Positions 1-38,125 of a stretch of 38,125 nt of DNA are shown here, one piece after another (position 1 is the first letter of the stretch; the number at the start of each line of letters is the position of its first letter). The translations under genes were made by a program, and so were the position numbers. The notes beneath the pieces were generated by a model. The model saw only the letters and a list, made by a program, of their open reading frames with translations. It was not told the DNA's origin and ran no database searches. The stretch comes from Verrucomicrobia subdivision 6 bacterium. GTDB lineage: Bacteria > Verrucomicrobiota > Verrucomicrobiia > Methylacidiphilales > Verrucolacustridaceae. Where the stretch lies: the NCBI GenBank assembly GCA_945873585.1, contig CAMCDO010000002.1, positions 1 to 38,125 of the forward strand, given 5' to 3'.

Positions 1-447
1 GAGACCCTCGACGCCACCTTCAGCTATCCCGATAGCCAAAAAGTCGCCCCTGCCCGCATCGACTCAACTTCTCCTCGTACCGCCATGATCACCGACCAAG
101 TCGAAATCAAGGGAACCATGGCTTTCGATGGCGCCCTCGAATTTAACGGCACCTTTGAAGGCGAAATTATTTCTGAAGGCACTCTCACCATCGGCTCAGA
201 AGCTGTCATCAAAGCCGAAATTCAGGCCGCCAAGGTCATCATTCGCGGCAAAGTTCAGGGTAATATCACCGCCACCGACTCCGTTGAGGTTTGCGATCAA
301 GCCGAACTCTTTGGCGATGTCCGTAGCTCGAAATTTATTTTGTCGGAAGCAGCCACCTTCCGCGGTCGCTCCGATCCGATCGAAGGCAAAGCGGCTGCGC
401 CAGAGTTCTCTCCTGTCTTCCGTCGCCTCTCAACAAAATCTAAATAA
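1..447 (+). CDS. Bactofilin, 5' end outside the window
   Basis: Polymer-forming cytoskeletal protein (bactofilin). The core has the alternating hydrophobic/glycine pattern of a right-handed beta-helix (IKGTMAFDGALEFNGTFEG, then further turns such as VIIRGKVQGNI). The family assembles into non-polar filaments that place cell-wall or envelope machinery. The first ATG in this frame is at 85, but the frame is open to base 1 and reads protein-like residues (ETLDATFSYPDSQK), so the true start probably lies upstream of the window. It ends with TAA at 445-447, only 9 bases from the convergent stop of the next gene. The tail after the helix is short and basic (RRLSTKSK). Family assignment is confident; the start is not visible. 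Confidence 0.85.
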   Translation, partial: ETLDATFSYPDSQKVAPARIDSTSPRTAMITDQVEIKGTMAFDGALEFNGTFEGEIISEGTLTIGSEAVIKAEIQAAKVIIRGKVQGNITATDSVEVCDQAELFGDVRSSKFILSEAATFRGRSDPIEGKAAAPEFSPVFRRLSTKSK

Positions 448-456
448 TTTCGTAGG

Positions 457-1149
457 TTACGCCGCGGATGTCCCGGCTTGCGCGCGAATCTGGGCTCCAC
501 TTTCGGCCGTCAACTCAGCAAAAATCATCATCTCCGCTACCACCTTCCCTTTCGGCCCCACTTCTACTAAGCCCACAAAACGAGCACTTCCGCAGCGTAA
601 CTCCCCATCAATCCTCCCCTCCTGAAATACCAAAGGTCCACTGCACTCTAAACTCGATCCCACCTTAATCTCTAATCTCCCTCCGGTTGCTCCAGCTCTC
701 ACCTTAGCCTGTCCTTCCACCTGCAACCAATCCGCTGCCTCCAAAGCACCACTCGACCTACCCCTCAAAATAATATAAGCCGCCCGCGCTTTTGCCCCGC
801 CAAAGTTTCCCTTCGGCCCGATGGTCAACTGCCCCTCCAAACTGAGATTCCCTAAATGCTCCCCCACAATCTCACGGTGCCCCAACTCCAAATGTCGCCC
901 GCACGCTAAACAGTTCGACGATTGTGCTTCCTCCGCCACCATCTGCATCTCCCCACAATCAGCACAAGTCAGCTCCCGTTTTTTGACAGCTAACCTTTTC
1001 GCTCTACGTCGCCCCACCCCACTCCTTGCGGTTGCTTGGATATAGGAACCGCATCCTCGACAAGCTGTCGAAATGAAGTTTTCCGACTCCATCTGCTTCT
1101 GCCCGCACTCAGGACACTCCACCTCTACTTTTGCAATTACCTCCGCCAT
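457..1149 (-). CDS. Double zinc-ribbon bactofilin-like protein
   Basis: The N-terminal part has two CxxC-x(n)-CxxC zinc ribbons (CPECGQ with CRGCGS, then CADCGE with CLACGR), joined by a basic linker (GRRRAKRLAVKKRE). The rest is a bactofilin-like beta-helix (LEGQLTIGPKGNFGG, AAYIILRGRSSG, and similar turns). Bactofilins polymerise under the membrane; the zinc ribbons probably add a protein- or nucleic-acid-binding head, which is inference. The frame is open to 1200, but the ATG at 1147-1149 is preferred: it sits 4 bases after the stop of the upstream gene, has GAGG just before it, and puts the first zinc ribbon near the N-terminus. It forms a two-gene operon with the gene at 1154-1495. Confidence 0.75.
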   Translation of the reverse strand: MAEVIAKVEVECPECGQKQMESENFISTACRGCGSYIQATARSGVGRRRAKRLAVKKRELTCADCGEMQMVAEEAQSSNCLACGRHLELGHREIVGEHLGNLSLEGQLTIGPKGNFGGAKARAAYIILRGRSSGALEAADWLQVEGQAKVRAGATGGRLEIKVGSSLECSGPLVFQEGRIDGELRCGSARFVGLVEVGPKGKVVAEMMIFAELTAESGAQIRAQAGTSAA

Positions 1150-1153
1150 AACC

Positions 1154-1495
1154 TCAGCTTCCCACCGACAACTCTCCCTTAAAATCAGCTCCTGGCTCAA
1201 TCCGTAACGCCTTTCCCTTACACCTCGTCCTCAAAATTGCTTGAGGCCCAAGCCAAACCTGTCCCCGCCCGTCTATCCCCCCATCTACCCTTCCCTCCAG
1301 TCGCACATCTTGACCCTCTACAAAACCGGATACCACCGCCTCCGCCGCAAGCACAAGCTTACCTGATGCACGCACATTTCCTTTCACCTTTGCCCGTATC
1401 ACCCCATCCCGCCCCAGCTTAACATCCCCCATAATCTTTAACCCGTCCCCAGCCAAGGCGGGGTTTGCAGTCGCACCACTCTCTAAATCACTCAT
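1154..1495 (-). CDS. Small bactofilin-like protein
   Basis: A 113-residue protein made mostly of bactofilin beta-helix turns (LKIMGDVKLGRDGVIRAKVKG, VRASGKLVLAAEAVV, VRLEGRVDGG, VWLGPQAILRT). A short N-terminal segment (MSDLESGATANPALAGDG) is probably disordered, as in other bactofilins. A TTG one codon upstream (1496-1498) could also start it, but the ATG at 1493-1495 is preferred. No clear Shine-Dalgarno sequence is visible. It is the upstream gene of a pair with the zinc-ribbon bactofilin, 4 bases apart, so the two products may co-polymerise. The conserved core is more diverged than that of the gene at 1-447. Confidence 0.75.
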   Translation of the reverse strand: MSDLESGATANPALAGDGLKIMGDVKLGRDGVIRAKVKGNVRASGKLVLAAEAVVSGFVEGQDVRLEGRVDGGIDGRGQVWLGPQAILRTRCKGKALRIEPGADFKGELSVGS

Positions 1496-1614
1496 CAACT
1501 AAAGATGGATCGCAACCAGAACCCATTCAAAGAAAATCCGCTTACCTCTCCACATCCTTACCTTCCCTCCCCAATCCCTAGGTCGCCTACGCTCAAACCT
1601 CAAAACTCTTTAAA

Positions 1615-1980
1615 CCCACATTCTCACACTTTAACTTTCTCACCCTAATACCCATGGCGCGTCTGCGTCCCGCACATGCGGGAGCGGTCTCTCCGAGAAC
1701 GCCTGCGTTGAATTCCCCCGCGTAAGCGGAAATCCATCCCCGCGGGACAAGTAGCGAGATTGCGCGGGTGCGTAAGCACCCAAGCCCTCGAACCCGGAGG
1801 GGTAACCGCAAAGGTCATGGGCGGGTGTCAGGGGACCAATGGGCGGGGGTAGGTCCTAGGGGGCCAATACTTATTTTGTTCGCTCAACGAGGCGGCCTCG
1901 GAGATGCCGCCGCTACCTAAGCCTCCTACTTCGAAACTACGTTCCCACATTCTACCCTTCGCACACTCCTACATTCTCAC
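1615..1980. repeat. Intergenic island of degenerate short repeats
   Basis: The 600-base gap 1496-2095 has no convincing gene. It holds at least two runs of a degenerate unit whose minus-strand form reads like GTGAGAATGTGGGAAGGTGCGAAGG: 1615-1644 and 1939-1980. The same kind of run occurs on the plus strand at 16805-16830 and 17772-17804. Also here are a palindrome CCCGCA-CA-TGCGGG at 1669-1682, similar to one at 17732-17743, and the hairpin repeat at 1888-1922. The function is unknown; these look like non-autonomous genome repeats. Confidence 0.55.
1888..1922 (-). repeat. 35-base hairpin repeat, copy 1
   Basis: These 35 bases are the exact reverse complement of 17822-17856. The unit contains an inverted repeat, GGCGGC at 1891-1896 and GCCGCC at 1906-1911, around a 9-base loop. 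The length, hairpin and intergenic position fit a REP-type element. The match ends at both edges of the 35 bases. Confidence 0.8.
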
Positions 1981-2010
1981 ATCTAGAATCCCTTCGCGCT
2001 CCGCGTCTGC

Positions 2011-2030
2011 GCCCCGACCCGCGTCGGGGC
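2011..2030. terminator. Hairpin downstream of the lipoprotein gene
   Basis: GCCCCGAC-CCGC-GTCGGGGC gives an 8-bp GC stem with a 4-base loop, 65 bases past the stop of the gene at 2096-3337. A TTT follows on the plus strand only, so it may act as a weak terminator or be another repeat element of this island. Confidence 0.4.
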
Positions 2031-2095
2031 TTTGCGGACTTAGCGCGAGGAATCCCCTCCACCAATCGCTAATTGCAGGTCGTAAATATTGGAAG

Positions 2096-3337
2096 TTACT
2101 TTTTCTTCTCCTTTTTCTCCTTCTTGTCTTGTTTGGCTGGTGCTGTGACTGCACTGGTCTTGGTAGCACCGACCTTCACGTAGCCTAGTGGCGGAGGAGC
2201 ATCTCCGCCCTCCCCACGCCCTATCGCCTCGATGACTTCCATCACCTCCGGACTAGGGCTTACACCTGCTCGTGTCATATAACTCAAAAGCAGTACCACA
2301 TTGATCTGACGAGCCCGGGGATGATCATGCCCCTTCGCCGTCTTAATGGCCTTCAACCAGTAGGTGTTGGCCTTTTCCTTTTCCCCCGCCTTCTCATAAC
2401 CCTCCGCAATCGCCATCATGGCTTCAGGTTGGAAGAAAAACGCAATGAGATCGGGCTTGGCCGAAGCCAATTCGAGGCAACGCATGGCTTCCGGCTTATC
2501 CCCAGTGACCAGGAGGGCCAACGCTGCATTGCGAAGTCCTAAAGCATACCCTTCCGTGCGGGGATCCAGCGACTGGGCCAGTTCCATTGATTCCCGTGCC
2601 GCCACGGTACCCTCACCCACCAAGCCACTCTCATAGGCTGCGATAGCCAGACGGGACCAACACTCCGTAGCCGTCCCGGGATCAGCGTTGGGAATCAGAC
2701 GCTCAATCAAACCATAAAGATCCACCTTGGCCGCTCGTGTAGCAGTGGGATTTTTGAAATGATAAAGAAGTACCCGAACCGTAGGACTGATAGCTTCTTG
2801 ACGCATTTTTTTATCCTCAGGAATCTTTTCCTGGGAATTACGAGCCAACTGCGCAGCCTGCAGGAGATTAGCTGCGAACTCCTTTTGGGTGGGATCTAAG
2901 ATGGCATCCATACGCGTGCTGGCCTGCGTAACCTTACCCAAACGCATTTCAGCTCCAGCCAAATAGGCGTTCCTTAGTCCCTTATCAGAATCGGTAAGAA
3001 TCCAGGTATCTGCATCGGCCCATCGGATCAACTGCTTGGCCTGGTTCGCATACCCGTTGTTCGCTGCATCCCAAGCCAGCGTGGAGAGTGCCAACCCACG
3101 TTGGGCTCCCCCAATCTCTTGAGCTTCCTTCATGGCGGTCTCATAATCATGAAAATCCCCGGCCTGACGCAATAATTGAATGCCAAGGAGGTTCCGGGCC
3201 TCGTCATTTCCGGAAACAAGCTGGTTCTTGTCCCAGGCCAAAGAAAGGGTTGCGGGTATCTTTCCTTCAGGAAGAGGCGGGCGACAACCAACTGCCAAGA
3301 CCGCAAAAAGCATGACTAAGAGTGTGTATTTATTCAT
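2096..3337 (-). CDS. Putative lipoprotein with TPR-like helical repeats
   Basis: A 413-residue protein starting with a lipoprotein signal peptide: a short hydrophobic stretch ends in LAVGC, with Cys18 as the predicted lipidation site. The mature part is all-helical and rich in A, L and E. Repeated helix pairs (for example EARNLLGIQLLRQAGDFHDYETAMKEA and GYEKAGEKEKANTYWLKAIKTA) resemble tetratricopeptide repeats, which usually serve protein-protein contacts. The C-terminus is a lysine-rich tail (KQDKKEKKEKKK). AGGA lies 13 bases before the ATG. A strong hairpin separates it from the upstream gene, so it probably has its own promoter. No enzymatic motif is seen, and I do not recognise a named family. 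Confidence 0.75.
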   Translation of the reverse strand: MNKYTLLVMLFAVLAVGCRPPLPEGKIPATLSLAWDKNQLVSGNDEARNLLGIQLLRQAGDFHDYETAMKEAQEIGGAQRGLALSTLAWDAANNGYANQAKQLIRWADADTWILTDSDKGLRNAYLAGAEMRLGKVTQASTRMDAILDPTQKEFAANLLQAAQLARNSQEKIPEDKKMRQEAISPTVRVLLYHFKNPTATRAAKVDLYGLIERLIPNADPGTATECWSRLAIAAYESGLVGEGTVAARESMELAQSLDPRTEGYALGLRNAALALLVTGDKPEAMRCLELASAKPDLIAFFFQPEAMMAIAEGYEKAGEKEKANTYWLKAIKTAKGHDHPRARQINVVLLLSYMTRAGVSPSPEVMEVIEAIGRGEGGDAPPPLGYVKVGATKTSAVTAPAKQDKKEKKEKKK

Positions 3338-3359
3338 TTTGTCTTATCCTGGAAATGAA

Positions 3360-3385
3360 GCGGGCCGGTCTTGCGACCGGCCCGC
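3360..3385 (-). terminator. Strong GC hairpin after the 919-residue gene
   Basis: GCGGGCCGGTC-TTGC-GACCGGCCCGC forms a perfect 11-bp stem with a 4-base loop, 26 bases past the stop of the gene at 3412-6171. On the minus strand it is followed by TTCATTT, a weak T-rich tract. It probably ends transcription of the envelope-protein operon. Confidence 0.75.
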
Positions 3386-3411
3386 CTCTTCAAACGTGTT
3401 AGATACGATAA

Positions 3412-6171
3412 TTAGAGAGGCGTGACCCGCACGAAGGTCAGGCCGGAACGGGCCAGATTCTTCGAAATGTTTCCCCCATTACCTGTCTCAGTAGAGAAAG
3501 GCAGGTAAGTTTTGTTATCGCTCGAAACTTCGATGCTGTACTGGATGAGGTTGGCACCGGTGAAGTTGGCGATCACATTTCCGGAACCGTCCCGAGTGAG
3601 GGACACATTAGGAACAACCACATTGTTTTCGGCAAACACGCCCAGCTGATCGGCCAAGGACCAACCCTTTTGCCAATTGAAGTCGCGGAATGCCCCACGG
3701 AAGGTGTTCGCAACAAAGAAGTTGCCTCTGTTAACAGTCACCGAAGGCTGAACGCCCGTAGTAGCTCCTGCAGCGACAGCAATCGAGGCGCGAGGATCCG
3801 TTCCGTTAGAACGTTCCGCGACACCTGCAGCAAGAATTGGATTAACACCGTTAAGACGACCATTCGAGCCTGTGCTGGTCACCACATCCGTGGCAACAAA
3901 TAGGTTGTTGAGACCAGTAGCCAGCATTTTGTCGACTGCAAAACCATTGTTAATAGTGCTACCACCTGACGATGTACGACCGCTCGTCGTGGGGAACATC
4001 GCGGCGCCTGTCGAAGTATAGTTCGCGACAGTAGGAGTAGCTGTAGTTCCACCACCACACTTGGACCAAGTATTATAAGCAATTACCCCAGATGGTTCAC
4101 CAGCAACCGTCGGGACAAACGGGGAAACCACAATCCTGCGACCTGAAGAACTGCTTGTCGCCTGGTCCTGAATCGCGCCTGAGGGAGATTCAACAAAGAC
4201 GGAACTCAGAATCTTACCACCAGCGTTATCTTTGAAGTTGGGACCAGCACGATCCTTAGGGAAAGTGCCTTTGCAGTTATATCCCACACCAATCGCAGTC
4301 ATATTGAAGTAGGTGAACTCCGTTCCAGGATAGGTGGCATTGGATATAGTGTTTGGATCCTCATTTCCGTCATTCTCAGTCAGATTATCCCCAATATTTC
4401 CGGAAGGCCGACCTGTATCCGCGTTGAAGGAGCGAGTATTATTTTGGAGAATGGATAGGAACTGACCATAGCCACGGTATCCCTGATCCGAGTCAAAACA
4501 GTCGTCCCCACCGAAATTCGCCGCGCAATACCTCAGGTTATTATAACCAGCGAACATTTCATAGTCGTCGTCGGCATTACCGAAGACCTCGAGATATTCG
4601 CTGACTGTGGCACTACCGACCGCACCATAGGTAACTCCGTTGATCTCGTTGTTTGGCGAGGCAATAAAACCGCCAAATGAAAACCGGCAGAACCTAATAC
4701 ATCCACTGTTGTCATTAGGGTTGGTACCACCATAAATTCCACCGCTGTAAGTCGCCCGGGCAACGGCATCATCAGCTTCTAGCCCGTAGACCGCACCGTC
4801 GATCGCTTGGAAACCTTCGATGAAGTTAGCACCGATTCCACCTTTCACCGGGATCGCAGATGGATCGGAAACCGCACCTGCTACTGAGCAAGTCGCGGTC
4901 GCTTGGGTAGTTGCGTTCCCATCCGTGATTGTCAGAGTCGGAACTGTCCCCATCGTCAAAACTCCACCTGCGCCTGGAAGCTTGACGACTACCCCATAAA
5001 GAGTGGTAGGAGCTAGCCGCATCTTGACGACTGGCAGAACCGTGCAGGTCGTGCTGCCGACAGCCGCGCCAGGTAACGTATTGTTACCAGTCAGGTAACC
5101 ACTGGTATGAGAATATTTGAAGGCTACCTGAGCGCCGCTAAACCCGTTAGCAGTCAAGAACGGATCTGTGTCCTTTTTGGTAGGCACATTGTACTGCAAA
5201 CCTGCAGTCGCAACAGGAACAGCTGTGATTTCCCAGTAATCGTCACCACCTGTGGCAGTCGCATCAGCAGCGCTTGTGCCCGTACCGGCGAAAACAGTGT
5301 CTATTCCATTGTTGTAAGAGACCGTAGGAATACCAAGAACAGTTTTAGTTGCAGTTCTGGAGCCGTCTGCAGGAGTTGCTACAAATGATGGTTTAGAACC
5401 AGTGAATTTTCCACCATTTGAGATATAGGTAGATGCTACGCCAACTGGATTGAAGAGGGCCTCTAAGCTATAGTTCTTGGCATCGCTAAAAGTAAATGTC
5501 GGATTTTCAGTGTAGCCGGAGCCAGTCGTGTTGATAGCCACCTGCAGATTGCCTGCAGCACCAGTCGGAGCACCGAAACCAACGGGCGCCCTGCCCAAGA
5601 CGATCAAACCACCCCATTGGCCATCGACGCCATGCGCAGTAAAGGAGGAACCGGCTAAAACGGTGTTATACCTCGCAGCTTCAATTGCTATTTCAGCGTC
5701 AGTCTTAGTAACCCCGTTTAACGTGTTGGGAATGGTTTTAATTCCACCGGAAGTGAACGGGTCACCCCATGAGGTAAAGCAAATCGGGGATTCTGCGGTG
5801 CCTTGAGCCACGATTTGTGCGCCTCGGGTAATGATCAGACAGCCCACATCGGCCGGATTAAGCGTGCTCGTACCACCAGTAGTCGAGGGCTCGCCACGGA
5901 TAATGGTTCCTGGCTCAATAGTCAAAGTGGCGGGAGATTCCACAAAGGTCAGGTTGTTCAAGATGTAGACCGTATCTGATGTCCAACGCTGGTCCTGGGT
6001 GATGACGGTAATACGATTGGCGAGAGGGCCGGTTGTTCTAGTAAGGTTACCGTCAATTTCACTGACGTTTTGAAAGTAATACCCGTTCCTGAATGTCCGA
6101 GTATCGGCTGCCTGAGATGAGCCCACCGCTAGGATCAATCCGAGTGTAATTTTGATGAGGTTGTTTTTCAT
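3412..6171 (-). CDS. Large secreted beta-helix-like protein
   Basis: A 919-residue exported protein. A Sec signal peptide (MKNNLIKITLGLILAVGSSQA, cut before ADT) is followed by turns typical of surface beta-rich proteins: ATLTIEPGTIIRGEP, CLIITRGAQIVAQGTA, and later DCFDSDQGYRG and related segments. The composition is rich in T, G, N and S and poor in charge. The last about 60 residues (IQYSIEVSSDNKTYLPF, ending TFVRVTPL) resemble the small C-terminal beta domain seen in many secreted verrucomicrobial proteins and also in the gene at 6927. It lacks a PEP-CTERM tail. AAGGA lies 9 bases before the ATG. It is the last gene of the minus-strand series starting at 9079. The role is unknown; adhesion or substrate binding at the surface is a guess. 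Confidence 0.75.
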   Translation of the reverse strand: MKNNLIKITLGLILAVGSSQAADTRTFRNGYYFQNVSEIDGNLTRTTGPLANRITVITQDQRWTSDTVYILNNLTFVESPATLTIEPGTIIRGEPSTTGGTSTLNPADVGCLIITRGAQIVAQGTAESPICFTSWGDPFTSGGIKTIPNTLNGVTKTDAEIAIEAARYNTVLAGSSFTAHGVDGQWGGLIVLGRAPVGFGAPTGAAGNLQVAINTTGSGYTENPTFTFSDAKNYSLEALFNPVGVASTYISNGGKFTGSKPSFVATPADGSRTATKTVLGIPTVSYNNGIDTVFAGTGTSAADATATGGDDYWEITAVPVATAGLQYNVPTKKDTDPFLTANGFSGAQVAFKYSHTSGYLTGNNTLPGAAVGSTTCTVLPVVKMRLAPTTLYGVVVKLPGAGGVLTMGTVPTLTITDGNATTQATATCSVAGAVSDPSAIPVKGGIGANFIEGFQAIDGAVYGLEADDAVARATYSGGIYGGTNPNDNSGCIRFCRFSFGGFIASPNNEINGVTYGAVGSATVSEYLEVFGNADDDYEMFAGYNNLRYCAANFGGDDCFDSDQGYRGYGQFLSILQNNTRSFNADTGRPSGNIGDNLTENDGNEDPNTISNATYPGTEFTYFNMTAIGVGYNCKGTFPKDRAGPNFKDNAGGKILSSVFVESPSGAIQDQATSSSSGRRIVVSPFVPTVAGEPSGVIAYNTWSKCGGGTTATPTVANYTSTGAAMFPTTSGRTSSGGSTINNGFAVDKMLATGLNNLFVATDVVTSTGSNGRLNGVNPILAAGVAERSNGTDPRASIAVAAGATTGVQPSVTVNRGNFFVANTFRGAFRDFNWQKGWSLADQLGVFAENNVVVPNVSLTRDGSGNVIANFTGANLIQYSIEVSSDNKTYLPFSTETGNGGNISKNLARSGLTFVRVTPL

Positions 6172-6216
6172 TTTATTTTTCCTTGTTTAATTTTTCGGTT
6201 GTTTTGATTTTGAAAG

Positions 6217-6900
6217 TTAGACGGCCTGCCGGCGGAGGCGGAGAGCCCCCAGCCCGAGTGCACCCACTACCAGCAAGGTGGTGACGGAAGGTTCCGGCAC
6301 GGCAGCGGCAGTGATTGAGTTGGCTGTCTGCGTACCGAAGATCAACTGACCATTATCGGCGTCCAAAGCGAAGTCAACGACGGGATCCCCAGTGTTGGCG
6401 AGGAAGTTCATTGCGGAACGAATAAGAATAGCATTGTTGGCCCCAGAAGCGGTCCAATTGGCCAATGCATCGGTCCAAGCGGAGTCTACCGAAGCCAAAG
6501 CCAAGATGTAGGCATCCTGACCGGCAAACTGGCCTGCAGCTACGGTGTAAGAACCAGTGATTCCGTTTCCGACGTTGATATTGGATCCACGGAGACCGTT
6601 ACCGGTATCTCCGACGAGAGAACCATTGCTGATACCAAAACTGGCCAAAGGACGGAAAGAATTCAGCAGGCTGGACCCGCCTGCCTGTACATCAGACAGG
6701 GAAAGGAGGGTACCATTGGCTTCACTGCCAAAATTACCAATCCAAACACGACCAGTTTGGTTAAGAGGACTGAGAGCCGTCGGCAGATTGACTTCGAGAT
6801 CGGCATAGAGAGTGTAACTCATATTGACCGCGTGGGCCGAACCGATGTTGAGGATGAAGCCAGCGACAAGGGCCAGCAATTTGATTGTGTTGTTTTTCAT
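6217..6900 (-). CDS. PEP-CTERM sorted surface protein
   Basis: A 227-residue exported protein. The signal peptide is about residues 1-24 (MKNNTIKLLALVAGFILN, cut after SAHA). The C-terminus is a textbook PEP-CTERM tail: VPEP at 201-204, a hydrophobic helix (TTLLVVGALGLGALRL) and a basic end (RRQAV). In organisms with exosortase this tail is recognised and cleaved while the protein is exported to the envelope or exopolysaccharide matrix. No exosortase gene is in the window. The middle part is a beta-rich domain starting YTLYADLEVNLPTALSP. AAAGGA lies 12 bases before the ATG. It lies 26 bases from the upstream gene and 45 from the downstream one, so it is probably co-transcribed with both. Confidence 0.9.
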   Translation of the reverse strand: MKNNTIKLLALVAGFILNIGSAHAVNMSYTLYADLEVNLPTALSPLNQTGRVWIGNFGSEANGTLLSLSDVQAGGSSLLNSFRPLASFGISNGSLVGDTGNGLRGSNINVGNGITGSYTVAAGQFAGQDAYILALASVDSAWTDALANWTASGANNAILIRSAMNFLANTGDPVVDFALDADNGQLIFGTQTANSITAAAVPEPSVTTLLVVGALGLGALRLRRQAV

Positions 6901-6926
6901 GTCTGTTTTTTTCCTTTGGGTTTAAT

Positions 6927-8045
6927 TTACGAATTCTTAGCGCGGAAAAACATTCGGTTTTTCCAAGCATTCACATAATCACCAGAAGAGGTAAAGGTGG
7001 CAGCAAACGTCCCCGTCACACCGGTTTGAACTGTAATAGTGCTCCACGTGGCAGCACTCAGTTCGTTCTTAAACTCAATTGTGTAGCTAGCGTTGGGATT
7101 GCCGACAAAATTGTGAATGACCGAAGTCTGGCCAGCATTTAAAACGGGCGTGCCTAACGATGCCACGCGTAACGTTGTCGAGGCATATGCGGTAAGCGGG
7201 CGAACTTCGGTGGCGAGTGCGTAATTGGAGTTCCCTGCCTGAGAGGCGGTGATCTCGACAGGACCAGCTCCAACAATTGTGACAACATTCCCTTGGACCG
7301 TGGCCACAGCCAGATTGGATGAACTATAAGTCACAGGCAAATCGCTCGACGCCGTGGCGCCCAAGGTGAACGAATCACCAACGCTCTTGGAGGGCAGTGT
7401 GCCAAAGGTGATTGTTTGAGGCAAAGTGGCCGCACCTGGAGCGGAAGCGAGTTGAACCCCGCTTTGAGTAACCGAACCTACCAGCGCTGCCATATTAAAG
7501 GTGAAGGTCTCGGTGCTACCGACTGTGGTGTCTATGGCAATGGTTTCTCCAGGTAGCCGCAGGGGATCCCTGGGCATGTAAAAATCTGTTCCCTCTGGTA
7601 GGGCCCAAGTGAAAATTCCTAGCTGGTCAGAACCGCTTGTCATCACAAGGAAAGCCCTGTTTAGAGCCAAGGCATTATCAATTTCATCTATTACTGTAAC
7701 CCCATCGGAATCGTAAACGTAAGTCGTGTCTACAGCGGTATAATCACCATCAAATAAATAGGAGTTTCCACCCGTGTAGGAGAGCTGAGCTATACTTATG
7801 AAACTGCTTGAGAGATTTGAGCGGTTGATTGCACTCCAGTTGGTTGGGACAGAACTGAACCACCCCAACTGGAGGGTTGTTGCCCCCGAGGTAGACAAGA
7901 CTGTCCCTGTCGAACTCGTAGCGCCAAATGCATTTTCCCAATCAACAAGCAGTTCTATGTTGGCTGCTTTGGCACCCGACAAAGGACAGAAAAAACTTAA
8001 GATGGCGTAGAGCGCTATCCGGGATTTCTTTCTAAGATTTGTCAT
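6927..8045 (-). CDS. Secreted Ig-like protein
   Basis: A 372-residue exported protein with a signal peptide of about 27 residues (cut after GAKA). The N-terminal half (IELLVDWENAFGATSSTGT, then LQLGWFSS and LGIFTWALPEG) resembles the N-terminal domain of PEP-CTERM-type proteins. Residues about 200-285 form a bacterial Ig-like domain (ITFGTLPSKSVGDSF, LPVTYSSSNLAVATV, ITASQAGNSNY). The last about 65 residues (ASYTIEFKNELSAATW, ending RMFFRAKNS) form the C-terminal beta domain common in secreted verrucomicrobial proteins. It has no PEP-CTERM tail. AAGGGG lies close before the ATG. The gene lies between the TIGR02597-like gene and the PEP-CTERM gene in one minus-strand series. Confidence 0.75.
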   Translation of the reverse strand: MTNLRKKSRIALYAILSFFCPLSGAKAANIELLVDWENAFGATSSTGTVLSTSGATTLQLGWFSSVPTNWSAINRSNLSSSFISIAQLSYTGGNSYLFDGDYTAVDTTYVYDSDGVTVIDEIDNALALNRAFLVMTSGSDQLGIFTWALPEGTDFYMPRDPLRLPGETIAIDTTVGSTETFTFNMAALVGSVTQSGVQLASAPGAATLPQTITFGTLPSKSVGDSFTLGATASSDLPVTYSSSNLAVATVQGNVVTIVGAGPVEITASQAGNSNYALATEVRPLTAYASTTLRVASLGTPVLNAGQTSVIHNFVGNPNASYTIEFKNELSAATWSTITVQTGVTGTFAATFTSSGDYVNAWKNRMFFRAKNS

Positions 8046-8086
8046 TTGCCCCTTTCTTATCGTTGATCCGCTTGGAATTTAATGGG

Positions 8087-9079
8087 TTATTTGGTGATCA
8101 CCTGAGGCGCAAAGGCGATATTTTCCCTGACCTTGTTGACGATCAGGAATGCATCCCCTACTCCGAGAATCTTGTCGTCCGAAACAGCGCCCCCTGTGGA
8201 TTTCACAAAGTTACTTCCGTTGTTGTGGTAGGAAACATACCTGCCCCCCTCAAGGAAGCGTAGGCTGTCCGCACCAGCTGCGTTAGCGCCCTTGGTGAGA
8301 TACTTGGCCAAGTCTGATTGCGCCAAAGTAACCGCAGCGGGATATGGATTGGCAACGATCGTGCCGCTGGTTCCTTCAAGAGTGATCTGGCTACGGGCTC
8401 CACGATATTCACCCACCAAGTTGATGGTCTTGGCCAAGTTGGCCTTAAAGGCAAAGCCGGATCCGAGCGTAACTCGTACATGTGCGCGATTTAGACCAGT
8501 AGCACCGCGGTTGCTCTCCAAACGCCATCCGAAATTTCTCTGGTAGAAAAAGCGATTCAGAAGACCACTCGAGGAAAGCACGGAAATAACGTCAGATACT
8601 CCTACCGCGCTTCCGCTTTGCAACCCGGCTCCTCCTGGGAACAAGGAATCCAAGGTATGATCCAAGCGGAGGACAAAAGTGGTATCGGCGGTGAGCGCAG
8701 GCAAACTTCCAATTACGGTCGCCGTGCTTCCGCTGAAAGCAGTTACCTGCTTGATCAGACCGGTGGAGGGACCGCTTGTGAATTCCACAATGTAGTGGTT
8801 ATCCGATGCTGGGGCCAGTTCAGCCGTGCCCACTTCGCTCACTGCGGAATAGGAGCCGAAAGTATTCACACCAAACGCCGTGAAGCTAGTGGCTCCGGAA
8901 ATGACATCAGAGGCTACTTCGCCCTTGAGGAGGACTGGGCGGGCTAGGAATACGCCGACAAGTTTCGTTTGGCCCGCGGCTATGGCCACGGGGAGGTTGA
9001 GGTAAGCAGTGCCGACATCGGCAGCCTGCAAGGGCAACGCGAGGGCGGATAGTACGAGGATAAGGTTACGAATTTTCAT
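8087..9079 (-). CDS. TIGR02597-like secreted protein, copy 1
   Basis: A 330-residue exported protein of unknown function that I place in the family modelled as TIGR02597, from memory. The frame opens at 9133, but the ATG at 9077-9079 is the start: AAGGAG lies 11 bases before it and it begins a clear signal peptide (MKIRNLILVLSALALPLQA, cut before AD). Shared with the gene at 11812-12870 are VGVFLARPVLLKGEV near the N-terminus, HTLDSLFPGGAGLQSG in the middle, FGWRLESNRG, and GVGDAFLIVNK near the C-terminus. It is the first gene of the minus-strand series and faces the divergent control region 9080-9457. Nothing points to catalysis. Confidence 0.75.
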   Translation of the reverse strand: MKIRNLILVLSALALPLQAADVGTAYLNLPVAIAAGQTKLVGVFLARPVLLKGEVASDVISGATSFTAFGVNTFGSYSAVSEVGTAELAPASDNHYIVEFTSGPSTGLIKQVTAFSGSTATVIGSLPALTADTTFVLRLDHTLDSLFPGGAGLQSGSAVGVSDVISVLSSSGLLNRFFYQRNFGWRLESNRGATGLNRAHVRVTLGSGFAFKANLAKTINLVGEYRGARSQITLEGTSGTIVANPYPAAVTLAQSDLAKYLTKGANAAGADSLRFLEGGRYVSYHNNGSNFVKSTGGAVSDDKILGVGDAFLIVNKVRENIAFAPQVITK

Positions 9080-9457
9080 ATTGGTGTTTTCTCCTTGGTT
9101 TATTTTTGTTGAAGCCAAAATCTGTTTCGACATGCAGAAAAAGTACTCAGTAATATTTTTTCCGCTACTGGTTTATTGTAACGTTTGTGTGACAAAAATA
9201 CTGCCCAAGTGGAAATATAATCATTGATTGGCAATGACTTGCGTTTTTTTATCTAAAAATGGCATATTTTCGTCACACAAGACTGACCTACTTTTGTCTC
9301 AGTCTCTTGCTGAAAACGCCGAAAAGTTCCGATCTTTACAAATTTCTAATGATGCCTTTTATCCACGCTGAATGAGTCCGTTCGTAGGATTCAAAATGAC
9401 ATCATATTGTCACAAGCCACCCTTTGACCTTTCGGAAAATGAGACTTACCTAACTAC
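9080..9457. promoter_or_regulatory. Divergent control region with repeated TTGTCACA motifs
   Basis: A 378-base AT-rich gap between divergent secreted-protein genes, so it must hold promoters for both. Minus-strand AAGGAG (9091-9096) is the ribosome site for the gene ending at 8087. Three copies of one motif are present: TTGTGTGACAAAAATA at 9185-9200; its inverted partner at 9265-9280, matching at 15 of 16 bases; and TTGTCACA at 9407-9414. I cannot place -35 and -10 boxes with confidence. Confidence 0.55.
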
Positions 9458-11815
9458 ATGCCTATGTCCGCTTCCATTTTTAGTTTACCTTCCTTTTTCC
9501 TGTCCCCAAGGATAAGAAAGAAAAAAACCTGTTTGTTTTTCTCCCTCTTGGGAGATGGCATTAAAGCCATCGGAATGGTAGTTGGCCTGTTGGGCATGAC
9601 CTCTTCCCTCCAAGCGATCGAAAAAGTCACGATCACCGGTACTGCTGGGATTGCGGATGAAAGTGGAAACTCGCTGGCCACCAGTTCCATCATCCGCGTC
9701 GGCGTTTTGAACGATTCAACCAGCACAACGACCCCGCTGACCGATGCTCAGATTGCAAGTTTACTGAACGGCTCCCAGGCGGAGGTCCGCACCAATCTGG
9801 ACAATCTTTTTGCCACGGGAAAATCCACCCTTTGGGGATCCACCACCGTGAATACGGTTTTTAATGGCGCTGCCATTGCCAACCTCACGAAAACCTCCAC
9901 CACGGTTTTTGACGGAAATCCTATTTATATTCTGGTTTTCAACACCACCTCGATCGCAACCGCCACCCAGGTCGGTGTTTTTGTTTACAATGACGGGGTC
10001 TCCTCCCTTGTCTTTCCTGCCGTGGGAGCCGGATCTTTGGCCTCCGCCGATCTCGAATTCGACGGCAATGATTTCGATGGTCCGAATATGCTCCCCTGTT
10101 TGGGAAGCATCGGAGCGGACGGCATTTACCGCTTGGCCACGATCGGAAATGGGTATGGCATCGTCAGTTCACTCACGGCCAGCGCCACCCGCAATAACGC
10201 CTTCAGCTACTTCATCACCGCCAACAACGGGGTCACTTCCTTCAATGCTACTAGCCTGCCCACCGGGCTTTCCATCAGCACCACAACGGGAGAAATCAGC
10301 GGCACCCCCACGGCCGACGCCGGGACTTACAACATCCTTCTCACTGCCACCGGCCCCCTCGGCGCTCGCACCGCCACGCTGGTTCTTACCCTCAGCGACC
10401 CTGCCGGAGACACCCCTTCGATCACCAGCAGCTTGGCCAACCAATCGACGGTGGCCGGTGTCGCTTACGCCGGGTACACCATCACGAGCGACAACCCCCC
10501 CAGTCTCTATTCCGCGACCGGTTTGCCGACGGGCATGTCCTGTGCCGCCGGCACAGGGGTGATTTCCGGAATTCCCAGCCAAACGGGAACTTTCAATGTG
10601 ACCATACGGGCCACTAATGTCTCCGGAACGGGCTCCTCCTCCTTTTCCCTCACGGTAACCGCCCCTACCCTTAGCTTTACCAATGCGTCCCTGAGCCTCA
10701 ACTCCGCAGGCACAACTGTCGCTCCCACCGGATCGGGAGGGTTTGTTCCCACGGCCTACACTCTCGGAAGCGCCCTGCCGACAGGATTATCCCTCTCTCC
10801 AACAACCGGTATCATTTCCGGCACTCCCACTGCGATCGGTACAACAACCGTGACGGTCAATGGAACGGCCAATGGAGTCACCGCCTCGGGAACGATCACC
10901 ATCTCCGTCAACAGCCAAACCCCCACGCTGAACAGTGCCACCACGGTGACGGGATATGTGGGCACCCCCATCACCTACACCCTGACAACAACCGCGAATG
11001 TCAGCGCCGTAGCCCCTGATTCCTACTCCATTCTGGGATCCAGTGCTGTCCCTGTCTCTTGGTTGACTGGAAAGTTGAATGCCACCACCGGCGTGTTCCA
11101 GGTCACTCCGACTGAATCCGGGGTTTTTGCCGCACAGTTCCGCGCCAACAATGCTCTGAATGCCGCTGGTTTGGGCGGTGGAGACAGCCCCATCCTTACC
11201 GCCACCTTCACGATCGAAGTCAATCCTCCCACCTTAGTGGATAGCACGAATGCCTCCACTTATGTCACGTTGGCCGGCACCGACTATGTCTCCATGGCCG
11301 CCTACAGTACAAAAACCTTTACCATCAATTATAACGGGGCAACCACAACCTCCTTCTCAAATTTACCGGATTGGCTCTCGGGAACGACTTCCGGTCTAAA
11401 TGCTTCCGTTTCCGGACGCCCCACCCAGCCGGGAACCTACACCATCCGTAAAACGGTCTCCAACATCGGTCGCGGAGGAGCTTTGCAAAGTGTCAGCCGT
11501 GACCTCGTGATCACCGTGGTCGGAAGTTCGCCCAGCGTGGTGGGATCCGGCTTTGTAACTCCTCCCGCCGGGCAAGTCGGCCAAGCGTACCGGCAATACA
11601 TCACCGCCAGCGGGGCTACTCGTTCGGCCGCCGACCCTGTATCTTTTAATGCGTCGGGGCTTCCTCTGGGTCTCTCCTTCGCCACGGCCGCCGACCGTCA
11701 GATGGGTCTGATTACCGGCACCCCCACCCAAGCCGGTACCTACGCAGTGAAATTTTACATCGCCAACCCCAAGGGTTACATCACCCAGAACGCCACCCTC
11801 ACAATTCTCCCATGA
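9458..11815 (+). CDS. Large Ig-repeat surface protein
   Basis: A 785-residue exported protein. The N-terminus (residues 1-53) has a basic patch RIRKKK followed by a hydrophobic export segment (IGMVVGLLGMTSSLQA). Residues about 54-230 form a domain related to the N-terminus of PEP-CTERM-type proteins (VTITGTAGIADESG, IYILVFNTTSIATA, VGVFVYND). Then come about six Ig-like units of the He_PIG type, marked by LPTGLSISTTTGEISGTP near 266, LPTGMSCAAGTGVISGIP near 355, LPTGLSLSPTTGIISGTP near 439, diverged units near 541 and 636, and LPLGLS...GLITGTP near 735. Such arrays form extended rods used in adhesion or matrix building. There is no PEP-CTERM tail or LPXTG. The stop overlaps the next ATG (ATGA). 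No strong ribosome site precedes 9458, so a start further in is possible. Confidence 0.8.
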   Translation: MPMSASIFSLPSFFLSPRIRKKKTCLFFSLLGDGIKAIGMVVGLLGMTSSLQAIEKVTITGTAGIADESGNSLATSSIIRVGVLNDSTSTTTPLTDAQIASLLNGSQAEVRTNLDNLFATGKSTLWGSTTVNTVFNGAAIANLTKTSTTVFDGNPIYILVFNTTSIATATQVGVFVYNDGVSSLVFPAVGAGSLASADLEFDGNDFDGPNMLPCLGSIGADGIYRLATIGNGYGIVSSLTASATRNNAFSYFITANNGVTSFNATSLPTGLSISTTTGEISGTPTADAGTYNILLTATGPLGARTATLVLTLSDPAGDTPSITSSLANQSTVAGVAYAGYTITSDNPPSLYSATGLPTGMSCAAGTGVISGIPSQTGTFNVTIRATNVSGTGSSSFSLTVTAPTLSFTNASLSLNSAGTTVAPTGSGGFVPTAYTLGSALPTGLSLSPTTGIISGTPTAIGTTTVTVNGTANGVTASGTITISVNSQTPTLNSATTVTGYVGTPITYTLTTTANVSAVAPDSYSILGSSAVPVSWLTGKLNATTGVFQVTPTESGVFAAQFRANNALNAAGLGGGDSPILTATFTIEVNPPTLVDSTNASTYVTLAGTDYVSMAAYSTKTFTINYNGATTTSFSNLPDWLSGTTSGLNASVSGRPTQPGTYTIRKTVSNIGRGGALQSVSRDLVITVVGSSPSVVGSGFVTPPAGQVGQAYRQYITASGATRSAADPVSFNASGLPLGLSFATAADRQMGLITGTPTQAGTYAVKFYIANPKGYITQNATLTILP

Positions 11816-12870
11816 AAAATCCTAATCCCTCTTCCTTTTTTCGCTTTATCGGAAAGCTCGGGCTGCTGCTTATTCTCACGCCCAAGCTTTTTGCCGAACC
11901 CGTACAGCTACCCTATTCCCTGCCTCCCGGTCGAAGCTATGTGGGAGTTCCCCTCCTTCGTCCCGCGCTATTCTCGGGAAAGATCAATCATGCGGACTCC
12001 GCTCATTTCCGCATCCAGGTGAATTCTTATCCTCCCATCGATTTCACCACCGTCCCAGGATGGGGCACCGGCCCTTGCTTTTTAGAAGTTTCTTCGGCCC
12101 CCGCCGACGCCTCTCTCGAGGGCGAACGGTACGAGGTGGACCCCGTTCGGACCCTGGAAGAAAAAGGTTTCGTGGTGCTGAAAGTCTCCCCGTACAGCAC
12201 CCGGACCGATCTCCCCTCCGCTCTGGCTGGCGCCAGCTTTTCCATTCATCCCCATTGGACACTCTCCTCCCTGTTCGGCAGCGCCAACACCACGGCCCTT
12301 GGAAAAGGGTGGTCGGCCGCTGCCAGTGACGAAATCCGTCTTTACGATCCCACTGCGAAATCGGGCTATCGTGCCTTTTTTTCCTGCACGGGGGATGCCA
12401 AGAATCTTTCGGGATGGCGATTGGCCGCCAACCGAATGGGGCCCGAACAATCAGAGACCGTTTTCCCGCCAGGTTGTGGAATCGTCCTATGGAGGAAATC
12501 CGAGAGTAATTTGACCTTCACGGTGACGGGCGAACCCCGCACCCACGCTTTTCGGTTCCCCCTTCGCGCAGGAATGAATCTCTTGGCTCCCGGGCATCTG
12601 AAAGATTTCTCTCTCCAAGGACTTTCTGCAGTCTCCGCAAACGGGTTCGTGGCAGGTTCCGCTCCCGCCAGTTCGGATCAGGTCCGCATTCTGGTGGGAC
12701 AAAGAATGGAAACCTTTGCTTTTCTGGCCGGGACACCGCCCCAATGGGTATGCCTAGAGTCCCGTTACAGCCTTCCCCCGGAGGAAGCCGTGATTGCTCC
12801 GGCGACCAAAGCCTTGGAAATTCGCAAGGTGAAGGCCGACCCCGACTTCGTCATTCCCTACGTCCCTTGA
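11812..12870 (+). CDS. TIGR02597-like secreted protein, copy 2
   Basis: A 352-residue exported protein, homologous by eye to the gene at 8087-9079. Matching segments are SYVGVPLLRPALFSGKI, WTLSSLFGSANTTALGKG, SGWRLAANRMGPEQ and the final part. The signal peptide is about residues 1-28 (FIGKLGLLLILTPKLFA, cut before EP). The ATG overlaps the stop of the Ig-repeat gene in an ATGA, so translation is probably coupled and the two products are likely to be made together. Function is unknown. A hairpin at 12876-12893 follows. Confidence 0.75.
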   Translation: MKNPNPSSFFRFIGKLGLLLILTPKLFAEPVQLPYSLPPGRSYVGVPLLRPALFSGKINHADSAHFRIQVNSYPPIDFTTVPGWGTGPCFLEVSSAPADASLEGERYEVDPVRTLEEKGFVVLKVSPYSTRTDLPSALAGASFSIHPHWTLSSLFGSANTTALGKGWSAAASDEIRLYDPTAKSGYRAFFSCTGDAKNLSGWRLAANRMGPEQSETVFPPGCGIVLWRKSESNLTFTVTGEPRTHAFRFPLRAGMNLLAPGHLKDFSLQGLSAVSANGFVAGSAPASSDQVRILVGQRMETFAFLAGTPPQWVCLESRYSLPPEEAVIAPATKALEIRKVKADPDFVIPYVP

Positions 12871-12875
12871 GGACC

Positions 12876-12893
12876 TTCCCAACTCATTGGGAA
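12876..12893. terminator. Bidirectional hairpin between convergent genes
   Basis: TTCCCAA-CTCA-TTGGGAA gives a perfect 7-bp stem with a 4-base loop. It fills almost the whole 23-base gap between convergent stops at 12870 and 12894 and could serve both strands. There is no long T tract. Confidence 0.6.
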
Positions 12894-15848
12894 TCAGAAT
12901 CCGTATTTCAAGCTTAGGGAAACATCATATCCCTTGGTATAAGCCAAGTAATCCACTTCAGTCCCCTGATAGGTGATGGTCTGCCGGAAGATCGGGTTCA
13001 GAAGATTCTTTCCTCGGAAGGTAAAGGACCAGTGATCGGCGAACTCCTGGGTCAGATTAAAATCCAAAGAGGGCGCTGGTTGCTCGTAAATATCCGGTAA
13101 ATCGTAGCCCACCGCATAGAGGTAAGGCCCCGTCACATTATAAAATAGTCCGGCAAAGAATCCGTTGGGTTGGTCATCGTAACTGAGGCCGGCATTGATG
13201 ATATACAGAGGTTGCCCCTGCAAGGGGCGGGTAGTGGAGTAGTTGCCCACTCGGGTCTGGGCAATTCTCTGCTGGTCGGCGCTGAGGGGCACTTCGGACT
13301 GAACGTAGGTGGCATTAAAGTTGACGGAGAAGTTTTTCAGATACTCGTGACACTGATCCAGCCTTTTGCGGGCTTCGAATTCTGCCCCCCAAAGGGTGCC
13401 GTTCTGGTTATTCTGATACTGATAGAACTGGGTATCCCCCAGTTGGGCGATCGACTGCTCAATCGGAGCTTTGATGGACTTATAAAATGCGCTCACGGCA
13501 ATCACCTCTCCCCCACGTGGGAAATATTCGATCCGCATGTCGTAGTTGTTGACGTGGGAAACCTTCAGTCGGGGATTGCCGACAAAGATGGTGGCATCGG
13601 AAAAGTCTTGGGTCACCACCGGCCCCATTTCTTTGAATGAAGGCCGGGCAATCGTTTGAGACCAGGCGAGGCGTAAATTCATTTCGGGCATGATCTGGAA
13701 TGTGGCACCAGCCGCTGGCAGAAGATCCAGCTCCTGAATATCGGCCGTAGCGGCGGCCGTCGTCGGGAAAAGCGTGGAGGTAGGCCCCTTCACTTGGATG
13801 TTGGTATTTTCAAAACGGGTTCCACCCGTAAAGGTCAACTGCGGAAAGAGACGAAAGTCGGTCATCACATAAGAAGCCAGTACTTGCTGGTAGGCGTTGT
13901 AGTAAGTCCCCAGTCCGGACGAGTTGTTCGAGGCGGTCCACGACATGAAATCTCCGTTGCCCTGCCCGGTCGGATTGACCAGTCCGGACCGGTTTTCGTT
14001 CAGAAAGACATCATTCCAGTTCTGCCCATTTGCCTCCGCCTCGTTGTAGGCCTGATAGTCCTGCGGATAGTCAGTTCCGCCGTATTCGTAAACAAAACTG
14101 GCCTGGTTGTAATCTCGTTGTGTCGTATCGATGTAAAAACCCGTTTTGAATTTGCTGGGATTGTCCTTCTCCTCGAAATAGGGCACGGAAATGTTGGCAA
14201 TGGCGTTGTACTCTCCCTCCGTGAGTTGCCGTTGATACCGCTGGAGAGGCCGTTTCGATGCCGTGAACGAAGGATCCCCTGGCTGGAGTTCCGTGTAACC
14301 CCCCGTGGTCGGGTCATAGGCATTCTGAAAAAGTCGCTGGTCCGGCTCGTTCAACTGGGCTTGCCCAAACCCCCCGACCCAATCGATCTCGATTTCCCGG
14401 AACGTGTCGATCTTGTGATCTCCGTTCAACTGGACATAACCCAACTGCCTTTCACTGTACTGAATCGTGGTGTACTGGAACTGTGTGTCGGCTGGCAGCG
14501 AAGGGTTCAAAGCTTTGTCGGAAAACTGGAAGTCTACCGTATCCGTGGCCTGCTGGTTAAAGATCACGTTGATCGCCACCCGCTGGTCCTTTTCCGGCTG
14601 GACGGCAAAATTCACCAGTCCGCCCCAAAGAACATCCTCCGAAGCCTTGTTGTCGCTGAGAATGATATCGGGATTAAGTGCGCCTGCTTGAATGGAATAA
14701 TTTCCTCGGGTGGTTTGCGGATTGAAAATATTTTTATGCCGGTAACTGAAGGCACCAAAGGTGCCGATTTTCTGATCCGGCCCATAGTCCACCGAATCCC
14801 CTCCCTGCATGTTAAAGCTGTAGTTCGGACCCGGCGTGCTGTTGGTCAGGCCCACCACGGAACTCATCTGCCGCATGGCGTTGTTGACGTTCTCTGCCTT
14901 GTCGAGGTTGGCATTTCCCGCGTTCAAGGTCTGGGGATCCAGATTCACAAGATTGGGATTATTGATCACACTCTGAGGAATTTCCCTCTCATTGGCTCGA
15001 AAGCCGAACGGTCCCGTTCCCCCTCCCGCGTAAGTCAGATAATCCGGATTGAAGGTGGCCTGGCTGTTGTACTCCACGGTGGCAGAAGCTCCGAACGAAG
15101 GTTTGTCCGGAAACTGCTTCGTGCGGATATCGACGCTACCCCCCGTGAAATCTCCTGGTTGATCCGGAGTGAAGGTCTTGGTTGTGTTGATGCTCTCCAA
15201 AGTCGGCCCCGGAAAAAGATCCACGTTGATCGCCCGCTTATCCGGATCGGACGAAGGCAACCTCCCCCCATTCATCAGCGTGTTGACGTACCGATCGGAC
15301 AGACCGCGCACGACGACGTATTTGCCGTCCACCACCGAGGTTCCGACCATCCGCTTCAGCGCATCACCGGCGGTGGAGGCTCCCAGCTTGGAAATCAGAT
15401 CCGCCCCGATGGTGTCCAAGACGGCCGTGGCCCCCTGCCGTTCTGCCAAAAGTCCAGTTTCCGAGGTTTTTTCCAAATCCCCGGGAACCACTAGCTCCTC
15501 CATTTCCTCCACCTCGGCGATTGTCTCCACCCGAATATCGTTAAACAGTCCGCTCGCAACCGAAACATCCGGCATGGCTCTCGTGACATAGCCCGACGAG
15601 CGTGCCGTCAGGACATAAACTCCCGGAGGCACCCCGCTGATCGTGAAACGCCCAGCTTCATCCGTCATCGCCCCGAAGGGTGTGTCCTGCAAGGCGACGG
15701 AGGCCCTAGCAATCGGTTGACCAAAATCGGAATCCAGAACCTGCCCGCGGATTCCGCCGAACCCTTGCGCAAAAAGAATGCCTGGCAGGAAAAGAAACAG
15801 TCCCGTCATCACTAAACGAATCAACCAAGAAAAAAACTGCGAAGGCAT
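12894..15848 (-). CDS. TonB-dependent receptor with carboxypeptidase-regulatory-like domain
   Basis: A 984-residue outer-membrane receptor for active uptake. The signal peptide ends near FLPGILFA (about 27). Residues about 30-110 form a carboxypeptidase-regulatory-like beta domain (GIRGQVLDSDFGQPI, DEAGRFTISGVPPGVYVL). MEELVVPG near 117-124 is a likely TonB box. The plug follows (residues about 125-270: GDALKRMVGTSVVDGKYVVVRG, MNGGRLPSSDPDKR, TGGSVDIRTK), then a 22-strand-type barrel ending in aromatic phenylalanine (LSLKYGF), as expected for BAM recognition. Nearby TonB/ExbB/ExbD genes (19902-23028) are the obvious energy source. The substrate is not readable from the sequence. A long open frame on the opposite strand (13794-15494) is a shadow. 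Confidence 0.93.
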   Translation of the reverse strand: MPSQFFSWLIRLVMTGLFLFLPGILFAQGFGGIRGQVLDSDFGQPIARASVALQDTPFGAMTDEAGRFTISGVPPGVYVLTARSSGYVTRAMPDVSVASGLFNDIRVETIAEVEEMEELVVPGDLEKTSETGLLAERQGATAVLDTIGADLISKLGASTAGDALKRMVGTSVVDGKYVVVRGLSDRYVNTLMNGGRLPSSDPDKRAINVDLFPGPTLESINTTKTFTPDQPGDFTGGSVDIRTKQFPDKPSFGASATVEYNSQATFNPDYLTYAGGGTGPFGFRANEREIPQSVINNPNLVNLDPQTLNAGNANLDKAENVNNAMRQMSSVVGLTNSTPGPNYSFNMQGGDSVDYGPDQKIGTFGAFSYRHKNIFNPQTTRGNYSIQAGALNPDIILSDNKASEDVLWGGLVNFAVQPEKDQRVAINVIFNQQATDTVDFQFSDKALNPSLPADTQFQYTTIQYSERQLGYVQLNGDHKIDTFREIEIDWVGGFGQAQLNEPDQRLFQNAYDPTTGGYTELQPGDPSFTASKRPLQRYQRQLTEGEYNAIANISVPYFEEKDNPSKFKTGFYIDTTQRDYNQASFVYEYGGTDYPQDYQAYNEAEANGQNWNDVFLNENRSGLVNPTGQGNGDFMSWTASNNSSGLGTYYNAYQQVLASYVMTDFRLFPQLTFTGGTRFENTNIQVKGPTSTLFPTTAAATADIQELDLLPAAGATFQIMPEMNLRLAWSQTIARPSFKEMGPVVTQDFSDATIFVGNPRLKVSHVNNYDMRIEYFPRGGEVIAVSAFYKSIKAPIEQSIAQLGDTQFYQYQNNQNGTLWGAEFEARKRLDQCHEYLKNFSVNFNATYVQSEVPLSADQQRIAQTRVGNYSTTRPLQGQPLYIINAGLSYDDQPNGFFAGLFYNVTGPYLYAVGYDLPDIYEQPAPSLDFNLTQEFADHWSFTFRGKNLLNPIFRQTITYQGTEVDYLAYTKGYDVSLSLKYGF

Positions 15849-16024
15849 ACTCTTTTTTGGATTTTACCCTGAAGGATGCGATGGCGTTTGATCGGTCAAA
15901 AACACAGCTTGTGAATCGATTCCGAACAACCCCAAAACGACACTTCGACGACTATTCACAGGTTCTTTTCTGACTCTCGGATAGACACTTGAAGCTTCCC
16001 GCTGACTTTTCATTCTTCCTCCTT

Positions 16025-16798
16025 ATGTGCCGAAGGGGTGTGTGGATCGCTTGGCTAACGCTTTTTTCAGCGGTCTCTTGGGGTGCGGACACTGGCGGAG
16101 TCGATACCGCTCAAAATGACGCGGCCAATGCCCATCCTTTCGTAACCCCGCCTCCTTTGTCGGATCCCAATGCGGAACTGGTGGACCGCCCCCTCCCTGG
16201 AACAAAATCCGAGGCTGACGGATCTTTTGCCGGTGAAAATGGCGGGGCTTTGACCCCCTACTACGTTCGCACCGGGATCGGCTTGAGTTTCATTACCAAT
16301 GTGGATTACCCGGATTTCGGCATTACTGGCAGCGTCGACATGGCTCCGGGTTTTGCGACGGGGGTGATGTTGGGTACACAGTTCCACGACAACATCGCCT
16401 TCGAAATCGAGGGCGGCCTGCTTTACAATACGGTTTATTCCAATCAGGCGGGAAATATCACAGCGACCAATATGGCGCAGATCACCAATGTTCAGCTGTT
16501 TCAGGTTCCGATGATGGGGAATTTCATTTTCCGTACCGATCCCCTAGGAGCCACCCGGATTCGCCTGGTCGCAGGAGGTGGCATGGGAGGCATTTTTCGC
16601 CAAGTCTTTGTCACTGGAACTCCGAACAACTACACCGAAAGCCAGACCTTGGCTGCGTATCAAGGGTTTGGCGGAATTCAGATCAATCCTGGAGAGCCCG
16701 ATCTGATGGTGGATGTTCAGTTTCGCTATTTGAATTCGATCACAGGACAGTCGGTTCCCTCCATGTCGATCATGGGGACAGTGACGATTCGCTTTTGA
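16025..16798 (+). CDS. Outer-membrane beta-barrel protein, paralogue A
   Basis: A 257-residue exported protein. The frame opens with TTG at 15989, but ATG at 16025 gives a standard signal peptide (MCRRGVWIAWLTLFSAVSWG, cut before ADT), so I prefer it; no ribosome site is evident for either. After a proline-rich periplasmic linker (VDRPLPGTK) come alternating strands (YYVRTGIGLSFITNVDYPDF, FEIEGGLLYNTVYS, LFQVPMMGNFIFRTD, VAGGGMGGIFRQVF) ending with phenylalanine (MGTVTIRF), typical of small 8-10 strand barrels. It resembles the genes at 16807 and 25504. It is divergent from the TonB receptor, with a 176-base gap. Function is unknown. Confidence 0.7.
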   Translation: MCRRGVWIAWLTLFSAVSWGADTGGVDTAQNDAANAHPFVTPPPLSDPNAELVDRPLPGTKSEADGSFAGENGGALTPYYVRTGIGLSFITNVDYPDFGITGSVDMAPGFATGVMLGTQFHDNIAFEIEGGLLYNTVYSNQAGNITATNMAQITNVQLFQVPMMGNFIFRTDPLGATRIRLVAGGGMGGIFRQVFVTGTPNNYTESQTLAAYQGFGGIQINPGEPDLMVDVQFRYLNSITGQSVPSMSIMGTVTIRF

Positions 16799-16806
16799 GC
16801 CAAGGT

Positions 16807-17643
16807 GTGAATGTGAGAAGGTATGCGAGGGGATTCAGGGGTTCAGGAGTTAAGGGGTTAAGGTTTTTAAAGTCGTGCTTACTGATCATGATGTTTTTCT
16901 GTGGATCGAATCTGTTTGCCCAGAGATTGTCCCTGACCGACGTGCAGGCCCAGCCGGTCACGGGTCCAGGGCCAGGCCTGCGGATTGCACTCGGTGGCAC
17001 GGTCAATTCAGACATGTCGGTCGCCCAACGGGACACCCGAGATTATCCTCAGGCGAATATCAGCCCTCTCTTTTCGAATCAGGTGCAGTTCAATGGAACA
17101 GTCAGTTATGAGTCGATCGGTTTCAACCCAGGTTTCCGTTTCGATTTTGCCCCAGGATACCGCCTGAACGAGTGGATCAATTTCGAGTTCGAAACTGGTT
17201 GCATCTACAACACAGTCGAGTCGTACACCATCACGGGAAATGGGACTTTCACAGGGGTTGGTGGCAATCCGAATCTCAATGGAACGATGAAGATGGATGC
17301 GGAAGGATATCTCTTGCAGGTGCCACTGATGGTGAACGTCGAGTTTTCTTATCCGATCGGGGATGGATGGAGACCATTTGTGGGTGCAGGCGGAGGGGGC
17401 ATGTTCCAAAAACTCACTGTCAGCACCATCTCGGGAACGATCAACTATCAGGGGGACTTTAATCAGTCGAACTTCATGGGAGCGTGGGAGGCCTTCCTTG
17501 GGTGCGGATACCAGGTGGCACCAGGTTTCGATGTGTCGATCGCGTATCGTGTCGATGGGGTGCTCAGCCCAGAATTTGGGGGCTACACCATGCAGAATTT
17601 TTACACCCAAGCGGCCGAATTTGAGATGAATTGGAGGTTTTGA
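16807..17643 (+). CDS. Outer-membrane beta-barrel protein, paralogue B
   Basis: About 278 residues, homologous to paralogue A: FNPGFRFDFAPGYRLNEW, CIYNTVESYTITG, YLLQVPLMVNVEFSYP, PFVGAGGGGMFQK, and a C-terminal aromatic residue (FEMNWRF). The start is unclear: TTG 16795, GTG 16807 and GTG 16813 are all in frame; I use 16807. The coding N-terminus (RGFRGSGVKGLR) is written by a short tandem repeat (16829-16863) that recurs just after the stop (17648-17691). The export segment is LKSCLLIMMFFCGSNLFA. The stop of paralogue A is 8 bases upstream, so the pair is probably co-transcribed. Confidence 0.7.
   Translation: MNVRRYARGFRGSGVKGLRFLKSCLLIMMFFCGSNLFAQRLSLTDVQAQPVTGPGPGLRIALGGTVNSDMSVAQRDTRDYPQANISPLFSNQVQFNGTVSYESIGFNPGFRFDFAPGYRLNEWINFEFETGCIYNTVESYTITGNGTFTGVGGNPNLNGTMKMDAEGYLLQVPLMVNVEFSYPIGDGWRPFVGAGGGGMFQKLTVSTISGTINYQGDFNQSNFMGAWEAFLGCGYQVAPGFDVSIAYRVDGVLSPEFGGYTMQNFYTQAAEFEMNWRF
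16829..16863 (+). repeat. GGGGTTCA-type tandem repeat inside the 5' coding end
   Basis: About four units of a degenerate 8-base repeat (GGGGATTCA, GGGGTTCA, GGAGTTAA, GGGGTTAA). The same type occurs at 17648-17691, directly after the stop of the same gene, in the same orientation. Here it is read in frame as RGFRGSGVKGLR. Confidence 0.75.
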
Positions 17644-17647
17644 GGAA

Positions 17648-17691
17648 GGGGATTCAGGGGTTCAGGGGTTCAGGGGTTAAGGGATTCAGGG
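17648..17691 (+). repeat. GGGGTTCA-type tandem repeat after the gene
   Basis: Five to six units of an 8-base repeat (GGGATTCA, GGGGTTCA twice, GGGGTTAA, GGGATTCA) starting 4 bases after the stop at 17643. It is in direct orientation to the run at 16829-16863, so the gene lies between two direct repeats. Confidence 0.75.
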
Positions 17692-17731
17692 AACACGTTG
17701 CTCACGCAAAGGTCGCCAACCCTACTACGTC

Positions 17732-17856
17732 CCGCATGTGCGGTACTTCGAAGGGGGCCCAGGGCGGGCGGGTGAGAATGTAAGAACGTGGGAAGGTGCG
17801 AAGGTTGTTTTGCAGCTGGAAGCTTAGGTAGCGGCGGCATCTCCGAGGCCGCCTCG
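17732..17856. repeat. Repeat island with 35-base hairpin repeat, copy 2
   Basis: The 364-base gap 17644-18007 has no convincing gene. It holds a palindrome CCGCA-TG-TGCGG (17732-17743), a degenerate run of the GTGAGAATG / GTGGGAAGG / GTGCGAAGG type (17772-17804), and the 35-base repeat at 17822-17856, which is the exact inverted copy of 1888-1922. TTGTCACAC at 17980-17988, 20 bases before the next ATG, matches the motif of region 9080-9457. Confidence 0.65.
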
Positions 17857-18007
17857 CTGGGTGCTCAAAGCTGGAGAATCAGCGCAGGCTACCTGGGTTT
17901 TAGGATTATGAAGAGACAGACTCCCCCGCCCAGAACTGTTACTAAAACTTATTCGTACCTAGTTGGCATTAGCACTTAATTGTCACACTACATTTCTCGC
18001 TTAGCCA

Positions 18008-18997
18008 ATGGCTCATTTCATTCTTAGGGCTATGGTTTTGCGTATTTTTTTATTGGGTCTTATTTTCTTGGTGGCTTGTCCTATTCAAGCCCAAGAGAAC
18101 TCAGGCCGGCTGACCGTTGCCCCTTCCAGCGTAACTAACGCACCGTCGGCCACACCAACCCAGCCAGCTGCCACAAAAGCCCCAGAACCAACATCGAATA
18201 TGGTGGATGCTCCACTTCCAGAAATTGCCAACCAACCCAATGTCATCACCCCATCCCAGACCTCAGGAACCGATGGTCCTAAGGGTCCGCGTGATGGCCA
18301 CTGGTACGCATCGGTATTTGGCGGGGCCATGGTTGAGCAGTTTCAAGTCAATGCAACTTCAACTGCGATTGGCCAACAACCTCTGGATCAAGGGCCGAGT
18401 TCAAAGTTGGGGTCCTACGCAGGTTTCAAGGTGGGGTACGATTTCGCAGTGCGCGACGTCCAACTAGCATTCGGGGGTCCTACTCCAATGCGTACATCCA
18501 TGGAGTTGGAAGGAAGCTATTTAGGAACCTACGAGAAAATTCCTCTTTATAACGTCAGCACAGGTAGTCCGACAGTTGGTTATGAAACCTACAGTCTGAA
18601 CGCCTATAATGTCATGTTAAATGGCTTGGTTAAATTCGAAGACCTTCCTGTCACCCCTTACTTTGGCGGTGGGGTCGGCGTTGTTTTTATGTCCGCCTTA
18701 AATCACAAAATGGACGTAAATGGCATCGTCAACGGGACTCCGACAACTTACTCCACTACTTCCTCTACAGGAAACAACACTAGCCTAGCCCTTCAGGCCA
18801 TAGTTGGACTGGAAAAAGAAATCTATGACAACCTCACTCTCTTTGTGGAATATAAATTTCTTGCCTGGCTCGATGTGAGATTTGCCTACGGCAGCGAACC
18901 AACCCTTAGCACCCCTCCGACGCAAGGCGGATCAAACTCACAGAACGATTTTACCGCCCAGCAACTTCTATCAGCTGGTGTGAAATATAGCTTTTAA
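18008..18997 (+). CDS. Outer-membrane beta-barrel protein at head of Ton operon
   Basis: 329 residues from ATG 18008; a second ATG at 18032 gives a tidier signal peptide (MVLRIFLLGLIFLVACPIQA) and may be the real start. LVAC at the end of the hydrophobic part could also be read as a lipobox. A threonine/proline-rich linker (TNAPSATPTQPAATKAPEP) contains VDAPLPE, like VDRPLPG in paralogue A. Beta-strands follow (WYASVFGGAMVEQFQV, FKVGYDFAVR, PYFGGGVGVVFMSA, LTLFVEYKFLAWLDV), ending in phenylalanine (GVKYSF). It is 5 bases from the DUF3450-like gene, so it is probably the first gene of the energising operon. It may be an outer-membrane partner of the Ton system, which is inference. Confidence 0.7.
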   Translation: MAHFILRAMVLRIFLLGLIFLVACPIQAQENSGRLTVAPSSVTNAPSATPTQPAATKAPEPTSNMVDAPLPEIANQPNVITPSQTSGTDGPKGPRDGHWYASVFGGAMVEQFQVNATSTAIGQQPLDQGPSSKLGSYAGFKVGYDFAVRDVQLAFGGPTPMRTSMELEGSYLGTYEKIPLYNVSTGSPTVGYETYSLNAYNVMLNGLVKFEDLPVTPYFGGGVGVVFMSALNHKMDVNGIVNGTPTTYSTTSSTGNNTSLALQAIVGLEKEIYDNLTLFVEYKFLAWLDVRFAYGSEPTLSTPPTQGGSNSQNDFTAQQLLSAGVKYSF

Positions 18998-19002
18998 TTA
19001 CT

Positions 19003-19905
19003 ATGAATCCCACTGTTTCCTATTTATTTTCTTCCAAGCTCGCAAAGCGATCGCCAGTGAGCCGGTTAAGAACACTCGTTCTTTGTCGTGCCACCTTGTT
19101 TTTCATTTATTCGCTCTCCTGCTTGACCCTTCGTGCAGCTGAAACGAGTTCCCCTACAAACACCCCCACCCCAGCCCCACCCGCGATGAAGGTTACCAGC
19201 GAGACTGCCCCCCTCATCGAGGCCACTCGTGAAACCTTGACCAAATGGGTTGAGACCAAACAACTCATCTCCAAAGAAAAGTCGGAGTGGGCATCCGGCA
19301 AGGACATCTTGGAAGATCGCGTCCGCCTAGCCGAAGCTGAAACCGCTACCGTTCGGGAGAAGTTAAAGGAAATCTCCGTAGCCGTGGCAGAAGCCCAAAA
19401 GAAACGAGACGAGCTTGCGGCTCAAACCGACAAACTAAAAGCCACCGCTGAAAAATCGAAGGCCATGGTCATCGCTGCAGAAAAGAAGCTCCGCCCCCTC
19501 CTTCCCCAACTGCCCGAGCCTCTCCGTGAAAAGCTCAAGCCGATCATTGCGCGCTTTCCTGAAGACTCGGAGAAATCGACCGCTTCCCTGGCGGAACGCC
19601 TCCAAAACGTCTTAGGTATTCTTGATCAAGCCAGCGCCTTCAACTCCACCGTGGCTAGCGTGAAGGAGCTCCGCACCTTTCCCGATGGCACACGTGCCGA
19701 GGTCACCACCGTTTATCTTGGCCTTAGCCAAGCCTACTATACCAACCGCGAAGGCACCTTAGCGGGAATCGGTCACCCCGGACCCGATGGCTGGGTCTGG
19801 AAACCTGACAATACCAACGGAAAGAAAATCCTCCTCGCAGTGCACTATCTTGAAGGAAAGGAAAAGGGGACTACCTTTATAGATCTCCCAGTAAAAATAC
19901 AATGA
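19003..19905 (+). CDS. DUF3450-like periplasmic coiled-coil protein
   Basis: 300 residues. A long N-terminal export segment (LVLCRATLFFIYSLSCLTLRA, cut before AE) is followed by a proline-rich linker (TNTPTPAPPAM). Residues about 65-165 form a long coiled coil rich in E, K and A. The C-terminal domain has LPQLPEPLREKLKP, then ELRTFPDGTRAEVTTVYLGLSQAYY. This order matches the DUF3450 family, usually encoded next to unusual ExbB proteins in TonB-type operons. The coil probably stacks with the similar N-terminal part of the neighbouring ExbB. The ATG lies 5 bases after the previous stop and the end overlaps the next ATG by 4 bases (ATGA), so it belongs to one operon. Confidence 0.75.
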   Translation: MNPTVSYLFSSKLAKRSPVSRLRTLVLCRATLFFIYSLSCLTLRAAETSSPTNTPTPAPPAMKVTSETAPLIEATRETLTKWVETKQLISKEKSEWASGKDILEDRVRLAEAETATVREKLKEISVAVAEAQKKRDELAAQTDKLKATAEKSKAMVIAAEKKLRPLLPQLPEPLREKLKPIIARFPEDSEKSTASLAERLQNVLGILDQASAFNSTVASVKELRTFPDGTRAEVTTVYLGLSQAYYTNREGTLAGIGHPGPDGWVWKPDNTNGKKILLAVHYLEGKEKGTTFIDLPVKIQ

Positions 19906-21812
19906 GTACAAATTTTCAGCGTTCGTCCTTACGTTATCAACCGAAGGTGATTTCGAATTTTGGAATTCGGATTTCGCAATGGATCCTCTCAAGCCTCTTG
20001 TCTGCCTTGCTGATTTCTACCTTCAGCGCGTTCGCGGAGCAATCGCCCGATGCCAATGTCCAACTCCGAGCCCCCAAAGCGGAGTTTGTTGCACCTCCAT
20101 CGGACAAGCCTTCAACCCCCGAGCCTGCCCCTGCCCCTACGATCCTTCCTCCCGCTCCTCCCAAGGCGACTGATATCCTTGCAACCGCATCCACAAAAGC
20201 CCGAGCCGACCTGGATGCAGCCTTAAAAGAGCTCACCGCAACTCGGGAAAAGATTTCTTCGGAAAAACTGCCCCTCAGCAAAAAACTTTCTTTGGCCGAG
20301 GACGACTTGGCTCTTGCCCGAAAGGAGCTGGACCTTGCCCAGCGAGCCCGAGACATGAAAAATCTCGATCAATCCTCACTGAAGGCGGAAATCAAACAGC
20401 GCGAAGAGGAAAACACCTACATGCTCAACCTGCTGAACGAATTCGGCAGAAATTTCGGGGAGAAAAGCATTCATATTTCAGAACGTGCAGGTCACCGCGA
20501 GAAGCTCGACCTGGCCAAGGCCACCCACGAAAACAGCAACGCATCCCACGAGGATAAGTACAAAGCTTCCTTCCGCGTCGTCGATGCCGCCCTCACCCGT
20601 ATCGAAGACCTTCTCGGTGGCCATAGCTACCCTGGGGTGGCTCTTGATGCCCAAGGGGGACTAGTCGAGGGCAAGTTTGCCCAGATCGGCCCCATGGTCC
20701 TCTTCTCCTCTGCCGACGGCTCGGTTGCAGGCTGGGCCTCCGAGGCCAAGGGATCTAAAGAAACCGTTCTGAAAGGGGCGGAACACTCGAAAATCTTTGG
20801 CACTGCTTTCGCCTCCCTCATGGCTGGAGGGGAAGCGGTCATTGCCTCTGATTTCACTATGGGACAGGCCCTAAGAAATTACGGGAACAAAAATTCGATC
20901 ATCCGTACCTTCATTCACGGCGGGCCCATCATGTGGCCCCTGCTCTTTTCCGCAATCGTGGCTGCGATTGTTTCTCTCGAACGGTCTCTGTTTATTGTTT
21001 CGGAAAAACGGCGCCAAAATCCTGAGCAGGTTGAAAAGATCTTCACTTTGGTGGAAAGTGGCAACCAGCCGATGGCGATCCAAGTCGCCAACGGCTCCAC
21101 CGATTTCGTGGCTCGAGTCCTCGGCTTCGCCCTTGCCAACGCCAACCTTTCTATTAGCCAAGCCATCAACAAGGCGAGTGCCATCGAACTCAAAAGGTTT
21201 GGCCGTGGTCTACCCATCCTCGACACCATCATCACCGCCGCCCCCCTTCTCGGACTGCTCGGCACGGTGACCGGCATGATGAACACCTTCAGCATGATGG
21301 GTGGGGATGAGCTGGGAGCTCCTACCGCCATCACAGGCGGTATCGCCGAAGGTCTGATCGCGACCGCATTCGGTCTGTTGATCGCCATCACCTGCTTGTT
21401 CCCGAACAACTATCTCAATGCCCGAATCGAATCGGCCCAACACGAAATGGAAGATGCCGGCCGCCGACTCGAACTAATGCTCATGGCAGAAAAAGCCTTC
21501 GAAAGAGCCAGTCACTCCCATGGAGGGGATCATGGGAATCCTCCTCCCGCCCCCCGTTCGACTCCGCCTCCATCGCCTATCCCGCCATCCTCACCCTCAA
21601 CCGCAGCCACCCGCATGCCCGTGGCTCCTCCCAGCTCGGTTGTACCCCCAGCAACCCCCCCGCCCTCTCTTCCAGCGGTGACTCCGCCAACTCCCCGCCT
21701 CCAAGCCAAACCTGCGATCCCCGCGAATAAACCCGCCGCTGGGAAAATTGGCCTCAAGCTTCTTTCCCTCTTTAAGCCCAAATCCAGCGGCCCCTCCACA
21801 GGAAAGGCCTAA
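19902..21812 (+). CDS. exbB: ExbB/TolQ proton channel with long periplasmic N-terminus
   Basis: 636 residues, against about 220-250 for a plain ExbB. After an export helix (about 26-45) comes a proline-rich linker, a coiled coil (about 85-170) and a domain like that of the preceding DUF3450 gene (YPGVALDAQGGLVEGKFAQIG, VLFSSADGSVAGW). The MotA/TolQ/ExbB core follows: one membrane helix near 338-362 (PIMWPLLFSAIVAAIVSLER), the paired helices near 435-465 (LDTIITAAPLLGLLGTVTGM) and 477-505 (GGIAEGLIATAFGLLIAIT). A proline-rich cytoplasmic tail follows from about 545. The core uses proton flow with ExbD to drive TonB. Start and stop overlap or closely abut both neighbours. Confidence 0.9.
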   Translation: MSTNFQRSSLRYQPKVISNFGIRISQWILSSLLSALLISTFSAFAEQSPDANVQLRAPKAEFVAPPSDKPSTPEPAPAPTILPPAPPKATDILATASTKARADLDAALKELTATREKISSEKLPLSKKLSLAEDDLALARKELDLAQRARDMKNLDQSSLKAEIKQREEENTYMLNLLNEFGRNFGEKSIHISERAGHREKLDLAKATHENSNASHEDKYKASFRVVDAALTRIEDLLGGHSYPGVALDAQGGLVEGKFAQIGPMVLFSSADGSVAGWASEAKGSKETVLKGAEHSKIFGTAFASLMAGGEAVIASDFTMGQALRNYGNKNSIIRTFIHGGPIMWPLLFSAIVAAIVSLERSLFIVSEKRRQNPEQVEKIFTLVESGNQPMAIQVANGSTDFVARVLGFALANANLSISQAINKASAIELKRFGRGLPILDTIITAAPLLGLLGTVTGMMNTFSMMGGDELGAPTAITGGIAEGLIATAFGLLIAITCLFPNNYLNARIESAQHEMEDAGRRLELMLMAEKAFERASHSHGGDHGNPPPAPRSTPPPSPIPPSSPSTAATRMPVAPPSSVVPPATPPPSLPAVTPPTPRLQAKPAIPANKPAAGKIGLKLLSLFKPKSSGPSTGKA

Positions 21813-21817
21813 GCAAA

Positions 21818-22240
21818 ATGGCAGGCGGAGGCGGCGGTGTTTCTAGAGGAGGGCGAAAAAAAGCCCGGATCGAAATCATTCCTCTGATCGACATCATGTT
21901 CTTCCTTCTCGCCACCTTCGTGATGGTTTCCCTTTCCATGGTCAAGAACGAGGGAGTCTCCGTCATGCTCCCCGGCTCCAGCACCTCCGAGGCGAAGGAG
22001 AAGGACGACAGCATCACCACCGTTTCCGTCGCAGAAAGCGGCGACGTCTACATCAATCAGGAAAAAGTTACGATGAGCCAACTCCCTCTCCGCCTCTCTT
22101 CGATCAAAGCCTCAAACCCAGATCCGAAATTTACCCTCAATGCCGACGCCCGTGCCAATTTCGACAAAGTGGTCGTTGTCCTGGATGAAATCCGGAAGCT
22201 CGGTATCACCAAAATCGGTATCTCCACCAAAACTCGATAA
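21818..22240 (+). CDS. exbD: ExbD/TolR proton-channel subunit
   Basis: 140 residues. One membrane helix at about 20-42 (IIPLIDIMFFLLATFVMVSL) carries Asp25, the proton-carrying residue conserved in ExbD/TolR. The periplasmic domain follows (ITTVSVAESGDVYINQEKV, PKFTLNADARANFDKVVVVLD), a normal ExbD fold and length. The glycine-rich basic N-terminus (MAGGGGGVSRGGRKKAR) faces the cytoplasm. AAAGG lies shortly before the ATG, 5 bases after the exbB stop. Its stop overlaps the tonB start (TAATG), so subunits are probably made in fixed ratio. Confidence 0.95.
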   Translation: MAGGGGGVSRGGRKKARIEIIPLIDIMFFLLATFVMVSLSMVKNEGVSVMLPGSSTSEAKEKDDSITTVSVAESGDVYINQEKVTMSQLPLRLSSIKASNPDPKFTLNADARANFDKVVVVLDEIRKLGITKIGISTKTR

Positions 22241-23028
22241 TGAGTCCTGCCTCTCCTCCTCCACTTCCGCGGCCTACCCCCCCCGCCTCGCGGTCTCCCA
22301 ATTTTCAGACACGGAAGGAAGCCAATCTTTATCCCCTCTGCATGGCCGCCATCTTGGGCTTGGCCCTCTTCTTGATCGTCGTCGTAGGTGGAATCCTTTT
22401 CCCCGTCTCTAATTTTGAGAAGAAGAAGAAAGTCGAAGATATTCAAGAGGTCGATATTTCCAACATCAAAAAGCCAGACACCGAGCCCCCCAAAGAAGAC
22501 GTCGAGCAGGAGAAAGAGCCACCCCCTCCAGCCCCCATTATGGAAAATGTCAATGTGGCCGCCCCCCAGATGGATGACGCTCCCGCCCTCGCCCCGATGA
22601 GCTTGAGCGATCTCGAATCCGCCCTCGCCCCCGGTGGTGGTGGCGGGATGTTTGGTGGGGGAGGAGGCTTTCAATCGGGTCGCATCGGCGGGAAAGGCGG
22701 CCCCGGAGGAACAGGCACCGACATGGATCAAGCCTTCTCCATGGCCGACCTCGATCAAAAACCGCGCGCCGTTTACCAGCCCGCCCCAACCTATCCAGCC
22801 GCCCTCCGCTCTCGAAAAATTGATGGCGTGGTCACAGTAATATTTGTCGTCGATGCCAGTGGTCGAGTCGCTAATGCCAAGGTGGAAAAAAGTTCCGACC
22901 CTGCGTTCGATAAACCTGCCCTCGATGCGGTGCGCAAATGGAAGTTTGAACCCGCAATGAAAGAGGGCCGAAAAGTTTCGGCTAAAATGCGTGCCCCCAT
23001 TCGCTTCGACACCAAGGCCTCTTCATGA
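22240..23028 (+). CDS. tonB: TonB energy transducer
   Basis: 262 residues. A proline-rich cytoplasmic N-terminus is followed by one membrane helix at about 34-56 (CMAAILGLALFLIVVVGGI). A charged and proline-rich periplasmic stretch (KKPDTEPPKEDVEQEKEPPPP) leads into a glycine-rich linker near 128-160 (PGGGGGMFGGGGGFQSG). Residues about 178-258 form the TonB C-terminal domain (PTYPAALRSRKIDGVVTVIF, VEKSSDPAFDKPALDAVRKW, APIRF). It transmits motion from ExbB/ExbD to the TonB box of outer-membrane receptors, here most likely the one at 12894-15848. The start overlaps the exbD stop by one base and the end overlaps the next ATG. Confidence 0.95.
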   Translation: MSPASPPPLPRPTPPASRSPNFQTRKEANLYPLCMAAILGLALFLIVVVGGILFPVSNFEKKKKVEDIQEVDISNIKKPDTEPPKEDVEQEKEPPPPAPIMENVNVAAPQMDDAPALAPMSLSDLESALAPGGGGGMFGGGGGFQSGRIGGKGGPGGTGTDMDQAFSMADLDQKPRAVYQPAPTYPAALRSRKIDGVVTVIFVVDASGRVANAKVEKSSDPAFDKPALDAVRKWKFEPAMKEGRKVSAKMRAPIRFDTKASS

Positions 23029-24431
23029 AAAGAATTCTCCTTCTTTCCTTGGCCTACACCCTTCCCCTGTTTGCTGAGCCAGCAGATCCCTCGGCCCACG
23101 ACCCCAAGCCCGCCCCCGGCTCCCCTGGCGCTACTCGTGCTGCGGTCATGCAAATCTTCGCCGATCCCGACTTCCGCAAACGCGCTATCGAAAACTTTAA
23201 TATCTCCAGCGATCTCGAACCCAAACTTCCCGCCACCGAGAAAGATGCCTTTACCAAGATCGCCGACCTTGCCGCTACCGACGTAGTCAAAGCCTACTTC
23301 GAATTAAAATCTATGGTTACTGCCGATTCGAGTGCCGTGTTCGATTTCACTCTCGGATCAATCGCCTATCAGCTTAACCGACCAAACGAAGCCGCTAAAT
23401 ACCTTGAGAGTGCTACTCGGAAATTCCCCAACTATCTTCGTGCTTACAAAAATCTCGGCTTAATTCAACTTCAACAGGGCCGAACCGATGATGCCATCAA
23501 GAGTCTGACCCGCTCAATCGAGCTGGGTGGAGGAGACGGCAACACCTTCGGCCTCCTCGGTACCGCCTACGTCTCGAAAGAAAATTTTGTCTCAGCCGAG
23601 GGAGCTTTCCGCAATGCTCTCCTTCTTCAGCCTACGACCCCCGAGTGGAAGCTGGGTCTGGCCCGCTGCATCTTCCGCCAAAACAAATACGCCGAGGCCG
23701 TCTCACTGATGAACGACCTTATCGAACGGCAACCCGACAAACCTGAATTTTGGCTTCTCTTAGCTAGCGCCCACCTCGGACTCAAAGAGCCTATCGCCGC
23801 AGCCACCTGCTACGAAATGATCGACCGTTTAGGAAAGTCCACCCCCGACACATTGACCTCCTTGGCCGACATCTACATCCAAGAATCGAACTATCCCTTG
23901 GCAGTGGAGACCTACCTGCGTGCCCTCGATCTCAAACCTGGCCAGAAGATTGATCGCCCCCTTCGGGCTGCCGAGGTGTTGAATGGTAAGGGCGCGCCAG
24001 CAGAGGCGGGCATCCTTTTGGAAAGATTGAAGATTTATGCAGGCAACAATATCGATGCGGACAAAAAGAAGAAGATGTTGAAGCTGGAAGCCAAAATCGC
24101 CTCGGCCCAAGGCAAAACAGCCGAATCCGCTGCTGTCTTGGAGCAGATTCTCAAAGAGGATCCTCTGGACGGAGATGCCTTACTACTCCTTGGGCAACAC
24201 TATGCGAAAAGCAACCAGCCCGAAAAAGCGATCTTCCTCTTTGAGCGTGCGGAGGGGATGGAGCAGTTTGAGGCGGATGCTAAGGTTCGCCATGCCCAAG
24301 TGCTCGTGACCGCAGGCAAATATGACGAAGCCGTCCCCCTCCTAAAACGTGCCCAGGAAATCAAAGCACGGGACAGCATCGCCCGCTACCTCGAACAAAT
24401 CGAACGCCTCCTCAAAACCCGAGCCAAGTAA
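23025..24431 (+). CDS. Secreted TPR protein of the Ton operon
   Basis: 468 residues with a signal peptide (MKRILLLSLAYTLPLFA, cut before EP). Most of the rest is tetratricopeptide repeats: PNYLRAYKNLGLIQLQQGRTD, GLLGTAYVSKENFVSAEGA, YAEAVSLMNDLIERQPDKPE, LLLLGQHYAKSNQPEKAIFL, VTAGKYDEAVPLLKRAQEI. This gives about nine to ten helix pairs, suited to protein binding in the periplasm. The ATG overlaps the tonB stop (ATGA), so it is the last gene of the operon. TPR proteins in this position are a known companion of DUF3450/ExbB/ExbD/TonB sets and are needed for TonB function in some bacteria; the exact role here is not visible. Confidence 0.85.
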   Translation: MKRILLLSLAYTLPLFAEPADPSAHDPKPAPGSPGATRAAVMQIFADPDFRKRAIENFNISSDLEPKLPATEKDAFTKIADLAATDVVKAYFELKSMVTADSSAVFDFTLGSIAYQLNRPNEAAKYLESATRKFPNYLRAYKNLGLIQLQQGRTDDAIKSLTRSIELGGGDGNTFGLLGTAYVSKENFVSAEGAFRNALLLQPTTPEWKLGLARCIFRQNKYAEAVSLMNDLIERQPDKPEFWLLLASAHLGLKEPIAAATCYEMIDRLGKSTPDTLTSLADIYIQESNYPLAVETYLRALDLKPGQKIDRPLRAAEVLNGKGAPAEAGILLERLKIYAGNNIDADKKKKMLKLEAKIASAQGKTAESAAVLEQILKEDPLDGDALLLLGQHYAKSNQPEKAIFLFERAEGMEQFEADAKVRHAQVLVTAGKYDEAVPLLKRAQEIKARDSIARYLEQIERLLKTRAK

Positions 24432-24502
24432 TTTAGCGATCCCACTCTTTTGCTTCAGCTACCCCCCTTGATTTTCAGCAAACCTAGGCTTCACTGTAGG
24501 AT

Positions 24503-25102
24503 ATGAAGAGAGTTGCTCGGTTCCTCGCCTTGATGGTTTTCTCGCATGCGATAGCTGCGGTTGACTACTCGGCCTCGCTGGAGCAGAAGGCACGGTCGGG
24601 GGATCATCAGGCTCAAATGGATCTAGCGATTGTCTATGAGCAGGGTCGAGGCGTGCCAAAAGATGAGCGTAAAGCGATGGAGTGGTTTCAAAAAGCCCGC
24701 CAAGGGGGATATCCGGATCAGGAGCTAGCGCAACTCAACCAACAGAGGGTGGCTCTTGCCAGCTCCAGAATCGAAATAGCCGTCCAAACTTATCGCACTC
24801 AAAATGGGGACCGCCTCCCTACGTCCCTAGCCGAACTTTCCTCTCTTGGAATTTTGACCGAGGCGCCCAAAGATCCGTGGGGTCGAGAGATTGCTTATAT
24901 TCCCTCACCCGATGGTAAGACCTACTCACTCTTTTCGATGGGTCCTGATGGTGCTCCCAAAACCTCCGATGACATTGTGGCTCTCCAATCTGGACCCAAT
25001 CTGGATGTCGAAACGGCGGCTGGAAGCGAGGAGCCTCCGATGCCGTGGTGGAAGGCTTGGCTGGTCAAGATCTGGAGCTGGCTGACCTTCTGGAGGCGTT
25101 AG
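24503..25102 (+). CDS. Sel1-repeat protein fused to GspG-like domain
   Basis: 199 residues. The signal peptide is MKRVARFLALMVFSHAIA (cut before AVDY). Residues about 25-75 match Sel1-type repeats (ARSGDHQAQMDLAIVYEQG, GVPKDERKAMEWFQKARQGG). Residues about 87-155 match the C-terminal globular part of type II secretion major pseudopilins (AVQTYRTQNGDRLPTSLAEL, APKDPWGREIAYIPSPDG, YSLFSMGPDGAPKTSDDI), including the DPWG and calcium-loop-like elements. The prepilin peptidase site and N-terminal pilin helix are absent, so it cannot assemble like a normal pilin. The C-terminus is tryptophan-rich (WWKAWLVKIWSWLTFW), perhaps membrane-binding. AGGA lies just before the ATG. It stands 71 bases after the Ton operon. 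Confidence 0.75.
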   Translation: MKRVARFLALMVFSHAIAAVDYSASLEQKARSGDHQAQMDLAIVYEQGRGVPKDERKAMEWFQKARQGGYPDQELAQLNQQRVALASSRIEIAVQTYRTQNGDRLPTSLAELSSLGILTEAPKDPWGREIAYIPSPDGKTYSLFSMGPDGAPKTSDDIVALQSGPNLDVETAAGSEEPPMPWWKAWLVKIWSWLTFWRR

Positions 25103-25134
25103 CCGGCAGCCAGCTTAGCATCGGAGGTCGGGTT

Positions 25135-25160
25135 TAGGAGCGGCGGATGGGAAAGCCGCG
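25135..25160. repeat. Diverged hairpin repeat related to 35-base repeat
   Basis: TAGGAGCGGCGGATGGGAAA followed by GCCGCGG resembles the start of the 35-base repeat at 17822-17856. GCGGC at 25140-25144 can pair with GCCGC at 25155-25159 across a 10-base loop. It is similar by eye, not identical. Confidence 0.4.
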
Positions 25161-25189
25161 GAAAGGGCGCAGAGCAGGAGGGCTACGCC

Positions 25190-25357
25190 TTACAGCCAAA
25201 AATACCACCAAGGCCTCTCCTCGCCGATCGTCCACTCATCGCGGAGATCGTTCGACAGGGTCGATTCCTTAACCACCCCATTTTTGCCTGGGAAATAAAC
25301 TGTGCTTTCAACATCAGCTTCTTCGTATCGAATTTTGGGGGTTGTTACGATCTTCAT
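25190..25357 (-). CDS. Small 55-residue hypothetical protein
   Basis: An open frame of 55 codons from ATG 25357 to TAA. The product looks protein-like: MKIVTTPKIRYEEADVEST, then VYFPGKNGVVKESTLSNDL, RDEWTIGEERP and the aromatic end WWYFWL. It has balanced charges, no low complexity and no signal peptide. AGGAG occurs 18 bases before the ATG, too far for a good ribosome site. The frame stays open about 18 codons upstream of the ATG (NVAGKVQEKNHLVG) before a TAA, so it may be the remnant of a longer gene or use an unseen start. It is divergent from the beta-barrel gene at 25504. I do not recognise a family. Confidence 0.45.
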   Translation of the reverse strand: MKIVTTPKIRYEEADVESTVYFPGKNGVVKESTLSNDLRDEWTIGEERPWWYFWL

Positions 25358-25393
25358 GCCGACAAGATGGTTTTTCTCCTGTACCTTGCCAGC

Positions 25394-25421
25394 AACGTTT
25401 GTGTGACATTTTTACAAATGT
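25394..25421. promoter_or_regulatory. Candidate operator upstream of the fourth beta-barrel gene
   Basis: AACGTTTGTGTGACA at 25394-25408 is identical in all 15 bases to 9180-9194 in the control region of the Ig/TIGR02597 genes. It is followed by an inverted repeat ACATTT-TTAC-AAATGT (25406-25421) and a T tract. It lies between divergent genes ending or starting at 25357 and 25504. Confidence 0.5.
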
Positions 25422-25503
25422 TTTTCCCGACTTGCTCGCACTTTGCCTCGCCTTGGCCGTCCCCTTTCTCGACGTGGCACCGATTCCCCTGCATGCCAGT
25501 GGG

Positions 25504-26307
25504 GTGAAATTATGTATTTTTCTTTTCGGCCTTTTGTTCCTAACGGGAACGATTTCCGAAGGCCAAACTCCGCTGGCTGCACCTGCACCCGCTCCTATGG
25601 ATGAAGAAAATTATGTACCCCCGTGGAAGATGGGAGATTCAAAAGAGGGCACGGGCTTCGACTGGTACGTTGCCCCTGCTATGGGAATTTCCATGATCAG
25701 CGATACCGATATTAATCAGTTCTCAGGAAACACCAGTGGCACAACTGTGAGCAGTGGAGCTGCCACCCTCGCCTTCAATCCAGGATTTCGGATGGACTGT
25801 CCGATTGGAGCCAAAATCACCGACTGGTTTGCGCTCGAATTCGCTCCCGGGTTTATGCTGAATACGATTCAGTACATCGAGCCCACCAATGGATCTCTCT
25901 CGATCGGCACCCAGACCGTGTCCCAAAATGGTCAGGGCTCCTTGGTCGGCGACTACTATCAAATCCCGATGCTTGCCAACTTCCTCTTTACCATTCCGAT
26001 CCATCCCCAATTCACCATCACAGCGGGCTTTGGCGTGGGAGGCATGGTGTCTGCAGCCCAAACAACCTCTCTCCAAGGTGTTTCGCTGGAAGGCTCTGAC
26101 GGAATCGGCACCGCCCTCTCCTTTGCCTACTCGGGCCAATTTGGACTAGATTTTCCCTTTTCGGAAAAAATGCAGGCAGGCCTTTATTACAAGTACACCG
26201 GCACCGGAGCTCAAGATTTTACGGGCGGCAACTTCTTCCAATTCGTCCAGAATAACAACGGGACTTCCACTCAGAGCGTCGAAGGCTATTTCCTCTATCG
26301 GTTTTAA
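25504..26307 (+). CDS. Outer-membrane beta-barrel protein, paralogue C
   Basis: 267 residues from GTG 25504. The frame is open to TTG 25342, but the upstream part is antisense to the small gene at 25190-25357 and carries no signal peptide, while GTG 25504 begins one (KLCIFLFGLLFLTGTISEGQ). A proline/alanine linker (AAPAPAPMDEEN) is followed by barrel strands homologous to the genes at 16025 and 16807: WYVAPAMGISMISDTD, FNPGFRMDCPIGAKITDW, FMLNTIQYIEP, YYQIPMLANFLFTIP, TAGFGVGGMVSA, ending YFLYRF. It is probably controlled from the motif at 25394. Function is unknown. Confidence 0.7.
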   Translation: MKLCIFLFGLLFLTGTISEGQTPLAAPAPAPMDEENYVPPWKMGDSKEGTGFDWYVAPAMGISMISDTDINQFSGNTSGTTVSSGAATLAFNPGFRMDCPIGAKITDWFALEFAPGFMLNTIQYIEPTNGSLSIGTQTVSQNGQGSLVGDYYQIPMLANFLFTIPIHPQFTITAGFGVGGMVSAAQTTSLQGVSLEGSDGIGTALSFAYSGQFGLDFPFSEKMQAGLYYKYTGTGAQDFTGGNFFQFVQNNNGTSTQSVEGYFLYRF

Positions 26308-26312
26308 CCCCC

Positions 26313-26341
26313 CCCCAACATCTCTTCGATAGAGACTGGGG
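26313..26341. terminator. Hairpin between convergent genes
   Basis: CCCCA (26313-26317) pairs with TGGGG (26337-26341), and inside it TCTCT (26321-26325) pairs with AGAGA (26331-26335) around TCGAT, with a small bulge. It lies just after the stop at 26307 and before the convergent stop at 26358. A run of nine C (26308-26316) precedes it. Confidence 0.5.
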
Positions 26342-26357
26342 TCGTAGATCGGATTTA

Positions 26358-26837
26358 TTAAGTTTGTCTACGGATTGCCTGATTCAGAAGTGGCAAGAAG
26401 GCAATATCTTTCGGCCGACCTACTGCTTTTTTTGAGCGGATAATGGAACGAAGTGGGAGGACTCGAACAACCTGACCCGCAAAGCGCAATCTTCGCGCTT
26501 TGGGGTACTCCTGGGAAAACGATCGCAATCCATCCAACCGAAACAGAAAATTTACTAAAGTATCATCTTTTAGTGCGACGACGGTTCGGGCAAGGACCGA
26601 TCCCCCCATGCGCTGGGCGATCCCCAGCAACCGAGGATAGGATCGTTCTGGGAGATCTACCCAAAGATCGGTGTCGATCGTCCCAGCCGGGACCCCTTGG
26701 AGAACAGCGGCAACCATTCCCGCGAGTTGAAAACGGATTTTCTCTTTTTTAAATTCACGGAGGAGGAGACCAAGCTCCGGAAGGCGACGACGCGACGATA
26801 TCGTTCGTCGGGGGTGGCTTGCTCGAACCATTGCCAC
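26358..26837 (-). CDS. Nucleotidyltransferase-like protein, probably frame-broken
   Basis: From GTG 26837 this frame gives 159 residues. From about residue 24 onward it looks like a nucleotidyltransferase-fold domain: LLLREFKKEKIRFQLAG, AGTIDTDLWVDLPE with its D-x-D, and the C-terminal SKKAVGRPKDIAFLPLL typical of DUF6036/AbiEii-like proteins. The first 23 residues (RASHPRRTISSRRR) look like a wrong-frame shadow. The real N-terminus seems to lie in another frame, from ATG 26872 (DEEVMWQWFEQATPDERYRR), switching frame near 26770. This could be a one-base loss, a sequencing error, a -1 frameshift, or two overlapping genes. Whether it is active is unknown. Confidence 0.5.
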   Translation of the reverse strand: MAMVRASHPRRTISSRRRLPELGLLLREFKKEKIRFQLAGMVAAVLQGVPAGTIDTDLWVDLPERSYPRLLGIAQRMGGSVLARTVVALKDDTLVNFLFRLDGLRSFSQEYPKARRLRFAGQVVRVLPLRSIIRSKKAVGRPKDIAFLPLLNQAIRRQT

Positions 26838-26872
26838 ATCACCTCTTCGTCCCCCCCCTTTTTTTTTCTCAT
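26770..26872 (-). other. Likely displaced N-terminus of the nucleotidyltransferase-like gene
   Basis: ATG 26870-26872 begins a frame reading MRKKKGGDEEVMWQWFEQ then ATPDERYRRVVAFRSL, which is acidic, helical and protein-like. Joining it to the main domain needs a -1 shift (or one missing base) near 26770. Directly after the ATG is a run of nine A and eight G on the coding strand (26851-26867), a homopolymer prone to slippage. If this frame is a separate small gene it ends at 26657. Confidence 0.4.
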
Positions 26873-26879
26873 TCCCAAC

Positions 26880-27184
26880 GTTAACCCTTATCCTTTGCAG
26901 GGTGAAGACGGAAGATTAGTTCAGAGCATCCGGTCACCGAACAAACGATAGGAAATGACTTAAGCACTCTCCGCCGAGGTTAGGCTTTTGAAGGTGCAAT
27001 AGTACCCGGAGTTTCAAGGTTCTATTTTGGATTCTTGTAACTCGAGAAAACCTCCTAGCAAAAAGCAGGCTTTTAAATTACTATACACAAATGACTTATA
27101 TTGGGCCGTAGGTCATAAGTCTCGTTCCCCATAAAATGCACGCCTGCCTTTCAAAGATAATCGACCCTTCACATCAAGAGAATT
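26880..27184. other. Gene-free stretch next to tRNA-Lys
   Basis: About 300 AT-rich bases with no convincing gene in any frame. It holds an inverted repeat, GACTTAT at 27094-27100 and ATAAGTC at 27116-27122 with a 15-base loop, about 60 bases beyond the tRNA 3' end, possibly a weak terminator. No direct repeat of the tRNA end was found, so there is no sign of an integration site. Confidence 0.4.
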
Positions 27185-27256
27185 GCCTCGGCTAGGGCTC
27201 GAACCTAGGACCCGGTGATTAAGAGTCACCTGCTCTACCAACTGAGCTACCGAGGC
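27185..27256 (-). tRNA. tRNA-Lys (anticodon CTT)
   Basis: All 72 bases fold into a full cloverleaf on the minus strand. The acceptor stem GCCTCGG pairs perfectly with CCGAGGC. The D arm is GCTC...GAGC, the anticodon stem GGTGA/TCACC with loop CTCTTAA (anticodon CTT, reading AAG lysine codons), the variable loop GGGTC, and the T arm CTAGG-TTCGAGC-CCTAG. CCA is not encoded. Confidence 0.97.
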
Positions 27257-27267
27257 GTAAGCCGAAT

Positions 27268-27296
27268 ATCATATCGCCCCCGCCCCCCCTCGGCAA
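27268..27296 (-). promoter_or_regulatory. Promoter of tRNA-Lys
   Basis: On the minus strand TTGCCG (-35, at 27291-27296) and TATGAT (-10, at 27268-27273) are exactly 17 bases apart, with the -10 box 11 bases before the tRNA 5' end. The spacer is very G-rich. The position between the DoxX stop (27309) and the tRNA fits a dedicated sigma-70-type promoter. Confidence 0.65.
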
Positions 27297-27308
27297 TTCC
27301 AGACCACT

Positions 27309-27770
27309 TCAGATTTTCTTCGGTTCCACTCCCTCATCTCCCGCCAAAATTAGTGCCACCACCACCAATCCCAAATGAATCCCAATATCCGCCACCGTCG
27401 ATTGCCCCCCAATTAACATCTGCCCAAATGCCAAGGAAATATAAAGGAATCCCGCTAAAACCAATGGCACCCGATTCCTCCCTGCCACCAAGATCCCCGC
27501 CCCCAACAATATCTCGGCATAGGGCAAGCCACCGACAAACAACTTCACCGACCAAATCGGCGGGAAAGGACGTTCCAAAAACGGTTGCATCAACGCCGGC
27601 ATGACCTGCGCATAAAACTGAGAAAAACTTAATCCTTCCGGCCCATTGAATTTTCCCAGTCCCGCTGTTAAAAACCGCAGCCCCAGAAATAACTGCAAAA
27701 GAAGAAATGCCCAGTCCCGACTTCCCCACCGAATCCAAAACGGCCGCGCGTCTAACGGATCCATCCTCAT
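27309..27770 (-). CDS. DoxX-family membrane protein
   Basis: 153 residues with four membrane helices: WAFLLLQLFLGLRFLTAGLGK, IWSVKLFVGGLPYAEILLGAG, RVPLVLAGFLYISLAFGQML and IGIHLGLVVVALILAG. This is the length and helix pattern of the DoxX family, in which some members are subunits of quinol oxidases and others are of unknown role. The N-terminal motif LRFLTAGLGKF and the GxxPYAEILLG motif support it. The ATG at 27768-27770 overlaps the lysC stop by 4 bases (ATGA), so it is translated with lysC, although no functional link is obvious. A second ATG two codons later is possible. Confidence 0.8.
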   Translation of the reverse strand: MRMDPLDARPFWIRWGSRDWAFLLLQLFLGLRFLTAGLGKFNGPEGLSFSQFYAQVMPALMQPFLERPFPPIWSVKLFVGGLPYAEILLGAGILVAGRNRVPLVLAGFLYISLAFGQMLIGGQSTVADIGIHLGLVVVALILAGDEGVEPKKI

Positions 27771-29008
27771 ACCCTTTCCCCCAATCGAAACTCCCGATGC
27801 GCCGCACGCACCGCCTTCGATCCCGCCTCTTCATCCACCACCACCGTAATCTTGATCTCACTCGTGCTGATCATTTGGATATTCACGCGCGCCGCCGCCA
27901 ACGCCCGAAAAAGCTGAGCCGCCACCCCACTGTGGCTGCGCATCCCAATCCCCACCACCGACAACTTCGCCACCCCCTCCTTAAATAAAATCTGCCGCGC
28001 CCCGCCTGAGCGAACAAAAGGCTCAAGAAATTTCCGCACCTTCGCTAACTCCTCCCGTGGCAAGGTAAAGGTAATATCCGTTTGCGCTTTCCCTTGGCGC
28101 CCCCCCGTCGGTAGCGAAATATTCTGCACAATCATGTCCACACTGATCCCCGCCTTGGCAATGCCCGTAAAAAGTTTTGCCGCCACCCCAGGTCGATCCG
28201 CAACCCCCACCAGCGTCACCTTCGCCTGGCTTTTTTCTAAACTCACTCCACGCACCACTACCCGCTCCATCGATTTTGCTTCTTCTTTAACCATAGTTCC
28301 TCTTGCACGATTGAAACTCGACCGGACCTCAAAGACCACCCCGAACTTCTTCGCAAACTCCACCGATCGCGCCTGCATCACTTTTGCCCCTGTACTCGCC
28401 AACTCCAGCATTTCGTCATAAGAAATCTCCGCAATCTTGCGCGCCCTCGGCTCGGTTCTTGGATCCGCTGTGTACACCCCATCCACATCCGTATAGATCT
28501 CACACCGCTTCGCTTTCAGCACCGCCGCCAACGCAATCGCCGTCAAATCCGATCCTCCCCGCCCCAGCGTGGTTACCTGCCCCTCCATCGTCTGGCCCTG
28601 AAATCCAGCCACAATCACCACTCGTCCCAAACGAAGATGCGCTTCCACCGCTTTCGGGCTCACATTGGCAATCCGTGCTTTCATATGGGTACCGTCCGTA
28701 ACAATCCCCGCTTGCGCTCCCGTCATCGCCACCGCCGCAATTCCACGGGCCTGCAAAGCAATCGCCAAAAGCGCCGTTGTCGTTTGCTCCCCTGTAGCCA
28801 TCAAAAGATCCATCTCCCGCTCGCTCGGCTCTGCATGCAACCCCCTAGCCATCTTTAAAAGCCCATCCGTCACTCCACTCATCGCCGAAACCACCACCAC
28901 AAGCCGATTCCCCTTTCGCCGCGACTCCGCCACTCGGTCCGCCACCTTCTGAATTCTTTCCAAATTGGCCACCGAGGTTCCCCCATACTTTTGCACTAGA
29001 AATTCCAT
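27767..29008 (-). CDS. lysC: Aspartate kinase
   Basis: 413 residues from ATG 29008. The upstream open frame to 29080 lacks family residues, while ATG 29008 gives the standard start MEFLVQKYGGTS. It phosphorylates aspartate, the first step to lysine, threonine, methionine and diaminopimelate. The catalytic domain has KYGGTS (7-12), GRGGSD (149-154) and TDVDGVYTADPR (173-184). Two ACT domains follow (about 264-340 and 347-410), the usual sites of feedback inhibition by lysine and/or threonine. The length matches monofunctional aspartokinases. It is divergent from acnA across a 114-base gap and followed by a doxX-like gene with a 4-base overlap. Confidence 0.97.
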   Translation of the reverse strand: MEFLVQKYGGTSVANLERIQKVADRVAESRRKGNRLVVVVSAMSGVTDGLLKMARGLHAEPSEREMDLLMATGEQTTTALLAIALQARGIAAVAMTGAQAGIVTDGTHMKARIANVSPKAVEAHLRLGRVVIVAGFQGQTMEGQVTTLGRGGSDLTAIALAAVLKAKRCEIYTDVDGVYTADPRTEPRARKIAEISYDEMLELASTGAKVMQARSVEFAKKFGVVFEVRSSFNRARGTMVKEEAKSMERVVVRGVSLEKSQAKVTLVGVADRPGVAAKLFTGIAKAGISVDMIVQNISLPTGGRQGKAQTDITFTLPREELAKVRKFLEPFVRSGGARQILFKEGVAKLSVVGIGMRSHSGVAAQLFRALAAARVNIQMISTSEIKITVVVDEEAGSKAVRAAHREFRLGERV

Positions 29009-29122
29009 ATTTTTACTTTGCCACCCGATTCCCCCATACCAAATCCAAAAGTTCACCTTCCCCAACTCCTCGTTCGCCATCCTAGACTTTCACGCCCTCC
29101 TTTTTTCATCTAGGGTTTAGCC

Positions 29123-31918
29123 ATGTCCGACCTGCGTTCCCAGACCCTCGCCACTTTCTCCTCTGGCTCCACCTCCTACCATTTTCAAAGCCTCTCCAAG
29201 CTCGGCCAACAACTAACCCTCGACCTCTCCCGCCTTCCCATTTCCCTCCGCATCGTCCTCGAATCCGTCCTTCGCCACTGCGACGGATTTTCTGCTCGCC
29301 CCCGCGATGTCGAGAATCTTGCCCGCTGGAATGCTAAGAAACCCGCCTCAGAAGAAATTCCCTTCACCGTCGCCCGAATCGTTCTACAAGACTTCACTGG
29401 CGTACCCCTTCTCGTTGATCTCGCCGCTATGCGCGATGCCGTCGCTCGGCTCAAAAAAGATCCGCAACTCATTGAACCGCTCGTCCCCGTCGATCTCGTC
29501 GTCGATCACTCCGTCCAAGTCGACGTCAACGGCACCAAGCAAGCCTTCATGCTCAATATGCAGTACGAGTTTAAACGTAACCGCGAACGCTACGAATTTC
29601 TTAAGTGGGGCCAACAAGCTTTCCAGACCTTTGGCGTTGTCCCCCCAGGCATCGGCATCGTTCACCAAGTTAACCTCGAGTACCTTGCCCGCGGCGTTTT
29701 TACCAAGAAACAAAGCGACGGATCCCTTCTTGCTTATCCCGACTCTCTCGTCGGTACCGATTCTCACACCACCATGATCAACGGCCTCGGCATCGTTGGC
29801 TGGGGCGTCGGCGGAATCGAAGCCGAGGCGGGAATGCTCGGTCAACCCCTTACCTTCCTCACCCCTGAAGTTGTCGGCGTCTATCTCACTGGCGAACTCC
29901 CCCCCGCCGCCACCGCCACCGACCTTGCCCTCACCCTCACCCAGATTCTTCGCCAGCACAAAGTCGTTGGTAAGTTTGTCGAATTCTATGGCCCCGGCGC
30001 CGCTAAACTCACCCTCCCCGATCGCGCCACCATTGCTAATATGGCACCCGAGTATGGAGCCACCATGGGCTACTTCCCTGTCGATCAAGAAACTCTCGCC
30101 TACCTCCAGGGTACCGGACGTCCTCAAGAACTCGTCCAACTCGTCGAAGACTACTATCGCGCCCAAAATCTTTTCGGCATCCAAACCAAAAAGGACGCCA
30201 TCGACTTCTCTTCCCTTGTCGAACTAGATCTCACCACCATTCGCCCAAGCGTCGCAGGCCCCAAACGCCCCCAAGACCGCATCGAAATTCCTGCCCTCCA
30301 GTCCACCTTCCTCGGTCTCCTAGCCAAGCCCATAGCTGAAGGCGGCTACGGCAAAGATCGCCACCAGTGTGCCCAATCGGCCCAGATATCTCTCTCCATC
30401 GACGAACAGGAAATGATCTCCGATCGACCCACTCCAGATCCTCTTCCAAAAGTTTCACAATCGAAAAACCAAACTCCAGTTTCAGCCACGCTCCATAACG
30501 GATCGGTCGTCATCGCCGCCATAACCTCCTGCACCAATACCTCCAACCCCTCCGTCATGCTCGCCGCAGGCCTCCTAGCCAAAAAAGCGGTCCAACGCGG
30601 CCTGACCGTCCCCGACACCATCAAAGCTTCTCTAGCCCCAGGCTCCCGTGTTGTCTCCGACTACCTCGACGCCACAGGCCTTCAACCTTACCTCGATCAA
30701 CTCGGTTTCAATCTCGTAGGCTATGGATGCACCACCTGTATCGGCAACTCAGGCCCACTTCCCGCTCCAATTGAGAAAGCAGTCCTCGACCACGATCTCA
30801 TCACCGCCAGCGTGCTTTCCGGGAATCGCAACTTTGAGGCCCGCGTGCACTCTTCTGTCAAAGCCAACTTTCTTATGTCTCCGCCTCTCGTCGTCGCCTT
30901 CGCCCTCGCTGGTCGGATCGATATCGATCTCTCAAAAGACCCGCTCGGCCATGGCCACGACGGAAAACCGGTCTACCTCCGCGATCTCTGGCCCACCCGT
31001 GAGGAAATCGCGCAGGCTATGAAATCCGCACTCAAGCCCGAAGTCTTTCGCCGCCTCTATCGCGATTTCTCTGAGCAAAATCCGGCCTGGAACGAAATTC
31101 CCAGCACCCCCGGCCAAACCTACGCTTGGGACCGTAATAGCACCTACATTCAAGAACCCCCTTTCTTTGCTAACTTCACCCTCCAACCGATTCCCGTTCC
31201 CGCCGTCACCCAAGCCCGCTGCTTAGGTATTTTCGGCGACTCCGTAACCACCGATCACATTTCCCCCGCAGGCAACATCAAGAAAACCTCCCCTGCAGGG
31301 TCCTACCTCATCGCACACTCCGTTCCTGTGGAAGACTTCAACAGCTACGGCGCCCGTCGAGGAAACGATCAAGTCATGACCCGCGGAACTTTCGCTAACG
31401 TCCGCATTAAGAATCTTATGATCCCAGGAGTCGAAGGGGGCACCACCCTCGACCTGCTCAACCCTCAACGCCCGCAAATCTCCATTTACGAAGCCGCTCA
31501 GAAATACCAAAATGCTAAAGTTCCCTTGATGGTTCTCGCTGGGAAAGAGTACGGCACGGGCAGTTCTCGCGATTGGGCCGCCAAGGGCACCCGCCTCTTA
31601 GGCGTCCGCGCAGTCATCGCCGAAAGCTTCGAGCGCATCCACCGCTCCAATCTAGTCGGAATGGGCGTTCTTCCTTGTACCTTCCCCGAGGGCGTTACCG
31701 CTCAAACCCTGAAACTCAACGGCACGGAAACTTTTTCGATCGAAGGACTAAGCCAACCACCCAAACCCCAGGAAAAACTTACCCTACGAATTCAACGGGA
31801 AAGCGGCTCCACCGAAACAACCCCAATTCTCAGCCGACTCGATACCCCCATCGAAGTCGAATACTACCTTCACGGCGGCATTCTTCCCTTCGTCCTCCGC
31901 CAACTTCTTTCCCGCTAG
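29123..31918 (+). CDS. acnA: Aconitate hydratase A
   Basis: 931 residues. It converts citrate to isocitrate in the TCA cycle in the cytoplasm. The three 4Fe-4S ligands are Cys470 ([13 protein letters not shown]), Cys536 and Cys539 ([12 protein letters not shown]), with the 66- and 3-residue spacings of the AcnA/IRP class. Other family blocks are [36 protein letters not shown] and the swivel-domain [20 protein letters not shown]. It is about 40 residues longer than E. coli AcnA, largely from a linker near 410-450 ([18 protein letters not shown]). The coding strand is strongly C-rich. It converges on tal with a 3-base gap. Confidence 0.98.
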
Positions 31919-31921
31919 CCG

Positions 31922-32881
31922 CTAGATTTTTGCGAGGATTTTCTTCTCAAGCTTTACGATATCCGCAGAAAACAAACGAATCCCTTCCGCCAACTTCTCC
32001 GTCGCCATCGCATCCTCGTTCAGCAAGAAGCGGAAACTCTTCTCATCCAACGGCAGCTTCTCTATCGAATCCTTCTTGGCCTCCGCCACATCCAACTTCT
32101 GTACCACCGCCACACTCGAACTCTGTAACTCACCCAGCAAATTTGGACTGATTGTCAACAGATCACACCCCGCCAACTCGAGAATCTGCCCCATATTCCG
32201 AAAGCTCGCCCCCATCACCTGCGTGGCATATCCGAATTTCTTGTAATACGCATAAATCTGCTTCACCGATTTTACCCCAGGATCTTCCACCCCCACATAC
32301 TCCTTCCCCGTGCTTTTCTTATACCAATCGTAAATCCGCCCCACAAAAGGAGAAATCAACCGTGCACCCGCCTCCGCACAGGCCACCGCTTGCGGAAGCG
32401 AAAACATCAAAGTCAAATTACATTGGATCCCCTCCTTCTGAACAATCTTCGCTGCCTGCGCTCCCTCCCAAGTCGCCGCAATCTTGATCAATATCCTCTC
32501 CCGATCAATCCCCGCCGCCCGATAAATCTCAATCAAGTGCCTCGCCTTCTCCACCGTGGCCTGTACATCAAACGAAAGCCGAGCATCCACCTCCGTCGAA
32601 ACTCGTCCCGGCACAATTTTCAAAATCTCCCGCCCAAACAGAGTCAGTAGTTGATCAATAATCGCACGCGCACGCACCTCTTTCGATCCAACTCCACCCT
32701 TTCCCTCCGCCACCGCCTTCTCTAGCAATCCTTGGTACGCAGGCATCTCCACCGCCTTCTCGATCAAAGTCGGATTCGTCGTTGCATCCTGCGGAGCATA
32801 CGCCTTCATCGAGGCGAAATCCCCCGTGTCCGCCACCACCGTGGTGAACTTCTTTAACTGCTCTAAAGCGTTTGTGCTCAT
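31922..32881 (-). CDS. tal: Transaldolase
   Basis: 319 residues, the length of classical TalB-type transaldolases. It moves a dihydroxyacetone unit between sugar phosphates in the non-oxidative pentose phosphate pathway. The Schiff-base lysine is Lys133 ([11 protein letters not shown]), Asp18 lies in VVADTGD, and DATTNPTL (32-39) and [11 protein letters not shown] (95-105) are the other active-site blocks. AGGAG, formed by the last codons of glmM, lies 10 bases before the ATG, and the gap to glmM is 6 bases, so it is co-transcribed and probably coupled. Classical type, not the small fructose-6-phosphate aldolase type. Confidence 0.97.
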
Positions 32882-32887
32882 CGTCTC

Positions 32888-34255
32888 TTATTCTCCTAAA
32901 TGTTCCTGTAAAAGAGGCTGCAACCTCTCTTCAACTTTACGAATCCTATCGATTTCGTCCGCTTCGACAAGCAGTCGTATCAGATTTTCTGTTCCTGAAT
33001 ACCGCAGAAGAATCCTCCCCTTCTGCCCTAGAAATTTCTCCATCTCCGCCACCGCACCAGCCAAAACCGGAATCGTCTCCCACGGCACCTTCTCCCTCAC
33101 CCTCACATAACTCAACTTCTGTGGATACTTTTTCATCCCTTTTCGCATCTGTGCTAGCCGCAATTTTTTCCTTTGCACCAAATCCAAAATCTTCAAGGCC
33201 GAGAGCAGTCCATCCCCCGCAGGCGATATATCGTGAAAAAGCAGATGCCCCGACTGCTCTCCCCCCAAACAAAAACCACCCGACCGCATTGCCTTCGCCA
33301 CATACCGATCTCCCACCGGCGTCCTGAGCACTTTCCCGCCCCGTGACTCGACCGCTTCGTCTAATCCCATATTACTCATCACCGTCACCACCACCGTCTT
33401 ACCTGATAACTTCCCTCTTTCCAGTGCATCCAAAGCCGCCATCGCAATCACCTCATCGCCGTCCACCCTCTCCCCCTCCTCATCGACCAAAACCATTCGA
33501 TCCGCATCCCCATCATGAGCCAATCCAATCCAACCCGGTTTTCTTTGAATCACCTCTATCAGCTTCTCGGGATGCTCAGATCCACAACCTGCGTTGATAT
33601 TTTTCCCATCAGGCTTTTCCGCAATTACCTCCACCTCCGCCCCCAACCCGCGTAATACAGTCGGAGTCGTAAACCAAGCCGCTCCATTCGCCGCATCCAC
33701 CACAATCTTTAATCCCGCTAACGAAAATTCCGCAGGAAACCCTTTTCTCAACCGATTCCCATACCCCTCCAACGCCCATCGTGCACAGGAGAAATCCATC
33801 TTCGGCGTTTTCTCCGTGATCAAGGGTGGATGCTTCTCATCCAGACACGCTTCAATCGCTTCCTCCTGCTCATCCGTCAACTTTGCCCCATCCTCCCCAC
33901 AAAACTTTAGCCCGTTATCTCCCACCGGATTATGGGAGGCACTCAAAATAGCCCCGCCACAAGCTCCCTTCTCCTCCACTAACATCCCAACCGCCCCACT
34001 CGGAATCACCCCCAATACCTCTGGAACTAAACCCGCCGCGCGTAACCCAGAAACCAGCGCCGCCTCCAGTATCGGACCCGAGCCGCGCGTATCTCGCGCT
34101 ATTAAAATTTTTCCACCAGCCGACTTTTCGGAAAAGTACTTGCCCGCAGCCCATCCCATCGCCGCCACAAATTCAGGTGTCATTGGCACTTGCCCCACTT
34201 TCCCACGAATCCCATCCGTCCCAAACCACTTCCGCACCCCTCCCCCCTCTCCCAT
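32888..34255 (-). CDS. glmM: Phosphoglucosamine mutase
   Basis: 455 residues from ATG 34255, whose first base is the last base of the cdaA stop (TAATG). It converts glucosamine-6-phosphate to glucosamine-1-phosphate for peptidoglycan and outer-membrane sugar synthesis. The N-terminus is KWFGTDGIRG; the phosphoserine is Ser107 in SASHNP; the metal-binding loop is DGDADR (248-253); and the sugar-phosphate loop is RYSGTENLIR near the C-terminus. The order cdaA-glmM is conserved in many bacteria, where the cyclase and the mutase bind each other and tune c-di-AMP against cell-wall precursor supply. The extra N-terminal codons to 34306 overlap cdaA and are not used. Confidence 0.97.
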   Translation of the reverse strand: MGEGGGVRKWFGTDGIRGKVGQVPMTPEFVAAMGWAAGKYFSEKSAGGKILIARDTRGSGPILEAALVSGLRAAGLVPEVLGVIPSGAVGMLVEEKGACGGAILSASHNPVGDNGLKFCGEDGAKLTDEQEEAIEACLDEKHPPLITEKTPKMDFSCARWALEGYGNRLRKGFPAEFSLAGLKIVVDAANGAAWFTTPTVLRGLGAEVEVIAEKPDGKNINAGCGSEHPEKLIEVIQRKPGWIGLAHDGDADRMVLVDEEGERVDGDEVIAMAALDALERGKLSGKTVVVTVMSNMGLDEAVESRGGKVLRTPVGDRYVAKAMRSGGFCLGGEQSGHLLFHDISPAGDGLLSALKILDLVQRKKLRLAQMRKGMKKYPQKLSYVRVREKVPWETIPVLAGAVAEMEKFLGQKGRILLRYSGTENLIRLLVEADEIDRIRKVEERLQPLLQEHLGE

Positions 34256-35196
34256 TAACGCATCCCCGCCCGCATCCCCGCCACAATCAACCCCAACCCG
34301 CCCCAAGCAATCACCGCCAACCCCAAGCAGATCGCCGCCCGTACCAACCTCCTTATAAAGGCCCTAGGCCCTGCCGAGGGACGTAAAAATCCTCGCGCTA
34401 ACCCACCTACCCAAGAAACCCCCTCGCCACCTGCCACCAGAATCTCTGTCAGCTTTTGCCGTAACGCATCAATCTCCAAGGGCCTCTCCATCGTCCCACG
34501 ACGACACAAAGTAATCTGACCCGACTCCTCCGAAAGAACCAAAATCACCGCGTCACTCTCCTCGCTCAAACCCAACGCCGCCCGATGCCGCAACCCCAAC
34601 ACCCGACTCATCCCCTGCTGGCTTACCGGCAAAATACAACCCGCCGCCACCAGTCGGTCCCCTCTCAAAATCACCGCTCCATCGTGCAACGGAGTCTGGT
34701 TGAAAAATACCGTCGCCAACAGCTCCTCCGAAACGGTGCCATGCACAGGCACGCCCGAATCCATTACCCCCTGCGCAAGATCCGACTGCTCGAAAACAAT
34801 CAACGCCCCATATTTCCGTTCTCGAAGTGCCTCGATCGCTTTGATCACTTCTTCAATGACGAAAGACTGACGCTCCGCATGAATCGAAAATCCGCCCGCC
34901 CGTCCGATCTCCGCCAAAGCCCGCCGAATCTCAGGCTGAAACAAAATCAAAAAGGCCAGCACCAAAACCGAAACAAAGGCCTGCAGAAGAAAACTCAGCA
35001 CCCGTAACTCCAAAAACCTCGACGCCACCAGCGCGACAACAAAGACCAGCAAAAATCCGCTCAAGACCTTAGCCCCCTGCGTCCGCCTCAGAAGCTTGTA
35101 CCCGTAATAAAAAACCGCCGTCAGAATCAGAATCTCCAACGCGCCTTGCCAGCGCAAGTCACGGTACGGTTCCAGCCAGCTAACGGGCACGATCAT
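34255..35196 (-). CDS. cdaA: Membrane diadenylate cyclase
   Basis: 313 residues from ATG 35196; the open frame further upstream lies inside the phosphatase gene and is a shadow. It makes c-di-AMP from two ATP. Three N-terminal helices (about 20-35, 42-60 and 66-87: ILILTAVFYYGYKLL, VLSGFLLVFVVALVAS, LLQAFVSVLVLAFLILF) precede the DAC domain with DGA (172-174, in PLHDGAVIL) and RHR (203-205, in LGLRHRAALG), the two hallmark motifs. The protein is about 40 residues longer than a typical CdaA because of a C-terminal membrane helix (AAICLGLAVIAWGGLGLIVAG, about 287-307). The usual partner gene cdaR is missing between cdaA and glmM. Confidence 0.95.
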   Translation of the reverse strand: MIVPVSWLEPYRDLRWQGALEILILTAVFYYGYKLLRRTQGAKVLSGFLLVFVVALVASRFLELRVLSFLLQAFVSVLVLAFLILFQPEIRRALAEIGRAGGFSIHAERQSFVIEEVIKAIEALRERKYGALIVFEQSDLAQGVMDSGVPVHGTVSEELLATVFFNQTPLHDGAVILRGDRLVAAGCILPVSQQGMSRVLGLRHRAALGLSEESDAVILVLSEESGQITLCRRGTMERPLEIDALRQKLTEILVAGGEGVSWVGGLARGFLRPSAGPRAFIRRLVRAAICLGLAVIAWGGLGLIVAGMRAGMR

Positions 35197-35240
35197 AGAG
35201 TGAGAAGAACAGAAACGGCACTCGCTGTCGATGCGTAGAA

Positions 35241-36470
35241 TTACCGAGCTGCCCTTTTCTTCAACTCCAATCGATCCAGCTCTCGTCCCATTCGGCTCAA
35301 CGTCACCACCTCCACCGTCTCTTTTTTTAATTTGATCACGTTGATGTAGTTTTCCTGGGCATACGCTTTGCGCAACGGGATCGACTCGGCGCACCTCGCC
35401 TCCCTCGGTTCCACCCCGATCGACCCATTCCCCAGAACCATAACTTTCCGCCCCCCCTTTCCCTCACTTTCCACTCTCTGCATATCATGATCGTGGTGAT
35501 TGAAAACTGCCGTAGCGTCCGACTTCTCGATCAGCGGAATCCACTCACTTCTTGCATATCCACTCATCGGCTGCGCGTTCCAGGTTCGAGCCGACGGATA
35601 ACACGCGATATGCCATGAAACGAAAACCCACGGTACGCTCTTTCTCGCTGCCAGGTTTTTCTCCAACCACTTCGTCTGCCGCTCCATCGGGGTGATATGC
35701 CCAGTATCTAAAAGAAGAAGGGAAAGATAATTTCCGAAATCCATCCCGATAGGCTCATCTCTCTGGTAGAGACCGCCAAATAAAGCAAAAAAGAAGGGGG
35801 CCTTCTTTTTCATATCCTCAAAGGTTGCCCCCTCCTGCCAATACCCTCCTTGAACCTCATGATTCCCGATTCCGGGCACCAACGGGATTAACTTTCCATC
35901 CGTCCCTTGGGCGACTCGGTGCCACATCTCCCAAAACCGAATCTCCCTGGCAACATCCTTTCCGTCGCTATACGAAATATCCCCTCCAAGACTAAAGAAG
36001 AGGGGATTTTTCTGGCAGGCCAAAGTCAACATCTCCTCCGCAGCTTGGGTGGAGTCGGAATCTCCCCCCTCCGCAAAGATCAGCTCCTCTCCCATGTCCA
36101 AAGGGGCGGTTCGAAACCTCTGCTCCGGCGAATCCCCTACCTGGAATACATACTCTTTTCCTGCTTCCAATTCCTTCCAACGGACTCGTGATAAACTCCA
36201 CCTCGGCATTCCCCTCTTCTCGGGATCGGGAAAGTCGGTGCTCGTGCTCCTCGCCACTTGCCACGTTGGTTCTCCTAGCTTTTTCCAGCGCACCTCCTCC
36301 CCTTTACCCTTTTCAGGACGATCCCCCAACCCAGGACCCCGCAACCACTGGGCCGTCATCGTCGTACACGGATCACCCTCCCACGTAAGCAAGAGCGTCT
36401 TTGGGACCTCCTCCGCCTCGCCTCTTAAACAAAGGCAAACAACCAAGATGAGTAGAAACCAAGATTTCAT
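35241..36470 (-). CDS. Purple-acid-phosphatase-like metallophosphoesterase
   Basis: 409 residues, exported (signal peptide MKSWFLLILVVCLCLRGEA). An N-terminal Fn3-like domain (about 22-120, LLLTWEGDPCTTMTAQW, LEAGKEYVFQVGD) precedes a calcineurin-like catalytic domain with the metal ligands in order: GDSD (136-139), GDISYSD (163-169), GNHE (202-205), WH (286-287) and HHDHD (325-329). This layout is that of purple acid phosphatases, which release phosphate from esters outside the cytoplasm. The first motif is GD-S-D rather than GDxG, and GHxH is replaced by HHDHD, so substrate choice is uncertain. It is first in the operon with cdaA (44-base gap), glmM and tal. Confidence 0.85.
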   Translation of the reverse strand: MKSWFLLILVVCLCLRGEAEEVPKTLLLTWEGDPCTTMTAQWLRGPGLGDRPEKGKGEEVRWKKLGEPTWQVARSTSTDFPDPEKRGMPRWSLSRVRWKELEAGKEYVFQVGDSPEQRFRTAPLDMGEELIFAEGGDSDSTQAAEEMLTLACQKNPLFFSLGGDISYSDGKDVAREIRFWEMWHRVAQGTDGKLIPLVPGIGNHEVQGGYWQEGATFEDMKKKAPFFFALFGGLYQRDEPIGMDFGNYLSLLLLDTGHITPMERQTKWLEKNLAARKSVPWVFVSWHIACYPSARTWNAQPMSGYARSEWIPLIEKSDATAVFNHHDHDMQRVESEGKGGRKVMVLGNGSIGVEPREARCAESIPLRKAYAQENYINVIKLKKETVEVVTLSRMGRELDRLELKKRAAR

Positions 36471-36713
36471 TCACGAAGCCTAAAAGCAAAACTCCAAAAA
36501 GCCAATCCAGCCAAACAAAAGCTTCAGAAAGAAAAGCCATCAATTCAATCCCCACATTTCGGCTCTGATTAAGCATGGGGCTTCTCCTGTTATTTGTCTT
36601 TAGAGCTTTTTCCGGAGAAATCGGCTCGCTAACTGGTATTCAGATCATGCCTTTTGCCCCTTCCCCTTTAGCCTTGTTGGATTTAGCCACCCTCGGCTTT
36701 TCTTATCTCGATA

Positions 36714-37691
36714 ATGAAGTCCCCAACCCATAACTTAAACCTACGACACTATGTGATGAGCAAGATCGCAGAGAATAACGCCACAGTTCTTTTCGCAGCC
36801 TTGGGCTGCCTGCTGGCTCTAGAATTCCAACATCTTGGCCTTCACCCAGTGCCCTCTTCAGGACTGGCCGCCTTGTTTCTTATCATCGTCTTATCGATAC
36901 TCAATATCGGCGGAGCTTGCGGTCCCGCTATCCTTTGCGGTTCCTTTGCGGGCATGAGTTTCCTGCCTGACCTCCTCCCTGCCTTGAATGGTTTTCAAGG
37001 ACATCTTCCGTGGATCCTATTCGCCCTCCTGCTCTCCTGTGCCGTGGGCTTCGTCTACCTCCTCACCCAGAATCTCAGCGATAAATTCCCTCGTGGGATG
37101 CTCAACGGATTCGGGGGAAAACTCGGTGCCACCGCCTTTGCCGCCACCCTGCTCTGCACCTACTTAACTCGGTTGTTTCTTGGCATTCCAACTCCTATTC
37201 ATCCACCCACCTCGAACGAAGTTTCGGTCTTCTTGGGAAATCTTTCCCTTCTCGATTTTGGATTTTCCATCCTCGCCAGCATGGCAGGTGCAGTCCTTCC
37301 AATTCTGCTCACCGGAAAAGAGATCCTTCTTATCCCACTTCCCGTGCGGCAAAAGTCGATTTACCAGCTCACGGCAAACAGCAAAGTGATGGGCATCGCA
37401 CTTTTGGGTTTCGCAGTGGGAGGCCCACTTCTTCTCATCCCGCAGGTCGGGCAAATCATGGCCACTTCCTGGTACATGGGCACATTCGTAAGCATGACGG
37501 CCCTATCGCTACCCGCACCTAATCGATTCAAGCTCTTGGCAGGAACCCTCGCTCCCGTCTTCCTCTGGATTCTGCAAACCCGCTTTCACGGAACGGGCGG
37601 ACTCCTTGGCTTAGCAGCCCTTCTTTCCGTATTTACGATCCATACAGTTGGAATTGTGGGAAACTTCGTTCTCAGGAGAACTGCAGCGTAG
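36714..37691 (+). CDS. Polytopic inner-membrane protein, family unknown
   Basis: 325 residues with about eight or nine membrane helices, for example ATVLFAALGCLLALEF, LAALFLIIVLSILNIGG, ILFALLLSCAVGFVYLL, LGATAFAATLLCTYLTRLF, SILASMAGAVLPILLTG, VMGIALLGFAVGGPLLL and LLGLAALLSVFTIHTVGIVG. The loops hold GGACGPAILCGSFAGMSFLPD and NGFGGKLGATAF, which look conserved and may line a transport path. I do not recognise the family; transporter or envelope assembly protein is a guess. ATG 36714 is used; ATG 36756 (MSKIAENN) is also possible. No ribosome site is clear for either. It stands alone between a divergent operon and a convergent short gene. Confidence 0.65.
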   Translation: MKSPTHNLNLRHYVMSKIAENNATVLFAALGCLLALEFQHLGLHPVPSSGLAALFLIIVLSILNIGGACGPAILCGSFAGMSFLPDLLPALNGFQGHLPWILFALLLSCAVGFVYLLTQNLSDKFPRGMLNGFGGKLGATAFAATLLCTYLTRLFLGIPTPIHPPTSNEVSVFLGNLSLLDFGFSILASMAGAVLPILLTGKEILLIPLPVRQKSIYQLTANSKVMGIALLGFAVGGPLLLIPQVGQIMATSWYMGTFVSMTALSLPAPNRFKLLAGTLAPVFLWILQTRFHGTGGLLGLAALLSVFTIHTVGIVGNFVLRRTAA

Positions 37692-37758
37692 CAGAACGTT
37701 CGTTCAAGTCCTTCCAGCGGAAGGGGTGCCCAAGGGCCTTATGATTTGCCAGTTCGAC

Positions 37759-38019
37759 CTATTTTTTGAGACAAACCATCAGGGCACCCGTTAATCGCCC
37801 CTCCCCGTCAGTCAGCGGCGCATAGTGGGCATCACACGCATGGCCAAACAAGGTGACCTCTCCGGTAAAGGAACGTTTTTCAAGAAGCGCTGCGTACCCT
37901 GGGTTGCTTCGATCAAGCTTCGTGCCCACCGCGGATTTTCCATCCTCCACATGCAATGTCGTATGCTTCCGGACAAAATCTTGCCCTTTAAATTCAAAAA
38001 TCGTACTTTCTTGGACCAT
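37759..38019 (-). CDS. Free-standing Cache-type sensor domain
   Basis: 86 residues matching the core of Cache_3/Cache_2 sensor domains: HTTLHVEDGKSAVGTKLDR, PGYAALLEKRSFTGEVTLFG, HYAPLTDGEGRLTGALMV. In known proteins this domain is extracytoplasmic in chemoreceptors and sensor kinases and binds small ligands. Here it has no signal peptide, membrane helix or output domain, so it is either a cytoplasmic orphan domain or a truncated remnant. GAAAG lies about 10 bases before the ATG as a weak ribosome site. The next gene upstream on the same strand ends at 38085, 65 bases away, and may be a kinase fragment. Confidence 0.65.
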   Translation of the reverse strand: MVQESTIFEFKGQDFVRKHTTLHVEDGKSAVGTKLDRSNPGYAALLEKRSFTGEVTLFGHACDAHYAPLTDGEGRLTGALMVCLKK

Positions 38020-38084
38020 TTTTAATTTCTTTCTATTTCAATCTTACACCATTTCAAATTTCCGTAGCGATCTTTAAAAGCGGG

Positions 38085-38125
38085 CTAGTCATCCGAAGCG
38101 TTCTCCTCGGGCAGTAAAACGAAAC
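38085..38125 (-). CDS. 3' tip of a gene extending past the window
   Basis: The last 41 bases read on the minus strand as FVLLPEENASDD followed by TAG. The hydrophobic strand ending in LP followed by an acidic tail is like the end of a histidine-kinase ATPase domain, but 12 residues are too few to be sure. Confidence 0.3.
   Translation of the reverse strand, partial: FVLLPEENASDD

Follow-up and report, generated by a model that had tools for sequence, protein, structure and literature searches.

Why does the gene for an outer-membrane protein lie between two runs of the same 8-nt repeat, and does the run at its 5' end become part of the protein? The question arises in a window of 38,125 nucleotides, which is contig C2 of a draft genome (G000; 1.41 Mb, 80% complete) from a Verrucomicrobia subdivision 6 bacterium. 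The orthologues of this gene all come from MAGs, several of them labelled Verrucomicrobia subdivision 6, and their isolate names suggest that they are from lakes. Variation in the arrays and in gene content was compared between species, with one genome per species.

The barrel gene and its two arrays

The gene (16813..17643, plus strand, within an open reading frame at 16795-17643) would encode a repeat-derived N-terminal extension, an export helix (about 16879-16905), and an outer-membrane beta-barrel. The protein matches the Pfam family OMP_b-brl (PF13505) across residues 98-282, with an E value of 8.8e-7 and a score of 29.7 bits (cut-off 28.7); the AlphaFold2 model, made with 8 sequences, has a mean pLDDT of 34, too low to speak to the fold. 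Five congeners have orthologues of 92-95% identity, and three have orthologues of 71-76%. Upstream is a paralogous barrel-like gene (15989..16798, plus strand) that is 33% identical to the barrel gene over 16148-16696 and adjoins it in G001, G006, G007, G008, G015, G016, and G017. A large gene further left reads like a TonB-dependent receptor-like protein, judging by its sequence. To the right are a gene at 18008-18997 and genes for DUF3450, ExbB, ExbD, TonB, and TPR proteins.

The first-pass annotation of this DNA had reported same-strand repeat runs at both ends of the gene. These are real, and Tandem Repeats Finder places them within 1-2 bases of the earlier coordinates. The 5' array (16828..16863, plus strand) has 4.4 units of AGGGRTTM with a period of 8 and lies in frame. 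The 3' array (17647..17691, plus strand) has 5.5 units with the same period, is untranslated, and starts 3-4 bases beyond the TGA of the barrel gene (17641-17643). The units are few and imperfect (they match at about 85% within the arrays), and the two arrays are 94% identical across 36 nt and have an odd 9-nt first unit in common. A two-unit pattern with at most one mismatch has seven matches in the window, every one inside these arrays; when the window was shuffled 30 times with its dinucleotides preserved, there were none. Further dispersed intergenic repeats follow at 17699..17890 (no strand assigned): CTCACGCAAAGG..., GGTAGCGGCGGCATCTCCGAGGCCGCC..., and GTGAGAAG-like octamers, with a Tandem Repeats Finder call at 17784-17805. 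Strings from this region recur in G016 and at other loci of the genome; one example is L010, where they lie beside another octamer array. We found no Rfam families in 16700-18020.

A dispersed octamer family in one genus

Allowing up to one mismatch, AGGGRTTMAGGGRTTMAGG has 56 matches in the draft genome, as compared to zero for the reversed pattern. These matches make up about 25 arrays, some of them clustered on contigs C17 and C18. The arrays are mostly intergenic and often lie directly 3' of a stop codon. Of 21 congeners, 19 carry the family, and it is absent from all 41 further genomes of the order (Verrucomicrobia subdivision 6 lake MAGs). So the two arrays in the window are members of a genus-specific dispersed (AGGGRTTM)n family, rather than a device that encloses this gene, as had been suggested. 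We searched the literature for the AGGGRTTM octamer and found no description of it. A phage origin was considered and set aside, as there was no match among phage records.

The arrays also follow a rule of orientation. With the barrel and IVP loci set aside, 23 of 24 contigs have arrays whose G-rich strand agrees with the sign of the GC skew around them. The barrel-locus arrays of G000, G006, and G007 run against this rule. This could be taken to mean that the segment was imported, but we give the idea little weight because the local skew at barrel loci is weak and the region from 16.5 to 18 kb is itself positive. As a separate observation, the genes at the right of the window (27767-36470) have a third-position GC skew, on the plus strand, of -0.4 to -0.75, and those at the left (2096-26307) one of -0.47 to +0.35, as if the left part had been acquired or inverted and its skew were still short of equilibrium.

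The genus contains other dispersed intergenic repeats, including the palindrome GGCCCTGCTTCGCTCAGTCTCGGCCAGCTCGCTGAGCTTCGCAGGG, CCCGCGGGTGCGGGACACGCTGACGCGTGG, GATTTCGAAATCC..., and GTGAGAAG octamers (L001-L014, and L077-L084 for the orthologue spacers). Some of these are also open in frame ahead of barrel orthologues. Octamers encode C-terminal tails as well, both in a dCMP deaminase (L203 2175-2831, minus strand; ...EPGVKGLRG) and in a protein on C11 that has no Pfam match (L189 1655-2971, minus strand; ...GIKGLRGQGGE); these similar tails speak for translation of the 5' array of the barrel gene.

One subtype of 23S_rRNA_IVP (PF05635) genes has octamer arrays on both sides, inverted and always at the same distance (L203, that is G000:C106, 1767-2199; L202, that is G000:C63, 1852-2275; and L122, L123, L125, and L136). 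The homology between two unrelated IVP loci starts and stops at the arrays. The IVP gene with its inverted arrays resembles a small mobile element that is bounded by octamer arrays and lies outside rRNA; the Coxiella IVS, too, has inverted repeats at its ends, as well as tandem heptamers (PMC4990558). The gap between the convergent pheS and dCMP deaminase genes (L254-L272) is found in many states across the genus: it is empty in G006, G008, G007, and G010; it has arrays and an IVP gene in G000, G003, and G015, and an IVP gene of opposite orientation in G005; and it has remnants in G016 and G018. In G001 it contains the 20-bp palindrome GGAAGGGATTAATCCCTTCC, which is one unit plus its complement, and nearly the same in G014. 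This palindrome may be the seed of octamer arrays.

Is the 5' array translated?

Because 8 and 3 are coprime, all forward frames of an array yield one and the same cycle of 8 codons. Units with TTCA give RGSGVQGF, which is free of stops, while units with TTAA give RG*GVKGL, with one stop per 24 nt, so only TTCA-rich or suitably phased arrays can persist in a gene. TTCA units are 4 of the 7 scored at the barrel locus versus 1 of 60 elsewhere in the genome (Fisher p about 2e-4). Since the untranslated 3' array shows the same enrichment in TTCA units, a local subfamily or conversion would explain this bias as well as coding selection does.

The first-pass annotation stated that the first run codes for RGFRGSGVKGLR ahead of the export helix and that it blurs the start codon, and we agree on both counts. 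The in-frame start codons are TTG 16795, GTG 16807, and GTG 16813, and the next is ATG 16888/16891, which is already inside the helix. The likely start is GTG 16813 (alternatively GTG 16807), with a ribosome-binding site of the AAGGTG type (16802..16815 for both together, plus strand), between the upstream stop and the repeats. At the equivalent place, G015, G016, and G017 have AAGGTG and then a start codon, and G018 has AAGATG, with different repeats behind. From GTG 16813, the window's frame reads VRRYARGFRGSGVKGLRFLKSCLLIMMFFCGSNLFAQ.

In each of the seven orthologues whose upstream spacer is short, an open frame leads through octamers and other dispersed repeats to the export helix. Summed across the seven, the stretch between the upstream stop codon and the helix has 0 stops in the coding frame (about 350 codons) versus 11 and 33 in the other frames. 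Shuffled sequences are also open in 13-37% of cases per genome, and no genome taken singly gives a significant result. Given this and the shared ancestry of the genomes, the combined support from open frames is moderate.

The repeats would also supply charge. The extensions have 5-8 K/R and 0-3 D/E, and in five of the seven orthologues, all of the basic residues ahead of the helix derive from the repeat stretch. The repeats themselves vary. G001 has an octamer relic and a palindrome, which read as ALLRSVSASSLSFAGFTDS; G017 and G018 have the G001 palindrome plus KGLRALK or KGLRALR; G015 has this palindrome alone; and G006 and G008 have octamers plus the GATTTCGAAATCC repeat (KEYSAQKNPKGSRGSGGMGLGKLGFRNPNFQIRISESAFS in G008). 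An octamer-derived motif was kept while the surrounding DNA changed (VKGLRFLK, VKRLRFFK, LKGLRALK, and FKGLRALR). G016 and G007 are a different case: a long, stop-containing insert interrupts the old frame there, and translation must begin at another start.

From the open frames in seven orthologues and the repeat-derived basic residues in five, we conclude that the 5' array most likely encodes the extended n-region of a signal peptide. The array would thus very probably alter the N-terminus, as had been proposed. Alternatively, the array could be an untranslated leader, with the start at ATG 16888/16891 or at a nearby TTG or GTG, and both arrays could be neutral intergenic repeats that flank the gene by chance. 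The octamer family is almost wholly intergenic elsewhere, most orthologues do have start codons near the helix, and, as the shuffles indicate, chance alone leaves the frame of a single genome open fairly often. We nevertheless think that a leader is unlikely. Starts after the array would leave signal peptides of about 12-16 residues that, in close relatives, have no positive charge (MMFFCGSNLFAQ, MLILVFFCGSNLFAQ, and MVLIIFFCGSDLFAQ), and ATG 16888 is not preceded by a ribosome-binding site. The lack of stops across seven genomes also speaks against a leader. Finally, in G006 and G008 we found no usable start beyond the repeats, as the only candidate is a TTG within the hydrophobic run, so in these two genomes the translation of repeat DNA seems close to obligatory.

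Variation between species

The number of repeats is not constant: the 5' arrays of G000 and G001 are exactly one 8-nt unit apart (GATTCAGGGGTTCAGGAGTTAAGGGGTTAAGG versus GATTCAGGGGTCAAGAGGTTAAGG), and other relatives have arrays that are eroded, replaced, or lost. This comparison between species supports the earlier suggestion that the number of units can change the N-terminus. The 3' array is found at the equivalent place in G001, G006, G007, G008, and G017 and is absent in G015, G016, and G018.

The gene is not fixed either. G003 and G004 keep the receptor-like gene (81-82%) and the paralogue (70-79%), and G003 keeps the right-hand genes, but at the syntenic locus of these two genomes we found neither the barrel gene nor any array, not even a single-array scar. 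In the pheS tree, G003 and G004 group with G006 and G008 (support 100/100), and since these sisters carry the barrel gene, loss in G003 and G004 is the simplest reading of the sequences; transfer would be the alternative.

It had been proposed that direct repeats at both ends let the gene be lost, amplified, or exchanged, that is, that the barrel gene is a cassette whose ends recombine. The 94% match between the arrays, the arrays on both sides of the gene in G006 and G008 as well, the barrel arrays that oppose the orientation rule, and the absence of the gene from a syntenic site when its sisters have it would all fit. But deletion by recombination between direct repeats would leave one array behind, and the empty sites have none. 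About 36 imperfect base pairs is also short for efficient homologous recombination. As for amplification between the arrays, we saw none, and the upstream homologue is an old paralogue. The left neighbour is unchanged wherever the gene is found. Exchange might be suspected because the barrel gene is 94% alike while its left neighbours are 63-82% alike, but the core genes to the right are about as similar as the barrel (84-98%). What sets the left neighbours apart is simply their fast evolution, and there is no sign of recent exchange. Overall, we consider a recombining cassette to be quite improbable.

It is more improbable still that the array is a phase-variation switch in which 8-nt slippage changes the in-frame start and turns the barrel protein on or off: 8 nt is no whole number of codons, the array is preceded by several start codons that do not share a frame, and G000 and G001 do differ by one unit, but the units are few and imperfect, unlike the long pure repeats of contingency loci.

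A proposed repeat-derived N-terminus

Starting from what was observed (the repeat family, the open frames, the one-unit difference, and the presence or absence of the gene), we propose that a dispersed octamer array is translated and forms a repeat-derived n-region of the barrel protein. We think that this is probably correct, although translation, the role in the signal peptide, and selection on the frame are our interpretation of sequences. In this scenario, (AGGGRTTM)n settles chiefly between genes and at gene ends, and the 5' copy, sitting between a start codon and the export helix, would be translated. The octamers, and the other dispersed repeats in relatives, would then make up the n-region of a Sec signal peptide, one that is long, basic, and tolerant of sequence change, and the extension is presumably cleaved off with the signal peptide (SNLFAQ in most). 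Gain or loss of a unit or repeat would shift the frame and would be tolerated where another upstream start codon restores it. With the frame restored by alternative starts, the N-terminus would turn over fast while the barrel stays more than 90% identical in close relatives.

More speculatively, the basic 8-residue cycle of the octamer (VKGLRG...) might have been recruited repeatedly into protein ends, and the N-termini of secreted proteins might be replaced by successive selfish repeat families under selection for frame and charge, with the octamers supplying the charge of the n-region here. We hold this broader idea only tentatively, and it may well be wrong.

Related systems and implications

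The nearest precedent is the Rickettsia palindromic elements, which are described as palindromes of about 100-150 bp integrated within many genes (Ogata et al. 2000, 2002; PMC10969869). By the same description, these elements are, like the octamers, dispersed, in frame in protein genes, and apparently translated, with function kept (PMC10969869). The octamers are dispersed outside of genes too (about 25 arrays, most of them intergenic) and are in frame in a protein gene, but we found no palindrome of a defined family in the barrel arrays, only 8-nt tandem units. The octamers also differ in being mostly intergenic and in being translated, as we read them, at protein ends (an N-terminal n-region and C-terminal tails). 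Coxiella QMITE1 and QMITE2 are MITEs that measure 150-400 bp and are flanked by direct repeats, and in places they too supply in-frame terminal residues, for example the C-terminal 33 amino acids of EnhC in one strain (PMC5896051). The octamer arrays at the barrel gene lack such a MITE structure.

In cyanobacteria, short tandemly repeated repetitive (STRR) sequences are short tandem units that are dispersed between genes in one lineage. The octamers resemble them in this respect; the unit sequence and the host differ. The signal extensions of autotransporters are conserved protein sequence, unlike the extension of the barrel protein, which is encoded by repeat DNA that differs between species. 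The likeness is that in both cases the ordinary Sec signal of an outer-membrane protein is preceded by an N-terminal stretch of unusual length (PMC2805444).

The value of this finding is the probable repeat-derived N-terminus of the barrel protein. One gene in many related species offers a natural series of N-termini built from selfish intergenic repeats. The setting is an n-region, where the sequence is nearly free but the charge is constrained. There is also a caution here for gene callers, regarding the assignment of starts in repeat-rich genomes. And it is an old question how non-coding repeats turn into coding sequence: this locus makes it directly testable.
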